Of a stretch of DNA of 64,000 nt, positions 1-64,000 are shown piece after piece. The notes under the pieces were generated by a model that was not told the origin of the DNA, did no database searches, and was given only the letters and a program-made list of their open reading frames with translations. The stretch lies in contig NZ_CANLZW010000012.1 in assembly GCF_947495625.1 (NCBI RefSeq), positions 1-64,000 of the forward strand. Direction: 5' to 3'. The translations under genes were made by a program, and so were the position numbers. Numbering within the stretch: the first letter of the stretch is position 1; each line of letters begins with the position of its first letter. This DNA is from an uncultured Cocleimonas sp. Lineage in GTDB: Bacteria; Pseudomonadota; Gammaproteobacteria; Thiotrichales; Thiotrichaceae.

Positions 1-1715
1 ACCGTGACCGGTACAGTCACCAGTGGCAACACCAGTAACGCAAGTGATACAGGAACGGTAACGATTACGGATAACGATATAGTATCGATTACTATCGGTG
101 ACCTTATGGTTACAGAAGATGTAGGTACAGCTAATGTGCCAGTAACTTTAAGTACACCAAGTTCAGTCGATACAGTGATTGATATAGTGACTTCAACAGG
201 TACAGCAGGTACGGACGATTACACTGTGACTACAACTACGGTCACGATCCCAGCGGGTCAAACTACAGTAAATGTTGTTATTCCAGTGACTGACGACAGT
301 ATTGATGAGCCGAATGAGACCTTTAGTGTTAACGGGACAGTGACCAGTGGAAACACCGCGAATACCGATCCGAGTGGTACGGTAACGATCACCGATAACG
401 ATGCGGCACCAACAGTAACGATCGGTGATGTATCTACGTCAGAAGATTCAGGAACAGTAACGGTCCCTGTGAGCATTGATATTGTGAGCTCAGTTGATAC
501 CGTGATTGATATCGTGACAGCGACCGGTGCAGCGGGTAGCACAGATTACACAGAGACTACGACCACAGTGACGATCCCAGCGGGTGAAACAACAGTTGAT
601 GTAACGATCCCGGTGATTGATGACAGTATTGATGAGCCGAGTGAAGACTTTAGTGTTAACGGTACAGTGACCAGTGGCAACACCGCGAATACCGATCCGA
701 GTGGTACGGTAACGATCACCGATAACGATGCGGCACCAACAGTAACGATCGGTGATGTATCTACGTCAGAAGATTCAGGAACAGTAACGGTCCCTGTGAA
801 CATTGATATTGTGAGCTCAGTTGATACCGTGATTGATATCACAACCTCTACCGGTACAGCGGGTACGTCAGATTACACAGAGACGACAACAACAGTGACG
901 ATCCCAGCGGGTGAAACAACAGTTGATGTAACGATCCCGGTGATTGATGACAGTATTGATGAGCCGAGTGAAGACTTTAGTGTTAACGGTACAGTGACAA
1001 GTGGCAACACCGCGAATACCGATCCGAGTGGTACGGTAACGATCACCGATAACGATGCGGCACCAACAGTAACGATCGGTGATGTATCTACGTCAGAAGA
1101 TTCAGGAACAGTAACGGTCCCTGTGAGCATTGATATTGTGAGCTCAGTTGATACCGTGATTGATATCACAACCTCTACCGGTACAGCGGGTACGTCAGAT
1201 TACACAGAGACGACAACAACAGTGACGATCCCAGCGGGTCAGACAACGGTTGATGTGACGATCCCGGTAACAGACGACAGCATTGATGAGCCGAGTGAAG
1301 ACTTTAGTGTTAACGGTACAGTGACCAGTGGCAACACCGCGAATACCGATCCAAGCGGTACGGTAACGATCACCGATAACGATGCTGCACCGACGGTAGC
1401 GATTGGAGATGTAACGACAGCAGAGGATTCTGTCACAGTGACAGTACCTGTAAGTATTGATGTGGTTAGCTCAGTTGATACCGTGATTGATATCGTGACA
1501 GCGACCGGTACAGCGGGTAGTGCAGATTACACAGAGACTACCACTACGGTTACGATCCCAGCGGGTGAAACAACGGTTAATGTAACGATCCCGGTGATTG
1601 ATGACAGTATTGATGAGCCGAATGAGACCTTTAGTGTTAACGGGACAGTGACCAGTGGAAACACCGCGAATTCCGATCCGAGTGGTACGGTAACGATCAC
1701 AGATAACGATGCTGC
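1..1715 (+). repeat. Tandem 327-bp coding repeats (109 aa each)
   Basis: The string GATGAGCCGA recurs at 304, 631, 958, 1285 and 1612, an exact 327-bp spacing, and long stretches between copies are identical in DNA. The array covers at least five units and continues past the left edge. The nucleotide-level identity suggests recent duplication or gene conversion, and assembly collapse is a real risk here. Confidence 0.95.
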
Positions 1716-4700
1716 TCTTATTGTAGCTGAAAATGTTATTGCAGTAGATCCAGTGAACGGTGTAATAGGAGGTACGATCCCAGAGAACGTTCTGACTAAC
1801 GATACTTTAAATGACTCTCCTATTGATCCAACTGAGGTGACCTTAGCACCGATCACAGAAGGTCCATTAAGTGTGAATGCAGATGGTACTGTGATTGTTG
1901 CTCCAAACACACCAGCGGGTTCTTATACTGTAACGTACCAGATCTGTGAAATTCTTAATCCAACAAACTGTGATTCAGCAACTGTCACGGTAACTGTTGA
2001 AGCAGCACCTATAGAAGCGAATGATGTATTAGCAGCATCACCAGTTGATGGCGTTAATGGCGGAAACATTGCTGAGAATGTATTGGCTAACGATACATTA
2101 AATGGTGTTCCAGTCACTCCAGAAAATGTAACTATACAGCCAGTAACTACAGGCCCATTAACTGTCAATGCTGATGGTACTGTATCTGTTGCAGCTGGAA
2201 CTCCAGGCGGTACTTATACAGTGGAATACACCATTTGTGAGGTACTTAACCCTGACAATTGTGATACTGCAAGTGTGACAGTCACAGTTATTGTTAACTT
2301 ACCACCAGTTGCTAAAGATGACAGTGTGGAAGAACAGCCTTTAGGTCAGTCAGTTACGATTAAAACTGTAGCTAATGATAACGACCCTGAAGGTGAATTA
2401 GATGTAACATCTGTTCGTATTCAGGACCTTTCTGGTAATCCTGTAACTACATTAATTGTTCCAAATGAAGGTACATGGACAGTTGATTCTGCTACTGGAG
2501 ATATTACTTTTACTCCAGAACCAGGTTATTTGGGTGATCCAAAACCTGTTCAATATACAGTGAAAGATACTACTGGTCTTGAGTCTAATATCGCTACAGT
2601 GACTATTGATTATGAAGAGCCAGCCGCTATTGCAGGTACAGTGTGGTTAGATCGAGATAAAGACAACGAGATCGATCCAGACGAAGACCGTAAAACAGGT
2701 TGGACGCTAAAGATCAAAGATAAGGATGGTAACGTTATCGCCACTACGGTAACTGATGCTCAAGGTAATTACTCTGTTACGGGGTTAATTCCTGCTGAGT
2801 ATACTGTTGAGTTCTTCAATACTAATGGTACGTTGATTACAACTAAGTCAACGGGTGATCTTGAGTCAGGTGAAACTTTAGACCTGCCATTACCAGTAGA
2901 TCCTAGTGGTGTGGTGTATGACAGTACTACTCGTGAAGTTTTGGCTGGAGTTACTTTGCAACTTGTAAACTCACAGGGAACTCCTGTTGATGTAAGCTGT
3001 GTCGGTGAAGGTCAGCAAAGTCAGGTTACTACAGAAGATGGTATCTATGCTTTCGATGTCTATCCTAATGCGCATTCAAGTTGTCAAAATGGTGAAACAT
3101 ATACGATTAAGATAGTTTCATCGCCAGCTGGTTACTACACAGACAGCACCATCATTCCACCACAAATAGGTGTGTATGACAGTGATGCGAATGAAGCTAA
3201 TTGTACGGTTGATGCGATCGCTAATAGTAATAGTTGTGAAGTGCAAGCTCAGCCTGATGCTCCTCAAGGTAATCAGGATACGACCTACTTTATGGACTTC
3301 TCATTAAGTTCTGGTGATAGCAATGTTATCTTTAATCACATTCCGCTTGATTCTCAGATAGCTCGTGTAACAGAACTTGATGATGACACCGTGTTGTTGA
3401 GTAAGTCAGCGAATAAGAAGCAGCTCAGTGTGGGAGATCAGCTTTACTACACGATACGAGCAGAAAATACGACTGAAGATGAAATCGATGTTGATGTTCG
3501 TGATGACTTACCGAAAGGCTTTAAGTTTGTATCAAGTGCTGCAAAGCTTACTAGAGCTGGTGCAGATAATAGCATTGGTACTGAAGACGATATCGTTACA
3601 AGAATCAAAGCGACTGGTACTGATCCAATTACTTTTGGTTCACTGACGCTAAAAGGAAAAGAGATTGTACAAATTGGTTATATCCTCAAAGTCGGAACGG
3701 CAGCGACGCAAGGAAATGCGGTGAATACAGTACAAGTATTTGCTTCTGGCTCTGAAGATGATATTGCTAGTAACATTGCTACTGCGACTGTTACCATCGT
3801 TGCTGATAGTGTGTTGGATCAATCTACCTTAATAGGTAAAGTATTCCATGACCGTGATGGTGACGGTTACCAAGACCCTGCGAATGTTACAGGACTTACA
3901 GTCAAGAGTGATTATTTCGGTTGGAACAGTTTACATCTGGGTGGTCTTAATGGACGAGTTAGCGTACTAGATGATCCAAGTAAATATCGCCAAGTGATTC
4001 GTATGCCTTACTCTAAGAAGAATGACTTCAAGGTAACTACTCAACAAGGAACAGTAATTACGATCGATAACCGTGGCCAGTTGAAGACAAGCCATACAGG
4101 CCAGAAGAAGAAAGGTCTGACTGCTCAGGATATCCGTGTTACTACTCGTAGAATACGAGGTATTCCGACACAGACTCCAGTGAAGGCTAAGCGTATTCCT
4201 GCTAAAGACACTGATGTGCTTGAAATCACAATCACAAATTACGGTATCAATGAAGAAGGTATCCCAGGTGTTCGTCTAGCAACGGTTGACGGTCTATTAA
4301 TAGAAACCGATGGATACGGACGTTATCACCTACCGGATGTTGATGGTGGACGACGTGGTTGGGGTAAGAACTTTATTCTTAAGGTAGACAAATCATCATT
4401 ACCGGTAGGCGCTAGATTTACCACAGAGAATCCAAGAGTGATACGTGTTACGAGTTCTGCACTGAGTAAAATTAACTTTGGTATTAAGTTGCCTGTGCAA
4501 CAGGCACCACAAACTAAGGCAACTAAACAAGCTGTTCAAAAAAGTGCCTCAAAGGTGGGGGGTGTCTCTACAAATACAGTTGAAGTGATGTTGAAAAGTA
4601 ATTTCTTCGAAACAAACAGCTCCACAGTATTAAAAGGTAATCAGAAAGTACTTGATGACATTGCAACTGCCGTTAAAAAGCATGGTAGTGCGTATGTTCA

Positions 4701-4818
4701 AATTATGGCAGATAAGGAAAATGCCACACTATCAAAGCTTCGTGCAAACAGTGTTAGAAAAGCTTTGCATAAACGATTAGGTAACTTAATGGGTCATGTG
4801 AAAGTAGAGTCTAAATAA
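1..4818 (+). CDS. Giant surface protein with Calx-beta-like tandem repeats and OmpA-like C-terminus (5' partial)
   Basis: The reading frame is open at the window edge, so the N-terminus is missing; about 1605 residues are visible. The first ~570 residues are near-identical 109-aa repeats with Calx-beta-like signatures (VTVPVSID, TVTIPAG, GTVTITDND). Next come two related ~100-aa modules ending in a Cys-x-Cys-containing strand (YQICEILNPTNCD type), a cadherin/CshA-like module (PPVAKDDSVEEQ), SdrD-B-like modules (GTVWLDRDKDNEIDPDED, GKVFHDRDGDGYQDP) and a DUF11-like module. The last ~75 residues look like a shortened OmpA-type peptidoglycan-binding domain. It is probably an exported surface or adhesin-like protein working with the downstream barrel protein. 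A copy of the interspersed G6 element is translated in the linker before the OmpA-like part. The domain calls are pattern recognition and the function is inferred. Confidence 0.75.
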   Translation, partial: TVTGTVTSGNTSNASDTGTVTITDNDIVSITIGDLMVTEDVGTANVPVTLSTPSSVDTVIDIVTSTGTAGTDDYTVTTTTVTIPAGQTTVNVVIPVTDDSIDEPNETFSVNGTVTSGNTANTDPSGTVTITDNDAAPTVTIGDVSTSEDSGTVTVPVSIDIVSSVDTVIDIVTATGAAGSTDYTETTTTVTIPAGETTVDVTIPVIDDSIDEPSEDFSVNGTVTSGNTANTDPSGTVTITDNDAAPTVTIGDVSTSEDSGTVTVPVNIDIVSSVDTVIDITTSTGTAGTSDYTETTTTVTIPAGETTVDVTIPVIDDSIDEPSEDFSVNGTVTSGNTANTDPSGTVTITDNDAAPTVTIGDVSTSEDSGTVTVPVSIDIVSSVDTVIDITTSTGTAGTSDYTETTTTVTIPAGQTTVDVTIPVTDDSIDEPSEDFSVNGTVTSGNTANTDPSGTVTITDNDAAPTVAIGDVTTAEDSVTVTVPVSIDVVSSVDTVIDIVTATGTAGSADYTETTTTVTIPAGETTVNVTIPVIDDSIDEPNETFSVNGTVTSGNTANSDPSGTVTITDNDAALIVAENVIAVDPVNGVIGGTIPENVLTNDTLNDSPIDPTEVTLAPITEGPLSVNADGTVIVAPNTPAGSYTVTYQICEILNPTNCDSATVTVTVEAAPIEANDVLAASPVDGVNGGNIAENVLANDTLNGVPVTPENVTIQPVTTGPLTVNADGTVSVAAGTPGGTYTVEYTICEVLNPDNCDTASVTVTVIVNLPPVAKDDSVEEQPLGQSVTIKTVANDNDPEGELDVTSVRIQDLSGNPVTTLIVPNEGTWTVDSATGDITFTPEPGYLGDPKPVQYTVKDTTGLESNIATVTIDYEEPAAIAGTVWLDRDKDNEIDPDEDRKTGWTLKIKDKDGNVIATTVTDAQGNYSVTGLIPAEYTVEFFNTNGTLITTKSTGDLESGETLDLPLPVDPSGVVYDSTTREVLAGVTLQLVNSQGTPVDVSCVGEGQQSQVTTEDGIYAFDVYPNAHSSCQNGETYTIKIVSSPAGYYTDSTIIPPQIGVYDSDANEANCTVDAIANSNSCEVQAQPDAPQGNQDTTYFMDFSLSSGDSNVIFNHIPLDSQIARVTELDDDTVLLSKSANKKQLSVGDQLYYTIRAENTTEDEIDVDVRDDLPKGFKFVSSAAKLTRAGADNSIGTEDDIVTRIKATGTDPITFGSLTLKGKEIVQIGYILKVGTAATQGNAVNTVQVFASGSEDDIASNIATATVTIVADSVLDQSTLIGKVFHDRDGDGYQDPANVTGLTVKSDYFGWNSLHLGGLNGRVSVLDDPSKYRQVIRMPYSKKNDFKVTTQQGTVITIDNRGQLKTSHTGQKKKGLTAQDIRVTTRRIRGIPTQTPVKAKRIPAKDTDVLEITITNYGINEEGIPGVRLATVDGLLIETDGYGRYHLPDVDGGRRGWGKNFILKVDKSSLPVGARFTTENPRVIRVTSSALSKINFGIKLPVQQAPQTKATKQAVQKSASKVGGVSTNTVEVMLKSNFFETNSSTVLKGNQKVLDDIATAVKKHGSAYVQIMADKENATLSKLRANSVRKALHKRLGNLMGHVKVESK
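4538..4567 (+). repeat. Interspersed G6 element, copy inside a reading frame
   Basis: An A-tract is followed by GTGCCTCAAAGGTGGGGGGT, a near-complete match to the ~30-bp family seen at gene ends elsewhere in the window. It is read in frame (about residues 1512-1521 of the visible protein, KSASKVGGVST) in the linker before the OmpA-like domain. Confidence 0.8.
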
Positions 4819-4938
4819 GACACTGATCTCAAAGAGGCTATGAACATAGCTATAAATAAAAAGAAGAATCATAAAGACAAGGATGTCTGTTAATTCGAAT
4901 TAATAAAAATAAGACCAACGAACAAAACAGGTTTAAAA

Positions 4939-7900
4939 ATGAAAAAAAGACTGCCAATTCAGAAGAATCATAATTCTGTTATGACTGCTCGAAAATCACC
5001 GCTTTTTAATAAAGCGTTAATAGGTCTAGTTATGTGTAGCGCCTGTGTGCTTGCTCAGGCAACCGATAACAACATCACTACCAGTTCCTATTCAATCAAA
5101 GTCGTTAAAAAACAGGCTAGCGATACTGATGTTGCAGAATCTCAAAATGTGTCAGAACCAGTAATAAATAAAGAACAAGTAAGTTCTACACAAAGAACGA
5201 TTCGTCTTAGAGATGGTGGTGTTATATGGGTCAGTAATGATCCCTCTACGTTAACCCCAATTCTTGATGTAAAAACAAGTAAAGATATCGAAGTTTCTGG
5301 AAGTCATTTTGAATCTCCTATTTCTTTTACATTAAATACAAATTATGCAGCCTTTATTAAGAATTGGGAATTGTCTATTTATAGAGCTAGTGATGAAGAT
5401 GAACGTAAACCAATAACTACATTTACAGGCTCTAAATTATTAAATGGCCAGACTGTCAAATGGAATGGTTCTGTTATGAATGGAAAGCCATTAGCAGCAG
5501 GAGATGAATTAAAGTACATTTTAACGGTTAAGGATAAAGCCGGTCATATTGACACTACGAATGCTCGTAAAATGTACTTACAAGGACCTGGTAGAAACTT
5601 TGATAATGATAACGAAGTAAGCCTAAACCTCGAAAATAACCTCGATAGACAGACAATACCAATTTATGGATCTCGGGTACGCATCTCTGGTAATGATATT
5701 GTAGAAGGCAATCAAATTTCCATTGATGGTGAAAAAATTACTGTTTCAGAACAGCGTTTCGTTCTGGAAAGATTGTTACCTGAAGGCAGTCATTCATTTG
5801 ATGTCAAAATATCAGATAAAAATAAACAAGCGTATAGCAAATCGTTAGATATAGATGTAAATAGTCGATATATGTTTATGGTGGGTTTAGCCGACGTTAC
5901 AGTTGGTGAAGGCAAGGTATCTGGAAATCTAGAAACACTCAGTGATGGTGACAAATACCTTGATGGTGATATCTTTGTTGATGGTCGTTTAGCCTTCTAC
6001 CTAAAAGGTAAAATCAAAGGTAAATATCTTATTACTGCCCAGATGGATACGGGGACCGATGAAATTGAAAACCTGTTTGATGATATCCATAAAAAAGACG
6101 CACAAAGTCTATTCCGAAGACTAGACCCGGATAAGTACTACCCGGTTTATGGTGATGACTCGACGATTATTGATGATACTAATAGTCAGGGAAAGATGTA
6201 TGTGCGTGTTGATTGGGATAAATCTCGTGCAATATGGGGTAATTTTAATACAGATATGACAGGTACAGAGTTAAGCGCTTTTAATAGAAGTTTATATGGA
6301 GCCAAGCTTAATCATAAAAGTACTAAAATAACGAGTAATGGTGATCATAAAACCGACGTCACGATGTTTGCATCTGAAGCGCAGAGTGCCTTTAGACATA
6401 ATCAATTTCTGGGGACTGGCGGCAGTCTCTATTATTTGAAAGATACTGATATTGTCGTTGGTTCAGAAAAAATATGGGTAGAGATACGAGACCGAAACAG
6501 TGAAAGAGCAATCAGCACTATTGTTATGGAAGAAGGTCGTGATTATGAAATTGATGATTTTCAAGGCCGTATCATTTTACATCGCCCTCTATTGCAAATT
6601 GCTGAACAAGCAAATCCATCATTAGTAAAAGATAACCCTTTAGATGGTGATCAAGTCTACTTGATGGTCGATTATGAATATGTACCTGATAATTTTGATA
6701 GTGATAAAGCTAGTTATGGTGGGCGTGGTAAGGTCTGGTTGAATGATCATTTTGCAGTAGGTGGAAGTTACGCCCATGAAAATCGGAATGATGATGATTA
6801 CGATCTCCAAGGTATTGATATCACTCTTAAAAAGTCAAAAGGAACTTACCTTGTTGCAGAATATGCAGAAAGTAAATCTTTACAAACATCAGGTAATTTT
6901 AAATCTGATGATGGTGGTTTGAATTTTAATGATTTTATTTCAAGTGATAGTTTGGCGAATAAAACAGGTACAGCTTACAGCTTAGAGGCTCGAGCCAACC
7001 TTGAAGATTTTAGTAAAAAAACGGGTGTTTTAGGTGCCTGGTATAAACATCGCGATGCTGGTTTCTCTAGCGCTCGATTAGATCAGGGAATTGAAACTAT
7101 CGATGCTGGATTAGAAGCAATCGTAGAAGTTAATGATGCGCTAAAACTTTCAGCAAGATCAACAATGTTAGATAAAAAAGGCACCAGTAAGGTTACTACA
7201 GCTAGTGTTCAGGGTGATTACGAATTAAATAAAAAAGTAACTCTGAGTGCAGAAGTTCGTCATATTAAAGAAGAAGATCTTAGTGAGAATGCTAATACAG
7301 TCCAATCAATAGACGGTGAAGGCACGCTCGCTGCTTTTAAGGTTGGTTACGATGTTAATAAAGATATTAACTTGTACGTAATCGCCCAAAGCACACTTAA
7401 TAAAAGTGGCGCTTATACATCAAATGATTTATTCACCATTGGAACTAAGTCCAAATTAACTGAAAAGATAGATCTGAATGCTGAGTACAGCACAGGAGAA
7501 CGTGGAGAAGCCGCGACACTGGGTGCAGATTATAAGCTGAGTAAGGATCATACGATTTATACAAACTATACTTTATCGTCAGACAGTACAGAAGATAAGC
7601 AAAATCTGTTCACTGTGGGTCAAAGAAAAACTATTAGTAATCGACTCAAAGTATTTACCGAACATCAATTTACTTACGAATCAGCCCAGACAGGCATAGG
7701 CCATACATTTGGTATTGATCATGATTATAATGACGATGTGACCTTAAGTGCTTCCGTGCAGACGGCACGTCTTGATAAGGAAGAGGGTGGAATTACAGAT
7801 CGTGATGCATTCTCAGTAGGTCTCACTTATGAAAAGGGTAAAAGCACAGGAAGCTCGCGAATAGAATATCGCCGCGATAAGGGTACATCTGAACTCAGCC

Positions 7901-8529
7901 CGGAAGAGACCGATCAATGGGTAACAACTAACAGACTAAATTATCGTTTAAGTCCTTCATTACGTTTGCAAGGTAAACTTAATTACTCTGTTACTAATGA
8001 TAAAGAAGGTAATACCAAGGATGCAAAGTTTATTGAAAGTGGCCTTGGGTTTGCTTATCGTCCTGTTAATAATGATCGCCTGAATATATTAGGTCGTCTA
8101 ACCTATCTTTATGATTTACAACCTATTTCGCAAAGTACTAATACAGATGAAAAATCTTTAACCGCAAGTCTCGAAGGTAGCTATCAAATCGATCAGAAAT
8201 GGCAAGTAGGCGGAAAAGTCGCACATAAGTTGGGTGAGCTTCGAACAGATAGAGATGCAGGTGACTGGGAGAAAAATGATGCAACATTAGTGGCAACAAG
8301 TGTGACTTATCACCTCAGCCATAAATGGGATGCAATGGCACAATACCATTGGCTGAATTCAGACGAATCACAGGATACTCAACATGGCGCGATGATATCG
8401 GTTGATCGCCATATAGGTAAAAATATGAAGATTGGAATAGGGTATAACTTTACTTCGTTTAATGATGATTTAAGAAATACGGATGGGGATGCTAAAGGAT
8501 GGTTTATCAACCTGGTTGGTAAATTTTAA
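4939..8529 (+). CDS. Large outer-membrane beta-barrel protein
   Basis: 1196 aa. A long N-terminus with a hydrophobic stretch (about residues 28-42, ALIGLVMCSACVLAQA) fits a signal peptide. It is followed by a periplasmic beta-rich region with FlgD/Ig-like features (residues ~95-320). From about residue 330 there is a long barrel-like part of alternating short strands ending in the hydrophobic-aromatic pattern WFINLVGKF, a typical outer-membrane C-terminal signal. It starts 120 bp after the giant surface protein on the same strand, and a strong terminator follows. I infer that the two form a pair, with the barrel anchoring or exporting the surface protein. The exact family is not recognised; a TonB-receptor identity is unlikely because no plug or TonB box was seen. 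Confidence 0.7.
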   Translation: MKKRLPIQKNHNSVMTARKSPLFNKALIGLVMCSACVLAQATDNNITTSSYSIKVVKKQASDTDVAESQNVSEPVINKEQVSSTQRTIRLRDGGVIWVSNDPSTLTPILDVKTSKDIEVSGSHFESPISFTLNTNYAAFIKNWELSIYRASDEDERKPITTFTGSKLLNGQTVKWNGSVMNGKPLAAGDELKYILTVKDKAGHIDTTNARKMYLQGPGRNFDNDNEVSLNLENNLDRQTIPIYGSRVRISGNDIVEGNQISIDGEKITVSEQRFVLERLLPEGSHSFDVKISDKNKQAYSKSLDIDVNSRYMFMVGLADVTVGEGKVSGNLETLSDGDKYLDGDIFVDGRLAFYLKGKIKGKYLITAQMDTGTDEIENLFDDIHKKDAQSLFRRLDPDKYYPVYGDDSTIIDDTNSQGKMYVRVDWDKSRAIWGNFNTDMTGTELSAFNRSLYGAKLNHKSTKITSNGDHKTDVTMFASEAQSAFRHNQFLGTGGSLYYLKDTDIVVGSEKIWVEIRDRNSERAISTIVMEEGRDYEIDDFQGRIILHRPLLQIAEQANPSLVKDNPLDGDQVYLMVDYEYVPDNFDSDKASYGGRGKVWLNDHFAVGGSYAHENRNDDDYDLQGIDITLKKSKGTYLVAEYAESKSLQTSGNFKSDDGGLNFNDFISSDSLANKTGTAYSLEARANLEDFSKKTGVLGAWYKHRDAGFSSARLDQGIETIDAGLEAIVEVNDALKLSARSTMLDKKGTSKVTTASVQGDYELNKKVTLSAEVRHIKEEDLSENANTVQSIDGEGTLAAFKVGYDVNKDINLYVIAQSTLNKSGAYTSNDLFTIGTKSKLTEKIDLNAEYSTGERGEAATLGADYKLSKDHTIYTNYTLSSDSTEDKQNLFTVGQRKTISNRLKVFTEHQFTYESAQTGIGHTFGIDHDYNDDVTLSASVQTARLDKEEGGITDRDAFSVGLTYEKGKSTGSSRIEYRRDKGTSELSPEETDQWVTTNRLNYRLSPSLRLQGKLNYSVTNDKEGNTKDAKFIESGLGFAYRPVNNDRLNILGRLTYLYDLQPISQSTNTDEKSLTASLEGSYQIDQKWQVGGKVAHKLGELRTDRDAGDWEKNDATLVATSVTYHLSHKWDAMAQYHWLNSDESQDTQHGAMISVDRHIGKNMKIGIGYNFTSFNDDLRNTDGDAKGWFINLVGKF

Positions 8530-8554
8530 GTATAAATCGTTATCTCGTAGATAT

Positions 8555-8581
8555 GTGCCCACAGTATGTGGGCATTTTTTA
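8555..8581 (+). terminator. Rho-independent terminator after the barrel gene
   Basis: A perfect 7-bp stem, GCCCACA (8557-8563) and TGTGGGC (8567-8573), with a 3-nt loop is followed by a run of T. It closes the two-gene surface-protein unit. Confidence 0.9.
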
Positions 8582-8961
8582 TGGGTGTTTAATATATTTA
8601 TTAGAAATTAATACTCCTTTCTAATTAAATAATATTACCATCACTTATAATTAAAATTCATATAGACTAGATTTTCGTTTGAGTCTACCTCATAAGCAAC
8701 GTCAATAAAGTTAGAGTCGCTTATCAATCTATTCGGCTCGTTATTTTTCTTAAACTAAATAGAATTTATTCAGGACTAGGTTAATTTTTTGTTATAAGGG
8801 TTTTACCCCAATAGGGATATTCAGAAACACTAATATACGGGTATACTGTTCGAATCAATTTTCGACCAAGAAGTTTTTATTGTTAATATTAACGTTTATT
8901 AATCGTTCAAAAAGACTTTTTGCTTAACCTTATTTATAAAAAGATTTAAGAGGAATATCCA
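8582..8961. other. 380-bp intergenic region with a promoter-like segment
   Basis: AT-rich, with no open reading frame I would call. It contains the NarL-like inverted repeat at 8804-8819 and a possible -10 element TATACT at 8842-8847, putting the site centre at about -42 of a predicted start near 8854. AGAGGA just upstream of the ATG at 8962 is a good ribosome-binding site. Confidence 0.5.
8804..8819 (+). promoter_or_regulatory. NarL/LuxR-type 7-2-7 inverted repeat, site 1
   Basis: TACCCCA-AT-AGGGATA. The two heptamers form an imperfect inverted repeat with a 2-bp spacer, the geometry known for NarL/NarP-type sites. The same motif occurs upstream of dsrA and of the DsrC paralogue at 17.8 kb. 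It lies 143 bp upstream of the 64-aa gene. Confidence 0.55.
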
Positions 8962-9156
8962 ATGAATCAGGAATATTACGATGCAGTTGTTGCAATGGAA
9001 AAAGCAGGTGTGGATTCTGAGTATCTACAAGGCTGGCAGGGTGGGTACCTTGTAAATCCTGAGCGTGAAGAGCAACGCGTTACTGATGCATACGAAGCTG
9101 GTTATGCTGACGGTACTGAAAAGAATATGGATGGTTACAAAGAGTGGGTTAAGTAA
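8962..9156 (+). CDS. Small 64-aa protein, faintly RMF-like
   Basis: 64 aa, acidic, soluble, no signal peptide. It has two glycine/tyrosine segments (QGWQGGYL at 24-31 and AYEAGYADG at 44-52). The second resembles the GYxAG segment of ribosome modulation factor, but the match is short and no function should be taken from it. AGAGGA lies at a good distance from the ATG. The gene stands alone, with its own promoter region carrying the NarL-like site and its own terminator. That site is shared with dsrA, so expression together with sulfur oxidation genes is plausible. It is a real gene by RBS, promoter and terminator; function unknown. Confidence 0.7.
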   Translation: MNQEYYDAVVAMEKAGVDSEYLQGWQGGYLVNPEREEQRVTDAYEAGYADGTEKNMDGYKEWVK

Positions 9157-9179
9157 TTTCTTATTTGTAGCTATAAAGA

Positions 9180-9220
9180 AGACATAAAAAAAGCAGGCTT
9201 AGCCTGCTTTTTTTATGTCT
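9180..9220. terminator. Bidirectional terminator after the 64-aa gene
   Basis: A long near-perfect palindrome centred on GCAGGC-TTA-GCCTGC and flanked by A7 and T7, so it can work in both directions. Confidence 0.92.
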
Positions 9221-9248
9221 GTAATTACTACTTGTAAACCCTATAAAT

Positions 9249-9283
9249 TAAAAACACACCCCCACACTTCAAGGGTGTTTTTC
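9249..9283 (-). repeat. Divergent C-rich element that forms a proper terminator hairpin
   Basis: An A-run, CACACCCCCACACTTCAAGG, then GTGTTTTT: the layout of the interspersed element, but with CACCC pairing to GGGTG and a T-run. It lies between convergent genes and looks like a functional terminator version of the family. Confidence 0.55.
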
Positions 9284-9295
9284 TAATAATTTTTT

Positions 9296-9928
9296 TTAAG
9301 CCGGTTTATCTCTCAATAATACATGTCGAGAATCTAATGCTTCTCCACCCACATCTTTGATTTCATCTTCAACTAATCCTACAGATTTCACGGTCTTCTT
9401 AAACAGGGCGTAAAATTCTGGCATAAGTACTTGCTGGATATAATCTAATGCCCATTGTCTATCATTTGGGCCGAGTACGTCAGATATATTATTGCCAAAT
9501 TCACGACCCATGGAAAAACCAGGTTGGTGTTTTTCTGTATCCCATTTTGTATCTGAATAGGATTCAAAACGCGCATTGAGTTTTTCTATAAAAGGAGTTC
9601 TGTAATCACCTGGACCACTGAAATCTCGCGCATTATCTTGTACATGATCAGATACTTTTTGTGCGTACATGCTGATTAGCGCAGCTCGATCTTCATCATT
9701 AATTGTTTCATGAACAATGCGATCTAGGGCTTGGATCATAAAAGCCATGACTTCTTCGATGACTTCAATACGTTGTACTTGCGAATCTACCTGAAAATTT
9801 TCATTCTCAATTTCTAATAGGGTTTGCATGCCGATTTTCCAGCTATTAAAAGCAAGAACACTCACTGCATCTTCAACCGATACTTCGCGTTCTTCTTTGC
9901 TCCACTTTGTTTTGATACGAATTCGCAT
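9296..9928 (-). CDS. Conserved-looking hypothetical protein, 210 aa
   Basis: 210 aa, largely helical, soluble, no signal peptide, membrane segment or recognised catalytic motif. The N-terminus (MRIRIKTKWSKEEREV) has a short basic strand, then helices rich in Glu, Val and Gln. The gene is monocistronic, convergent with the 64-aa gene and divergent from the Sfum_1244-like gene. Codon use looks like the neighbours. I do not recognise the family. Confidence 0.6.
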   Translation of the reverse strand: MRIRIKTKWSKEEREVSVEDAVSVLAFNSWKIGMQTLLEIENENFQVDSQVQRIEVIEEVMAFMIQALDRIVHETINDEDRAALISMYAQKVSDHVQDNARDFSGPGDYRTPFIEKLNARFESYSDTKWDTEKHQPGFSMGREFGNNISDVLGPNDRQWALDYIQQVLMPEFYALFKKTVKSVGLVEDEIKDVGGEALDSRHVLLRDKPA

Positions 9929-10026
9929 ATTGATTTCCAGTTGGTATATGGCGGAATTTATATGGGAATTATAGGTATCTCTTAAGGAAAAGCGAATACC
10001 TCTTTAAAACCTTGTATTATTCATTT

Positions 10027-11106
10027 ATGGATAAGCAGTTAAAAGATGTTATTGATACGGTGCAACACAATTGTCACATAGCTGATGCAAGGCATGCGGG
10101 AGACTATACCTTGTGTGTGTATCTACTCAAAATGCGCGAAATGTATCGTTGGGAACAAAGTATAGATTTCAAGACCATGTTGACGACAGACGATGTAGGC
10201 GACTGGTTAACCAGTAGAGAAGGTGTTTGGGATGAGCTCGAAGAGCAAGAATATAAGAATCTGGAAATCGATGAGAAAACGTTTAAACCCTTTGAGAACG
10301 AATTAATCAACAGCACACTGGACGATAAAAAACTGGTATATAACGCTGGTTTAGGCATTCGTAGTCGCCCACATTTCTTTATTGCTGAACTCGAAAAATT
10401 CATACAACACGATGACTATACTATCTTTATTTCTAATAAAGAATTTGCGCGAGATATGGCTGCTCCACCTGCGATGGCACAGGGTAAAAATATCTTTGTT
10501 AGACGCGAATCTTTAAGACGTGTTATTTGGGAAATTCTGGATGATGCCAGAGTGGCAGGTTTAGATAATCCGCTCACTCGTGCCATGAGTTTCTATGACT
10601 TCGAAACGGATCCTGAAACGGCAATCAATCAAATGACCGAAGTTGAAATTGAGTATGTGATTGAACATGAAATTGGTGAAGTCAAAGCAGGTGAGTTATT
10701 AGGAAAATTAAACGTAGCTAATGATGGTGATCAAGTCTGGAATGAAATGCTGGATACGTATTCACAGACTCATGCAGAAATTATGCTAAGAGCAATTAGA
10801 GATCATATAGCTGATTCTATAACTACTTTACCCAAGCTTTTAGAAGACGTCAGTAAGGGGGAAAATATGGCCTCATTACATTTCTATTTCGGTAATCTAA
10901 CAGCGATGAGGAAGCACTTGGCTCCAAAGTTAGTGGATGCTTATCAACAATGGAATGAGACCGGTAGTTTAGATCTGATTCAACAGAGTGCTGATCTCTC
11001 TAAAAATCATTGGTTGAAGTTATCCCAACAATTAATCGAGCAATTTCTGGCAGCTAAAGATTCGTCAACAATTGAAGAAATCATAACTGAAAATAAATTG
11101 ATATGA
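10027..11106 (+). CDS. Sfum_1244 family protein (uncharacterised)
   Basis: About 359 aa from the ATG at 10027; an in-frame TTG at 10012 would add five residues but is less convincing. The N-terminal segment (NCHIADARHAGDYTLCVYLL) and following MREMYRWEQ are what I associate with the uncharacterised Sfum_1244 family; this is recall, not a search. The protein is soluble and helical with a conserved-looking HEIGE segment around residue 215, which might bind metal but is unproven. Its stop overlaps the start of the next gene (ATGA at 11103-11106), so the two are translationally coupled. Confidence 0.65.
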   Translation: MDKQLKDVIDTVQHNCHIADARHAGDYTLCVYLLKMREMYRWEQSIDFKTMLTTDDVGDWLTSREGVWDELEEQEYKNLEIDEKTFKPFENELINSTLDDKKLVYNAGLGIRSRPHFFIAELEKFIQHDDYTIFISNKEFARDMAAPPAMAQGKNIFVRRESLRRVIWEILDDARVAGLDNPLTRAMSFYDFETDPETAINQMTEVEIEYVIEHEIGEVKAGELLGKLNVANDGDQVWNEMLDTYSQTHAEIMLRAIRDHIADSITTLPKLLEDVSKGENMASLHFYFGNLTAMRKHLAPKLVDAYQQWNETGSLDLIQQSADLSKNHWLKLSQQLIEQFLAAKDSSTIEEIITENKLI

Positions 11107-11684
11107 GTGAAATAGTAGAAGTTAAGCCTGGTAGTTTTCTATTTGAAATCAAAGATGCATTGCCTGATTTTTTGTGTGACGACATGGTGGCTCGTTTTGA
11201 GAAAAACCAGGCTGATCAATATCAGGGTCGTGTGGGTTCTGCGATGACGGATAATACTCAGTTGAAAAAAACCACTGACTTAGTGGCTAGTGGCAAAGAA
11301 CATTGGAAGGATGTCGATAAAAATCTATTTCGTTCATTGGCGATGGCGTTAAAGAGCTTTAAAGACAAGTATCCTTATTTCGCTGATATGAGCCGTTATA
11401 AAGATATGGGTTATAATTTACAGCGCTATGAGCCGGGCGAGTATTACCACTGGCATGTAGATGCGGATAATTTAGAGCTGGCATCACGTCAGTTGGTTGC
11501 ACTGTGGTATTTAAATGATGTTGAACAGGGTGGAGAGACTGATTTTATACATCAGCAGGTTTCAATTACGCCAGAAAAAGGTAAGCTGGTTTTATTTCCG
11601 CCATTCTGGACTCATGAACATAGAGCAGCAGTTGTCGAAAAAGGCACAAAATATATAGCAACTACCTGGATTACATTTCGATAG
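11103..11684 (+). CDS. 2OG-Fe(II) oxygenase, PKHD type
   Basis: 193 aa. A prolyl-4-hydroxylase-like double-stranded beta-helix fold is shown by the iron-binding HxD pair (H118, D120 in YYHWHVD), a distal His (H171 or H173 in FWTHEH) and a downstream basic residue (K180 or K183) for 2-oxoglutarate. The strand LVALWYLND followed by GGETDF is typical. It would hydroxylate a protein or small-molecule substrate that cannot be named. It overlaps the upstream Sfum_1244-like gene by 4 bp, so they form one operon and may share a target. Confidence 0.85.
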   Translation: MSEIVEVKPGSFLFEIKDALPDFLCDDMVARFEKNQADQYQGRVGSAMTDNTQLKKTTDLVASGKEHWKDVDKNLFRSLAMALKSFKDKYPYFADMSRYKDMGYNLQRYEPGEYYHWHVDADNLELASRQLVALWYLNDVEQGGETDFIHQQVSITPEKGKLVLFPPFWTHEHRAAVVEKGTKYIATTWITFR

Positions 11685-11692
11685 ATTCACTT

Positions 11693-11710
11693 AAAAAAAG
11701 TAACTTTTTA
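11693..11710. terminator. Weak AT-rich bidirectional hairpin between convergent genes
   Basis: AAAAAGT-A-ACTTTTT is self-complementary and lies between the stops of two convergent genes. The stem lacks GC, so it is weak. Confidence 0.35.
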
Positions 11711-11715
11711 GACTG

Positions 11716-13128
11716 TTAAGAAGTCGTCGCGGGTTCTTCTCTACGAGATAAGCGCTTATTCAAAGCCTGACGTGTAATACCGAGAATAATGGATGCTTTT
11801 TTCTGATTATTATTGCTGCGTTTTAACGCTTCATCGATCAATTTGTTTGTAGCAGTTCTGATAGTCGGTAATTCCTTCATTGACCCAAAATCACTCCATG
11901 CTTCTTTGCTTTTAGAATTGCCTACGTTTGAAGAAGTTAACTCTAAATGCTTTTTGATGTGTTCTAAACTTAACTTTGTGCCGCTAGTGTGAATCGCTGC
12001 GTCATAGAGCAGCATCTCTAATTCACGAACATTGCCCAAAAATAAATGATTATTGAATAAATCGAATAATTCTAGCGGAATTTCAGGTGTCGGTTTTCCT
12101 AATTCTTCGCACGCGCGTTTTATAAAAAACTCTGTTAAAACAGGAATATCTTCACGTCTTTCTCTTAGAGGTGGGATTTTTATAGTGTGTATCTGTAGTC
12201 GAAAATATAAATCATTACGAAAATTCCCTTCTGTAATAAGAGATTCCAGATTTTGATGAGTAGCTGTAATGATTCGCGCTGTGTTTGTCTCCAAAATATC
12301 AGAACCTAAGGGATAGTATGTATTTTCCTGGATTAAACGCAGTAATTTAATTTGGGATTGAGATTTTAAATCTCCTATTTCATCAAGGAAGATAGCGCCG
12401 AATTTTGCTTTTTTGATTAGGCCTTCGCGATTTTTTAGTGCCCCTGTAAAAGCGCCTTTTTTATGTCCGAAAAGGCTGTCAGAGAAAGCGGTATCATCTA
12501 GCCCAGCTGCATTTACAGTTACCATTTGACCATTGCTATTTGATACTTTATGTACAGCATGCGCGAACAGCTCTTTGCCGGTTCCGGTTTCTCCTAAAAT
12601 AAGTACAGGTCTATTTGATTGTGCAATAGCTTCAATATAATTAAACAGTTTTTTCATCTCGGCATTTTCAGTCAGAATATTTGAAAAATATTCATTCTTG
12701 GCTAGTTTGTTATCGAGAAGGCGTTGTTGTATTTCGAGAAGCTCTTGATTGTGTTTTTGCTCTTTGATGGAGTAATCAATCACATGAATTAAACGGTTGT
12801 GATCAAGTGGCTTGGTAAAGTAGTCAGATGCTCCCAGTTTGGTACATCTAATCGCGACATCAACGGTATCATCACCAGTAATCATAATGACAATGATTTC
12901 AGGGAAATCTTTTTTAATTTTTTGTAGTAATTCCAAGCCACAAATATTGGGCATATGCACATCTAGCAAAATAACATCAGGCTTGTTTTTGATAATTTCC
13001 GAAATGACTATCCCGGTATTAGTTATTACATTTTGATCGGTAAAACCTTTAGTTTTCAAAATGGTGGATAAGCCTAGTAATGTTTTCTCATCATCATCTA
13101 TCAGCATTATTGATATATTTCTATTCAC
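11716..13128 (-). CDS. NtrC-family sigma-54-dependent response regulator
   Basis: 470 aa. Receiver domain at residues 1-120 with phospho-acceptor D56 (DVILLDVHMP); AAA+ domain at ~150-385 with Walker A GETGTGKE (179-186), the sigma-54-contacting GAFTGA loop (225-230) and Walker B FLDE (247-250); C-terminal Fis-type helix-turn-helix (~425-465, KKASIILGITRQALNKRL). It should activate sigma-54 promoters when phosphorylated. It lies downstream of a stand-alone receiver and a histidine kinase on the same strand, its likely partners. The target genes cannot be told from this sequence. Confidence 0.92.
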   Translation of the reverse strand: MNRNISIMLIDDDEKTLLGLSTILKTKGFTDQNVITNTGIVISEIIKNKPDVILLDVHMPNICGLELLQKIKKDFPEIIVIMITGDDTVDVAIRCTKLGASDYFTKPLDHNRLIHVIDYSIKEQKHNQELLEIQQRLLDNKLAKNEYFSNILTENAEMKKLFNYIEAIAQSNRPVLILGETGTGKELFAHAVHKVSNSNGQMVTVNAAGLDDTAFSDSLFGHKKGAFTGALKNREGLIKKAKFGAIFLDEIGDLKSQSQIKLLRLIQENTYYPLGSDILETNTARIITATHQNLESLITEGNFRNDLYFRLQIHTIKIPPLRERREDIPVLTEFFIKRACEELGKPTPEIPLELFDLFNNHLFLGNVRELEMLLYDAAIHTSGTKLSLEHIKKHLELTSSNVGNSKSKEAWSDFGSMKELPTIRTATNKLIDEALKRSNNNQKKASIILGITRQALNKRLSRREEPATTS

Positions 13129-13164
13129 TCTTTGTTCCTTGGTTTTTATATCTCTACATTTTTC

Positions 13165-13557
13165 TTAAGCTTGTTTTTCTTCCGATTTATTGGCAGTTTT
13201 AGTTTCTTTTATTTGGCTTAACATATTTAAAAGTCTTACGTTATCTATAGGCTTTATGAAGTAATCAAGAGCACCTAGCTTTTTACACTCTTCAATCGTT
13301 CTTCTATGATCCATTGCAGAAATGATAATGATGCTCAGATCAGGATCTATCACTAAAAGAGGCGCTATTAAGTCTTTTCCAGATAAGTGAGGGATATTTA
13401 GATCTAGCAATATCACATCAAATTTATTGGTAGAGGTTGCCTCCAGGACTTCGCGACTATCAGTTAAGGTCGATATGTCAGCAAAACCTTTTGTTTTTAA
13501 GTAGGTAGAGGTACTCCGGGTTATCATTTCCTGGTCGTCTACTATTAATATTTTCAT
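13165..13557 (-). CDS. Stand-alone receiver domain protein
   Basis: 130 aa, a single CheY-like receiver: acidic pair D7-D8, phospho-acceptor D52 (ILLDLNIP) and the conserved Lys in FIKPID. No output domain. The C-terminal tail is charged (KETKTANKSEEKQA). It sits between the kinase (95 bp upstream) and the NtrC-type regulator (36 bp downstream) and resembles that regulator's receiver (both have LKTKGF). It may be a phosphate sink or relay branch of the same system. Confidence 0.88.
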   Translation of the reverse strand: MKILIVDDQEMITRSTSTYLKTKGFADISTLTDSREVLEATSTNKFDVILLDLNIPHLSGKDLIAPLLVIDPDLSIIIISAMDHRRTIEECKKLGALDYFIKPIDNVRLLNMLSQIKETKTANKSEEKQA

Positions 13558-13651
13558 ATCTATACTCGTTAGTTTTCTTCTTTTTAATTATTGTGTTTTT
13601 CTGTTACTTGTTCGTGATTCAATTATTATTTCTTTTATTTTCCTAATATGG

Positions 13652-15568
13652 TTAATTAATACCAAGTTGAACTTCCATGGGTTTTACATCCGTTGGAAAT
13701 TCGATTGTAAATTCTGTTCCTTCTTCAAATTCGTGATTTATTTTGATTTCTGTATGATGTTGAGTCGCAATACTTTGGGAAATGGCTAAACCTAAGCCGG
13801 TTCCTCCGGTATCAAGTTTGGTCGAATAAAAAGCATCAAATATTCTATGTTGATCTTCAACGGCAATACCTGTTCCATAGTCTCTAACGCGAACAGTTAT
13901 AAAACCTTCTTTGTTATTTGATGTATGGATTATTATTTTTTCAGAAGGATCTTTTATTGCTTCCAGGGCATTAATAATGAGGTTGATAAACACTTGAGAA
14001 ACCCGTCGTTTGTAACACCAGATATCCGAAGGGGAAGCTTGTAGATCTAATTCAAAATGACGACAACGTTTGTTTATCTGAGTTCTTAAGGTATGTTTCA
14101 CTTCTGCAATTAATTCATTTAAACAACAGCGAGTTATATCCTGACTATTATCCTGACGAACAAAGGATTTTAGATCGTTTATGATGCTGGTTATCTGGTC
14201 ACTGCCATGGTGAATATCATCAATTAATTCAGGAATAATCTTCATCAATTCACTGACAGTCAAATTATTAAATGTAGTATCAGGATTGTTGGCAGCATAA
14301 GAATGTAGCTCAGGAATTATTGCGTTTAATGTCTCTTTTAGAACAACTGAATTCTGTTTAATTATATGGTTAGGATTATTTATTTCGTGAGTTACACCGG
14401 ATAACATCGTACCAATAGAGGCCATTTTATTTTTTTGAATTAGTTGTAATTCATAATCCTGTTCTTTCTTTTTTAACTCACGTTCATTGCTAATATCATT
14501 GAAAACGATTTGTATTACTTCATAGTTTTCTTCTTTTATTAACATAAACATGGCTTTTACATACTTGTTGCCATGTTTCTTTGTGTTTATTTTTATTTCG
14601 TTAATGCTAACAGGCTCGAAGATATTATCTGTTAATAGCTGTTGTAAGTTTTTAGGTATTATTTCATTCGGAAAATGATCGTGTAGATCTTTAATGAAAC
14701 TGGCATCTTTTTCATATTCAAGAATATGAAAGGCTTGTTTGTTAGCGTAGATAAACTCCCAGTCTTTATTAACAATGATAATACCTTGTAAAGAGCCTTC
14801 AACTAATGCCCTATAACGTTTTTCGCTAATTTCTACCTCTTCCCAAGAGGCTTTTACTTGTCCACAAAGCGAATTGAATGATTGAGTAAAAACATCTAGC
14901 TCATCATTAGTCGTGCCTTTATTTTTTGCTCTATCAAGCGTTAGCTCTTTTCTGTCTTCGAAAAAAGAAGGTGTTTGTAAGAAATCACTAATCGTTACCA
15001 GATGTCTGGCTACAAGTTTTTGAAAAACATACAGAATAAATAAGGCGACTAAAAAGGTCTTCACAAAATTTGAGGAGAGCACAATTAATAGCCGATTTTT
15101 AAGGTTGTTGTATACAAATTGGCTGTTTTGGGTGACTTCCAAAAGCCCAATCACATGCCTTTGATTATTTGTGGGAGATAATATTTTTTGCGTAAATACG
15201 CTTGTGTTTGCATCGCCTTTTTTAAAACCTATTTGGGAGTGTTTGAATAAAGTATCAGCCTGATTATCTGCCTTAATCCTGACTTCGGTTACGGTCGGTA
15301 AAGCGGTTATACCTTCGAGCAATGCATCAATTTGTTCTGTATTAATTGCCCAAACCGCATTTTCAATACTTTTTAAATAACTCTTACTGATTTGTTGGCG
15401 AATTTCACTTATCTGGCTTATATCTTTTTTGTATTCGATATACAGTTGAATACCTGAAAGGAACAAGGTCATGACTGAGCTAAATATCAATACGCGCAGT
15501 AAAAAAGCTCTACCGATTTTGGAAGAGTTGATAATAGGCCTAAAGTAACTAGGATTAGCTACGTTCAT
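13652..15568 (-). CDS. Membrane PAS sensor histidine kinase
   Basis: 638 aa. Two membrane segments (about 22-45 and 165-190) enclose a ~120-residue periplasmic sensor region. A HAMP-like linker, a PAS domain (~245-365), a coiled segment (ELKKKEQDYELQLIQKNKM) and a HisKA domain with H394 (VTHEINNPNH) follow. The HATPase domain has its N box near VFINLIINALEA and G boxes DYGTGIA and GTGLGLAIS. It probably phosphorylates the two receiver proteins downstream. The signal is unknown. The 533-bp upstream region holds an inverted-repeat cluster that could control it. Confidence 0.9.
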   Translation of the reverse strand: MNVANPSYFRPIINSSKIGRAFLLRVLIFSSVMTLFLSGIQLYIEYKKDISQISEIRQQISKSYLKSIENAVWAINTEQIDALLEGITALPTVTEVRIKADNQADTLFKHSQIGFKKGDANTSVFTQKILSPTNNQRHVIGLLEVTQNSQFVYNNLKNRLLIVLSSNFVKTFLVALFILYVFQKLVARHLVTISDFLQTPSFFEDRKELTLDRAKNKGTTNDELDVFTQSFNSLCGQVKASWEEVEISEKRYRALVEGSLQGIIIVNKDWEFIYANKQAFHILEYEKDASFIKDLHDHFPNEIIPKNLQQLLTDNIFEPVSINEIKINTKKHGNKYVKAMFMLIKEENYEVIQIVFNDISNERELKKKEQDYELQLIQKNKMASIGTMLSGVTHEINNPNHIIKQNSVVLKETLNAIIPELHSYAANNPDTTFNNLTVSELMKIIPELIDDIHHGSDQITSIINDLKSFVRQDNSQDITRCCLNELIAEVKHTLRTQINKRCRHFELDLQASPSDIWCYKRRVSQVFINLIINALEAIKDPSEKIIIHTSNNKEGFITVRVRDYGTGIAVEDQHRIFDAFYSTKLDTGGTGLGLAISQSIATQHHTEIKINHEFEEGTEFTIEFPTDVKPMEVQLGIN

Positions 15569-16056
15569 TAGAAAGATGGTCTATTTTTTAATAAAAGCTG
15601 AATCTGTAGCATTATTCGTTAATATTTTATTTGCTTGTTAATTACTTATAAAACAAGCAACTATTGTGCCAATAGAAACAGGTGACAGAAATGCCTATCT
15701 AGTTGGCTTTAACTAATGTATTTGAGAAATATTTAAGAGATATGCTTTTAGCAAGAGGGAGATTGAGACATAAGTCTCAATATGGAGACAAAAGTTTACA
15801 AAGTTATTCAGTCGGTCCTTAGTTTATCGAATTGGGAATTATAGATTGTGGTTTTAAATTTTCTAAGTGATTAAAAAAGTACCTAGATTTGTATATTTGT
15901 TAGCAACATTAAAAAACAAAAACGATCCGAATGAAGTGTGATTACAATATTGTATTTAGCGATTATCCGTGATTGAGAGAAAAGTGAAGCAAAATAAAAT
16001 AATTTTGCAAAGACTAAATTCTATTTACGCTTTCGATTAACAAATACAAAATATCA
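15569..16056. other. AT-rich intergenic region upstream of the kinase operon
   Basis: About 490 bp with no convincing reading frame. It must hold the promoter of the leftward kinase operon. The only clear structure is the inverted-repeat cluster at 15763-15789. The right end abuts an interspersed G6 element. Confidence 0.5.
15763..15789. promoter_or_regulatory. Inverted-repeat cluster, possible operator
   Basis: TTGAGAC-ATAA-GTCTCAA (15763-15780) is a perfect 7-bp inverted repeat, and a third half-site GAGAC follows at 15785-15789, so GAGAC/GTCTC half-sites alternate three times. It lies ~195 bp upstream of the kinase start. No T-run, so it is not a terminator; a protein-binding site is likelier. 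Confidence 0.45.
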
Positions 16057-16075
16057 TTTAAAGTAGGGGGGTGAC
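16057..16075 (+). repeat. Interspersed G6 element
   Basis: TTTAAAGTAGGGGGGTGAC, 27 bp beyond the stop of the leftward 107-aa gene, so its C-rich strand is in that gene's transcript. The A-tract half is poorly kept. Confidence 0.8.
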
Positions 16076-16101
16076 TTGTAAGTATAGTTAGAAATCTGAA
16101 A

Positions 16102-16425
16102 TTATCTTGTTTCTAAATCGTACAGTGTCATGTCACCTTCCGTATTAAGGTGAAGCGCATAGGCGTTGGGAACACGCGATAGAATGTATCCAGCCATGAG
16201 TGTTCCTGTTTCTTTATTATTAGTCTCTAAAGCCGTTAGAATGCGATCTCCGACGATTTGGCAGCGTTGTGTTAAGTCAGGGTTTTCAATCCACGAACGA
16301 CTCATTTGATAGCCTTGGTCCATGTCTTTATCGATCATGTCGAAATACTCTCTGGCATCAGTGATTATTTCATCAGGAACGTGAATGTCCTGCTCATGTT
16401 CATCAACAAAGATTTTAAGTATCAT
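16102..16425 (-). CDS. Hypothetical protein, 107 aa
   Basis: 107 aa, acidic, soluble. The start is a hydrophobic strand followed by acid-rich sequence (MILKIFVDEHEQDIHVPDE); later DKDMDQGYQMSRSWIENPD and LMAGYILSRVP. AAGGAAG upstream of the ATG is a good ribosome-binding site. It stands alone, divergent from the PiuC-like oxygenase 87 bp away. The sequence looks well-formed and conserved, but I do not recognise a domain or function. Confidence 0.6.
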   Translation of the reverse strand: MILKIFVDEHEQDIHVPDEIITDAREYFDMIDKDMDQGYQMSRSWIENPDLTQRCQIVGDRILTALETNNKETGTLMAGYILSRVPNAYALHLNTEGDMTLYDLETR

Positions 16426-16512
16426 GGAGCGGCTTCCTTTAAAAGACGGTAGAGAGTACTAGAAAATAAAGGTAAAAAAAACTCTATTTAATATAAGGTA
16501 ATAAAATAAATT

Positions 16513-17193
16513 ATGTTATTAATTATTAAAGATGTTCTTAACGAAAATCAATTAAAAGTAATTTTAATGTTACTTAATAATGCTGATTTTGTGGATGGTA
16601 AATTATCAGCGGGTAAAGAAGCGGTAAAAGTAAAAAATAACGTTGAATTAGCACAACAAAGTCCATTGCATGATCAGTTGAATCAAATGGTTATGCCTTC
16701 ATTACTGCAACATCCTGAGTATCAAGCGAGTGTCTTTCCTTTAAAAGTAGCAACCCCATTCTATGCCAGATACAAAGAAGGAATGGAATATGGGTTTCAT
16801 GTTGACGACCCAGTGATGGGTTCTGCCTCTGGTTCTATGCAGAGCCGCTATCGATCTGATATATCCACGACAGTTTTTTTAAATGACGATTATGAAGGTG
16901 GAGAATTATTGATTAAAACTGCCTTTGGTGAACAGAAAATAAAGCTCTCTGCGGGTGATGCCGTTGTTTATCCCTCCAGCAGTTTGCATAAGGTGACAAA
17001 AGTTACTAAAGGTGAGCGCTTAGTTGCAGTTACGTGGGCACAGAGCATGGTTAAAGATAATACCCAGCGCGAATTGCTGTATGAATTAGGTCAGGCTAGA
17101 GAAACGCTTCTTGAGAAAAATCCGAATAGTGATGAAACTGCCAAGGTGAGTAATGTTTATGCGAATCTGGTGCGTCGATGGAGTGAGTTGTGA
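16513..17193 (+). CDS. ybiX: PKHD-type Fe(II)/2OG hydroxylase (YbiX/PiuC family)
   Basis: 226 aa, the usual length for this family. Iron ligands H96 and D98 (YGFHVDDPVMG) and H159 (SSSLHKV), and 2OG-binding R169 (KGERLVAV). The central RSDISTTVFLND and EGGELLI strands match the family, as does the C-terminal helical extension. Family members are often linked to iron uptake, but no TonB receptor gene is nearby, so the substrate is open. No strong ribosome-binding site is visible before the ATG. Confidence 0.88.
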   Translation: MLLIIKDVLNENQLKVILMLLNNADFVDGKLSAGKEAVKVKNNVELAQQSPLHDQLNQMVMPSLLQHPEYQASVFPLKVATPFYARYKEGMEYGFHVDDPVMGSASGSMQSRYRSDISTTVFLNDDYEGGELLIKTAFGEQKIKLSAGDAVVYPSSSLHKVTKVTKGERLVAVTWAQSMVKDNTQRELLYELGQARETLLEKNPNSDETAKVSNVYANLVRRWSEL

Positions 17194-17215
17194 CTAGGAC
17201 TCAGGACGAAATTAT

Positions 17216-17244
17216 AAAAAAGTGCCTTAAAGTAGGGGGGTGAC
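17216..17244 (+). repeat. Interspersed G6 element, full-length
   Basis: A6, GTGCCTT, then AAAGTAGGGGGGTGACC. One of the best copies, lying between the convergent ends of the ybiX-like and 63-aa genes. Confidence 0.92.
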
Positions 17245-17283
17245 CTGCTATATCAATTTTAAATAGTTAAATTTGAAACAGGC

Positions 17284-17313
17284 ACAAAAAAGCCGCTGTT
17301 AAAGCGGCTCTTT
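17284..17313 (-). terminator. Terminator of the 63-aa gene
   Basis: AGCCGCT (17291-17297) and AGCGGCT (17303-17309) with a 5-nt loop; on the minus strand a T6 run follows. Confidence 0.9.
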
Positions 17314-17337
17314 CTAAAATTAACTATTTCTGAACGA

Positions 17338-17529
17338 TTACTTCCAGAAATTTGCTTCTTCAGAAGCAAGGTCACGAACCTGGTTTGTCAGTTCCTGATA
17401 ACGCTCACGATAAGCTTTCCACTCACCAACGTAATAATCTTCGGCATCAAACTCGCCGCTTTGCTCGTATTTAATGAATTTAGCCTGCATATCAAGCATC
17501 TCTTGGATGAGTTCTGATTTGTTGCTCAT
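17338..17529 (-). CDS. Small 63-aa protein divergent from the DsrC paralogue
   Basis: 63 aa, highly charged and helical (likely a helical hairpin), no cysteines. GGAGAC sits at proper spacing before the ATG and a strong terminator follows, so it is a real gene. It shares a 249-bp divergent promoter region with the RspA-like gene, including the NarL-like site, 74 bp from its start. I think similar small proteins occur in other sulfur oxidisers, but this is recall. Function unknown. Confidence 0.7.
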   Translation of the reverse strand: MSNKSELIQEMLDMQAKFIKYEQSGEFDAEDYYVGEWKAYRERYQELTNQVRDLASEEANFWK

Positions 17530-17602
17530 GTTCCGTCTCCAGATTTATTTTGGATGAATAATTATGGTTGATAAATATACCTGTAGCGGGCTTTTAGGGG
17601 TA

Positions 17603-17618
17603 TACCCATTTAAGGATA
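17603..17618 (+). promoter_or_regulatory. NarL/LuxR-type 7-2-7 inverted repeat, site 2
   Basis: TACCCAT-TT-AAGGATA, the same geometry and half-site order as those upstream of the 64-aa gene and dsrA. It overlaps a second palindrome GGGTATACCC (17598-17607). It lies between divergent genes, so it may serve either or both. Confidence 0.5.
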
Positions 17619-17643
17619 TTAGAATTGGTTAATGTTTATTTCC

Positions 17644-17666
17644 TTAGTATAGGAGGGGGTGACATT
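17644..17666 (+). repeat. Degenerate G-rich element
   Basis: TAGTATAGGAGGGGGTGACA resembles the core but has an extra GA and no A-tract. Unlike most copies it lies in a promoter region, between the operator and the -35 element. Confidence 0.4.
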
Positions 17667-17670
17667 CTAT

Positions 17671-17698
17671 TTGAGCTATGACATTGTATACCTATATT
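17671..17698 (+). promoter_or_regulatory. Predicted sigma-70 promoter of the DsrC paralogue
   Basis: TTGAGC (17671-17676) and TATATT (17693-17698) with a 16-bp spacer, about 80 bp upstream of the start codon. A prediction by eye. Confidence 0.4.
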
Positions 17699-17778
17699 AG
17701 AGAATGCTGAACTAATTTTAGCAAGTGTTCTCATCTTGGGTTTAACTGTAAATTAACTGTAAAAAGAGGAAAAATTGC

Positions 17779-18117
17779 ATGGCACTTGAAGTTAATGGCA
17801 ATTCTATAGCAACTACTGAAGCAGGTTATTTAGTTGATTTAAATGACTGGAATGAAGATGTTTGTAAAGCACTAGCAGAAGGTGAAGGTATAGAGCTTAC
17901 TGACAGACATATGGATGTGGTTGAATTCTTGCGTGATGAGTATATTAATAATGGTGGCAACCAGCCAATGGAACGTGCAATTACCAAGCACATGTCTGGT
18001 GTGTGGGGTGAAAAACTTAAGGGTAAAGATCTTTATAATCTATTCCCTGGCGCACCTAGTAAGCAGGGCTTAAAGGTTGCCGGTTTACCAGCGACAACTC
18101 GAAAAGGCGGTTATTAA
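17779..18117 (+). CDS. rspA: DsrC/TusE-family protein lacking both redox cysteines (RspA type)
   Basis: 112 aa. The fold signature matches DsrC in this window: MALEVNG..., AGYLVDL, ELTDRHMDVVEFLRDEY, LYNLFPGAPSKQG. The C-terminal arm reads KQGLKVAGLPATTRKGGY, while true DsrC reads KQACKYAGLPKPTGCV, so both sulfur-carrying cysteines are gone. It cannot act as a persulfide or trisulfide carrier like DsrC. Such homologues have been called RspA (regulatory sulfur-related protein) and are thought to be regulatory. AGAGGA precedes the ATG. The promoter region carries the motif also found upstream of dsrA. The family call is firm; the role is inferred. Confidence 0.88.
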   Translation: MALEVNGNSIATTEAGYLVDLNDWNEDVCKALAEGEGIELTDRHMDVVEFLRDEYINNGGNQPMERAITKHMSGVWGEKLKGKDLYNLFPGAPSKQGLKVAGLPATTRKGGY

Positions 18118-18174
18118 ATTCGTTTAGTAAATGCCTATTGTTTAAAGCTAAGATTAAACGATTATAGATTTATC

Positions 18175-18217
18175 AATTGCTTGATAGTTACTGCTATCAA
18201 GCAATTTCAGTTTTTTT
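18175..18217. terminator. Bidirectional terminator between convergent genes
   Basis: AATTGCTTGATAG (18175-18187) and CTATCAAGCAATT (18194-18206), a 13-bp perfect stem with a 6-nt loop and a T7 run at 18211-18217. It overlaps the last codons and stop of the leftward receiver gene. Confidence 0.88.
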
Positions 18218-19210
18218 AGTCTGAGAAAAATTATCAATCCACTTGGTGACTCTGTTCAGAGTTTCCTGAAGTTTGTCACTTTTAACAGGCTTAGTCAGAT
18301 AAGTCGTTGCCCCTGCGATTACACCTTGTACTTCATCCAACGGTGATGTTTTACCACTGAGCATAATTATCGGCGTCTTTTTGTATTCAGCGATTGCTCG
18401 CATTTGTTTACAGGTTTCATAACCATCTATGCCAGGCATAATAATGTCGAGGAATATTAGATCGAATTGTCCTTCTTTTATTTTTTCTAATGCATCCTCT
18501 CCTGATTCAGCAAAGTCTGATGAGATACCTGCATCGCGTAATTCTAATTCCAGTTGTTTTCTTATCGATGCGCTGTCATCAATGACTAGTGCATGATGAC
18601 CTTGTTTCTCTATTTGTTCTGAAATGTCATTTTCGGATTTGTCACTAGAGATTGTTTCTACTTCTTTTGTTATTCCATCATTTGCATTTGTATGACTAGA
18701 GGAATCTAGAATAGTCATGCTGTTATCGACGATGGTATCTACATTATTTTGCCTTGTTGTTTCATCGGCTAAAGTTTCAACAGACAAAGTTAAGCGTTTT
18801 TGTTTTACAGATTCAATCGCTTCACTAAGTGTATTCATTACTTTAGTGATGAGTAGAGGACGTTGTATTTGAGCTTCTAGGATTTCAGAAGTTGGACCAT
18901 CACAGACCATGAAAAAGGTTCTTTTGATTTGCGTGTTGGATTCAACAGACGAATAAATGGATGAATGAATAGACGAATAATCATTCTGATTAATAACAAT
19001 CAGTTCAGCTTCTTCAATGCTTGTTGTTTTATGAGCTTTCAATCCATGCGTGATATTAAAGGCAACAACACGATCGAAGATTGCTAGTTCTCTAGTTCCT
19101 AAACCAACATAGTGAATACCAATACTTTTCTCGTTATTAGCTTCCTTTACTTCGTTGGCTTCATCGTCTTTAGTTGTCTGGTTTATATCATTAGTCATAT
19201 TGTTATCCAT
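18197..19210 (-). CDS. Receiver-domain protein with divergent N-terminal half
   Basis: 337 aa. The C-terminal ~125 residues are a clear receiver (ALVIDDSASIRKQLELELRD, LIFLDIIMPG, YLTKPVKSDKLQ). The N-terminal half has a degenerate alpha/beta fold (GIHYVGLGTRELAIF...) that may be a non-phosphorylatable receiver-like domain, then a Ser/Asp/Glu-rich linker. The gene lies 101 bp after chpA, separated by an interspersed G6 element, and likely completes the pilus chemosensory set as a response regulator. No effector domain. Confidence 0.82.
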   Translation of the reverse strand: MDNNMTNDINQTTKDDEANEVKEANNEKSIGIHYVGLGTRELAIFDRVVAFNITHGLKAHKTTSIEEAELIVINQNDYSSIHSSIYSSVESNTQIKRTFFMVCDGPTSEILEAQIQRPLLITKVMNTLSEAIESVKQKRLTLSVETLADETTRQNNVDTIVDNSMTILDSSSHTNANDGITKEVETISSDKSENDISEQIEKQGHHALVIDDSASIRKQLELELRDAGISSDFAESGEDALEKIKEGQFDLIFLDIIMPGIDGYETCKQMRAIAEYKKTPIIMLSGKTSPLDEVQGVIAGATTYLTKPVKSDKLQETLNRVTKWIDNFSQTKKTEIA

Positions 19211-19266
19211 TTTATTATTCTAATTCAGTAATAAACTATTCAATTCAACTTCTGGCAATACTTACT

Positions 19267-19294
19267 AAAAAGTGCCTAAAAGTAGGGGGGTGTG
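19267..19294 (+). repeat. Interspersed G6 element between chpA and the receiver gene
   Basis: A-tract, GTGCCTAAAAGTAGGGGGGT, then GTG. CCTA and TAGG can pair around an AAAG loop. It directly follows the chpA stop; the C-rich strand is in the transcript. Confidence 0.9.
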
Positions 19295-19311
19295 TTTATT
19301 TATTCTTCTAA

Positions 19312-22300
19312 TCAGTTAGTGGCATTTTGTTTTAGCCAGGTATCAATAGATTCGAGCAAGGTATCCGTAACGACTGGTTTAGTGAGGTAATCATCAACAC
19401 CGGCTTTCTCCGCCAGATTTCTGTGTTTAGCGGTCGTTCGTGAGGTAATCATCACGACTGGCGTTTCCTTTTTATCGTTCCAGGCTCGGATTGCCTGGGT
19501 GAATTCCAGACCATTCATCCGCGGCATTTCTAAATCAGTAAATACCATATCGATGTTGTTATCATTCATCACTTGAAGTGCATCGAGACCATCTACCGCT
19601 GTGAGTACTTCGTAATCGGTTTGTTCTATTATCAAACTCAATGCTTTACGATTGCTTAAAGAATCATCGACGACGAGAATTTTCTTAATGACTTGAACTT
19701 TGCTCTCAGATTCTTTCGATTTAACCTTTTTGGTCTTTTTCAAATGAGCACTTTCATTTGCATGCTTAAGCACATTGACCAGATTAATTACCGGCGCTAC
19801 GCCACCATCGTTTAGGTGACAGGCGCCGGTGATACCTTTACCCGAGTTAATCCAGGGTTCTAAGCTTTTAACGACCACTTCTCGAGAATAGATAATTTCT
19901 TCTATCTGAACTGCCTGCAACCGGCCTCCATCTTTAATCAAAAGCAGGGTGTGTGATTTACTATAATCAATTTCTTCAGTAGGCCAATTTAGCAGCTCTG
20001 ACAAAGAATGAATGAGGAGTTGTTCATCGTTATGGTTTACGTAATATCTTCCCTGCTTTTCAATAACAAGATCTGGTGCTAAATACAGAATCTGATCGAT
20101 ATTTTCAGAGGCTATTGCGACTGGATTATTTGATGCATTTACCAGTAAGGTCGTATTAGTAATCAGTGTTAGCGGAATTCTGACATTAAAGCGGGTGCCT
20201 TGATTTTTTTCACTGTTGATCTGTAATTCGCCTTTCAGCCTTTCTACAGATGAATTGACAACATCCATGCCCACGCCACGACCTGATACTTCGCTCACGT
20301 TTTCCTGGGTACTAAAACCTGGGCGCAAGATCAGTTTTAGCGTTTCACTCGGAGAAAATTCCTGATCAGGGGTGATGATTGCTTTGTCGATAGCGCGTTG
20401 ATAAATGAATTCAGGATCAATGCCTGCGCCGTCGTCTTTTAGCTGCATCAATATATGATTACCTTCGCGACTGAAATCTAATTGTAAAACACCCGTTTCA
20501 TTTTTGTTGTTTGCGACTCGTTGTTCGGGCGTTTCGATGCCATGGTCTATGGCATTTCGTAATAAATGTAATAGAGGGTCTACAAGGCCGTTAAGAATAT
20601 CTGTATCAATATTGATTTCGTTGCCCGTCACAAGCAGTTCTGCTTTCTTACCCGTCTTGCGACAGGTTTGTCTAACGATTCTTTCTAATCTAGGAATCAA
20701 GGTATTGATTGAAACCATGCGAGAACTGAGGATTACATTACTCAATTCTTTGTTTAATTTATCCAGAGATCGAAGGTCTTCCTGTATATCACTTAACTGT
20801 CTGGATAGATTTTTTTCTATGGTTTCACTATCAAGAATACTTTCTGTGAGCAGTCCTGCAACACTATGTAATTCATTATAGGTGTCCATTTCCAGTGTAT
20901 CAAAATCACTTTCCTTAAGACTGGATAGCATCTTTTGTTGATCTTTGTCCTGCTTGTAAATCGTGTCGCTCAACTCATCAAGTATTTTATGAACGCGGGT
21001 ATCTTGTGCCTGGATAGCCTTATTTGTTATCCCGGTTTGTTTAAGTTGGTCAGAAACTTTTGTTGAAGTTGTTACCAGCTCACCCGCTAGATTTAATAAT
21101 TTATCAATGATATCTACAGGAACGCGTATATGCGTCTCAGAAACAGACAGATTTGTATCAACCACATTTGTTGAGGCGGTTATTGTCGTGACTGATGGAG
21201 TATTTAACGGAGAGATAGAGGGAGAAAGAGATAGGGAAAGAGATGAAGAAGGAGTCTCTGCTGTTTCTTCATTGTTAGAATCAGAAGAGCTTTCAATAAA
21301 GTCAGGAAGTTCTGGTTTGGTTAATTCCCATTCGTTATTAGTAAATTCATCATTAATTAAGTTGTTATCATCGTTATTTTCTAATTGTTCTGCAAATAGA
21401 CTTAATTTCTCAAGTATTGGTGATAATTCATCTGGTGCTTTTTGTTTATTCTGAATTGTTTCAAACAAGCCTTCCAGGCAATCAGAAGTTTCGGCTAAAA
21501 AGTTGGCCGTATCTTCAGGTAGTTCATTATTTACGGAATAATCCAGAATGTCTTCGAGCTTATGGGTTAAATCAACCAGTGAAGTCAATCCAACGACACC
21601 ACTAGCACCTTTGATGGTGTGGGCGATACGTGATGCTTTTTTATAGTCTTCTTTGTTTGCGCTTTTATTCGAAATTTTATGAAGTAATTCAGCTAATTCA
21701 GAGACTTGATCCGGGGTTTCCTGAAAGTAGGTAGATAGTAATTCGGGGTGTATATCACTATCCCAGCTGATTACTTCTTCGTTAGTGGTGCTTGGCTCTT
21801 GTATTTCCTGTGTATCAATTTTCTCCTGTTCTGTTGTGTTTAAATTATTTACCGTTTCTCTTTTACTGACATTTTCTACTTCATATACGTCTTCTGCTTT
21901 GGGGAGCTGGTTTGCCGTAATTTTGTTATTTTCTTCAGTGTTTTCTTCTATATTTTCATCTATCGAGTCTTGCTCTATGTTCTGGTTTATATCGCTCTCA
22001 TCTATGAATGTTTCTTCATTTCGTAATGCTAATAGGACGTTTTGTAATTCGTTTATATCAAACGCTTCTGTCCATTCTTCTCGTATAATTTCGGAGGTTA
22101 GCGATGCAAGATTGGCCGGATCATCTGGTTCATTTAGACAAATTCCGAGATGCTCTAACCACGCCCAACATTCACCTGAGGTGATAAATTGTTCTGCGGT
22201 TTCGGTTTGATAGTCTGTAAATTTAGCCAGATTCGCTTGGCACCACTGGCTTAATTTTGATAGTTCAGGGTATCCAGAAATTTCAGCTAAGATATCAAAG

Positions 22301-24597
22301 CGGTCTAATTCAGAGGTGTAGCTTTCTATATTTTGGAAAACATCTTCTGAGCCTAGGGTTATACTCGTCAAGTTCATCACTATGTCATCAATTTCAACTG
22401 AAATTTCATTGATGCAATTTTCGTTTTCACTATCTTCCAGACTATTATCGTTTACTATTTTTTCTAAAGAATTAGGGATTTCATCCGGGAGTTTTATATC
22501 TTCTAACGTTTCATGACTTGATGTAAATATTTCATAGTTATTGGTTTCATCTTGAGAAACAGAGTTTTCTTCAGCGAATGCATTTTCATTTTTCAGAATC
22601 GCTTCTTCTAGTTCCTGTTCTGAATCTTCTGCCAAGCCGCCGAAGATTTCGTGTTCAAGGGAATCATTTAATGAATTTTGAGATTGTATAAAGTCCGGTA
22701 AGGCTGAAGGTGATATTGCTTCAAGTTCTTCGTTATCACTCTCCTGATTATTTTTATTATTGTCATCTCGATAATCTTCTAGATGATCAACATAATGTGT
22801 TAATTTATTGTAGATACTCAAAAATTCTTTGGGCTCTTTTTGCTTGCTTTGAACAGCCTCAAACAGTTTTTCTAAACATTCTCCAGATTCCGGTAATAAC
22901 GCTAACAGTTCTTCCGGTAATTGATTCTCTACCGAAAAATCCAGAAGTGTTTCCAGTTTATGTGCGTACTCAGAAAGGATCGTGATACCTACGACAGCAC
23001 TTCCACCTTTGATGGTATGCGCCATTCTAGCCGCTGTATATTTTTCTTCGTCGCTAGTGGTATTATAAAAAATGGCTGAAAGTAGGGGGGTGAGTTTAGT
23101 TATTTGCTCTGGCGTTTCTGCCAGATAAACGGATAACAGCTCAGGATGGATATCATCATGCCAGCATGTTTCCAACCCTGACGTTTCGTAGCTGCGGTCA
23201 TGACTTATTTCATTGGAATCAACTGTAACTATATCAAGGTCATCATTGCTTTCTAATTCAGGCATGTCGAAAAAGGGAGTATCTAGATTATTATTGCCTT
23301 GTTGTAGCGGCAATGTCTCAAGCTCATTCATTTCGGAGCTATTGTCTCGCTCGAAATGCGGCAAATTATCATCAGTGTCCTGCTTTATTTCTAACAGAAG
23401 TGTTTCTAAGGCTTCGTCTTCAAAATGTTCTAGCCATTCTTCTCGTTTCAATTCATTCGTTAGTGTTGCTAAATGAGCCACTTCTTCTGGATTCGACATG
23501 CAGAGGTTAAGCAATTCTATCCAGGACCAACATTCGCCAGATTTTACAAAATGTTCGATAGCCCCATTTTGATTTTCTTTGAATAATCTTAAGTTACGTT
23601 GGCACCAGTTTGATGCATTTACAATACTTTGGTAATTTGAAATATCTGCAAGCTGTGAGAGGCGTGATAACTCTTTTATGTAGGCGTCAATATCATCCAA
23701 CGGCTTGGTTGACATGGAGCTAGATGCAGAGAGCGTCATGACAATATCATCGACTTCCAGTGCAAAATCTGACTGTGTATTATCTGCCCGTGCATTATCA
23801 AATAATTCGGTGCTATCTACTTCCTGTTCTTCCTTTGAAAACCCGGTACTTTCATCATGATCTTGTAAATCTGTAAGACCTGTTTTATCTATTTCAATTA
23901 AAGATACTTTAAAGTCAGGGTGTTCTTTTAGTTCCTTGAGAATAGCATCGGTGCAGTAGTTATAGTTTTTGTTGAGAATGGATAGATCTACTTCTTCAAA
24001 GACATGTTTTTGCTGAAATTCTTCTTCTGGATTATTAGATGATTTTACTTCGTTATAGTCTTGTTCATGTTGAGGAGTAGAGGCTTGTTCTTCGGTTAAT
24101 GAATTTGCTGATACTGTTGTCTCATCTTCTTTATTTCTATTTAGATTATCGTCTTGAGCTGCTTTGTTTCCCTCAATCCATATGGCTATACCTTTAAGCA
24201 GGGGAGCTGATGGTTTTATGGGCCATTGAGGAGAGGTCAAACTTTGGTGTAGTTGTGGGAGTAATACAGGATCATAATTGCGTAATACTGAAGCTAAGAT
24301 ATCGATCCAGCTGGTAAAACTATCTTCTGCAATTAATGTGGTGATTTGAGCTTGAGTCTCATCATTTAGCTCAAGATTTAGTCCCATCCAGTGAGATATT
24401 GCTCTTAGGGCGTTTGCATTCTGTTCCAGGGAAATATTATCAATACGTGCTAAGCCTTTGTCTATCGTTTGCAATGCCTGTATCAAATTGTTTTTTTCCA
24501 GCATGGAAAAAACAAGTGCAATATCTTCGAGCTCATCAGCAATTAAACTATTTGATTCGGCAATCTCTGTATTGTTAGTGATATCGGTCATTTTCAT
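19312..24597 (-). CDS. chpA: ChpA-like giant hybrid chemotaxis histidine kinase
   Basis: 1761 aa. The N-terminal ~1080 residues hold three copies of an uncharacterised helical module (about 25-145, 285-420 and 745-890; shared SGECW.W and REEW signatures) and two Hpt domains with phosphorylatable H527 and H993 (AHTIKGG/AHTIKGA). After a Ser/Thr-rich linker come the dimerisation/HATPase region (N box RNAIDHGIETPEQR near 1346, GRGVGMDVV), a CheW-like domain (~1470-1600) and a receiver (~1637-1757, acceptor in FTDLEMP). ChpA of Pseudomonas has more Hpt-type domains, so this is a reduced version. It would signal from the PilJ-like receptor to receiver proteins, controlling type IV pili. A G6 element copy is translated just before Hpt1. 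Confidence 0.9.
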   Translation of the reverse strand: MKMTDITNNTEIAESNSLIADELEDIALVFSMLEKNNLIQALQTIDKGLARIDNISLEQNANALRAISHWMGLNLELNDETQAQITTLIAEDSFTSWIDILASVLRNYDPVLLPQLHQSLTSPQWPIKPSAPLLKGIAIWIEGNKAAQDDNLNRNKEDETTVSANSLTEEQASTPQHEQDYNEVKSSNNPEEEFQQKHVFEEVDLSILNKNYNYCTDAILKELKEHPDFKVSLIEIDKTGLTDLQDHDESTGFSKEEQEVDSTELFDNARADNTQSDFALEVDDIVMTLSASSSMSTKPLDDIDAYIKELSRLSQLADISNYQSIVNASNWCQRNLRLFKENQNGAIEHFVKSGECWSWIELLNLCMSNPEEVAHLATLTNELKREEWLEHFEDEALETLLLEIKQDTDDNLPHFERDNSSEMNELETLPLQQGNNNLDTPFFDMPELESNDDLDIVTVDSNEISHDRSYETSGLETCWHDDIHPELLSVYLAETPEQITKLTPLLSAIFYNTTSDEEKYTAARMAHTIKGGSAVVGITILSEYAHKLETLLDFSVENQLPEELLALLPESGECLEKLFEAVQSKQKEPKEFLSIYNKLTHYVDHLEDYRDDNNKNNQESDNEELEAISPSALPDFIQSQNSLNDSLEHEIFGGLAEDSEQELEEAILKNENAFAEENSVSQDETNNYEIFTSSHETLEDIKLPDEIPNSLEKIVNDNSLEDSENENCINEISVEIDDIVMNLTSITLGSEDVFQNIESYTSELDRFDILAEISGYPELSKLSQWCQANLAKFTDYQTETAEQFITSGECWAWLEHLGICLNEPDDPANLASLTSEIIREEWTEAFDINELQNVLLALRNEETFIDESDINQNIEQDSIDENIEENTEENNKITANQLPKAEDVYEVENVSKRETVNNLNTTEQEKIDTQEIQEPSTTNEEVISWDSDIHPELLSTYFQETPDQVSELAELLHKISNKSANKEDYKKASRIAHTIKGASGVVGLTSLVDLTHKLEDILDYSVNNELPEDTANFLAETSDCLEGLFETIQNKQKAPDELSPILEKLSLFAEQLENNDDNNLINDEFTNNEWELTKPELPDFIESSSDSNNEETAETPSSSLSLSLSPSISPLNTPSVTTITASTNVVDTNLSVSETHIRVPVDIIDKLLNLAGELVTTSTKVSDQLKQTGITNKAIQAQDTRVHKILDELSDTIYKQDKDQQKMLSSLKESDFDTLEMDTYNELHSVAGLLTESILDSETIEKNLSRQLSDIQEDLRSLDKLNKELSNVILSSRMVSINTLIPRLERIVRQTCRKTGKKAELLVTGNEINIDTDILNGLVDPLLHLLRNAIDHGIETPEQRVANNKNETGVLQLDFSREGNHILMQLKDDGAGIDPEFIYQRAIDKAIITPDQEFSPSETLKLILRPGFSTQENVSEVSGRGVGMDVVNSSVERLKGELQINSEKNQGTRFNVRIPLTLITNTTLLVNASNNPVAIASENIDQILYLAPDLVIEKQGRYYVNHNDEQLLIHSLSELLNWPTEEIDYSKSHTLLLIKDGGRLQAVQIEEIIYSREVVVKSLEPWINSGKGITGACHLNDGGVAPVINLVNVLKHANESAHLKKTKKVKSKESESKVQVIKKILVVDDSLSNRKALSLIIEQTDYEVLTAVDGLDALQVMNDNNIDMVFTDLEMPRMNGLEFTQAIRAWNDKKETPVVMITSRTTAKHRNLAEKAGVDDYLTKPVVTDTLLESIDTWLKQNATN
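23067..23094 (+). repeat. Interspersed G6 element inside chpA
   Basis: A-run, ATGGCTGAAAGTAGGGGGGT, then GAG, on the strand opposite chpA. It encodes about residues 501-510 (TPLLSAIFYN) at the start of the first Hpt domain. The second Hpt domain has ELLHKISNK there, so the element fits the helix without breaking the frame. Confidence 0.75.
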
Positions 24598-24615
24598 TCG
24601 CCCCTTAACTTAACC

Positions 24616-26463
24616 TTATACCTTGGTGTTATGGATAGTTTTTGCTGCATCGTCATCATCAATCTTGAAGACATTTACCGACTTCACTAGCTGTTGGGCA
24701 TACTCTGCCATATTACGACTTAAGCCGGTTAATGACAGTAGTTCTTGTCCTGTTGATTGTGTTGATTTCAGAATACCTTCTGCTTTATGTTTTAGGCCTT
24801 CACTGATGCTTACCTGGTCTTTAGATGCGATTGCAATCTGGTCAACCGAATGAACTAATTCCGAGGTTGTTTCAAGTACTCTCTTCATTTGTTCTGCGGC
24901 ATCTTCGGCTTTTGTTGATCCGTCGATAACTTGCTCGATGGTTTGGTCCATAGTTGCAATAGTGGTATTGGTTTCTTGCTGAATGTTTCTAACCAATGTA
25001 GAAATCTGGTTGGTTGATTCACGAGAACTTTCTGCGAGTCGCTGAATTTCCTCTGCTATAACCGAGAATCCACGGCCAGCATCACCCGCGGCAACGGCCT
25101 GCATACTGGCATTCAGTGCCAATACAGTCGTTCTTTCTGCGATGGTGTTGATGATGTCAATAACATGCGAGATTTCTTGAGATCTTTCACCCAATTGTTT
25201 GATGCGTTTACCCGTTTCCTGAACCGTTTCACGAATAACCGACATACCGTTTAGGGTATCTGATACCGATTCATGTGCTTTTTTGGTTGAGGCAGATGTA
25301 TTGTCAGCCATGATATTGGTAGCAGCGGCAGATTCTGCAATTGAATCTAGGCGAAGTAACATCTTATTCATTTGGTTTGTGGTTTCGATCGCACGTTCCT
25401 GCTCTTTCATTGCCAGTTTATTTACCGACATTAAGTGAGTATTTACTTTTTGTGAGGTTTCATTAACCTCGGTAGCAACGTTGCGCACTTCAAATAGTGT
25501 TGCAGATGTTTCTTCTGCCAGTAAGTTGATCGCATCTGCAACCGGACCAGTTGCATCTTCTGTGACGTTTGCGCGGATAGTTAGGTTACGTTCACTCAAT
25601 TCGGCAACGGCTTGGAGAAGACTGAATACAGATTGGTTTAATTCCTTATGCTCTGAGTCAATGGTGTTGAGCGTAATGGCACGATCATCTAGCAGCGAGT
25701 TAAACGCAGTACCCAGACTAAAATACTCATCCTTACCTTGAGTGGTAACGCGTGCTTCATATTCACCAGAAGCTAGACGATGTACAACATCGGTGAGGTT
25801 TTTAGTCGGGATAGTGATTGATTGCATGATTAAATTACCGAAGATGATCATAATCAATACTCCAGTGAAAAGTGCAATCAGTACGTTATTACGTGTTTGT
25901 GCTGCTCGTTCTAATGCCGCATTGCTGATGGATGATGTTGCGGCAAATTTCTCATCAATAATGGTGTTGATCTTATCTTCTACCGATTTAGCAAGAGGGA
26001 ACATCTTGGTTTCAGCATAATTGTTTAATGCTGTTTGTTCGATTTCTCCATAACCTTCGCTGAAGAATTTCTTAATTGATACATAGGCGCCAATTAACTC
26101 ATCTTGTGCTTCAAATAATGCTTTAACCTCAGGGGTTCTTTTTTCCTCATCCGATAACGCACCATTGAAAGATGCAAAGCTTGACTGAATGACCTGAATA
26201 CCTTTTCTGGTTTTTGATTCACCTTCTGACCATGGAATAAAGCCCATGTTGATATTCGATAAAAGTTGGCTGTAATGTTGGTTGACGGTGTAGTTGACGT
26301 CGGATGAGGCTAAAACTGTTTTAAGGTTTTCGTCACCAGTTTTTAAAGCGCGATGATCCTGATCGATGCCATTTAAGGAGATAACCCCAATCACGAAGAA
26401 TATGATTACTGGCAACATGATGAATACTAACATTCTCATGCCGATGGATAGTCTATTTAACAT
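24616..26463 (-). CDS. pilJ: PilJ-like methyl-accepting chemotaxis protein
   Basis: 615 aa. Membrane segments at about 10-30 (MLVFIMLPVIIFFVIGVISL) and 192-212 flank a helical periplasmic sensor domain. A HAMP domain follows (~213-265), then a long signalling coiled coil with the hairpin tip ERTTVLALNASMQAVAAGDAGRGF, close to the canonical MCP tip. The operon context (CheW-like gene upstream, chpA downstream by 18 bp) supports a PilJ role as receptor of the pilus chemosensory system. Confidence 0.88.
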   Translation of the reverse strand: MLNRLSIGMRMLVFIMLPVIIFFVIGVISLNGIDQDHRALKTGDENLKTVLASSDVNYTVNQHYSQLLSNINMGFIPWSEGESKTRKGIQVIQSSFASFNGALSDEEKRTPEVKALFEAQDELIGAYVSIKKFFSEGYGEIEQTALNNYAETKMFPLAKSVEDKINTIIDEKFAATSSISNAALERAAQTRNNVLIALFTGVLIMIIFGNLIMQSITIPTKNLTDVVHRLASGEYEARVTTQGKDEYFSLGTAFNSLLDDRAITLNTIDSEHKELNQSVFSLLQAVAELSERNLTIRANVTEDATGPVADAINLLAEETSATLFEVRNVATEVNETSQKVNTHLMSVNKLAMKEQERAIETTNQMNKMLLRLDSIAESAAATNIMADNTSASTKKAHESVSDTLNGMSVIRETVQETGKRIKQLGERSQEISHVIDIINTIAERTTVLALNASMQAVAAGDAGRGFSVIAEEIQRLAESSRESTNQISTLVRNIQQETNTTIATMDQTIEQVIDGSTKAEDAAEQMKRVLETTSELVHSVDQIAIASKDQVSISEGLKHKAEGILKSTQSTGQELLSLTGLSRNMAEYAQQLVKSVNVFKIDDDDAAKTIHNTKV

Positions 26464-26564
26464 GGTTTTTCCTTAATTTTTTGTTGTTATCAGGCGCGCA
26501 CTTCACGCATTTATTATTTTATTGTTGTGTTTATCTATCTAAAGTTGTCTAAATTTATTTGAAT

Positions 26565-27215
26565 CTAGCCTAGCGCTTTAATCTGGTTTAATAATCTTTG
26601 GTGATCTATTTCTATAATCGATGAAGTATCACTTTGCATTGTTTGTATCGTATTGAGCATCCAGTCTGGTTTGTTTTTATCGATGCTACTTTTTTTGATG
26701 TTAGTGCTCATGTCCAGTTGCCTAGGTAATCTATCTATTTTTATCACAATGGGTGAATGAGCATTGTGTTCAAGCTTTAATAGATAGCTTTCTTGCAGGT
26801 TATTTTCTTCATGACTTTTTTCTTCCTGAATTTTTGTGCAGTTATCAGTTTCTGTTGTGGCAGAGTTTGTCTGTGACTTGATAAACTCATTGATATTGAT
26901 GACGGGCATAATTACCCCTCTAATACTGACAATTCCCAAAAACCATTCTGGAGTAAATGGAACGTGGTTTATTGGCATATTTTTTAATGTTTCAGCCTTT
27001 AAATCTTTTTCAATAAGAAAATTATTTGACCCGCTTGAATAATAAAATTGCTTATCATCGATATCGCTATCAATTCTTCCGTTTTCGTTTGTATTAGTGC
27101 TCAGATTAATCGCTTTTTGAAGTGTTGCTGAAAATGATTCTTCGCTATCTTTGGCGAATATTTCTGCATTATTTACTTTCTTGAACGTCGTTGCTTCTTG
27201 CTCCAAAGTTATCAT
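26565..27215 (-). CDS. pilI: PilI-like CheW-domain coupling protein
   Basis: 216 aa. The CheW core shows in FTPEWFLGIVSIRGVIMPVININEFI and the later strand IVIKIDRLPRQL. The N-terminal 70 residues and the mid insertion (TNSATTETDNCTKIQEEKSHEEN) are longer than in standard CheW. The protein would couple the PilJ-like receptor to the ChpA-like kinase. It lies between the receiver gene and pilJ on the same strand. Confidence 0.8.
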   Translation of the reverse strand: MITLEQEATTFKKVNNAEIFAKDSEESFSATLQKAINLSTNTNENGRIDSDIDDKQFYYSSGSNNFLIEKDLKAETLKNMPINHVPFTPEWFLGIVSIRGVIMPVININEFIKSQTNSATTETDNCTKIQEEKSHEENNLQESYLLKLEHNAHSPIVIKIDRLPRQLDMSTNIKKSSIDKNKPDWMLNTIQTMQSDTSSIIEIDHQRLLNQIKALG

Positions 27216-27283
27216 CTGAAAATTCCTGAGTTAAATGGTTGGCTTATTTTTTAAGTGACTGAATGGTGTTTTTTATGAATTTT

Positions 27284-27649
27284 TTATATAGATTCAAGCT
27301 TTTCCAGTACTTCGGAGTTTTCGTAAGGTTTAACGATGTAATCAGCTGCGCCTAATTGTCGTGCCCATTGTTTGTCGACAGGGTTCGATTTACTCGAGAC
27401 CATAATAATGGGTGTATTGTTTGTTTCTGGATTCTTCTTAATAGTGCGACAGGCTTTATAGCCATCACCATCTTCCATAACAATGTCGAGCATGATGACA
27501 TCGGGGGATAACGATTGACTTAATGAGATTGCCTGATTTCCTGAATTAGCGGTAATGGTTTTATAACCCGCAGATTCTAAAATTGATTTTAAATGTAACA
27601 GTTGAGTATCAGAATCATCAGCGATTAGTACAGTGCGAATTCCTGCCAT
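27284..27649 (-). CDS. pilH: PilG/PilH-like single-domain response regulator
   Basis: 121 aa, receiver only: D11-D12, acceptor D55 (IMLDIVMEDGDGY) and the KPY lysine switch. First gene of the pil chemosensory operon. The Pseudomonas system has two such genes (pilG, pilH); only one is here at this position and the second receiver lies after chpA. PilH rather than PilG is a guess from sequence feel (VMEDGDGYKACR). Confidence 0.75.
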   Translation of the reverse strand: MAGIRTVLIADDSDTQLLHLKSILESAGYKTITANSGNQAISLSQSLSPDVIMLDIVMEDGDGYKACRTIKKNPETNNTPIIMVSSKSNPVDKQWARQLGAADYIVKPYENSEVLEKLESI

Positions 27650-28038
27650 TTGTTGCCCCTATTTATTGTTTATTTTTTAGAGAAAAGTTATGAGGTGGCT
27701 TTTGTGCTGCGCCATTCACGTTTTTATTTATACACTTTAGGTTCAAGTTTGGTAGTTTTGGCTGATGGGCGGTTGGAATACAGTGTTTACGATAAGGTGG
27801 GTTTTTGGGCTTAATAATAAGTATTTATTTTTAGGCTGTTTATTCGTATTTTTTGAGGATTTACGGATATTTATAATCGTATTTAGTTGTTAGGATATTG
27901 AAGGTTTTATGCTGTTTTATACTGATTTTAAAAATTATTTTTAGTGAATTTCTATATAACAAATTGATGCTGTCAAAGTTGATATTCTAGTTTAACAGTT
28001 GAGGGTTATTGCAGTTCTAAAGAACAACTAACAGAGAT
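27650..28038. other. Intergenic region upstream of the pil chemosensory operon
   Basis: About 390 bp, AT-rich, without a convincing reading frame or hairpin. It should contain the leftward promoter of the pil operon; I see no confident -35/-10 pair. Confidence 0.4.
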
Positions 28039-28066
28039 AAAAAAACCGCTAAAAGTAGGGGGTGAC
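28039..28066 (+). repeat. Interspersed G-rich element (5 G)
   Basis: An A7 run, CCGCTAAAAGTAGGGGGTGA, then C. It sits 66 bp after the stop of the leftward glyoxalase-fold gene, with the C-rich strand in that transcript. On that strand CTA-CTTT-TAG pairs and a U-run follows. Confidence 0.88.
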
Positions 28067-28131
28067 TTTAATTTTAAACTGTCTATATCGAAAGCTTTAT
28101 TGGTGACATTAAGAGTTTCTCTGCATGCATA

Positions 28132-28512
28132 TTATTCATCCGCTGCAAAATCTACGTGAATATGGTTACCGTCTGGATCCCATATATTGATTTGTACCAG
28201 TTTGAATGCCGATAAATCCACGCGGCGATACTCTATATCCATTGCCTTGAGTTTGTCTTCAAACTCATGAAGGCCAGAAGCTGAAAAAGCAAAATGCTCA
28301 AGTTTTAAATGTGCTTCAGAACCAATGCCCTCAGGCCCATCAATGCCAATTAAATGTACCATGACGATATCATTCGCGTACATCCATGCTCCTGGAAAAG
28401 GAAAGTTAGGTCGATCTCCAACCCGCATGCCCAATACCTCTATATACCAATTGATCATATTCTCAAGCTGAATCGTTCTCAGGTTTACATGATCGAGCTT
28501 TTCAATTTGCAT
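28132..28512 (-). CDS. VOC (glyoxalase/bleomycin-resistance fold) family protein
   Basis: 126 aa, one VOC unit pair. Probable metal ligands: H9 (KLDHVNL), the His/Glu region HLKLEHFAF, and the C-terminal HIHVDF. The INIWDPDGNHIHVDF end is typical of glyoxalase-like dioxygenases and lyases. The substrate cannot be told. The gene is 255 bp downstream of the cas6-like gene on the same strand, with an interspersed element between, so it may be a separate unit. Confidence 0.85.
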   Translation of the reverse strand: MQIEKLDHVNLRTIQLENMINWYIEVLGMRVGDRPNFPFPGAWMYANDIVMVHLIGIDGPEGIGSEAHLKLEHFAFSASGLHEFEDKLKAMDIEYRRVDLSAFKLVQINIWDPDGNHIHVDFAADE

Positions 28513-28728
28513 TTTTTAACTCCGATTTAGGGCTTAGGGGTACTAAGTAACAATTATATTAGAGGGATAGTAACGGGTGTTCAAAGCTTTAAAGATTATG
28601 ACAGTTGTAATAGAGATATTAGTACATTCGGGAAAAACAGTTTTGAAAGCGTTTTTAAGTGAAGGGCTTTATGACGTAGATATGAATATTGATGTTTCAC
28701 ATTAAAGTGAATAAGAGCGTTTTGAAAT

Positions 28729-28757
28729 AAAAAAACAGGCTAAAAGTAGGGGGGTGT
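28729..28757 (+). repeat. Interspersed G6 element at the 3' end of the cas6-like gene
   Basis: An A-run, CAGGCTAAAAGTAGGGGGGT, then GT. It starts about 10 bp beyond the cas6-like stop; in that mRNA the C-rich strand would form CTA-CTTT-TAG followed by a U-run. Confidence 0.9.
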
Positions 28758-28767
28758 ACTTTTATAT

Positions 28768-29460
28768 TTATTCTGTAGGCTTCAGTGTCTTAATACTCTT
28801 GTGCGGAAGAAATATACCACAACCTAATTCTCTTGAACCACCCAGACCAAGTTGTTGAATTTTAATGGAAGTATCACTGTCTAAATCAGCTATCATCAGA
28901 TGTTTGGTGTAAAGATCAGCATCAGGAATGGTGATGTTATGGCTTTTGCCACACAGCATTTTCTTTACTTTGAAGCCGGTTTTAGTCTTGATTTCCTTAG
29001 CCATTTTGCTGAGAAAAGTGTTTTCATCTTCATTGGGTTCGCATAACACATAGCGTGCGAATAATACGCCGGCGTTGGTGAATACTTTCTTTTTAGCTTT
29101 GCCCACTAGTAGATCATGACCGTTGATATTTAAAGTCTGGCCTACCATTTTGCTCGCTTCGTCATATTTTTCGAGAGGAATGCGTATCGTGAGTTTGGTT
29201 CTTTTTGAGGGATATAAAACGGCACCTTCTTCGTCATCTTCGGGGCGCATCCAGCCGTTATTGCTTTCAGCAACGTGGATTTGGTGAATGCCAGCGAAAT
29301 CGTAGTCCGTCAACCAGGGGAGATGCTTGATAATTTCTCTAGACAGAGGCCATGCGTGATTCAAGGGAAGTGTTTTGCTTTGAATCGCAAATACCATATC
29401 TATCACGTCATCAGGTACTTGATAGGGTAATGTTTTGTCTTCGTCTTCTTCCCAGAACAT
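28768..29460 (-). CDS. Orphan Cas6/Cmx6-family CRISPR RNA endoribonuclease-like protein
   Basis: 230 aa. The layout matches Cas6 of the MYXAN subtype (Cmx6): an N-terminal ferredoxin-like half with LPLNHAWPLS (a His that could be catalytic), GIHQIHVAESNNGW, a middle segment NGHDLLVGKA and LFARYVLCE, and the C-terminal glycine-rich RNA-binding loop LGLGGSRELGCGIFLPHK. In CRISPR systems such proteins cut the repeat RNA. No other cas gene or CRISPR array is in the window. It is third in an operon with a TauD-like dioxygenase and a 65-aa protein, divergent from dsr. Family call by motif recall; the substrate here is unknown. Confidence 0.75.
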   Translation of the reverse strand: MFWEEDEDKTLPYQVPDDVIDMVFAIQSKTLPLNHAWPLSREIIKHLPWLTDYDFAGIHQIHVAESNNGWMRPEDDEEGAVLYPSKRTKLTIRIPLEKYDEASKMVGQTLNINGHDLLVGKAKKKVFTNAGVLFARYVLCEPNEDENTFLSKMAKEIKTKTGFKVKKMLCGKSHNITIPDADLYTKHLMIADLDSDTSIKIQQLGLGGSRELGCGIFLPHKSIKTLKPTE

Positions 29461-29503
29461 GTTTAAGTCTCTTTTCTTGCGGGTTAACTAGTCTTTTGCG
29501 TGG

Positions 29504-29701
29504 CTAGCGCGCTGATTCAAATGCTAAATTTAACTGATCGTGCCAATCGCTAGGGCGATCATCAAACGCAGGTGGTTCGATATCTACTTGAAAATGAAGC
29601 TCGCCTGTTTCCACGGCGGTTTTTTGTATGCAGCTTTTGAGTTCTTTAAAACTGGATACGTTGTCTCCTTCTTTTAACAGGAGTTCACTGAGTGAAAGCA
29701 T
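29504..29701 (-). CDS. Small 65-aa protein between the dioxygenase and cas6-like genes
   Basis: 65 aa, acidic, predicted mixed alpha/beta; one cysteine (KSCIQ). Spaced 37 bp from the upstream dioxygenase and 43 bp from the cas6-like gene on the same strand, so co-transcribed. No recognised domain. Its constant neighbourhood should be checked: it could be a partner of the cas6-like protein, but nothing in the sequence proves it. Confidence 0.6.
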   Translation of the reverse strand: MLSLSELLLKEGDNVSSFKELKSCIQKTAVETGELHFQVDIEPPAFDDRPSDWHDQLNLAFESAR

Positions 29702-29738
29702 GGTTGTACCTTGTGTATATTATTGATAAAAAATGGTT

Positions 29739-30698
29739 TTATGTGTTATTTTCTGTGACTGCTAAGGGTAATTCATCATAAAAACGACCACGAAAGAGTA
29801 AACGTTTTTTTTCTGGATTATCAGAATCCACATAAGCAGTACGGCAATGCAGTACATTTCTACAAATAAGTCCTTCTCCTGCCTTTAAGGTATGTTTGAT
29901 GATGTACTTTGAATTTGAGCTAGAACTCTGGCATGAGTCATCTTCAAACAATTTTTCTAAAAATGCCACTGCTTCTAATGTGGGGGAATCTTGTTTCCAT
30001 TCAATATTTCTTTTGCGGGCAGAATAACGCATGTGCAACTGACCTTGAGAATTTAGTGAGAAAACTGGTCCCGTCTGTGCGGGTCTAATCACTTTTCCAT
30101 CCAGTATATTGGCAGGAATAGTCAATACATCGGCTTGCATAAGGGCTCTAATATAATCTGGATTTTCATCGCGCAACAGAATATAGGCTATTTCGTGATC
30201 CATAAATTTTGATTCGCCTCCTTCAACTGCCGCTTGAGCGCAATGTAATAGCATCGAATTTATAGTGTTCTGCGGTAAATTATAATAACCATCAGTGTGC
30301 CAACTTAATCGTTTGGTGGAATAGGGAATGTATTCATGTTGTCCAGCATGGCTGGTTTGAGTTATTGAAGTCAGGCTATCGTTTCCTGCACAAATATTTC
30401 CGTCTAATTTATTCAGCCCAAGTTTGTTAGCGAGTGACAAAATGATGCGTTTGGTTTGATCAATATCGTAGCTTTGATGATCCTTGATTTGATAGACAGA
30501 AAGACTGTAATCGTCACATTGTTTTATGATGCTATTTAATTCTTTTTTAGAAGGCGATTTACCTTCTTCAATAATGCCGTAAAAGTGGGGGGGTGACATT
30601 TTATAGGCACTATCTACCCTTGCAAGTTTTGCATCTCGCCAGCGTAAATATTCTTCTTGATGGGCTTTACTATTGGCTAAACTAAAGGGTGAAGACAT
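29739..30698 (-). CDS. TauD/TfdA-like 2-oxoglutarate dioxygenase
   Basis: 319 aa, usual family length. Iron ligands H134 and D136 (LSWHTDGYY) and distal H284 (VLHCRTAY), followed by the Arg-rich RLLFRGRFY region for 2OG. TauD-like enzymes oxidise small carbon or sulfonate compounds; the substrate is not predictable here. First gene of the leftward operon with the 65-aa and cas6-like genes, and divergent from dsrA. Residues 34-46 are encoded by a copy of the interspersed element. Confidence 0.82.
   Translation of the reverse strand: MSSPFSLANSKAHQEEYLRWRDAKLARVDSAYKMSPPHFYGIIEEGKSPSKKELNSIIKQCDDYSLSVYQIKDHQSYDIDQTKRIILSLANKLGLNKLDGNICAGNDSLTSITQTSHAGQHEYIPYSTKRLSWHTDGYYNLPQNTINSMLLHCAQAAVEGGESKFMDHEIAYILLRDENPDYIRALMQADVLTIPANILDGKVIRPAQTGPVFSLNSQGQLHMRYSARKRNIEWKQDSPTLEAVAFLEKLFEDDSCQSSSSNSKYIIKHTLKAGEGLICRNVLHCRTAYVDSDNPEKKRLLFRGRFYDELPLAVTENNT
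30570..30598 (+). repeat. Interspersed G-rich element inside the dioxygenase gene
   Basis: AATGCCGTAAAAGTGGGGGG, then GTGACA, antisense to the gene; seven G and TA changed to TG. It encodes MSPPHFYGII near the N-terminus, in a different frame from the chpA copy. Confidence 0.7.
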
Positions 30699-30826
30699 AA
30701 TATTTACCGTTTTTGTAGCATTCAGAATATTATAAAATTTTCTTGCTATTTAAGCATATTCGAATATTCTGTAGTTCTTTTCTAGGTGTAGTCTGTATTA
30801 ACGCAAATAATACCCAAAAAAACACC

Positions 30827-30842
30827 TACCCCCTAAGGGATA
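30827..30842 (+). promoter_or_regulatory. NarL/LuxR-type 7-2-7 inverted repeat upstream of dsrA, site 3
   Basis: TACCCCC-TA-AGGGATA, in the 314-bp divergent region between the dioxygenase operon and dsrA, 171 bp upstream of the dsrA start. A possible -10 (TATATT, 30880-30885) would put the site centre near -57. The same motif occurs at 8804 and 17603. Confidence 0.55.
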
Positions 30843-31012
30843 GGATAAATATTTGATAACCTCCCATGGGTGAGATTCTTATATTAGGGCTTAACAACTA
30901 GACTATATCCATATCGCAAATATACCAATTCTAAAGACGGTGTAATGCGGCTTAAATTTAGTAACAGAATGATTTGATGTTCTGTTAAGTGATTAATTAA
31001 TTGGAGGCAATA

Positions 31013-32275
31013 ATGGCTGATATCAAGAAGTATCCTACGCCGATGTTGGACGTTTTAGAAGATGGCCCTTGGCCGAGCTTCATTACTGGCATTAAGAACA
31101 TGCGTGACAATCATCCTGATGAGCGCATCAATAATGTAACTAACGGCTTGTTAGGTCAGCTTGAACATTCTTACGAAACAAAGATGGGTTACTGGAAAGG
31201 TGGCACTATCTCTGTATTCGGATACGGCGGTGGCATTATTCCTCGCTTCTCAGAAGTTGGTGACAAGTTCCCTGAATCTAGAGAGTTCCACACATTGCGT
31301 GTTCAGCCAACTCCTGGTAACTACTATACAACTGACATGATGCGTAAACTTGCAGACAGTTGGGAGAAATGGGGTTCAGGCCTTCAGACTTTCCACGGTC
31401 AGACTGGTAACATCATGTTTATCGGTGCTGATAATGCTAGCTTCCAGCATTTCTTTGACGAGATCAACGACTACGGTTGGGATCTTGGTGGTGCGGGTCC
31501 ATGTGTACGTACAGCGATGTCATGTGTTGGTGCGGCGCGTTGTGAGCAATCTTGTGCAAACGAGCATGCGGTTCACCGTCATCTAGTAAATAACTTTACA
31601 GATGATGTTCATCGTCCGGCGCTTCCTTACAAGTTTAAGTTTAAAGTTTCTGGTTGTCCTAACGATTGTCAAAATGCTATCGAGCGTGCTGACTTTGCCG
31701 TTATCGGTACCTGGAGAGATCACAAGAAGATAAATCAAGATCATTGGAAAGCATTTGTTGCTGACAAAGGTGTTGAGTATGTAATGGATAACGTTATTTC
31801 ACGTTGTCATTCTAAGTCTCTTTCTTTAGGCGAAGATAATTCATTGATTGCGGATGAAAGCAACTGTGTTCGTTCTATGCATTGTATGAATGTTGTGCCT
31901 AAGGCTATCAGCCCTGGTGATGATAAAGGTGTAACCATTCTTTGTGGTGGTAAGCGTACGCTGAAGATCGGTGACTTGATGGGAACAGTACTTGTTCCAT
32001 TCATGAAGCTAGAGACTGCAGAAGATTATGAGCAGATCGTTGAGCTTGCTGAAGAAATCATTGATTTCTGGGCAGAGAATGGTCTAGAACATGAGCGTAC
32101 AGGTGAGATGATTGAGCGTATTGGCTTAGTTAACTTCCTGGAAGGTATTGGAGTAGATCCAGATCCAAACATGATTGCGCAACCACGCAACGTATCTTAT
32201 GTACGTACCGATGGTTGGGATGAAGCTGCCGAAGAGTGGTTCAACCGCAAACGTGAAGAGAAAGCTGCTAGTTAA
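31013..32275 (+). CDS. dsrA: Reverse dissimilatory sulfite reductase, alpha subunit
   Basis: 420 aa. The start is the ATG at 31013, after GGAGG at 31003-31007. Siroheme/[4Fe-4S] ligand cysteines lie in the CVRTAMSC and CEQSC segments (about residues 163-185), with more in FKVSGCPNDCQN and the inserted ferredoxin-type region (CVRSMHCMNV). With DsrB it forms the siroheme enzyme that releases sulfite from DsrC-bound sulfur in the cytoplasm. First gene of the dsr operon. The presence of dsrEFH and dsrL downstream points to the oxidative direction. Confidence 0.98.
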   Translation: MADIKKYPTPMLDVLEDGPWPSFITGIKNMRDNHPDERINNVTNGLLGQLEHSYETKMGYWKGGTISVFGYGGGIIPRFSEVGDKFPESREFHTLRVQPTPGNYYTTDMMRKLADSWEKWGSGLQTFHGQTGNIMFIGADNASFQHFFDEINDYGWDLGGAGPCVRTAMSCVGAARCEQSCANEHAVHRHLVNNFTDDVHRPALPYKFKFKVSGCPNDCQNAIERADFAVIGTWRDHKKINQDHWKAFVADKGVEYVMDNVISRCHSKSLSLGEDNSLIADESNCVRSMHCMNVVPKAISPGDDKGVTILCGGKRTLKIGDLMGTVLVPFMKLETAEDYEQIVELAEEIIDFWAENGLEHERTGEMIERIGLVNFLEGIGVDPDPNMIAQPRNVSYVRTDGWDEAAEEWFNRKREEKAAS

Positions 32276-32376
32276 TAGCTTTAAAAGCAAACTCTAACCT
32301 TTTATAAAAATTGAATGAATAATTGGCGAGATGCAGTGTGTGTCTCGTTTAATTAACAGATTTTAGGAGCAAAACC

Positions 32377-33453
32377 ATGTCAAAACCAGAGATGCGTGAG
32401 CCGATTGAGTCAGGTTGTCCTGACGGCTTTCAATATATGCACCCGACTATGCGTCGTAACTTCGGCATGTGGGATTACCACGAAGATACACAGCCAGGTG
32501 TAATGGTTCATATCGCTAAGAATGGCGACAAACTATATACAGTAAAAGCGGGTACTCAACGTATTCTTGATGTATTCACTCTACGCGACCTTATGGATAT
32601 CGCAGACGAGTATGCAGACGGGCATGTACGTTTCACTATTCGTAGTAATATCGAATTTTATACAGATCACGAAGACAAAGTTCAGCCGCTAGTAGATGCG
32701 TTGAAAGACAAAGGCTACGCAGTTGGTGGAACACGTAACTCGGTTGCATCGATCTCTCATACACAGGGTTGGTTACATTGTGATATTCCTGGTACTGATG
32801 CATCGGGCGTAGTTAAGTCGATGATGGATGAGTTATACGATGAATTCACAAACTGGAATATGCCTAACCGTGTTCATATCACGACTTCATGTTGTCAAAT
32901 CAACTGTGGTGGTCAAGGTGATATCGCGATTAACGTACAGCACACTAAGCCACCTAAGATTGATCACTCTCTTGTTGGTAACGTTTGTGAGCGTCCATCG
33001 GTTGTTGCTCGTTGTCCTGTTGCTGCGATTCGTCCTGCAATGGTTGACGGTAAGCCTTCGCTGGAAGTTGATGAGAAGAAGTGTATTTGTTGTGGTGCTT
33101 GTTATCCTCCATGTCCTCCAATGCAGATCAATGACCATGAGTTTACTCAGCTTGCAATCTGGATCGGTGGTAATCACTCGAATGCTCGTGGTAAGCCAAC
33201 ATTCCAGCGTTTAGTTGCTGCTGGTATTCCAAATAATCCACCACGCTGGCCTGAAGCGACTGCAGTTGTTAAGAAGATTCTTGAGAGCTACAAAGAAGGT
33301 GCACGTGACTGGGAACGTATCAATGAGTGGGTTGAACGTATCGGATGGCCACGTTTCTTTGAAGTTACAGGCTTGCCTTTCACTAAGTACCATATTGATA
33401 ACTGGCGCGGAGCGCGTGCGAATTTGAATTCGTCTACGCACATTCGTTTCTAA
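32377..33453 (+). CDS. dsrB: Reverse dissimilatory sulfite reductase, beta subunit
   Basis: 358 aa. The siroheme/[4Fe-4S] site is TTSCCQINCGGQGD (about 169-182) plus CERPSVVARC; the ferredoxin domain is CICCGACYPPCP (about 235-247). It partners with DsrA in an alpha2beta2 enzyme. AGGAG stands just before the ATG. The gap to dsrA (101 bp) holds no terminator. Confidence 0.98.
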   Translation: MSKPEMREPIESGCPDGFQYMHPTMRRNFGMWDYHEDTQPGVMVHIAKNGDKLYTVKAGTQRILDVFTLRDLMDIADEYADGHVRFTIRSNIEFYTDHEDKVQPLVDALKDKGYAVGGTRNSVASISHTQGWLHCDIPGTDASGVVKSMMDELYDEFTNWNMPNRVHITTSCCQINCGGQGDIAINVQHTKPPKIDHSLVGNVCERPSVVARCPVAAIRPAMVDGKPSLEVDEKKCICCGACYPPCPPMQINDHEFTQLAIWIGGNHSNARGKPTFQRLVAAGIPNNPPRWPEATAVVKKILESYKEGARDWERINEWVERIGWPRFFEVTGLPFTKYHIDNWRGARANLNSSTHIRF

Positions 33454-33500
33454 AACGCTTCTAAATCGTTTCTAAGATAGTTATTAATTAGGATTTATAG

Positions 33501-33893
33501 ATGAAATTTACAATTATGGTTAACGAAGGTCCTTATCAGCATCAGTCTGCTGATTCGGCACTTCAGTTCGCTCGCGCTGTTTTGGCTCAAGGGCATGAAA
33601 TATTTCGTGTTTTCTTTTATCACGATGGCGTAAATAACGGAACGCGCTTAAGTGTTCCGCCAGCAGATGATCGTTTAATTCAAAAAGAATGGTCAGAGCT
33701 TTCGAAAGAACATGATCTGGATTTGGTTATCTGTATAGCTGCAGCACAACGTCGCGGTATCATGGATGAAGCTGAAGCTAAGCGTCAGGGTCTGGATGCT
33801 GACAATATCATCGAAGGTTTCCGTATTTCTGGTTTAGGTCAATTGATCGAAGGCGGGATTGAAGCTGATCGCACTGTTGTATTTGGAGATTAA
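33501..33893 (+). CDS. dsrE: Sulfur relay protein DsrE
   Basis: 130 aa. The conserved active cysteine is C78 (DLVICIAAAQRRGIMDE), the sulfur acceptor in the DsrE2F2H2 complex, which hands persulfide sulfur to DsrC. Related to TusD. It lies 5 bp before dsrF, and the presence of dsrEFH marks the operon as sulfur-oxidising. Confidence 0.97.
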   Translation: MKFTIMVNEGPYQHQSADSALQFARAVLAQGHEIFRVFFYHDGVNNGTRLSVPPADDRLIQKEWSELSKEHDLDLVICIAAAQRRGIMDEAEAKRQGLDADNIIEGFRISGLGQLIEGGIEADRTVVFGD

Positions 33894-33898
33894 ACGAG

Positions 33899-34303
33899 AT
33901 GGCTACTAAGAAATTCATGTTTGTTAATCGCAAAGCACCTTACGGTACAGCTTATGCGTTAGAATCTTTAGAAGTGGTTTTGATATCTGCAGCTTTCGAG
34001 CAAGATGTATCACTCGCTTTTATTGATGATGGTGTTTATCAGATCACTAAAGGTCAAGATACTACAGGTATTGGGCAGAAGAACTTTTCTAATACTTACA
34101 AAGCCTTAGGAGACTATGAAGTTAATAAACTTTATGTTGAGAAAGAGTCTTTGGAAGAACGTGGTTTGACTCAAGATGACCTGATGGATCTTGTTTGGGA
34201 AGACGAAGATGATGATTGGGCAGAAAAGCCATCAATCATTATGGTAAGTCGTTCTGAAATGGCTGATGTTATGGCTGAACAAGAAGTTACTTTAAGTTTC
34301 TAG
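33899..34303 (+). CDS. dsrF: Sulfur relay protein DsrF
   Basis: 134 aa, DsrE/TusC fold (FMFVNRKAPYGTAYALESLEVVLISAAF). No cysteine, as expected for the structural subunit of DsrEFH. Directly follows dsrE and is followed by dsrH after 22 bp with GGAG before its start. Confidence 0.96.
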   Translation: MATKKFMFVNRKAPYGTAYALESLEVVLISAAFEQDVSLAFIDDGVYQITKGQDTTGIGQKNFSNTYKALGDYEVNKLYVEKESLEERGLTQDDLMDLVWEDEDDDWAEKPSIIMVSRSEMADVMAEQEVTLSF

Positions 34304-34325
34304 CACCTTAACGGAGAATATTGAA

Positions 34326-34634
34326 ATGGCAATGTTACATATTGTAAATAAGTCACCGTTTGAAAAGGTGTCTTTTAGAAGTTGTTTAAATCATGCGAAA
34401 GCAGGTGACTCGATTTTGATGATCGAAGATGCAGCAGTTGGTGCAATCGACGGTACATCATTTTCTGAAAAGCTTAAAGCAGCAATGGCAGATAAAACTG
34501 TTTATGTTTTAGGTGGTGATCTTGCGGCGCGTGGTTTAAGTGAAGATCGTATGATTGATGGCATTAAGTCTGTTGATTATGCAGGTTTTGTCGACTTAAC
34601 CGTAGAAAATGAGACGACACAAAGCTGGCTATAA
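34326..34634 (+). CDS. dsrH: Sulfur relay protein DsrH
   Basis: 102 aa, TusB/DsrH fold. C20 (SFRSCL) corresponds to the conserved DsrH cysteine. Third subunit of the DsrEFH sulfurtransferase. A 92-bp gap to dsrC holds an imperfect hairpin but no terminator. Confidence 0.96.
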   Translation: MAMLHIVNKSPFEKVSFRSCLNHAKAGDSILMIEDAAVGAIDGTSFSEKLKAAMADKTVYVLGGDLAARGLSEDRMIDGIKSVDYAGFVDLTVENETTQSWL

Positions 34635-34726
34635 CCTGTTGCGCATAAGCTCAAGCTCTTAGCTTTGGTATATGCAATACGATTTTTAGCTGTTAATTAT
34701 TAGTTTTTTAAAATAGGAGAGCTCAC

Positions 34727-35059
34727 ATGGCACTCGAAATAGATGGTCAATCAATTGAATTAGATGAAGAAGGTTATTTAGTTGACCTTAGTGCATGGAC
34801 GCCTGAAATTGCTAAAGCATTAGCATCAGGTGAAGATGTAGAATTAACAGATGAGCACTGGGATATCATTAATTTCCTTCGTGAATATTACGAAGAGTAC
34901 CAAATTGCTCCTGCAGTTCGTGTTCTAACTAAAGCTGTTGGTAAGCGTTTAGGTAAAGATAAGGGTAACTCAAAATACCTTTACTCTTTATTCCCATACG
35001 GTCCTGGTAAGCAAGCGTGTAAGTACGCTGGTCTTCCTAAGCCAACAGGTTGTGTATAA
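34727..35059 (+). CDS. dsrC: Sulfur carrier DsrC
   Basis: 110 aa with both C-terminal arm cysteines (C98 and penultimate C109 in KQACKYAGLPKPTGCV). It carries sulfur as a persulfide or trisulfide between DsrEFH, DsrAB and the membrane complex DsrMKJOP. TAGGAGAG before the ATG is a strong ribosome-binding site. Followed by two strong RNA hairpins, which suggests its transcript is kept at a higher level than dsrMKLJOP. Contrast with the cysteine-less paralogue at 17.8 kb. Confidence 0.98.
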   Translation: MALEIDGQSIELDEEGYLVDLSAWTPEIAKALASGEDVELTDEHWDIINFLREYYEEYQIAPAVRVLTKAVGKRLGKDKGNSKYLYSLFPYGPGKQACKYAGLPKPTGCV

Positions 35060-35087
35060 GCCCTGAGCTTATAACGTAATCTAAAGT

Positions 35088-35120
35088 TTTCGGGGAGTAT
35101 AAGCCCCCCGAATTCTTTTT
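35088..35120 (+). terminator. Terminator-like attenuator hairpin between dsrC and dsrM
   Basis: TTCGGGG (35089-35095) pairs with CCCCGAA (35106-35112), then TTCTTTTT. A partial stop here would separate high dsrABEFHC from lower dsrM-P expression. Confidence 0.65.
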
Positions 35121-35180
35121 CTAAAACTCACCATTTTTTGGCCTTTTTTAAGTTCGATGGGTACTTGTGAGTTTTAGAAA
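35118..35180 (+). other. Long inverted repeat (14-bp perfect arms) after dsrC
   Basis: TTTCTAAAACTCAC (35118-35131) and GTGAGTTTTAGAAA (35167-35180) with a 35-nt loop that has smaller internal pairing (CCAT/ATGG). In RNA it forms a strong stem between the attenuator hairpin and dsrM, perhaps an RNase-processing or stability element. Confidence 0.75.
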
Positions 35181-35249
35181 GAGAAGTAAGAAGTAAATAA
35201 CTAAGAATTACAATAAGTTATAGATTAAAAGAATTTTAGGAGCTACATA

Positions 35250-36011
35250 GTGCAAATGACCATTGGTGTTATTTATGCAGTATTATTTTGGGCTGCGACA
35301 CTTGTTCTTGTACTAGGTGTTGCAAATAAAATCCGAATATACGCAAAAGTCCCAGCACCACTAAAAATACCTACAACACCGGCCCCAGTTACGCAGGGCG
35401 GAGTAGTGCTTCGAATGATGCAAGAAGTATTCTTATTCAAGAGTCTTTTTCGTTCGGATAAATTACTGTGGGCATTAGGTTTTCTGTTTCATTACACGAT
35501 GCTTTTGATCGTGATCCGTCACTTCAGATATGTACAAGAACCAGTCTGGGGCTTCGTGCAATTCATGCAGCCTTTTGGAAAGTACGCTGGGTTCTTATTT
35601 ATTATCGGTCTATTAGGGCTACTAGCGCGTCGTTTGCTTATTGATCGTGTACGTTACATAACTGCACCTTCTGATATTGCGATGTTGTTATTGTTAATCA
35701 TGATAGGCGTTTCTGGCTTGTTTATGTCCTTTGTGAGCCACACTGATATCGTGATGGTTAAAGCATTTTTCAGAGGTCTTTTGCTTTTTGACTGGCAGCC
35801 GCTACCTACTGATGCAATCTTGCTTCTGCATTTGGGATTAGTTGCAATTTTGATGCTTATCTTCCCAATTAGTAAATTACTACATGCTCCAGGTATTTTC
35901 TTTAGTCCAACCCGTAATCAAATAGATAACCCACGTGAGAAAAGACATCTTGCTCCTTGGGCTGCTGAGTTGGAAAAACAAAACAAAATGTTTTTGGATG
36001 AGTTGGAGTGA
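35250..36011 (+). CDS. dsrM: Respiratory complex subunit DsrM (NarI-like cytochrome b)
   Basis: 253 aa, GTG start after TAGGAG. About five or six membrane segments (residues ~5-25, 70-90, 110-130, 145-165, 190-210) with His residues in helices such as FLFHYTML that would ligate heme b, like NarI. It passes electrons between the quinone pool and DsrK in the DsrMKJOP complex. Confidence 0.95.
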   Translation: MQMTIGVIYAVLFWAATLVLVLGVANKIRIYAKVPAPLKIPTTPAPVTQGGVVLRMMQEVFLFKSLFRSDKLLWALGFLFHYTMLLIVIRHFRYVQEPVWGFVQFMQPFGKYAGFLFIIGLLGLLARRLLIDRVRYITAPSDIAMLLLLIMIGVSGLFMSFVSHTDIVMVKAFFRGLLLFDWQPLPTDAILLLHLGLVAILMLIFPISKLLHAPGIFFSPTRNQIDNPREKRHLAPWAAELEKQNKMFLDELE

Positions 36012-36071
36012 TGCTTATGTTTAATATGCTTACGCTGAATTTATTCTTGGAAAGAAGCACGGAGAAATATT

Positions 36072-37772
36072 GTGGCTGATTACGATGTTCCAGAAATAAG
36101 CGGCGAAGATGGCATCGTAGATGTCCCTAATCTTCAGCCTGATGCGATGAAGTCACATGGACCTTGGGTTTCTAAACCAGAATTCCAGGAAGCAATGCAC
36201 TTTCCCACTGATTTCAATATGCCTGAAGATGTTTCGGATTATGGAAATACAGATACCCTTGTTGAAAACTGGAAAGAACGTGCTTTAGATAAAATGGCTG
36301 ACCTAAAAGGTCGTTATCGCTCACTTCAAGTATTTTTAGATATCTGTGTTAAGTGTGGAGCTTGTACAGATAAATGTCATTACTATTTGGGATCGACTGA
36401 TCCTAAGAATATGCCCGTCGCAAGACAAGACTTATTACGTAAGGTATATCGTCGTTACTTTACCTTTGCCGGTAAATTCTTTGGCAAAATGGGTATGCCT
36501 GGATTCGTTGGTGCGGCTGAACTAGACGAAGATGTAGTTAAAGATTGGTATAACTATTATCACCAATGCTCACAATGCCGTCGCTGTTCAGTATTCTGCC
36601 CATACGGCATTGATACCGCGGAAATATCAATGGCTGCGCGTGAAATTCTAGATCATATCGGTATGGGGCAAAAATACTGTACTGAGATCATGGGTAAGCT
36701 AAACAAGATTGGTAATAATCTTGGTCTGCCAGAAGCAGCATTGGCGGATACTCTGGAAGGCTTAGAAGAAGATATTTACGATGAAACCGGCGTAGATGTT
36801 AAGTTACCTTTAGATAAAAAAGGATCTGAAATTCTTCTAATTACACCTTCTGCAGACTTTTTTGCTGAACCACACGTTGATGGTTTGATGGGTTATGCAA
36901 AAGTTTTTCATGAGCTTGGACTCGATTGGACTTTAAGTTCTTATGCTTCTGAAGGTGCCAACTTTGGTATGTTCATAGGTAGCTATGAAAATATGCGTAA
37001 GGTTTCACTACGCATTCGTAAAGCAGCGCAAGATCTTGGTGTGAAACGCATTGTATTTGGTGAGTGTGGTCATGCATGGCGTGTCGCTTACAACTTCCTA
37101 AATACATTAGCTGGTCCATTCGATTTCCTTGATCAAAATTATCCAATTCCTCAGCACGTATTAGAAATTACTGAGCCAGCTTTGGCTGCGGGTAAACTAA
37201 AGATCGATAAATCCAAGAATGATGACAAAGTTCTTACATTTCATGACTCTTGTAATATCGCACGTGGTAGTCGTATGGGTCCAAAACCCGGCGGACAGTT
37301 TGATATCCCACGAAATGTTATCAGAGCAGTCTGTAATAATTTCGTAGATATGCCGGCAGATACTATCCACGACGCTACTTTCTGTTGTGGTGGCGGTGGC
37401 GGTATATTGACTGATGATTTGATGGATATACGCATTAAAGGTGCTCAGCCAAGAATGGAAGCATTGAAACATGTTACTGATAAACACCAAGTAACTCATA
37501 TGGCTGCAATCTGTGCCATTTGTAAATCACAATTTACTAAAGTCATTCCTTACTACGGATTCAGTATGGATATGATCGTAAGTGTGCACCAGTTAGTGAG
37601 TAACGCAATTTTCTTAACTGGGCAACTTACAGAAGAAGAAATTGAAGCAAAAGAAGCAGCTGAAGAAGCAGAAAGAATTGCTGCGATGGAAGCTCGCAAA
37701 AAAGCTGCAGAAGAAAAGGCCGCTAAAGAAGCAGCTGAAAAAGATACAGATAAAACAAAGAAAGACGAATAG
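36072..37772 (+). CDS. dsrK: DsrK, iron-sulfur heterodisulfide-reductase-like subunit
   Basis: 566 aa, GTG start. Two [4Fe-4S] motifs (CVKCGACTDKCHYY and CSQCRRCSVFCPYG) are followed by CCG-type cysteine sites (HDSCNIARGSRMG, FCCGGGGGIL, AICAICKSQF) like HdrD, where oxidised DsrC would be handled. The last ~45 residues are an Ala/Glu/Lys-rich coiled tail (from EEIEAKEAAEEAERI), which looks like an extension. Works with DsrM on the cytoplasmic face. Confidence 0.96.
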   Translation: MADYDVPEISGEDGIVDVPNLQPDAMKSHGPWVSKPEFQEAMHFPTDFNMPEDVSDYGNTDTLVENWKERALDKMADLKGRYRSLQVFLDICVKCGACTDKCHYYLGSTDPKNMPVARQDLLRKVYRRYFTFAGKFFGKMGMPGFVGAAELDEDVVKDWYNYYHQCSQCRRCSVFCPYGIDTAEISMAAREILDHIGMGQKYCTEIMGKLNKIGNNLGLPEAALADTLEGLEEDIYDETGVDVKLPLDKKGSEILLITPSADFFAEPHVDGLMGYAKVFHELGLDWTLSSYASEGANFGMFIGSYENMRKVSLRIRKAAQDLGVKRIVFGECGHAWRVAYNFLNTLAGPFDFLDQNYPIPQHVLEITEPALAAGKLKIDKSKNDDKVLTFHDSCNIARGSRMGPKPGGQFDIPRNVIRAVCNNFVDMPADTIHDATFCCGGGGGILTDDLMDIRIKGAQPRMEALKHVTDKHQVTHMAAICAICKSQFTKVIPYYGFSMDMIVSVHQLVSNAIFLTGQLTEEEIEAKEAAEEAERIAAMEARKKAAEEKAAKEAAEKDTDKTKKDE

Positions 37773-37879
37773 TAACTAACGATACATAACTATCGTTTAT
37801 TTAAAGTCGAATAGACAAACAACGTTTTTAGAAATTAAATTGTCTAGAATTATCTAGATAGAGTAATGGAGATATAAGC

Positions 37880-39847
37880 ATGGCAACTTCACCTGATGAT
37901 AAAAAATTGGCAAAAGCCCACACGTTCAGACGTTATGATGATGATGATTATACGTGGGATAGTATGGGAGAATATATCTTCCAGGAAGATACCTCTTACA
38001 AATGCCCTACTTACATCCAGAAAACTCCACCATGTCAGGGTAGTTGCCCTTCAGGTGAAGACATTCGTGGTTGGTTACAAATCGTTCGTGGGATAGAAAA
38101 ACCAACGGGTGATATGACGATGCAGGAATATGCATTCCGTCGTTCTACTGCGGCAAACCCGTTTCCATCAATGATGGGTAGAGTTTGTCCAGCACCTTGT
38201 GAAGAAGGTTGTAACCGTAACGACGTTGATGAATTTGTTGGAATTAACTCTGTAGAGCAATACATTGGTGATCAAGCGACAGCAGCAGGATTAACGTTTG
38301 ATGATTCAGCAACACCGTCTGGCAAGAAAGTAGCCATTATTGGTGGTGGTGTAGCAGGCATGGCAGCAGCTTACCAGCTTCGTAAAATGGGTCATTACTC
38401 AACAATATTTGACGATCATGCACAATTAGGTGGAATGGCTCGTTATGGTATCCCTGGTTATCGTGTGCCACGTGACAGTATGGACGCGGAAATCGCACGT
38501 ATTACCAATATGGACGGTGTTGAAGTAAAACTAAATACTCGTGTAGGTAAAGACGTTGAAGTTGCTGATCTTGAAAAAGAATACGACGCTATCCTTTGGG
38601 CACTTGGCTGTAAGAATGGTCGTGGTTTATTCGTAGATAACTGGGATCAAGTTCCAAATGCAGTCACAGCAGTTCATTTCTTAGAAGCCTTTAATCTTGG
38701 CGATATGAAATATACAGCTCCTAAGGTTGTATGTGTGGGTGGTGGTGATACATCTATCGATGTGGTTTCAGTATCTCGTCGTATCGGTTCACTTGCTGAT
38801 TACAATGAGCATGCTGAAGATGTTGCAACGGGCAAAGTTAAGCATGATTCAGAACCAGCAAATAAAGTACCTGCTGAAGTAACATTAACCTCATTATTCC
38901 CATTAGACCAAATGACGGCTGCCGAGCACGAAGTTCAGGATGCTCTTATTGAAGGTGTAACAATCTTAACCGAAGTTATGCCATCAGAAATCGTAGTAGA
39001 TGAAAATGGCAGAGCAATCGGTCTTAAAGTCGTTGAAGCTGTCATGGAAGGTAATATGCCTAAGCCAAAAGAGGGCGGTAAAGAAACATTGATCGAAGCT
39101 GATCTTATCGTTTCTGCAATCGGTCAGTTTGGCGACCTTGAAGGTGTAGAAGAGTACGGAAATGACCGTAATGCAATCGATGCTGACAACTTCTACCAGG
39201 TTCCTGGCAAAGAAGGTCATTTTGTAGCGGGTGATATTGTTCGTCCTCACCTACTTACAACGGCTATCGGTCAAGCTTCTATAGCTGCTGAGACTATCGA
39301 TCATTACCTTGTTCACAACGAAGAGAAGCTAAGCAAGCGTCCAAAAGTTGATAAGCATCATTTTGACTTATTAGACAAGCTTAAGGAATTCAATCTTAGT
39401 CCTACCTCTTATGATGAAGGAAAAGAAGAAGATCTTCGTGGTACAGATACTGATGATTATGCAGTTCACAACTTTGATGATCGTTCAGAACATGAGATTG
39501 TAGCTTCAAGCGAACTGTTTTTAGGTCATTTCGAGAAAGTTGAACGTTATAAACGCACCGAAGATGTACCAAGTGAAAACGAAGTTTTAGGTCACTTTGC
39601 TGAACGTATGAATGCGCTTGAAGAACAGCAAGTCATTGATGAGGCAGAGCGTTGTATGAGTTGTGGTATGTGTTTTGAGTGTGATAACTGTGTTATCTAC
39701 TGTCCACAAGATGCGGTATTCAGAGTTAAGAAAGACCAGTCAACAACAGGACGTTATGTAGATACTGACTACAACAAGTGTATTGGTTGTCATATTTGTG
39801 CTGATGTATGTCCTACTGGCTACATTGAAATGGGCTTAGGTGGTTAA
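37880..39847 (+). CDS. dsrL: DsrL, FAD-containing NAD(P)H:acceptor oxidoreductase
   Basis: 655 aa. GltD-like: N-terminal cysteine cluster (CQGSCPSGEDIRGW ... CPAPCEEGCNRN), FAD motif IIGGGVAGMAAAYQL (about residue 151), second nucleotide site CVGGGDTSIDVV, and a C-terminal two-cluster ferredoxin (CMSCGMCFECDNCVIYCP, CIGCHICADVCP). It takes electrons from DsrAB in sulfur oxidation and passes them to NAD(P)+. Its presence supports oxidative Dsr. Confidence 0.96.
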   Translation: MATSPDDKKLAKAHTFRRYDDDDYTWDSMGEYIFQEDTSYKCPTYIQKTPPCQGSCPSGEDIRGWLQIVRGIEKPTGDMTMQEYAFRRSTAANPFPSMMGRVCPAPCEEGCNRNDVDEFVGINSVEQYIGDQATAAGLTFDDSATPSGKKVAIIGGGVAGMAAAYQLRKMGHYSTIFDDHAQLGGMARYGIPGYRVPRDSMDAEIARITNMDGVEVKLNTRVGKDVEVADLEKEYDAILWALGCKNGRGLFVDNWDQVPNAVTAVHFLEAFNLGDMKYTAPKVVCVGGGDTSIDVVSVSRRIGSLADYNEHAEDVATGKVKHDSEPANKVPAEVTLTSLFPLDQMTAAEHEVQDALIEGVTILTEVMPSEIVVDENGRAIGLKVVEAVMEGNMPKPKEGGKETLIEADLIVSAIGQFGDLEGVEEYGNDRNAIDADNFYQVPGKEGHFVAGDIVRPHLLTTAIGQASIAAETIDHYLVHNEEKLSKRPKVDKHHFDLLDKLKEFNLSPTSYDEGKEEDLRGTDTDDYAVHNFDDRSEHEIVASSELFLGHFEKVERYKRTEDVPSENEVLGHFAERMNALEEQQVIDEAERCMSCGMCFECDNCVIYCPQDAVFRVKKDQSTTGRYVDTDYNKCIGCHICADVCPTGYIEMGLGG

Positions 39848-39875
39848 TTAACTGGGCTGGTCAATCAAAGTAACG

Positions 39876-39902
39876 ACACCAATCCTTTAATAGGATTGGT
39901 GT
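39876..39902 (+). other. 10-bp perfect hairpin between dsrL and dsrJ
   Basis: ACACCAATCC-TTTAATA-GGATTGGTGT. Not followed by a T-run, so it is more likely a processing or stability hairpin than a terminator. It ends 17 bp before the chosen dsrJ start. Confidence 0.65.
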
Positions 39903-39918
39903 GTTCCTCGAGAATTAT

Positions 39919-40500
39919 ATGTTGAGAATTCAATCCATATTTACACAGTTGGTTAGATCCTTCGTTGTATTATCGTTTTTGTCTGTATCGCTTCTAGGCT
40001 TAAGTGCTTGTGATAGTGAACCACCTGCTTTAATGAAAGCATCAAAGCAGTTTGATTCAGATGAAATTCGTGACAAGCACGTAGCTCATATGCGTAAGAA
40101 CCATATGGATGAGCTTATGCATAAGCGTGATGAGACTGTCTATAACGGTATTCGCACAAAAAAATACAGCCTAAATGCGTGTATTAATTGTCATGTTCCT
40201 GAGCAACATAATGGCGAAGTTCTACGCCATACCAATCCTGAGCATTTTTGTTCAACCTGTCACGGATATGTAGCGGCTAAATTAGATTGCTTTCAGTGTC
40301 ATGTTGATCACCCCGTTAATCAGCAAGCGACTGCTGAATCTGAATCATTGCCTAATCAAAACTATCATGGTGCCAATGTTGCTGTAGAAGTGAGTGCAAA
40401 TAACAGCGACAAAATATCATTAGTTCAGAACAACGCTATGTCAGATCAGGACAATATTGAATCTGAAAAGAATAATAAAAAGGGAGCTATCAGTGAGTAA
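39919..40500 (+). CDS. dsrJ: DsrJ, periplasmic triheme cytochrome c
   Basis: 193 aa from the ATG at 39919; a GTG at 39901 would overlap the hairpin. An N-terminal hydrophobic segment ends in LSAC, resembling a lipobox, or serves as an uncleaved anchor. Three CxxCH heme sites: CINCH, CSTCH, CFQCH. Part of DsrMKJOP. Its stop lies 8 bp inside dsrO, so the two are translationally coupled. Confidence 0.94.
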   Translation: MLRIQSIFTQLVRSFVVLSFLSVSLLGLSACDSEPPALMKASKQFDSDEIRDKHVAHMRKNHMDELMHKRDETVYNGIRTKKYSLNACINCHVPEQHNGEVLRHTNPEHFCSTCHGYVAAKLDCFQCHVDHPVNQQATAESESLPNQNYHGANVAVEVSANNSDKISLVQNNAMSDQDNIESEKNNKKGAISE

Positions 40501-41221
40501 GATAAATTCATACCGCCGTAATTTTCTCTCAGGCCTTGCTGGAACAGCGGCAGCTGTCACAGTTGCACCAGGTATTTTCTTACGTGAAGTACAAGCAAAA
40601 CCAGCTGATGAGCCCATCAGCGATAAAGTGCGTTGGGGAATGTTAATTGATGTAAACAAACTCACTGATGGTGGAGATGCTTGTATCGCAGCGTGTAAAA
40701 AAGAACACGGATGGGGCGATGAGGAACATTCTAACGATCTACAAGATGCTCAATGGATCCGTAAAGTAAAAGTCACTGAAAAGATGACGGGTAAAACAGT
40801 AAGTTTACCGGTTATGTGTCAGCACTGTGAAACAGCACCCTGTGTAGATGTTTGTCCTACTGGCGCATCGATGAAGCGGGCAGATGGTATCGTTCAGGTT
40901 AATAAACACATTTGTATAGGTTGTCGTTATTGCATGATGGCTTGCCCATACAAGGCTAGAAGCTTTGTTCATGAAACTTTGGTTGATCAACGTCCCGGTA
41001 CTCCACGTGGAAAAGGCACTGTTGAATCATGCAATATGTGTGTCAATCGTGTCGATGAAGGCAAAAATCCAGCCTGTGTAGATGCAGCACCACAAGCGAT
41101 GTTGTTTGGTGATTTGAATGACGAAAACAGTCAAATCAGTAAAGTATTAAAGCAGTATGGTGGGACGCAGATACGTGCAGACCTAGGATTGAATACTGGC
41201 GTACGCTACTGGGGTATATAA
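40493..41221 (+). CDS. dsrO: DsrO, periplasmic ferredoxin-like iron-sulfur subunit
   Basis: 242 aa. The start chosen is GTG at 40493 with GGGAG upstream, which places a Tat signal (YRRNFLSG then AGTAAAVTVAPGIFL) right at the N-terminus; the in-frame ATG at 40457 would put 12 extra residues before it. Four [4Fe-4S] clusters are suggested by CIAACKKEHGW, CQHCETAPCVDVCP, CIGCRYCMMACPY and CNMCVNR...NPAC. Electron carrier between DsrJ and DsrP. Confidence 0.95.
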   Translation: MSKINSYRRNFLSGLAGTAAAVTVAPGIFLREVQAKPADEPISDKVRWGMLIDVNKLTDGGDACIAACKKEHGWGDEEHSNDLQDAQWIRKVKVTEKMTGKTVSLPVMCQHCETAPCVDVCPTGASMKRADGIVQVNKHICIGCRYCMMACPYKARSFVHETLVDQRPGTPRGKGTVESCNMCVNRVDEGKNPACVDAAPQAMLFGDLNDENSQISKVLKQYGGTQIRADLGLNTGVRYWGI

Positions 41222-41225
41222 GACA

Positions 41226-42443
41226 ATGGCAACAAATACCGTATTTAGTGAAATTAAAAATAGTGGCCTTGGATTTTGGGCTGTTTTGGGATTTTTTGGT
41301 TTGATGACATTAGTTGGTGCTGGTGCCTTCTATTATATGCATCACCACGGTCATCATGTGACCGGGATGAATAACCAAATTGTTTGGGGTATGCCTCATG
41401 TGTTTGCGATTTTCTTAATAGTCGCAGCGTCAGGTGCAGCTAACGTTGCAACTGTAGGCACAGTTTTCGGTAAGAAAATTTATCAGCCATTAGGTCGTTT
41501 ATCTGCTTTTCTTGCTGCTGCATTACTTGTAGGCGGTTTGATCGTTTTATTGCTTGATTTAGGAAGCATAGGGCACGTCATTGAAATGGCCTACGGCTAT
41601 ATAAATTTCAAATCTATATTTGCCTGGAACATTATTCTTTATTCAGGGTTTATAGCTATTCTCGCTGTGTACCTATGGACTATGATGGATCGCAGTAAAG
41701 TTGCTAAAAAATTCTATAAACCAACTGGAACAATAAACATGTTCTGGCGTTTCATGCTTACTATGGGTACAGGTTCTATCTTTGGGTTTCTTGTAGCAAG
41801 GCAATATTACGATGCAGCTATTTTAGCGCCGCTATTTATTGTTGCTTCTTATGTCTATGGAACTGCAATATATACCTTGGTTTTGATGGCAACTTTTAAA
41901 ATGACAGGTCGCGAACTAGGTGATGCAGTGCTCAATCGCTTACGTTACACCTTAGCCATATTTATTGCTTTGGTATTATTCCTTGAGCTAGTTAGACACC
42001 TGACAAATATTTATGCGACTGAGCATCATGGCGTTGAATCTTTTATTCTTAATGGTGGTCCGTTTTCGAATCTGTTCTGGTATGGGCAAATTGTCTTCGG
42101 AAGTTTAGTTCCCATGTTTTTGGTGTGGTGTACTTTCCTCAGAAATAATCGAACTGCATTAGTAGTAGCTGCAATCCTCGCGATTATGGGTGGTTTTGCG
42201 CAGATTTATGTGATTCTGATTGGTGGCCAATCATACCCTTTAGTTTTATTCCCTAATTCAGAGACCAGTAGTACATTCTCTGATGGAGTTTACAATGCCT
42301 ATTCAGCAACATTACCAGAGTACTTATTAGGTATTGGTGGAGTAGGTTTGGCTTTATGTGTCCTCATAATCGGTATGAAAATATTCAGGTTACTGCCAAC
42401 GACATTAGCCGATGCAAGTGTAGATCCGCATCACTCTTCTTAA
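41226..42443 (+). CDS. dsrP: DsrP, NrfD-like membrane subunit
   Basis: 405 aa, about ten membrane helices, NrfD/PsrC family. Four bases after dsrO. Integral quinone-interacting subunit of DsrMKJOP. Last gene of the operon: a strong terminator follows, and dsrN, dsrR and dsrS, which follow dsrP in Allochromatium, are not here. Confidence 0.95.
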   Translation: MATNTVFSEIKNSGLGFWAVLGFFGLMTLVGAGAFYYMHHHGHHVTGMNNQIVWGMPHVFAIFLIVAASGAANVATVGTVFGKKIYQPLGRLSAFLAAALLVGGLIVLLLDLGSIGHVIEMAYGYINFKSIFAWNIILYSGFIAILAVYLWTMMDRSKVAKKFYKPTGTINMFWRFMLTMGTGSIFGFLVARQYYDAAILAPLFIVASYVYGTAIYTLVLMATFKMTGRELGDAVLNRLRYTLAIFIALVLFLELVRHLTNIYATEHHGVESFILNGGPFSNLFWYGQIVFGSLVPMFLVWCTFLRNNRTALVVAAILAIMGGFAQIYVILIGGQSYPLVLFPNSETSSTFSDGVYNAYSATLPEYLLGIGGVGLALCVLIIGMKIFRLLPTTLADASVDPHHSS

Positions 42444-42493
42444 GGTCTTTATCTAATCAAAACTAAGTTCTAGTTCTGATATTTAGCTCTGTT

Positions 42494-42531
42494 AAAAAAG
42501 CCTCTATGGATTAATTCATAGGGGCTTTTTT
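42494..42531 (+). terminator. Terminator of the dsr operon
   Basis: AAAAAAGCCTCTATG (42494-42508) pairs with CATAGGGGCTTTTTT (42517-42531), 8-nt loop; one G-T pair. Confidence 0.93.
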
Positions 42532-42596
42532 GTTGTCTTACATTCGAATAAAAAATGCCTTGCTCTGCTTAAATTCCAAAACCGTTTTTAAAAGAT

Positions 42597-42631
42597 AAAA
42601 AAGAATTGTCATTCAAAGTAGGGGGGTGGCA
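42597..42631 (+). repeat. Interspersed G6 element after the dsr operon
   Basis: A-tract, GAATTGTCATTC, then AAAGTAGGGGGGTGGCAC. The core is perfect; the middle is longer than usual. The flanking genes both run rightward, so here the G-rich strand is the sense strand. The rest of the 340-bp gap (42444-42784) shows only the terminator and the leader of the next gene. Confidence 0.85.
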
Positions 42632-42784
42632 CTTAATTATTTAAAACCTTAATTTAGATGATGTCATTGTACTTTATACGTAAGGTACTGATTAATATTG
42701 AAATCAATACTATGATTAGATTTATATAATGTTTTATTTGGAGTTTAACTTTCTAGTATATAAATAATAAAAAGGAGATTTACT

Positions 42785-43900
42785 GTGTTAATAGGTGTAC
42801 CAAAAGAAATAAAAAATCATGAGTACCGGGTTGGTATGACTCCAGAATCTGTTTCATCTGCTGTAGCGCATGGACATTCTGTGATGGTTCAGAGTGACGC
42901 AGGAATTGGGATTGGCGCAGATGATGCTACTTATTTAAAAGCAGGGGCTGATATCATTGCAGATGCTGCTGATATTTTCGCTGCAGCAGAAATGATTGTG
43001 AAAGTAAAAGAACCACAGGCTATTGAACGCGCAATGCTTCGTAAAAATCAAATTCTCTATACTTATTTACATTTAGCTCCCGACCCAGAACAAACCAAAG
43101 ATTTAATTGCTTCTGGTGCACACTGTATCGCTTATGAAACGATTACTGACAATCATGGTGCATTGCCATTATTAAAGCCAATGAGTCAGGTGGCAGGGCG
43201 TTTATCCATTCAGGCAGGCGCTTATGCCTTAGAGAAAAGTCATGGTGGTTTAGGTGTTTTACTCGGAGGTGTACCCGGTGTTGCCCCTGCTAAGGTAGTT
43301 ATTCTTGGTGGTGGTGTCGTGGGCTTTAATGCAGCGCAAATGGCTGTAGGTGTTCAAGCGGATGTCACAATCCTTGATACAAACCCAATGACAATAGAAA
43401 GCTTGAGTAATCATTTTGGCAATACCGCAAAAGTCATTCATTCAAATGCAGGCATTATGCGCGATTATGTTTTAGCTGCAGATTTGGTTATAGGTGCAGT
43501 ATTAGTTGCTGGCGCTGCAGCGCCTAAATTAGTAACTAAAGATATGCTTAGTCAGATGAAAGATGGCGCGGTTTTGGTTGATGTTGCCATTGATCAAGGT
43601 GGTTGTTTTGAAACATCGCATGCGACGACTCATGCAGATCCGATCTATGAAATAGATGGAGTCGTTCATTATTGTGTAGCAAATATGCCAGGCGCTGTTC
43701 CAAGAACTTCTACGTACGCATTAAACAATGCAACCTTACCTCACTTACTCGCGATTGCAGATAAAGGCTGGAAAAAAGCGTTGACGGATGATCAGAATTT
43801 AAAAAATGGATTGAATGTCAGTGGAGGGAAAGTGACTTATGAAGCGGTAGCGGAAGAGTTAGGTTACGATTTCATTTCACCTGATTCTGTGATCAGTTAA
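42785..43900 (+). CDS. ald: Alanine dehydrogenase
   Basis: 371 aa, usual length. GTG start after AAGGAG. The N-terminus MLIGVPKEIKNHEYRVGMTP and the NAD-binding VVILGGGVVGFNAAQMA segment match Ald. It interconverts L-alanine and pyruvate plus ammonium with NAD. A single-gene unit ending directly at an interspersed element. Confidence 0.96.
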   Translation: MLIGVPKEIKNHEYRVGMTPESVSSAVAHGHSVMVQSDAGIGIGADDATYLKAGADIIADAADIFAAAEMIVKVKEPQAIERAMLRKNQILYTYLHLAPDPEQTKDLIASGAHCIAYETITDNHGALPLLKPMSQVAGRLSIQAGAYALEKSHGGLGVLLGGVPGVAPAKVVILGGGVVGFNAAQMAVGVQADVTILDTNPMTIESLSNHFGNTAKVIHSNAGIMRDYVLAADLVIGAVLVAGAAAPKLVTKDMLSQMKDGAVLVDVAIDQGGCFETSHATTHADPIYEIDGVVHYCVANMPGAVPRTSTYALNNATLPHLLAIADKGWKKALTDDQNLKNGLNVSGGKVTYEAVAEELGYDFISPDSVIS

Positions 43901-43930
43901 AAAAAAGTGCCTTAAAGTAGGGGGGTGACA
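43901..43930 (+). repeat. Interspersed G6 element, full-length, abutting the ald stop
   Basis: An A-tract starting at the stop codon, GTGCCTT, then AAAGTAGGGGGGTGACA. Identical over the 24-bp GTGCC-to-GTGAC part to the copy at 17216. Lies between convergent ald and oadB. Confidence 0.93.
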
Positions 43931-44003
43931 TATCAACCAGAAGCCAGTGCTTGAGACTGACTTCTGATTAATAAAAGATAGTTTAAGGTGTTCTAATGAC
44001 TAA

Positions 44004-45170
44004 CTAGCTAACCATACTAATCATCACACCGGCTGCAATAGCAGAACCGATAACACCAGCAACATTTGGCCCCATTGCGTGCATTAATAGATGGTTATGT
44101 GGATTGGCTTCGAGTCCGACTTTATTAGATACACGAGCTGCCATAGGTACAGCAGATACACCGGCAGATCCAATCAAAGGGTTGATAGGATGCTCACTAA
44201 ACTTATTCATGAGTTTGGCTAATAAAATACCTGAAGCAGTTCCGATACAGAATGCTATAGCGCCTAGAGCTAGAATACCCAGCGTTTCCCAGTTAAGGAA
44301 CTTGTCTGCACTCATTTTTGATCCAACGCCCAAACCAAGGAAGATGGTAACGATATTGATTAATGAGTTCTGAGCAGTATCGCTCAAACGATCAACAACA
44401 CCTGCTTCACGCATTAAGTTACCGAAACAGAACATACCTAGTAATGGAGCCGCACTAGGTAGAACCATGGCAACTAGCCCAAGTAATAATAGTGGGAATA
44501 CAATTTTTTCTGTTTTAGTTACATGACGTAACTGAACCATTTGAATAGCGCGTTCTTTTTCAGTGGTTAATGCACGCATTATAGGTGGCTGAATAATGGG
44601 TACTAAAGCCATGTAAGAGTAGGCTGCAACAGCCACAGGACCGAGAATATCCGGAGCTAGTTTACTGGTTACAAAGATAGCTGTAGGGCCATCAGCGCCA
44701 CCGATAATACCTATCGCTGCGGCATCATTAAGTGAAAAATCAAGGATGCCAAAGTAGCTTAAGCTCACTGCGCCAATGACAGTTGCGAAGATTCCAAATT
44801 GAGCCGCAGCACCTAATAATAAGGTTTTGGGATTAGCCAGAAGTGGACCGAAGTCAGTCATCGCACCCACACCCATGAAGATAATCAACGGGAACATACC
44901 CGAGGCGATACCTACATTATAAATGTAATACATCATGCCGCCAGGGCTGGTCATATGTCCTAAAGCATCATAAACTGGTGCTGCTTCAAAACCGCCACCT
45001 GGTACATTAACCAGTAGCGTACCGATCGCGATCGGAACTAGAAGTAACGGTTCAAACCCTTTTTTGATCGCAAGGTAGAGTAATATCAACGCGACAAGCA
45101 TCATTGCCGCTTGACCGAAATGTAGTTGAGCGATTCCAGAATCGCCCCATAATTTTAACAGTGTTTCCAT
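44004..45170 (-). CDS. oadB: Oxaloacetate decarboxylase beta subunit (Na+ pump)
   Basis: 388 aa, ~9-11 membrane helices. The [17 protein letters not shown] segment is the conserved region of OadB/GcdB/MmdB with the Na+-binding Asp. It decarboxylates biotin-bound CO2 and pumps Na+. Ten bases after oadA on the same strand. Confidence 0.95.
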
Positions 45171-45179
45171 GCGTCAGTC

Positions 45180-46994
45180 CTAGGCCAGTGTTACTAATAT
45201 GTCGCCGAGGGCTACATCGTCGCCTTCTTTAACCGTGACGTCTACCACGGTAGCGGACTTAGGTGCGATCACCGTAATTTCCATTTTCATAGCCTCGAGG
45301 ATGATCATGACGTCACCTTCTTCAACGAGATCGCCTGGGCCTACTTGAACCTTGAATACATTGCCAGCCATAGGAGCCGGGAAGCCTTCACCCTCTGAAG
45401 AGGTTGGAGTTGTAGCCCCAGCCGATGTAGCTCCTGCGATTGATGCGCCTGAAGTAGGTACAACACCTGTGATATCGCCGCCATTACCCACGGTAACTAC
45501 ATGATCAGTGCCATCTACAGTTACTGTGTAAATTTCCTCACCACTGGCAGATGTAACTGTTGAGCCTTCATTTCCAGTTGGAATTGGCTCAAAGGCACTA
45601 GGATTATTTCTGTTTTCAAGGAACTTCAATCCAACTTGAGGGAACAACGCATAGGTTAATACGTCATCGATCAGGCCTTCACCTTCCGTTAGTTCGATGG
45701 ACTTCTCTTTTGCAATTGCTACGAGCTCATCTTTAATCTTATCTAATTCAGACTCGAGTAAATCAGCAGGTCGACAGGTAATTAATTCATCTCCAGCCAG
45801 CGCCTGCTTTTGTAACTCTTCATTAACGTTTGAAGGAGTTGCGCCATATTCACCGCGTAGTACACCCGCAGCCTCACCGGTAAGCTTTTTATAACGTTCA
45901 CCTGTTAATACATTTAGAACAGCCTGTGTACCAACGATTTGAGAAGTAGGTGTAACCAATGGAATATAACCAAGGTCCTTTCGTACTTTAGGAATTTCCG
46001 CTAATACTTCATCGAGCTTATCGCCAGCGCCTTGCTCTTTGAGTTGACCTTCCATATTGGTAAGCATTCCACCCGGAACTTGAGCCAGTAATATACGTGA
46101 ATCTATGCCTTGTAAAGAACCTTCCCACTTCGCATATTTTTTACGAACTTCGCGGAAGTAAGCTGCAATTTCTTCAAGTAACACTAAATCCAGACCAGTT
46201 GCACGCTCGCTTTCTTCCATAATCGCTACCACTGATTCGGTAGGTGAATGACCGTAAGTCATCGACATGGATGATATAGAAGTGTCTACGCGATCAGCGC
46301 CCGCTTCAACACATTTGAGATTAGTAGCTGTTGATAAACCAGTGGTTGCATGACAATGCATGTGTATAGGTACAGAGACGATCTTTTTAAGCTCGGAAAC
46401 GAGTTCAAAGCCAGTATATGGTTTGAGTAAACCCGCCATATCTTTAATACAGATTGAGTCACAACCAATGTCTTCAAGTCGGCGTGCCATATCTAGCCAG
46501 CCCTGCAGGTCGTGGACTGGGCTTACAGTATAAGACAGTGTTGCTTGTGCATGCTTGCCTACTTCTTTAACTGCTTTTAGTGAGGTTTCCATATTACGCG
46601 TATCGTTCATCGCATCAAAAACACGGAAAACATCCACGCCGTTTACAGCGGCACGTTCTACGAATTTGTTTACAACATCGTCGGCATAGTGACGGTAACC
46701 CAGAATGTTTTGAGCACGGAATAACATTTGCTGAGGAGTATTAGGCATTGCCGCTTTAAGCTGGCGTATACGATCCCATGGATCTTCACCAAGAAAACGG
46801 ATACAAGAATCAAAAGTCGCTCCACCCCATGTTTCAACAGACCAGTAACCAACACTATCCAGCTTCTCAGCGATAGGTAGCATATCTGCGAGTCGCATTC
46901 TTGTGGCAAATAATGACTGATGTCCATCACGTAAAACAACATCGGTGATGTGCAGTTTCTCGGGCTTTTTGTCGGTATTTTTTTTCTGACTCAT
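45180..46994 (-). CDS. oadA: Oxaloacetate decarboxylase alpha subunit with biotin domain
   Basis: 604 aa. Carboxyltransferase domain at 1-~460 ([15 protein letters not shown], metal site [10 protein letters not shown]), a Ser/Thr/Ala/Gly-rich linker, and a C-terminal biotinyl domain with biotin lysine K570 (EAMKMEI). It transfers CO2 from oxaloacetate to biotin, giving pyruvate. Middle gene of oadGAB. Confidence 0.97.
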
Positions 46995-47099
46995 AATGCT
47001 CTAACTCAAAGTGCTCTAATTATTGTATTAAGGTTACTGTTATCTCACATCTATAAAGAGGAGATTATCTATTATGCAGTATCGTTATTTGCCGTTACG

Positions 47100-47351
47100 T
47101 TAATTACCTTTACGGTGTTGATCAACAGCCGCTTGTAGTATTTTTAAGGTGGCAGGAGCAATGCTGGCTCCACTTGCTGATTTGGGTCTCTTTCTTGGTG
47201 CAGGTGGCTCAATAATTTTTTCAGGAAACCAGCGCAATATAACTTTAGACATGGCTCCCGTCGCGAAAATAAGTATCGTGAGGAAAATAAATACTGTCCC
47301 CATGCCAAACAGCATCAGGTTAAGCCCTTGTTCTATTAAAGAGTTATCCAT
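47100..47351 (-). CDS. oadG: Oxaloacetate decarboxylase gamma subunit
   Basis: 83 aa. One membrane helix (about residues 10-35, LMLFGMGTVFIFLTILIFATG), then a basic Pro-rich tail. It is the small anchoring subunit. It opens the oad operon, 105 bp before oadA. Confidence 0.9.
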   Translation of the reverse strand: MDNSLIEQGLNLMLFGMGTVFIFLTILIFATGAMSKVILRWFPEKIIEPPAPRKRPKSASGASIAPATLKILQAAVDQHRKGN

Positions 47352-47561
47352 TTATGAAGTATTCTTGAATTAATAATTAAAAACTGAAAAACTTATTTCA
47401 GGAGGTGATGTCAATTTCTTACTAGAAGAAACCGCTAGCTAGTAGAATAAATTATTCATAAGCGAAGCCAATACAAATTAGCTTCACTCATTGGTTTTGT
47501 CAATCCAGATTCAATGTATCATTAAAATGCAATCTTAATTATTGAAAATACCAATCAATAC

Positions 47562-47590
47562 AAAAACTGCCTATAGTAGGGGGTGTCATT
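47562..47590 (+). repeat. Interspersed G5 element upstream of the metallopeptidase-like gene
   Basis: A5, CTGCCTATAGTAGGGGGTGT, then CATT. CCTA-TAG-TAGG forms a short stem. It lies in the 304-bp gap between divergent oadG and the 47656 gene, one of the few copies not at a gene end. Confidence 0.85.
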
Positions 47591-47655
47591 TTAATTTCTT
47601 TCTGCTAGATTGCCGAAGCAATCCGTATATTCTCGATATCTTCCTTAAAATACTT

Positions 47656-48183
47656 ATGACAACTCCACCAATACCCTCTCTAATAAAAAAATACCTTGGT
47701 AGTTATCCACCAACAGTTATACAACAAGTTCAGTCATTGGTCGATAATGATAAGCTCACTGAGTTTTTATTGCAGCGACATCCAGAGACGCATTGTATTT
47801 ATAACGATAATGATTTGCGTGAATATGTATTGGCTTTAAAGAATCAGCATATGAAAAAATCATCACCGTTGAGTAAGGTGATTTATGACAGTAAAATTCA
47901 TGTGGTGCACAACGCTTTGGGTTTACATAGCTATATCTCGCGAAAACAGGGTAGCAAGTTAAAGTCTAAAAACGAATTGCGCGTCAGTGCTGTGTTTAAG
48001 AAGTCCTCAGAAGCTTTGTTAAATATGATAGTGGTGCATGAGTTGGCTCACCTTAAAGAGAAAGAACATAACAAAGCTTTCTATCGGCTGTGTTTGCATA
48101 TGCTGCCTGATTATCACCAACTCGAATTCGAGATGCGATTAATGTTGATCCAATTGGAGCAGGGTGGCTCGATTTATGATTAA
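47656..48183 (+). CDS. YgjP-like metallopeptidase-domain protein
   Basis: 175 aa from the ATG at 47656. A TTG start further upstream (47542) would translate the interspersed element and is rejected. Zinc motif HELAHLKEKEHNKAFY (HExxH plus a downstream His) as in the YgjP/DUF45 family. Soluble. Function unknown beyond probable metal binding. Confidence 0.75.
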   Translation: MTTPPIPSLIKKYLGSYPPTVIQQVQSLVDNDKLTEFLLQRHPETHCIYNDNDLREYVLALKNQHMKKSSPLSKVIYDSKIHVVHNALGLHSYISRKQGSKLKSKNELRVSAVFKKSSEALLNMIVVHELAHLKEKEHNKAFYRLCLHMLPDYHQLEFEMRLMLIQLEQGGSIYD

Positions 48184-48210
48184 TGTTGCTTAACAGCATT
48201 TTCATAAATC

Positions 48211-48243
48211 AAAACACACCCCCCTACTTATAGGCGTTTTTTT
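48211..48243 (-). repeat. Interspersed C6 element between convergent genes
   Basis: A4, CACACCCCCCTACTTATAGG, CG and a T7 run. CCTA-CTTA-TAGG pairs before the T-run, the most terminator-like copy in the window. It would end the YgjP-like transcript. Confidence 0.92.
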
Positions 48244-48254
48244 ACAGAACTATT

Positions 48255-51116
48255 TTATCCTGTGTTTCGCATACCCGCTGCAATTGCATTAATCGTGAGC
48301 AATAGCTCGTCAATCCAAGGTGATTCTTCTTCAGACTTGCTGATAAATTCACGGTGTCTTCCAAGTACCGTTATCTGGATATGATTTAACGGATCTAGAT
48401 ACGGTTCGCGACGCTCCAGTGAATATTGCAACAACGGTGTTTCTTGCAGAAGATTATCGATTTGTGCGATTGATAATAATTCCCTGACTGTCAGATAGTA
48501 TTCAGCGGCAATTTTGTCATAGATAAAGGCTGATCGTTTTTTATCTTTCCACAGATTTGAATATTCCTTTGCAATATCCATTTGTGCTTTGAACAGCGAC
48601 ATTTGCACATTACTGAGCAATGCTTTGAAGAATGGCCATTTCTGATACATTTCTCTTAATAACAAATCGCCATGTTCTTTACGGAATGTTTCAAGAGCTG
48701 TTCCAATACCATACCAGGCAGGTAGAGTATGCCGTGATAGTGACCAGCCAAATACCCAGGGAATTGCGCGAATAGATGATTTAGAGCGATCTGTTTTACG
48801 GTGAGAAGGGCGTGATCCGATATTCATCTGCCCAATTTCGGTAACGGGTGTATTTTCGTAGAAATAATCCTGAAAACCTTCCGTGTTATCTGTTAAGTCC
48901 CGATAACTTTCCTCACCGGATATAGCGATGTCTGCCATTGCCTGAAGGTAATTATCTGCATATTTTCCATGCTTTTTGACGATAGATTGACTGGCTTTTA
49001 ACAATCCTGTGATTCCTACGCCCAATTCGTAAACTGCGGTTTCGGTATTACCGTATTTGTTTGACAACACTTCACCTTGCTCGGTGAATTTGATTTGACC
49101 ATGAACGGTATCAGGCGGTTGCGAAATTATCGCTTCATGAGTTGGGCCGCCGCCACGTCCTACAGTACCACCACGACCGTGGAACATTCGGCATTTAACG
49201 CCATAGGAATCTGTTAATGCGATAACTTGTTTCTGCGCATTGTATAAGTTCCATTGCGAAGCGAGTATGCCTCCGTCTTTACAGGAATCTGAATAACCCA
49301 GCATTACTTCCTGTAAATTCCCCGATACTTTAAGTAAATCCATATACACGGGATTTTCGAATAGATTGGTTAGCACTTCACTGATGTGACGTAAATCTTC
49401 AATGGTTTCGAATAGGGGTGAGATTTGAATATTGCAGAATGGTTTGCCGCGGGCATCAGTGCCAACTATGCCAGCCAGTCTAGCCAGGAACATCACTTCT
49501 AAAACATGGCTGGCAGTATGAGTCATTGAAATGACATATGTACCAAAAATGCTATCACCTGTTTCGGCTCGCATTTCCATCATCGTATCAAATAATTCTA
49601 ATGCTTCGACAGATTCTGCAGACAGTGATTCCGGATTTGGTTTTGGTAAATTTACCCGCGATATTAAATTTGCCAGAGTTTCAATACGGTGTGTTTCAGA
49701 TAATGTTTCGTAATCCTGATCCGGGGTAAATTGTTTGAGTACTTCGGTAACCGTTCGTGTATGCACTGTTGATTCCTGACGAAGGTCAAGTTTGTACAGG
49801 GTGAAACCACAGGTTTCTACTAAACGGATTAAATCTTTAAGTTCTCTGTTAGCAATATACTGATCGTTGTGACTGATAAGAGAGTCGCGAATTAAATATA
49901 GCTCATTGAGAAACTCAGTAACTTCTTTGTAGGCTCCTATAAGCGCACCAGAGGATATATCAGCTTTTACTCCAGTGATATGACTTCTAACTGTTAGAAA
50001 ATTTGCATTTAACCTATGCGCGATATAATCAAGTTTTTGTCTATAGGGCTCATTTTCAAATAATTCTGTTTTTCGTTGAGAAATGTATTCTTTGAGTTCT
50101 GCCTCATCTGCTTTTAATGAAGTAGTAAATTCTGCACTAGGTGTTATGAACTCTATATTGTGAGATAAAATACTACGTAGTTTCAAGATCCGACAATGAT
50201 ATTCGTTGAGCGCTTCTTGCATATGCAAACGAATGGCATTCCTAGTGACAGCAGGGGTGACAAAAGGATTGCCATCTCTATCACCACCAATCCAGGAGCC
50301 AAACTTTAATAAGCTGGGTATGTTAATTTTTCCAGAGCCGTACACTTTACGCGTTGCTCGTTCAAAATAACGATAAACCATGGGTATTGCTTCAAACAGA
50401 CTTGCCTGAAAATAAAATAGCCCGTATCGCACTTCATCTTCTACGGTAGGTTTATTTAACCTGACTTCTTTTGTGCGCCATAATAATTGAATTTGCGATT
50501 TAAGCTGGTTTTGCAATGAGCCTCGTTCTTCTGATGTGAGTTCGTCCCTGTTGAGTTGATCAATTATAAGAAAGATACGACGCTGTAATGTCATCATCGT
50601 TCTACGTCGTGCTTCAGTAGGGTGGGCCGTAAAAACCGGGGTGTAACGTAACTCATCGATGATTCTTTGCATATCTTCTGCAGAGATTCCAGATTCTGCT
50701 ATTTCATCAACCGTTCTAAGGAACGATCCTTGCCAGAGTTTCCGATCGTCTTGTTTATATAATTTACGTCGCTCACGATGCAAATAATCTTCTTCAACAA
50801 TATTGGAAAGTACATAAAAGGTATTAAAAGCACGTGTCACTTGTTTAAGTGTGTGTTCGTCAAGTGTTTCGATATACGCCATGAGATCCAAGCGTTTTTG
50901 CGGATCATCTTTATGACGCAAGCTGATATAGCCTGTTCTTAAGTATTCAACCGTATCAAAAATCGCTTCACCTTCTTGTTCTTTCAAAACCTCGCCAAGA
51001 AGATTGCCTACAATACGAACCTGTTTTTGCAGTGGTTCCATATTTGTTTCTGGCACTTCTATTCCATGGGAAAGTTGTTCATTTAAAGCTTCTTCATTGG
51101 GTCTATCTTTATTCAT
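48255..51116 (-). CDS. ppc: Phosphoenolpyruvate carboxylase
   Basis: 953 aa from the ATG at 51116; a GTG at 51131 would add five residues. Catalytic motifs: VFTAHPTEARRRT, WIGGDRDGNPFVT, HGRGGTVGRGGGPTHEAI, SGEESYRDL and the C-terminal GMRNTG. It carboxylates PEP to oxaloacetate. Near oadGAB, which runs oxaloacetate to pyruvate. Confidence 0.97.
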   Translation of the reverse strand: MNKDRPNEEALNEQLSHGIEVPETNMEPLQKQVRIVGNLLGEVLKEQEGEAIFDTVEYLRTGYISLRHKDDPQKRLDLMAYIETLDEHTLKQVTRAFNTFYVLSNIVEEDYLHRERRKLYKQDDRKLWQGSFLRTVDEIAESGISAEDMQRIIDELRYTPVFTAHPTEARRRTMMTLQRRIFLIIDQLNRDELTSEERGSLQNQLKSQIQLLWRTKEVRLNKPTVEDEVRYGLFYFQASLFEAIPMVYRYFERATRKVYGSGKINIPSLLKFGSWIGGDRDGNPFVTPAVTRNAIRLHMQEALNEYHCRILKLRSILSHNIEFITPSAEFTTSLKADEAELKEYISQRKTELFENEPYRQKLDYIAHRLNANFLTVRSHITGVKADISSGALIGAYKEVTEFLNELYLIRDSLISHNDQYIANRELKDLIRLVETCGFTLYKLDLRQESTVHTRTVTEVLKQFTPDQDYETLSETHRIETLANLISRVNLPKPNPESLSAESVEALELFDTMMEMRAETGDSIFGTYVISMTHTASHVLEVMFLARLAGIVGTDARGKPFCNIQISPLFETIEDLRHISEVLTNLFENPVYMDLLKVSGNLQEVMLGYSDSCKDGGILASQWNLYNAQKQVIALTDSYGVKCRMFHGRGGTVGRGGGPTHEAIISQPPDTVHGQIKFTEQGEVLSNKYGNTETAVYELGVGITGLLKASQSIVKKHGKYADNYLQAMADIAISGEESYRDLTDNTEGFQDYFYENTPVTEIGQMNIGSRPSHRKTDRSKSSIRAIPWVFGWSLSRHTLPAWYGIGTALETFRKEHGDLLLREMYQKWPFFKALLSNVQMSLFKAQMDIAKEYSNLWKDKKRSAFIYDKIAAEYYLTVRELLSIAQIDNLLQETPLLQYSLERREPYLDPLNHIQITVLGRHREFISKSEEESPWIDELLLTINAIAAGMRNTG

Positions 51117-51313
51117 AAGGAATTTATACACCTTTAAATTTATTATTAAATGTTCAGTTGATCATGGCGCTGAGTAATGAAAATGCCACATATTGCCAAT
51201 ACTCATGGATAGTTAGTATACGTTTCATCTTATTATTTAGAATAGAAAGAATAAAAAAACATAAATAAATTATTCGGTTCAGCTTTTAGACAGCTAGTGT
51301 TCTGTAATATAGA

Positions 51314-51378
51314 CGTCGCTAACAACAAGAAATCGCTTGAGCGATCACATTCAACGGGCCTTGTGCCCGTTTTTTTTC
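51314..51378 (+). ncRNA. Candidate small RNA (or pssA leader attenuator)
   Basis: A terminator lies in the gap between divergent ppc and pssA with no gene before it. A second hairpin, ATCGC-TTGA-GCGAT, sits at 51332-51345. A -10-like TAATAT lies at about 51305-51310, so a short RNA of ~65 nt would result. It could instead be the leader of pssA, which starts 57 bp later. No known RNA family recognised. Confidence 0.4.
51354..51377 (+). terminator. Strong terminator in the ppc-pssA gap
   Basis: ACGGGC-CTTGT-GCCCGT followed by a T8 run (the last stem T included). Perfect 6-bp GC-rich stem. Confidence 0.92.
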
Positions 51379-51434
51379 GCCTAAATTTTGTAAGATTTCT
51401 GTGACACCCTTCAAAACTATGTAAGAATGTGCCC

Positions 51435-52220
51435 ATGAATGAAACAACTAAACCATCTCCTCGTAAAGGTATATATTTATTACCTAATTTGGTCACTACA
51501 GCGGCTTTATTTAGCGGATTCTTCGCCATTTTAGCTGCGATGAATGGCCAATTTGAAAAGGCCTGTATTGCGGTATTTGTTGCTATGATTCTAGACGGAT
51601 TAGACGGCAGAGTCGCTCGTTGGACAAATACTTCTTCTGAATTTGGTGAGCAATACGATAGCTTATCTGATCTTGTTTCTTTTGGTTTAGCACCCGCATT
51701 GGTTATGTATCAATGGTCATTAATTTTTATGCGAGACACGAGTGTATCGTGGGGCAAGCTAGGCTGGATGGCTGCGTTTATCTATGTGGCATGCGCCGCA
51801 TTAAGATTAGCGCGATTTAATTCTCAAATACATGAAGTCGATAAAAGACATTTTATTGGCTTACCAAGCCCGGCTTCGGCGGCCATTGTGGTTGGAATGG
51901 TATGGATGTTACATGATTTAGAATTTGAAGGTAAAGCGTTACAGATACCAGCATTAATCATGACCATTTTTGCAGGTTTGTTGATGGTAAGTAACGTTAA
52001 ATACAACAGTTTCAAGGACTTTGATCTAAAAAGTAAAGTACCGCATCTAGCCATTTTGGTAATCATTTTAATCTTTGCTTTGGTGCAGGTCGCTCCACCG
52101 ATAGTGCTATTCTTTGTGTTTTTTATCTATGCATTATCAGGGCCTTTCAACTGGTTGCAAACCAGAAGAAAAGCATTAAAGCGCTTATCTGAAGTCCAGA
52201 AGAAAAACACCAGTGATTAA
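51435..52220 (+). CDS. pssA: CDP-diacylglycerol-serine O-phosphatidyltransferase
   Basis: 261 aa. CDP-alcohol phosphotransferase motif DGLDGRVARWTNTSSEFG...YDSLSD with all Asp residues. Seven or eight membrane helices. Makes phosphatidylserine. The ATG at 51435 is preferred; a GTG at 51429 is in frame. pssA upstream of leuA is a common gammaproteobacterial arrangement. Confidence 0.94.
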   Translation: MNETTKPSPRKGIYLLPNLVTTAALFSGFFAILAAMNGQFEKACIAVFVAMILDGLDGRVARWTNTSSEFGEQYDSLSDLVSFGLAPALVMYQWSLIFMRDTSVSWGKLGWMAAFIYVACAALRLARFNSQIHEVDKRHFIGLPSPASAAIVVGMVWMLHDLEFEGKALQIPALIMTIFAGLLMVSNVKYNSFKDFDLKSKVPHLAILVIILIFALVQVAPPIVLFFVFFIYALSGPFNWLQTRRKALKRLSEVQKKNTSD

Positions 52221-52392
52221 CATTCTTAGTTAGTTCATAAGCAAATTTATAAAAAATAATTTCATTTCTTGAATTTATGAAGAAAAAGAATATATTTAAA
52301 CTATGAAGCAGCAACACAACATAGCCAAAACTATCAAAGTTGCCAAGGTTAAAGCCAAGGTAGCTACGAATAATCAAAATTCGGGTTTGTTT

Positions 52393-52458
52393 ATGTCTGC
52401 AGCTTTTTTATCACTACTGCTACTCAGCTTGTTACTCCTCCTGCCTTTGGGCAGATGA
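52393..52458 (+). CDS. Leucine-rich leader peptide of leuA (candidate)
   Basis: 21 codons, ATG to TGA: starts MSAAF, then LSLLLLSLLLLLPLGR; 11 of 21 are leucine, using all codons but CTT. It ends 118 bp before leuA. A possible hairpin (TTGCCT/AGGCCAA, 52461-52478) and a T-run at 52494-52501 follow. This is the layout of a transcription-attenuation leader where ribosome stalling at Leu codons controls leuA. A weak ribosome-binding site is the main doubt; a longer in-frame ATG at 52303 exists (51 aa). Confidence 0.6.
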   Translation: MSAAFLSLLLLSLLLLLPLGR

Positions 52459-52460
52459 TC

Positions 52461-52501
52461 TTGCCTTTGCGAGGCCAAACGCTAATTTATTTAATTTTTT
52501 T
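52461..52501 (+). promoter_or_regulatory. Possible leuA attenuator
   Basis: TTGCCT pairs with AGGCCAA with one bulge; CTTTGG in the end of the leader can pair with CCAAA instead, giving mutually exclusive folds. The T-run starts 15 nt after the stem, further than in standard terminators. Confidence 0.35.
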
Positions 52502-52575
52502 GTAAGCTTTCTCTAGTACCTTCTTGTCTTTATAATTGCATCAATCATGCGTGCGGAGAATGGAGTAGATACCAA

Positions 52576-54135
52576 ATGACAGATAATAGTAATTCGAGTG
52601 ATCGTTTGATCATTTTTGATACAACTTTGCGCGATGGCGAGCAAAGTCCTGGGGCTTCCATGACTTTGGAAGAAAAAGTACGTATTGGCAAAATGCTAGA
52701 ACAGATGCGTGTTGATGTTATCGAAGCAGGCTTTCCAATAGCAAGCCCTGGTGATTTTGAATCAGTAAAAGCAGTTGCAACAGCCGTAAAAGACAGTACA
52801 GTTTGTGGCCTAGCCAGATCACTTGATGCCGATATCGAGCGTGCAGGCGAAGCACTAAAACCAGCCAATTCTGGGCGAATTCATACCTTTATCGCAACAT
52901 CTCCGATTCATATGAAAGAAAAACTTCGTATGCAGCCTGATGAGGTTTTAGTACAAGCTATTCGAGCGGTTAAAAAAGCTCGTCAATATACTGATAATGT
53001 TGAGTTTTCAGCAGAAGATGCGGGCAGAACAGAGTTCGATTTCTTATGCCGTGTAGTAGAAGCAGCTATAGATGCCGGTGCCACTACTATCAATATCCCA
53101 GATACAGTGGGTTACAATATCCCGCATCAATTTGGTGACATGATTCGTCGTTTAATCGAAGCAGTACCAAATTCTGATAAAGCGGTTATTTCAGTGCATT
53201 GTCATAACGATTTAGGCTTGGCAGTAAGTAACTCATTGTCTTCGGTGCTAAATGGAGCACGACAGGTTGAATGCACCATCAACGGTTTAGGTGAGAGAGC
53301 TGGTAACGCGTCTCTTGAGGAAATCGTCATGGCAATTCGTACACGTCACGATGTTTTTGATTGTCATACCAATATAGATACCTCATTTATAGTTCCTGCA
53401 TCTCGTTTAGTTTCTTCGGTAACAGGTTTTCCTGTTCAGCCAAATAAAGCGATTGTGGGTAAAAATGCATTTGCACATGAGTCTGGTATTCATCAGGATG
53501 GTGTTCTTAAATCACGAGAAACCTATGAAATCATGCGTGCACAGGATGTGGGCTGGTCAGATAATAAAATCGTATTAGGAAAACACTCAGGACGTAGCGC
53601 TTTAAAATCTCGTTTAGAAGAGATTGGAATTATTCTTGATAACGAAGAAGCATTGAACGCTGCATTCTCACGGTTTAAAGACGTTGCAGATCGCAAGCAT
53701 GAAATTTACGATGAAGATTTAAGAGCGATTGCATCAGAATCACAGGCGGCATTAGAGCATACTCGCTATCATTTGATTTCTTCCTGGGTTTGTTCGGAAA
53801 CGGGTGAAACACCAAGAGCTAAAGTCGTACTCAACGTAGATGGTGAAGAAATGACTGGCGAGGCAGAAGGTGGTGGTTCGGTAGACGCTGTATTCTCTGC
53901 AATTAAAGCCATTGTTGGAGAACAGGGTACACTTGAATTATATTCTGTGAACAATATTACTAGTGGTACTGATGCTCAAGGCGAAGTTACGGTGAGATTA
54001 GAAAAAGCAGGCCGTCAGGTTTATGGTAATGGATCTGATCCGGATATCGTTATTGCATCGGCCTATTCTTATCTAGATGCGCTGAATAAGTTGGCCAGTG
54101 ACGAAAGCCGGGCTCATCCTCAGCATAGCGTATAA
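52576..54135 (+). CDS. leuA: 2-isopropylmalate synthase
   Basis: 519 aa. TIM-barrel start [16 protein letters not shown], active-site [14 protein letters not shown]-terminal LeuA regulatory domain (from ~390). Catalyses the first step of leucine synthesis from 2-oxoisovalerate and acetyl-CoA. No other leu or ilv gene in the window. Confidence 0.96.
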
Positions 54136-54156
54136 CTAAGTACTTTATAGACATCA

Positions 54157-55020
54157 ATGACTAGTCCTGCACAATTACAATATCTTAATGCCATGGGAAT
54201 CCCTGTTTGGGTTTCCCGTGAGCTTGTGATTGATGAAGCTCTTAAAATTGATGAAACTCAGTCTGAATATGTAAATACAAGTCCTAATAGATCCACAAGA
54301 GAAAAGTCAGGAACTCATTCTACAAATACTTCTGGTGTGTCAAACGCAGTAGATAATATTTTGCAGGAGCTGCAGCAGAAGGAAGAAGAGTCAAAAGTTA
54401 CTAAAAGCTCTCCAGTAAATGAGTCTCCTTCTGAAGCCATCAGAAAAATCACAGAATCATTAGACACTGAGCCGAAAGTAACTAATCGAACACAAGTTAA
54501 TATTCCTAATGTCTTCGCTAAAACCGAACATCATACTGTCTATGCAGAAGGAAATTTAGATGCGGACTGGATGGTTATTGGTCAGAACCCAGAATTTATA
54601 GAACATGAACAGGGACAACCTTTCACAAGAGAAGAAGGGGTTTTGCTTGAAAACATGGTTCGTGCATTGGGAATAAAAAGGCCACGTAATGATGCTTATC
54701 TAGTAAATGTTTTGAGAAACTCTCATCGTAATGATTCCGATGCCCAGACTTCTAAAATAGAACTCAATGCCATTCTTCAAGATTGTATTAAGCAAGTACA
54801 ACCAAAAATTATCGTCATTGTCGGTCAGTTAGCAGCCCAAAATGTCTTACACAGTGACGAGCCTTTAGCTCGCTTAAGAGGGAAACCCTTTACCCTGCCA
54901 GATTCAAACACATATATTGTCGTTACTTATTATCCTAGTTACCTTTTGAATAAACCGGCAGATAAGCGCAAAGCATGGGAAGATTTAAAGCTGGCAATAA
55001 GTTTAGTCGCTGAAAGCTAA
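54157..55020 (+). CDS. Uracil-DNA glycosylase-superfamily protein, probably non-canonical
   Basis: 287 aa. The N-terminus (LQYLNAMGIPVWVSRE) and low-complexity Ser/Glu linker precede a C-terminal UDG fold: VIGQNPEFIEHEQGQPFTREE (motif 1 region), IVIVGQLAAQNVL, TYYPSYLLNKPADKRKAWEDL (motif 2 region). The usual HP in motif 2 is YP, and the iron-sulfur cysteines of family 4 are absent. So glycosylase activity is doubtful. It lies between leuA and rimI, 10 bp before rimI. Confidence 0.72.
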   Translation: MTSPAQLQYLNAMGIPVWVSRELVIDEALKIDETQSEYVNTSPNRSTREKSGTHSTNTSGVSNAVDNILQELQQKEEESKVTKSSPVNESPSEAIRKITESLDTEPKVTNRTQVNIPNVFAKTEHHTVYAEGNLDADWMVIGQNPEFIEHEQGQPFTREEGVLLENMVRALGIKRPRNDAYLVNVLRNSHRNDSDAQTSKIELNAILQDCIKQVQPKIIVIVGQLAAQNVLHSDEPLARLRGKPFTLPDSNTYIVVTYYPSYLLNKPADKRKAWEDLKLAISLVAES

Positions 55021-55030
55021 TACTAATTAC

Positions 55031-55510
55031 ATGAAGTCACAGTCTACTCATCTGCAATATCTTCGACCAATGCAACACGAAGATTTAACAGAAGTAATGA
55101 AAGGCGAATTAGCGTCTTATCCTTATCCATGGACGTTAGGAAACTTCCAAGACTGTATCAATAATCAGGCTTACTCCTGTTGGGTGTTTCAACAGGGTAA
55201 ACAACTCAATGGTCACCTTGTTATCTCTGCTGTGGTTAAGGAAGCACATATTTTGAATATCTGTGTGTATCCAGAATTACAAGGAAAAGGCTGGGGAAGA
55301 AAGTTACTGTCGGAAGCAGAAATAATTGCAGAAAAGAGAGAGGCTGAAACTGTTTTTCTAGAAGTAAGGCCTTCAAATAAAGCTGGCATCAATCTCTATC
55401 AAAGTGAAGGCTATAATGAAATTGGTTTAAGAAAGGGGTATTACCCAGCAGATAATGGTCGTGAAGATGCGGTTGTTATGGCTAAGACACTAGTGTTTAA
55501 ATCTTTGTAA
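55031..55510 (+). CDS. rimI: Ribosomal-protein S18 alanine N-acetyltransferase
   Basis: 159 aa, GNAT fold. Acetyl-CoA motif ELQGKGWGRKLLSEAE; VFLEVRPSNKAGINLYQSEGY and GLRKGYYP are the RimI signature. Acetylates the N-terminal Ala of ribosomal protein S18. Follows the UDG-like gene, as in other gammaproteobacteria. Confidence 0.93.
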   Translation: MKSQSTHLQYLRPMQHEDLTEVMKGELASYPYPWTLGNFQDCINNQAYSCWVFQQGKQLNGHLVISAVVKEAHILNICVYPELQGKGWGRKLLSEAEIIAEKREAETVFLEVRPSNKAGINLYQSEGYNEIGLRKGYYPADNGREDAVVMAKTLVFKSL

Positions 55511-55542
55511 AAAATTAACTAAATCTATTTTTACTTGTCTTG

Positions 55543-56880
55543 TTATTGCGTGGCTTTCTTTAAAAAAGAAATTAGCGCTTTTCGTTGTTTATCATCTGCT
55601 ACCTTTTGCAGTGGCATTTTAGTGCCAGGTACAATTTTTGCAGGGCCTTCTACAAATAGATCATCGATGGTTTTTTCGTCCCAGATAATGGGTGAATTTT
55701 TCAAGCTATCCGAATAACTATAGCCCTCAAGTGCCCCGGCTTTACGACCAAACACTTTATGCAGTGTTGGGCCTGCGCGGTTAGCGTCATCAGCATTCAA
55801 GGTATGACAAACACTGCATTTTCGCGCGAATTGTAATTCGCCCAAAGGTACGCCAGTTTTTACCTGAAAGCGTCTGGGTTTATGATCAACCCAGAGATTT
55901 TGATCTTCTTTATCGGTAATTTCCCAGTACTTTACTTCGTCATCAAGCGAACCGTAATACAGTGACTTCCCATCATCGTTAAACGCAAGGGCCCAGACAG
56001 GGCCAAGAATTGTAATAGTTTGTCCTTTAAGCTCCCAATTATTAATATCCCAAACTCTTATCACACCATCGTTACCCCCACTGGCGATAAGATTATGTTT
56101 GGAAGAAACTGCTAAACCTAATACGGGTTTTTCATGAGGGATCAATATCTTGCTGATTTTTTCTTTATCTAGATCAAAGATTTGAACATCGCCATTGGTC
56201 GTCCCAAAGATTAGCTGCTTTTGTTCAGGCAACCAGCGCATGATATTGATTGGCCAGCCATGCGAATGCAGTACCTTAATGAACTCACCTGAATCAGCAT
56301 CCCATGAACGAATCTTGCCATCATACCCTGCAGAGTAGAGTGTTTTACTATCCGCAGAAATCAAAACGTTATTTACAGGATGGTTATGAACGAGAATTTT
56401 ATGAATCAATTTCTGAGTATCTAAGTCCCATAAAATAATATTTCCATCCCAACTGGATGTCGCGGCATATTTAGCATCATTCGAAATATCGATAGAAACA
56501 ACTTTAGCGAGATGTCCTTCTAATTGAGCTATCTCTTTGTTCTTTAACAAATCCCAGATAAACACATTGCCTTTGTCTCCGGAAGAAATCGCTTTCTCAC
56601 CGGAAGGAAAATACTTAATTGCACTTACTGCGCCTTTATGAGCTATAAATCGGTGGTTTTGTTTGGGTTTTTCAGCATTTCCAGGATCAAGGTCCCACAT
56701 CATAACAGCATAATCGAGGCTGCCAGAAAGTGCTGTTTTACCATCAGGGCTTATGGCAACAGTGTTTACTGGGCCTCCGTGACCTACTAAGTTTTTGATA
56801 TTTTTAACAGCATCAGCCATTAGATTGCTGTGAGTCAGCAAGCTGATTAATAATGTGAAAATGAATAGAAAACGTTTCAA
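55543..56880 (-). CDS. Periplasmic WD40-repeat/cytochrome c fusion protein
   Basis: 445 aa. Signal peptide (MKRFLFIFTLLISLLTHSNLMA), about seven WD40 repeats (residues ~30-335, each with GH..V..I and WDL) forming a propeller, and a class I cytochrome c domain with heme site C355-x-x-C358-H359 (CSVCHT) and probable distal Met M422 (PGTKMPL). It is likely a periplasmic electron carrier docked to a partner through the propeller. Partner unknown; the next genes leftward are convergent. Confidence 0.85.
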   Translation of the reverse strand: MKRFLFIFTLLISLLTHSNLMADAVKNIKNLVGHGGPVNTVAISPDGKTALSGSLDYAVMMWDLDPGNAEKPKQNHRFIAHKGAVSAIKYFPSGEKAISSGDKGNVFIWDLLKNKEIAQLEGHLAKVVSIDISNDAKYAATSSWDGNIILWDLDTQKLIHKILVHNHPVNNVLISADSKTLYSAGYDGKIRSWDADSGEFIKVLHSHGWPINIMRWLPEQKQLIFGTTNGDVQIFDLDKEKISKILIPHEKPVLGLAVSSKHNLIASGGNDGVIRVWDINNWELKGQTITILGPVWALAFNDDGKSLYYGSLDDEVKYWEITDKEDQNLWVDHKPRRFQVKTGVPLGELQFARKCSVCHTLNADDANRAGPTLHKVFGRKAGALEGYSYSDSLKNSPIIWDEKTIDDLFVEGPAKIVPGTKMPLQKVADDKQRKALISFLKKATQ

Positions 56881-57014
56881 ATGCTGGCTCTTTTTAATTC
56901 CTTATCAAGAATATAATATATAGGATAAAACAGCGAAAAAGCCAAATTGTAAGTTTTAAAGGGTGTAAATAGTCCTTAAATTTGTATAAATTTCTGAGGT
57001 CATTTTAAACAACC

Positions 57015-57047
57015 AAAAAAAAAGTGGCTTAAAGTAGGGGGGTGACC
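57015..57047 (+). repeat. Interspersed G6 element, downstream of the TlpA-like gene
   Basis: An A9 run, GTGGCTT, then AAAGTAGGGGGGTGACC. Eight bases beyond the stop of the leftward gene; the C-rich strand is in its transcript, followed by U9. The rest of the gap to 56881 shows no clear feature. Confidence 0.92.
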
Positions 57048-57054
57048 TATGACT

Positions 57055-58317
57055 CTAATTAAGCAGTGACTCTACCACCGACTCAATCTCAGTTTCTTGC
57101 CAATCCATTGCACCTGTTGCTGCGTAACTCAATTTTCCAGTTTTATCGACAATGAAGTTACTGGGGTACACATAGACTTTCCATGCTTCTGTTATTACTG
57201 AGTCGGAGTCCTTGAGAATGGGGAAGTTGATTCCCATTGATTTGGTAAAGCTATTTATGACTTCGTTTTCTTCACGCACATTGACTGCCAGTATTTCCAG
57301 ATCATTCTGGTATTTTTCTTTTAGTTTTACCAGTGATGGCATTTCTTCTATGCAGGGGCGGCACCAGCTAGCCCAGAAGCTTACGACGACGATTTTATTG
57401 TGATAGTCATTCAGGTCATGCTGTTTACCTTTAAGGTCTTTTAAAACAAGAGAAGGAGTTGCTAGTGTCACTTTTTTTAATCTATTCAAGCGTTTTTTGG
57501 CTTTAACCATTTCGTAACTGCCAAGTGGCTTTAGTGGTGCGGTTTCTGCAAATTCAAGCATGCTCAGTGCATTGTTTATTTGTTTGGGAAACGCTTTTCT
57601 TGCTTCCACATCTAAAGGGTTTAGATCTTCTTTATCTCTGGCGTGAAAACCTCCAGAAACTCCTTTTAAGACGTGTGTGTAGACCTGGCTACCACCTAGC
57701 TCGAGTGCTTTGATTAGTTGAGGCAAAGGTACATAACGAGGTGATCTTTCTGCCTGGAATACATATAAAGGAAGGTTGCTGTGTTTTGCAATTTCCTGAT
57801 ACTCCACACTTTTTCCTATTTCGGGTGTTTGTGTCTGCAAGTAGGGAGCTATCAGAATAATGCCAGCAATGTTATTAGTATTTTCTGTCTGAAGTTGATG
57901 CGCAGCTGTCAATGTCATGCCTGCAGCTCTTTCGCTTGCAACGATAAATAGCTTCTCATTTAGCTTGTTGAATTTATCAGTGTAGTGTTTGATTAAGGCT
58001 TTGTAGTCTTGTTTAGGAATTTTTGATAATGCTGATCGGGAAGGTTCTAGAAAATAGCTGTCATGCCAGTCGGGCATAAGAATATGTAGATCATTCTGTT
58101 TGCTAATCGCTAAAACAGTTTTTTGTAATTCACCTGAAATTCCACGTTCTGAGGTTAACCAGAGCAGATGTTTTTTGCTTTTGTCAGAACCGTATTCTTC
58201 GATATTGATTTCTTGTTCTGACGGTAGCGTAATAGATTCTGCGTAAACGTTGGAGTAGCAGATTAAACTTAAGTTGAATATGCAGAAAAGGAAAAGGGTG
58301 CGATGGTTAAATTTCAT
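57055..58317 (-). CDS. DUF3530-like hydrolase/TlpA thioredoxin fusion protein
   Basis: 420 aa. N-terminal signal peptide (LFLFCIFNLSLICYSNVYA). Residues ~35-260 look like a DUF3530/alpha-beta hydrolase domain (LLWLTSERGISG, LIVIAPYLQ-like strand IAGIILIAPYL) with a degenerate nucleophile elbow (VASERAAG). Residues ~280-420 are a TlpA/ResA-type thioredoxin with C319-R-P-C322. Periplasmic redox protein, possibly acting on cytochrome or membrane proteins. The fusion is unusual to me. Confidence 0.78.
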   Translation of the reverse strand: MKFNHRTLFLFCIFNLSLICYSNVYAESITLPSEQEINIEEYGSDKSKKHLLWLTSERGISGELQKTVLAISKQNDLHILMPDWHDSYFLEPSRSALSKIPKQDYKALIKHYTDKFNKLNEKLFIVASERAAGMTLTAAHQLQTENTNNIAGIILIAPYLQTQTPEIGKSVEYQEIAKHSNLPLYVFQAERSPRYVPLPQLIKALELGGSQVYTHVLKGVSGGFHARDKEDLNPLDVEARKAFPKQINNALSMLEFAETAPLKPLGSYEMVKAKKRLNRLKKVTLATPSLVLKDLKGKQHDLNDYHNKIVVVSFWASWCRPCIEEMPSLVKLKEKYQNDLEILAVNVREENEVINSFTKSMGINFPILKDSDSVITEAWKVYVYPSNFIVDKTGKLSYAATGAMDWQETEIESVVESLLN

Positions 58318-58349
58318 TAACTCATATTAGTCTTTTTTATGTGAAATTT

Positions 58350-58381
58350 AAATACACCCCCCTACTTATAGCGGCTTTTTA
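58350..58381 (-). repeat. Interspersed C6 element upstream of the ABC permease stop
   Basis: TACACCCCCCTACTTATAGC, GGC and a T5 run. It lies between two leftward genes with its C-rich strand on the antisense side, so orientation is not always the same relative to transcription. Confidence 0.88.
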
Positions 58382-58385
58382 TCAT

Positions 58386-59585
58386 TCATTCACTGCGTAA
58401 CGCATCAACGGGCTCCATTACTGCAGCTCGTCTTGCTGGAACCAGACCAGCGATCATGCCCGTTACTATCGCAATAATTTCTGCCATGATGACATAATCC
58501 CATTGAATATTAATGGGTAGGGCGGGAATCACATAGTGCAGTAACCACGCAATGCCAAAACCCGACAGCATACCGAAAATCCCACCTAGACCGGATAGGA
58601 CTGCAGCTTCAAACAGAAACAGTAAAGTCACCTGTCTGCGGGAAGCGCCAAGCGCGCGGAGTAAGCCAATCTCTTTAATTCGTTCGTTTACCGCAATGCT
58701 CATGATGGTGAAGATGCCGACACCACCCACAAGCAAAGAAATACTGCCAAGCCCTGCGACAACTGCGGTCAAAATCCCTAATATAGAGCCGAGTGTGCCG
58801 ATAATATCGTCTTGTGATGTGATGGTGAAATCTTCACTACCGTGTCTTTCAATCAGCCGTTGTTTGATATTATTGATGATTTGCGCTTCATCGTATCCTT
58901 CGGTATAGCGCAGGTCGATCTCCATCAGGCTATCGCGGTTATACAATGAAAGCGCTCTGTATACGGGTATGTAGACAATATCGTCCATATCCAAGCCTAA
59001 TACCTGGCCTTTCTTTTTCATTACGCCGATAACCCTGTAGCGTTCTCCTCCTATGCGGAGAAATTCACCCAGTGGTTTGGTGTAAGGAAACAGTTCTCTT
59101 CTTATGGTGTCGCCAATCACTACAAAATTACGCGCTTGTTCGGCAGGTTCATTGGGTAAAAAGCGTCCTTGCCCGACTTCCATAGCCCATGTGTCAGGTA
59201 CTTCGTGATTAATACCTAAGACGCTCGTCCAACGCGTTCGATTGCCACGTTCTATCGGTAAGTTTCCCTGTATTGCCGGAACTGAAGTAATGATATTGGG
59301 GAGTCGATGCAAGCTTTCTGCATCTTCAATGGTTAATGGACGGACATTGCTTAAAATGGCGCCTGAAATGCCTGCTGTGGTGGTTTTACCGGGTGCAACC
59401 GATATTATATTTGCCCCAAACTGACTGAATTGACCCATCATATAATGTTGCGCGCCACCGCCTAATGCGGTTAACAGGACAACAGCAGCAATACCAACGG
59501 CAATACCAAGAGCCGTCAAATAGGTGCGCAAACGGCTGTATTTGAGACTAGATAATGCGAGTAATGAGTAGTCTGTGATACGCAT
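58386..59585 (-). CDS. MacB/FtsX-type ABC transporter permease (second)
   Basis: 399 aa. One N-terminal helix (LTALGIAVGIAAVVLLTALG), a MacB-like periplasmic domain (~50-240) and three C-terminal helices (from ~265; VGGVGIFTIMSIAVNERIKEIGLLRALG). Paired with the preceding permease, 8 bp away. Probably exports a peptide, lipoprotein or small molecule. Confidence 0.9.
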   Translation of the reverse strand: MRITDYSLLALSSLKYSRLRTYLTALGIAVGIAAVVLLTALGGGAQHYMMGQFSQFGANIISVAPGKTTTAGISGAILSNVRPLTIEDAESLHRLPNIITSVPAIQGNLPIERGNRTRWTSVLGINHEVPDTWAMEVGQGRFLPNEPAEQARNFVVIGDTIRRELFPYTKPLGEFLRIGGERYRVIGVMKKKGQVLGLDMDDIVYIPVYRALSLYNRDSLMEIDLRYTEGYDEAQIINNIKQRLIERHGSEDFTITSQDDIIGTLGSILGILTAVVAGLGSISLLVGGVGIFTIMSIAVNERIKEIGLLRALGASRRQVTLLFLFEAAVLSGLGGIFGMLSGFGIAWLLHYVIPALPINIQWDYVIMAEIIAIVTGMIAGLVPARRAAVMEPVDALRSE

Positions 59586-59593
59586 TCTATTAA

Positions 59594-60799
59594 CTATTTA
59601 TCCGAAAGGGCTAACACGGGATTCAGTTTTGCCGCTTTACTGGCGGGTATGCTGCCAAATATCAGCCCCGTAATAATGGTAACGATGAGTGAAGCTGCAA
59701 TTGCCCAAAGTGGCGTTTGCACGGGAAAATTTGGAATAAAGTAGGCAATCATTTTTGCACCGGCAAGGCCAATAAATACGCCAATAATTCCTCCGGCTAT
59801 GGATAGCATTAAAGCTTCACTCAGAAATAGGGTGAGTACTTGACTTGTTGGGGCTCCCAGCGCTTTAAGTAAGCCTATCTCGGATTTTCTCTGGCTCACT
59901 GAAACCAGCATGACATTCATAATCAGTATTCCGGCAACAATCAGGCTAATAGCTGCGATACCCGCCAGCGCCCAGGTGAGTGTTTGCAAAACCCCATCAA
60001 ACGTTTGTAATAAGGAATCCTGTCGTAGAATGGTGATGTCCTCATCACCATCGTGGCGTTGTTTGATCGTTCTTAGAATATCTGCTTCGGCTTTATCCAG
60101 TGATTCTTTGCCGCGTGCTTTAACAATCATGCGACTGAGTGAAGCTTTATTAAAAAGAATTTCAGCGCTTGCAACAGGGATGATGGCGGTATCGCTTAAA
60201 TCCATGCCAACGGATTGGCCTTTAGAACTGAGTTCGCCAATCACCCGAAAACGGCGTTCTCCAATCCTTAACCATTCACCTATGGCTTTTTTATTATCAA
60301 ATAGCTCCTTTTTAAGTTTGTTTCCAATAACACAGATTGATGCCGCATTTCTTGGATCATCATCGGGTAAGAAATGTCCTGCAGCCATCGGTAAATCAAG
60401 CGCAGCTTTGAGATCGCTACTGCTACCGAAAATGACAACTTCTCGTTCTCTGGATGCGAAGGATACGGGCGCAGCGCCTAAAATAACCGGAGCGACATAG
60501 GCAATAGCACGGCTTCGTTTTAGTGATAGCGCATCATCGATAGTTAAATCTTTAGGGGACGTGCCTAAAAGGGGAGGTAGACCGCCGGTTGTTTCTCTTT
60601 TACCCGGAAGAATGAAAAGTAGCTCTGAGCCTAGGGTTTCAAATTGGGCTGAGACATATTTACGTGCACCTTCACCTAAGGAAGTCAAAATGATAACTGA
60701 CGCTACGCCAATAGACATTGCAAGTAATATCAGCAGTGTACGCGTTGGGTTCGCTGTTAGTGCGATTTTACCAAAGCCTAATGTATCCAGAATTCTCAT
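59594..60799 (-). CDS. MacB/FtsX-type ABC transporter permease (first)
   Basis: 401 aa, same layout (N-terminal helix [20 protein letters not shown], periplasmic domain, C-terminal three helices with [25 protein letters not shown]). Overlaps the ATPase gene by 4 bp. The two permeases differ enough to form a heterodimer. Confidence 0.9.
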
Positions 60800-61482
60800 A
60801 TTGGTTTTTCAGATGTCACATCTTCTATGATCTTTCCATCAAGCATTTTGATTTTGCGGGTAGCACGTTCCCCCAATTCCAGATCATGCGTGACTACGAT
60901 TAAGGTAATGCCAGATGCGTTTAATTCTTCCAGTATTTTGATAACGTCATTGCCGGAGTGGGTATCAAGATTGCCAGTTGGTTCATCGGCCAATAATAAA
61001 GGGGGTTTGAGTATCATGGCGCGTGCAATTGCCACGCGTTGTTGTTGCCCGCCAGATAACTGTTTGGGTAAATGATTGGCACGATCAGCTAGTCCAATAT
61101 TTGCTAATGCATCTTTTACTTTGGTGTGGCGTTCTTTCGGCGCCATGCCCATCAGCATTAGAGGGAGTTCGAGGTTACCCGCTGCAGTCAGGCGAGGTAT
61201 CAGATGAAAAGATTGAAAGATAAAACCAACGTTTTCCCGTCTAAAAGTCGCTCTTTTTTCTTCGGATAAGGTCGTGAGCTCCTTACCTTCAAATTGATAA
61301 CTGCCTGAGTTTGGCATGTCTAACAGGCCTAGCATATTCAGCAAGGTTGATTTGCCCGATCCGGATGCGCCCATAATGCTTATATAATCACCACGCGAGA
61401 TATCCAGCGTGACTTTATCTAGCGCATGTACGGTTTCATCTCCGACCTTAAAAAAACGGCAGATATCCTGGAGTTTAATCAT
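60796..61482 (-). CDS. ABC transporter ATP-binding protein (MacB/LolD type)
   Basis: 228 aa. Walker [10 protein letters not shown] (39-47), signature LSGGQQQR, Walker [13 protein letters not shown], His switch VVTHD. Drives the two permeases. Overlaps the adaptor gene by 8 bp. Confidence 0.95.
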
Positions 61483-62674
61483 TCTTGCTATCTGTCTTAT
61501 TGCTTTTTTTCGCTGATTTTTCGTTTACAACTTTGACCAAGACACCTTCCTTAACACCAGTTGTGCCGACAGATGTGACTAATTGATCTCCCGTTTTTAA
61601 TCCTTCTGTTATTTCTGTAAAGCTCCAGTTACTGAGTCCTTTTTTAACGGTAATTTTTTCTAAAATTTTGCTCTCTGGGTTAAACAGTAATACGTGGGAA
61701 TCATCAACTAATGTCTCACTAGGGATGCGCAACACGTCTTTATTGGTTTGTAGAATGATGTCTGCGTCAGCGCTATAACCGACTAATAAATCATCAAGCT
61801 GGGTTTTATCTTGAAAACTTAATTCGATTTCGACTGTTCGTGCCTGTTTCTCAGTATCTGTTACATAAGAGCCAATGCGAGAAACATTTGCCTTAAATAT
61901 TTGGCCGCGCCATGCATCTAATGTAATTCGGGCAGGCAAGCCGATTTTGATTTTGGGCGCATCTACCTCATCGACGGGAACACTGACCAGAAAACAACCT
62001 GGCTCTATGAGGTCAATCACCGGCGGTGTCTGAATACCAATCGGGGAGGGTGTTACATATTCATTAAGCTCACCGTTAATTTTTGCGATAACGCCGTCAA
62101 AGGGTGCATATAAAACAGTGCGTTTTAATTGTTCCTGAGCGACAAGCAGGCTGGCTTTAACAGAATCGATATTGGCTTTAGCTGCCTTACAAGAGGCTTT
62201 ATTGACTAAATATTCGGTATATTTTAGATCGTATTCTTCCTGCGAAATTGATCTGGAGCGCAGTAAGCGTAACTCACGATCTGCCGTGCGTTGCGCCATG
62301 TCTGCCTGTAAACAGGTGGCTTCAGCGGTATCTTCACTGGCGATGATATTCTTTTTGATATGCTCTACTTCAGCTTGCAAATCCAGACTCCAGATTTTCA
62401 AAAGCATAGCGTCTTTTTTAACAAAATCACCTTCGGCGTAGGGTAATTCGCTAATTTGACCGCCAGTTGAAGGGGATAATTTGGCTCTGCGGCAGGCTTT
62501 TATAGTACCTGCACGAGTATTAGCCACGGTTGCTTCGACGTCACCTTTTTCTACAGCAACAACTGAAACGGGAATAATATCAGGGTGGGTTTGCTTCCAG
62601 TACCAGCCGTAAATGCCTGCGCCGATCAATAAGGGAATAACAATGTAAGAAACTCGCATTAGAAATCCTTCCAT
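61475..62674 (-). CDS. MacA-like periplasmic adaptor (membrane fusion protein)
   Basis: 399 aa. N-terminal membrane anchor (SYIVIPLLIGAGIYGWYW), biotinyl/lipoyl-like barrel, coiled hairpin (~100-190) and beta-barrel domains. Links the ABC transporter to the outer membrane. Heads the operon adaptor-ATPase-permease-permease. No TolC gene in the window. Confidence 0.9.
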   Translation of the reverse strand: MEGFLMRVSYIVIPLLIGAGIYGWYWKQTHPDIIPVSVVAVEKGDVEATVANTRAGTIKACRRAKLSPSTGGQISELPYAEGDFVKKDAMLLKIWSLDLQAEVEHIKKNIIASEDTAEATCLQADMAQRTADRELRLLRSRSISQEEYDLKYTEYLVNKASCKAAKANIDSVKASLLVAQEQLKRTVLYAPFDGVIAKINGELNEYVTPSPIGIQTPPVIDLIEPGCFLVSVPVDEVDAPKIKIGLPARITLDAWRGQIFKANVSRIGSYVTDTEKQARTVEIELSFQDKTQLDDLLVGYSADADIILQTNKDVLRIPSETLVDDSHVLLFNPESKILEKITVKKGLSNWSFTEITEGLKTGDQLVTSVGTTGVKEGVLVKVVNEKSAKKSNKTDSKND

Positions 62675-62827
62675 TAAAGTATGTGAGTGATTATCACACG
62701 GCTCATTATCAGGGGAATTGATTTATAGCGTGTTTTCTAAAAGTATATTGTAAATGTAAAGAGAATTAATATGTATGTGATTAATATCACACAATAAAAT
62801 TAAAGCTAGTGTATTGAGAAGTGTTTA

Positions 62828-62857
62828 GTGACACCCCCCTACTTATACGTGTTTTTT
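62828..62857 (-). repeat. Interspersed C6 element, pair member 1
   Basis: GTGACACCCCCCTACTTATA, CGTG, T6. Outer ACAC and GTGT can pair. It lies between the macA-like and sdhE genes and faces the copy at 62952. Confidence 0.88.
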
Positions 62858-62951
62858 AATTCTAAAATAATGAAAAGCACTCCCTGAAAATGCCGTCTTT
62901 GAACTTCAATGCTGTCTTATTGTGTTCGACTATCGACTAGTAACTTTCTTT

Positions 62952-62981
62952 AAAAAGTGCCTAAAAGGTAGGGGGTGTCAT
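62952..62981 (+). repeat. Interspersed G5 element, pair member 2
   Basis: A5, GTGCCTAAAAGGTAGGGGGT, then GTC. Follows the sdhE stop, with the C-rich strand in its transcript; CCTA-AAAGG-TAGG pairs. Opposite orientation to the copy 124 bp away. Confidence 0.88.
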
Positions 62982-62990
62982 TATTTTTTG

Positions 62991-63239
62991 CTATTTGAAT
63001 AAATCTCTTAGTTTTAACATTATGCGATTGTGTAATTCGTTATCTGTGGTGTGATAATCCATCAGGAGTGATAACAGAATAGGGTCTTCTATATCCAGCA
63101 GTTCTCTAAATCCGCGTTGGATTTCTTCATCCGCTGTTGGATAGTGGTTTTCCAGAAATTCGCAGAAAACCACATCGAGTTCTTTAACGCCACGCCGGCA
63201 ATGCCAGCGTAGCTTTGAATACTCGGGTGTATCTTTCAT
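62991..63239 (-). CDS. sdhE: SdhE, succinate dehydrogenase flavinylation factor
   Basis: 82 aa. The RGxxE motif (residues 16-20, RGVKE) and a small helical fold (FCEFLENHYPTADEE) match the family. It helps FAD attach to SdhA. It lies 24 bp after sdhB, a common position. Confidence 0.92.
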   Translation of the reverse strand: MKDTPEYSKLRWHCRRGVKELDVVFCEFLENHYPTADEEIQRGFRELLDIEDPILLSLLMDYHTTDNELHNRIMLKLRDLFK

Positions 63240-63263
63240 CAGTCGACTTTAGACTTAATAAGT

Positions 63264-64000
63264 CTAAGACTTACGCTTAACCATTAGGCGTTTGATTTCT
63301 GCAATTGACTTAGCAGGATTCAAGCCTTTCGGGCAAGAGTCAGTACAACTCATGATTGTGTGACAACGGTAGAGTTTGAATGTGTCTTCTAACTCATCCA
63401 GACGTTCACCGGTGTTCTCATCACGTGAATCAGCAATCCAGCGATATGAGTTCAATAGTGCAGCAGGACCTAAGTAACGGTCACTATTCCACCAGTAACT
63501 TGGGCAACTGGTTGAACAACAGGCACATAGAATACATTCGTAGAGACCATCTAGCTTTTCACGGTCTTCTTTAGATTGTAATCTTTCTCTATCGGGTGGA
63601 ACCGCTGCGTCAGTACTCATCCAGGGTTTAACCGATGCGTATTGCGCGTAGAAGTTAGTCAAGTCAGAAACTAGATCTTTGATCACAGGTTGATGTGGAA
63701 GTGGGTAGATCTTCACGTCACCTTCGATATCATCGATAGCTTTGGTACACGCTAGTGTGTTTCTGCCGTCGATATTCATTGAACAAGAACCACAGATGCC
63801 TTCACGACAAGAGCGACGAAGTGCTACTGTTGAGTCCATTTCGTCTTTGATTTTTAATAAACCATCAAGAACCATTGGACCACAGTTATCCATATCTACT
63901 TCATACGTATCTGTATGGGGATTTTCGCCAGTATCTGGGTCATATCTGTAAACGATAAACTTTCTAATGTTAGTTGCACCGGCAGGAGCTTTAACTGTTT
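63264..64000 (-). CDS. sdhB: Succinate dehydrogenase iron-sulfur subunit (5' partial)
   Basis: The frame is open to the window edge: residues encoded upstream of the internal ATG at 63893 ([19 protein letters not shown]) belong to the protein, so the start lies beyond 64000. [2Fe-2S] ligands [13 protein letters not shown]...CTKA; [4Fe-4S]/[3Fe-4S] ligands [13 protein letters not shown] and [17 protein letters not shown]. Part of complex II. Confidence 0.97.

What the first reader, a model, noticed from the sequence alone, without database searches (positions are those of the whole stretch)
28768..29460. Orphan Cas6/Cmx6-like RNA endonuclease gene next to the dsr operon
The protein has the full Cas6/Cmx6 motif set, including the C-terminal glycine-rich loop LGLGGSRELGCG, yet no cas gene or CRISPR array is present. 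It sits in an operon with a dioxygenase and a 65-aa protein, divergent from dsrA. A stand-alone Cas6 kept in this setting may have been reused for another RNA.
Basis: partly seen in the sequence, partly recalled or inferred. Interest (0 to 1): 0.72.

Follow-up and report, generated by a model that had tools for sequence, protein, structure and literature searches.

The report
Cas6-like protein of sulfur oxidation
A protein that looks like the RNA-cutting enzyme of bacterial CRISPR immunity turns out to be an almost constant companion of the sulfur-oxidation (dsr) genes in the bacteria examined, with or without CRISPR, which suggests that it does an unknown RNA job in their energy metabolism.

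Summary
Window 28768-29460(-) encodes a real Cas6/Cmx6 protein (PF09559 E 6.5e-53; TIGR02807 above cut-off; predicted fold Z 23 to a solved Cas6). Its genome has no Cas1 or Cas3 above cut-off, no DevR-type Cas7 and no second Cas6. It is not a stray orphan. Of 369 Gammaproteobacteria genomes 118 carry this subfamily, and it follows dsrA almost one to one (both 111, Cas6 only 7, dsrA only 8, neither 243), with no significant association with Cas1. In the 83 of 118 loci with dsrA on the same stretch, dsrA is always upstream and divergent; the usual block is TauD-like oxygenase, p65, Cas6, cysteine-less DsrC-like protein, p63 or an alternative partner. Five genomes of about 1 Mb keep it. The catalytic histidine is kept in 117 of 118. 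Reuse outside CRISPR is supported; RNA cutting and its target are not shown. A class-wide palindrome near dsrA looks like a DNA operator. A dsrC-dsrM hairpin is the best candidate RNA site, but four reduced genomes examined lack it and keep Cas6. My paper searches listed no description.

The parts
28768..29460 (-). Cas6/Cmx6-family protein, 230 aa; predicted catalytic His35 and C-terminal loop LGLGGSRELGCG (residues 204-215)
   Evidence: PF09559 6.5e-53, TIGR02807 above cut-off; AlphaFold2 model pLDDT 83, Z 23 to 8fcu_B; His at position 35 in 117 of 118 class members
29504..29701 (-). p65: 65-aa partner protein, no known family; motif D-I-E-P-P-x-x-x-D-R-P-x-x-W in its own bacterial family
   Evidence: no Pfam/NCBIfam/PADLOC/PHROGs match; motif invariant in 11 sequences; found in 104 of 118 Cas6 genomes and 1 of 251 others
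29739..30698 (-). TauD/TfdA-family oxygenase (Fe(II)/2-oxoglutarate type, recalled for the family), first gene of the block
   Evidence: PF02668 4.7e-17; within 6 kb of Cas6 in 81 of 118 loci
17779..18117 (+). DsrC-like protein without cysteine (dsrC2); in many other genomes just downstream of Cas6, here about 11 kb away
   Evidence: PF04358 2.1e-31; DsrC-like gene within 6 kb of Cas6 in 101 of 118 loci, a count that can include the true dsrC; on the same strand within 3 kb in 88, of which 69 have no Cys and most end in RKGGY
17338..17529 (-). p63: 63-aa partner protein, no family above cut-off; elsewhere usually after dsrC2
   Evidence: within 6 kb of Cas6 in 55 of 118 loci; nearly mutually exclusive with the alternative partner c0
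31013..32275 (+). dsrA, divergent neighbour and start of the dsr operon (the other dsr gene names are recalled from the known gene order, except dsrC)
   Evidence: TIGR02064 match in own genome at C12:31046-32257, E 1e-176
30827..30842 (.). conserved palindrome TACCCC-CTAA-GGGATA between TauD and dsrA (probable DNA operator)
   Evidence: class-wide motif; only two exact TAYCCCNNNNGGGRTA sites in the 4.6-Mb genome, reversed control pattern none
30862..30875 (+). second conserved element TCCCATGGGTGAGA
30899..30904 (+). TAGACT, probable -10 box of dsrA, 72 nt from the palindrome start
   Evidence: same 72-74 nt spacing in 24 of the 26 loci (of 47 with the strict palindrome) that have a -10-like match in range
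35089..35112 (+). hairpin between dsrC and dsrM, candidate (unproven) RNA processing or stabilising site
   Evidence: z -4.6 for 35040-35250; stem of 8 bp or more with score 20 or more in 70 of 93 loci against 6 in letter-shuffled sequences

Best explanation
The gene encodes a domesticated Cas6: a Cas6-fold protein with the conserved catalytic histidine that has left CRISPR and become a standing accessory of the oxidative Dsr pathway. Shown here: family, predicted fold, independence of CRISPR, near one-to-one co-occurrence with dsrA, fixed divergent gene order, recurring partners (p65, TauD-like oxygenase, cysteine-less DsrC-like protein, p63 or c0), and retention in five genomes of about 1 Mb. 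Inferred: it is a metal-independent endoribonuclease (His35 chemistry, glycine-rich loop gripping RNA) that cuts at a defined site in an RNA made during sulfur oxidation, most likely a dsr-locus transcript, with p65 as its direct protein partner and the cysteine-less DsrC-like protein tying it to the sulfur-carrier state. Confidence: about 0.95 for a dsr-linked, CRISPR-independent Cas6 subfamily; about 0.55 that it works by cutting an RNA; about 0.35 that this RNA is a dsr transcript.
For: Family and fold. Own genome without Cas1 or Cas3 above cut-off and without DevR. Order level: 51 of 63 genomes, 41 of 46 high-quality ones, 8 of 8 genera. Class level: Cas6/dsrA 111/7/8/243 (dsrA counted at E below 1e-30), Fisher p 7e-75; Cas6/p65 104/14/1/250; Cas6/Cas1 50/68/85/166, p 0.13. 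dsrA upstream and divergent in 83 of 83. In a phylum draw of 398 genomes the four hits besides the own genome, all weaker, also sit divergent from dsrA with a DsrC-like and a TauD gene. His35 in 117 of 118, Arg87 and Arg93 in 118 of 118, Gly215 in 116 of 116; the six CRISPR-type plasmid relatives have the same His, Arg93 and glycines. Reduced genomes G203, G316, G411, G101 and G348 keep the block and have no Cas1 match.
Against: No RNA target was found. No strong excess of synonymous codon conservation in the eight dsr genes tested. The Cas6-dsrC2 spacer is not structured (70 loci, mean z -0.16). The class-wide palindrome lies upstream of the probable dsrA promoter, so it is not in dsrA RNA. 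The dsrC-dsrM hairpin is absent in the four reduced genomes examined that keep Cas6. One member has Asn (L192, G119) and one distant member Tyr (G773) in place of the catalytic His. p65 was not detected in the four distant members. Five of 46 high-quality genomes of the order lack the gene, one of them in two contigs (G028); whether they have dsrA was not tested. The statistics ignore shared descent. Gene neighbourhood cannot show cleavage.
Confidence: 0.55

Rival explanations
1. An RNA-binding but non-cutting regulator: the Cas6 fold holds an RNA (as Cas6 stays bound to its product in Cascade, recalled) and controls dsr translation or mRNA life, with p65 and the DsrC-like protein as sensors.
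For: Same conserved fold and glycine-rich loop; partners include a mostly cysteine-less DsrC-like protein; the closest solved relative has Asn where the His aligns.
Against: The catalytic His is kept in 117 of 118 sequences over a whole class, which pure binding would not demand.
Confidence: 0.2
2. The fold was reused for something other than RNA, for example as a scaffold in assembly or maturation of Dsr proteins together with the TauD-like oxygenase and the DsrC-like protein.
For: Partners are protein or small-molecule type genes; no conserved RNA target found; kept in reduced genomes, which tend to drop regulation (the tendency is general knowledge).
Against: The Cas6 active-site and glycine-loop residues are conserved.
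Confidence: 0.18
3. It processes the dsrC-dsrM hairpin to leave a stable dsrC mRNA (a specific version of the best explanation).
For: The dsrC-dsrM spacer is strongly structured: mean z -2.83 in 93 loci, 63% below -2; a stem of 8 bp or more with score 20 or more in 70 of 93 against 6 shuffled; window z -4.6.
Against: Stem sequence is not conserved in the 45 loci printed; the four reduced genomes examined lack the hairpin yet keep Cas6; such hairpins also arise as plain stabilisers or terminators (15 of 75 stems of 8 bp or more are followed by TTTT).
Confidence: 0.15
4. A leftover of, or a helper in trans for, a CRISPR-Cas system.
For: NCBIfam would name it type I-MYXAN Cas6/Cmx6; 50 of 118 carriers have a Cas1.
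Against: No significant association with Cas1 (p 0.13; 68 of 118 carriers have none); beside dsrA in 83 loci; no CRISPR array in 1.76 Mb held around 118 loci, the single repeat found being a head-to-tail tandem repeat.
Confidence: 0.03

Closest known systems
Cas6/Cmx6 of type I-MYXAN CRISPR systems, PF09559 / TIGR02807, e.g. on cyanobacterial plasmids
   Same: Same family by profile; same His, Arg93 and glycine-rich GCG loop.
   Different: On the plasmids five of six sit beside cas3, two of them read further into cmx8, cas5, cas1 and cas2. This one sits with dsr genes, has an NGW segment (Trp70 in 118 of 118, a gap in all six plasmid sequences) and p65, DsrC-like and TauD neighbours.
Cas6 of a type I-B CRISPR-associated transposon, PDB 8fcj/8fcu
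   Same: Closest solved structure: Z 23, rmsd 2.3-2.5 over 195-198 residues, 20% identity.
   Different: Part of a Cascade complex in a transposon system; Asn at the aligned His position.
Pyrococcus furiosus Cas6 proteins, PDB 3ufc and 3i4h
   Same: Cas6 fold, Z 15-16.
   Different: 11-14% identity; CRISPR role (recalled).
RspA-type (cysteine-less) DsrC-like proteins (name recalled, not from a call)
   Same: The partner dsrC2 is DsrC-like and mostly without cysteines; the Solemya velum symbiont paper notes dsrC homologues outside the dsr operon lacking the two cysteines (PMC4287430, passages).
   Different: A link to Cas6 or p65 is not mentioned in the passages read, and 'CRISPR' has no occurrence in that text.

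Membership tests
Cas6/Cmx6 protein family (PF09559 / TIGR02807) | Profile score above curated cut-off | tested here: met
   180 bits (cut-off 26.7) and 105.8 (cut-off 98.85)
Cas6/Cmx6 protein family (PF09559 / TIGR02807) | Cas6 (two RAMP-domain) fold with C-terminal glycine-rich loop | tested here: met
   Model aligned over residues 16-223 to a solved Cas6, Z 23.1; loop Gly205, 207, 213, 215 conserved
Cas6/Cmx6 protein family (PF09559 / TIGR02807) | Catalytic histidine at the start of the first helix (role recalled from studied Cas6 enzymes) | tested here: met
   His35 in 117 of 118 class members; helix 36-46 in the model; six of six plasmid CRISPR relatives have His there
Cas6/Cmx6 protein family (PF09559 / TIGR02807) | Endoribonuclease activity | not testable with these tools
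   Needs purified protein
Type I-MYXAN CRISPR-Cas system | Linked cas3, cmx8/cas8, cas7, cas5, cas1, cas2 | tested here: not met
   Own genome: no Cas1 or Cas3 above cut-off, no DevR; Cas5 and Cmx8 were not searched; neighbourhoods of the 118 loci show dsr-type partners
Type I-MYXAN CRISPR-Cas system | CRISPR array with repeats cut by this Cas6 | tested here: inconclusive
   None in the window or in 1.76 Mb around 118 loci; the rest of the genomes could not be scanned for arrays
Dsr (dissimilatory sulfite reductase) gene set | Co-occurrence with dsrA | tested here: met
   111/7/8/243 in 369 genomes
Dsr (dissimilatory sulfite reductase) gene set | Physical linkage to the dsr operon | tested here: met
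   83 of 118 loci have dsrA on the same stretch, 83 of 83 divergent; of the other 35, 29 genomes have dsrA elsewhere or beyond the stretch read, 6 have no dsrA match and end near Cas6
Dsr (dissimilatory sulfite reductase) gene set | Requirement for sulfur oxidation | not testable with these tools
   Needs a deletion mutant

The most novel reading that the evidence does not exclude
Oxidation of sulfur through Dsr in Gammaproteobacteria includes a dedicated RNA-cutting step run by a Cas6 that has been taken out of CRISPR, together with small unknown proteins and a DsrC-like protein that cannot carry sulfur: an RNA-processing module as a core part of an energy pathway.
Probability: 0.4. Interest if true: 0.92.

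Novelty: new variant of a known kind. Interest (0 to 1): 0.8.

Why it matters
Cas6 is known as a CRISPR-RNA maturation enzyme. Here a whole subfamily, named by standard profiles as a CRISPR protein, is tied to a central energy pathway across many families of Gammaproteobacteria, including genomes reduced to about 1 Mb. If it cuts RNA, it shows a CRISPR ribonuclease in non-immune use and points to an unknown RNA step in sulfur oxidation, testable with one deletion and one active-site mutant. If it does not, the Dsr pathway still has a set of near-constant accessory proteins whose role is open. Either way, CRISPR surveys that count this gene as evidence of CRISPR are misled.

Tried and rejected
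CRISPR service in trans: rejected on the lack of significant association with Cas1 and the absence of arrays near the gene. The one array-like hit (L224, G158) is a head-to-tail tandem repeat.

The class-wide palindrome TATCCC-N4-GGGATA as a Cas6 RNA target: it could form a hairpin, but its start lies 72-74 nt upstream of a -10-like box in 24 of the 26 loci that have such a box in range (2.5 expected from shuffles over the 47 loci with the strict palindrome; the other 21 had no box by my pattern). It therefore reads as a DNA operator. The strict pattern matched 47 of 110 loci; the fitted motif scored over 10 bits in 99 of 110, without a shuffled control for the fit. In the own genome one of the two sites is about 140 nt before an Alvin_2107-family gene, but the pattern was found before that gene in 0 of 28 other loci. 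In the window with two mismatches allowed the palindrome is no more frequent than chance (2 found, 1.6 expected).

Embedded RNA element in dsr coding regions: the best eight-codon windows of eight dsr genes exceed the gene mean by at most 24% (top z 4.3, in dsrC); the largest excess of any gene was in Cas6 itself (46%, z 3.6), not followed up. Other spacers: dsrA-dsrB mean z -1.18 and dsrA leader -1.10 are mildly structured, dsrH-dsrC and dsrK-dsrL not; Cas6-dsrC2 not. Rfam: no match in the window at gathering scores. PHROGs: none for Cas6, p65 or p63.

Caspase-1 hits in the structure-sequence search (E 0.1 and above for the profile) are taken as noise. The VOC (glyoxalase) gene 28132-28512 is beside Cas6 only in Cocleimonas among the loci read; a weak 29% match lies about 2 kb away in L056. 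So it is not part of the block.

p65 structure: three helices, pLDDT 77; no fold search was made with it. The first spacer-folding script timed out and was split.

Distribution outside the class was not settled: the phylum draw's five hits (the own genome among them) were all in the same class and most unmatched rows were not shown. Chlorobi, Alphaproteobacteria and sulfate reducers were not tested as such.

Full report
What is there. The window belongs to a relative of Cocleimonas in the Thiotrichaceae (the protein of C. flava is 92% identical). The 230-aa product of 28768-29460(-) matches Pfam PF09559 over its whole length (E 6.5e-53) and NCBIfam TIGR02807 above its curated cut-off. A profile of 15 relatives finds one convincing solved structure by sequence, the Cas6 of a type I-B CRISPR-associated transposon (E 1.9e-15). 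An AlphaFold2 model from 13 sequences (mean pLDDT 83) matches that protein with Z 23.1; the next rows are other Cas6 chains (Z 15-17, several from Pyrococcus furiosus) and Thermus Cse3 (Z 12-13). So it is a Cas6-fold protein, not an unrelated family.

CRISPR context. The own genome (4.6 Mb, completeness 100) has one PF09559 gene and no PF10040 gene. It has no Cas1 above cut-off (one match at E 0.25), no DevR-type Cas7, and only below-cut-off Cas3-core matches, a model that rings in all 14 control genomes (over cut-off in 6). The window has no array. A simple array finder, checked on a synthetic array, gave one hit in 1.76 Mb around the 118 related loci, and that is a tandem repeat. It did see arrays in two of six short stretches around plasmid relatives; annotation shows cas3 beside the gene in five of those six, the sixth (Gloeobacter) having no other cas gene annotated near by.

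It is a near-constant companion of dsr. In the order, 51 of 63 genomes have it, 41 of 46 among high-quality genomes, in 8 of 8 genera; five high-quality genomes lack it, including G028 in two contigs, and their dsrA status was not tested. In an even draw of 369 Gammaproteobacteria genomes, 118 have it. A dsrA match at E below 1e-30 is present in 119 (112 over the curated cut-off; the 217 matches at E 0.001 include weak ones that I take for ordinary sulfite reductases). Both are present in 111; seven have only Cas6, eight only dsrA, 243 neither (Fisher p 7e-75). The p-value ignores shared descent; by genus the carriers are 87 of 272. In all seven Cas6-only genomes the contig ends within 2.7 kb on the side where dsrA would lie, and one (G378) shows a dsrA piece there. 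I looked at six of the eight dsrA-only genomes: in five the upstream side is cut by a contig end, in one (G272) it is not. Cas1 shows no significant association: 50 of 118 carriers against 85 of 251 non-carriers (p 0.13).

Gene order. For all 118 carriers I read the stretch around the gene (the window for its own genome). In 83 dsrA is on the stretch, and in 83 of 83 it lies upstream and divergent. The usual order is dsrA< TauD> p65> Cas6> dsrC2> p63>, or dsrA< TauD> p65> c0> Cas6> dsrC2>. Within 6 kb of Cas6 there is p65 in 97, a DsrC-like gene in 101 (this may include the true dsrC), TauD in 81, p63 in 55 and c0 in 44 of 118. c0 and p63 nearly exclude each other: p63 only 44, c0 only 40, both 1, neither 16, with 17 loci too near an end. 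In the window itself dsrC2 (17779-18117) and p63 (17338-17529) are about 11 kb away. In a further draw of 398 genomes labelled phylum, the four hits other than the own genome (all of the same class, 103-134 bits) again sit divergent from dsrA with a DsrC-like gene and a TauD-family gene; p65 was not detected in them. Five genomes of 1.0-1.1 Mb (G203, G316, G411, G101, G348) keep TauD, p65, Cas6 and dsrC2 beside dsrA and have no Cas1 match.

Conservation of the active site. Of 118 sequences, 117 have His at position 35, just before the first helix, where studied Cas6 enzymes carry their catalytic His (that role is recalled, not from a call). Arg87, Arg93 and Trp70 are kept in 118 of 118, and Gly215 in 116 of 116. 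The six plasmid relatives share His, Arg93 and the glycines but have a gap at Trp70. In a tree rooted on one of them, the 119 dsr-type sequences separate on a stem of 0.91 substitutions per site; support is 0.90 for the 115 close members and 0.59 when the four distant ones are included.

The partners. p65 has no match in Pfam, NCBIfam, PADLOC or PHROGs; 104 of 118 Cas6 genomes and 1 of 251 others have it, and at least one of the 14 misses (G348) shows it in the neighbourhood reading. dsrC2 is DsrC-like (PF04358), but 69 of 88 copies have no cysteine and most end in RKGGY, so those cannot carry sulfur on a C-terminal cysteine as DsrC does (role recalled). TauD belongs to PF02668. c0 is about 230 aa with no family match.

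Search for the target. (a) A palindrome TATCCC-N4-GGGATA lies about 100-290 nt upstream of dsrA. A fitted motif scores over 10 bits in 99 of 110 loci and the strict pattern is found in 47 of 110. Its start is 72-74 nt from a -10-like box in 24 of the 26 loci that have one in range. That fixed spacing, upstream of the probable transcription start, fits a DNA operator and not a dsrA RNA element; it could still lie in the divergent TauD transcript. (b) The dsrC-dsrM spacer is strongly structured (mean z -2.83 in 93 loci; window z -4.6), the dsrH-dsrC and dsrK-dsrL spacers are not. The stem sequence is not conserved, and the four reduced genomes examined lack it though they keep Cas6. (c) No strong excess of synonymous conservation in eight dsr genes. 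(d) No structure between Cas6 and dsrC2. (e) No Rfam family in the window. So the target is open.

Interpretation. The most likely mechanism is site-specific RNA cutting in the service of the Dsr pathway. The RNA, the role of p65 and the link through the DsrC-like protein are inferences from neighbourhood and conserved residues. Because reduced genomes lack the hairpin but keep the block, a function more basic than fine control of dsrC is possible.

Literature. Ten searches were available and nine were answered. None listed a paper that, by title or abstract start, describes a dsr-linked Cas6. I opened passages only: in PMC10952691, PMC7540712 and PMC5728499 cas6 appears in a CRISPR context. 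PMC4287430 notes dsrC homologues without the cysteines. PMC3575380 notes that cas6 genes are sometimes found detached from other cas genes. PMC8269255 mentions an Alvin_2107 homologue in a figure legend. The other listed papers were not opened. Most subscription papers are not in the library, so prior notice there cannot be excluded.

Noticed in passing
window 30827-30842 and 8804-8819: TAYCCC-N4-GGGRTA occurs exactly twice in the 4.6-Mb genome: between TauD and dsrA, and about 140 nt before an Alvin_2107-family 'globule sulfur oxidation' gene. A class-wide version sits upstream of dsrA with fixed spacing to the promoter: a candidate operator of an unknown dsr regulator.
   Followed up: partly
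window 35089-35112: Strong hairpin between dsrC and dsrM in most loci examined, mostly without a T-run behind it, but absent in four reduced genomes.
   Followed up: partly
L117:7755-8438 and 43 other loci: c0, an uncharacterised protein of about 230 aa between p65 and Cas6, and p63 behind dsrC2 are near-perfect alternatives (40 / 44 / 1 both), as if one replaced the other.
   Followed up: partly
window 8962-9156, 10012-11106, 11103-11684, 16102-16425, 16513-17193: Alvin_2107-family, Sfum_1244-family, two 2OG-Fe(II) oxygenases and an unknown 107-aa protein recur near the Cas6/dsr block in a number of genomes: a wider set of sulfur-linked genes with several oxygenases.
   Followed up: partly
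L192 (G119), L242 (G773): Catalytic His replaced by Asn and by Tyr in two otherwise intact, dsr-type Cas6 proteins.
   Followed up: no
L259 (Gloeobacter morelensis plasmid): A Cmx6-type Cas6 near a phosphoadenosine-phosphosulfate-reductase-family gene and a cupin gene, with no other cas gene annotated in the 6.6-kb stretch.
   Followed up: no
window 163-1712: Tandem repeat of 327-nt units (4.7 copies) inside a very long open frame, perhaps a repetitive surface protein.
   Followed up: no
database annotation: TIGR02807 and PADLOC models name this dsr-linked subfamily a CRISPR Cas6, so CRISPR surveys may miscount it.
   Followed up: yes
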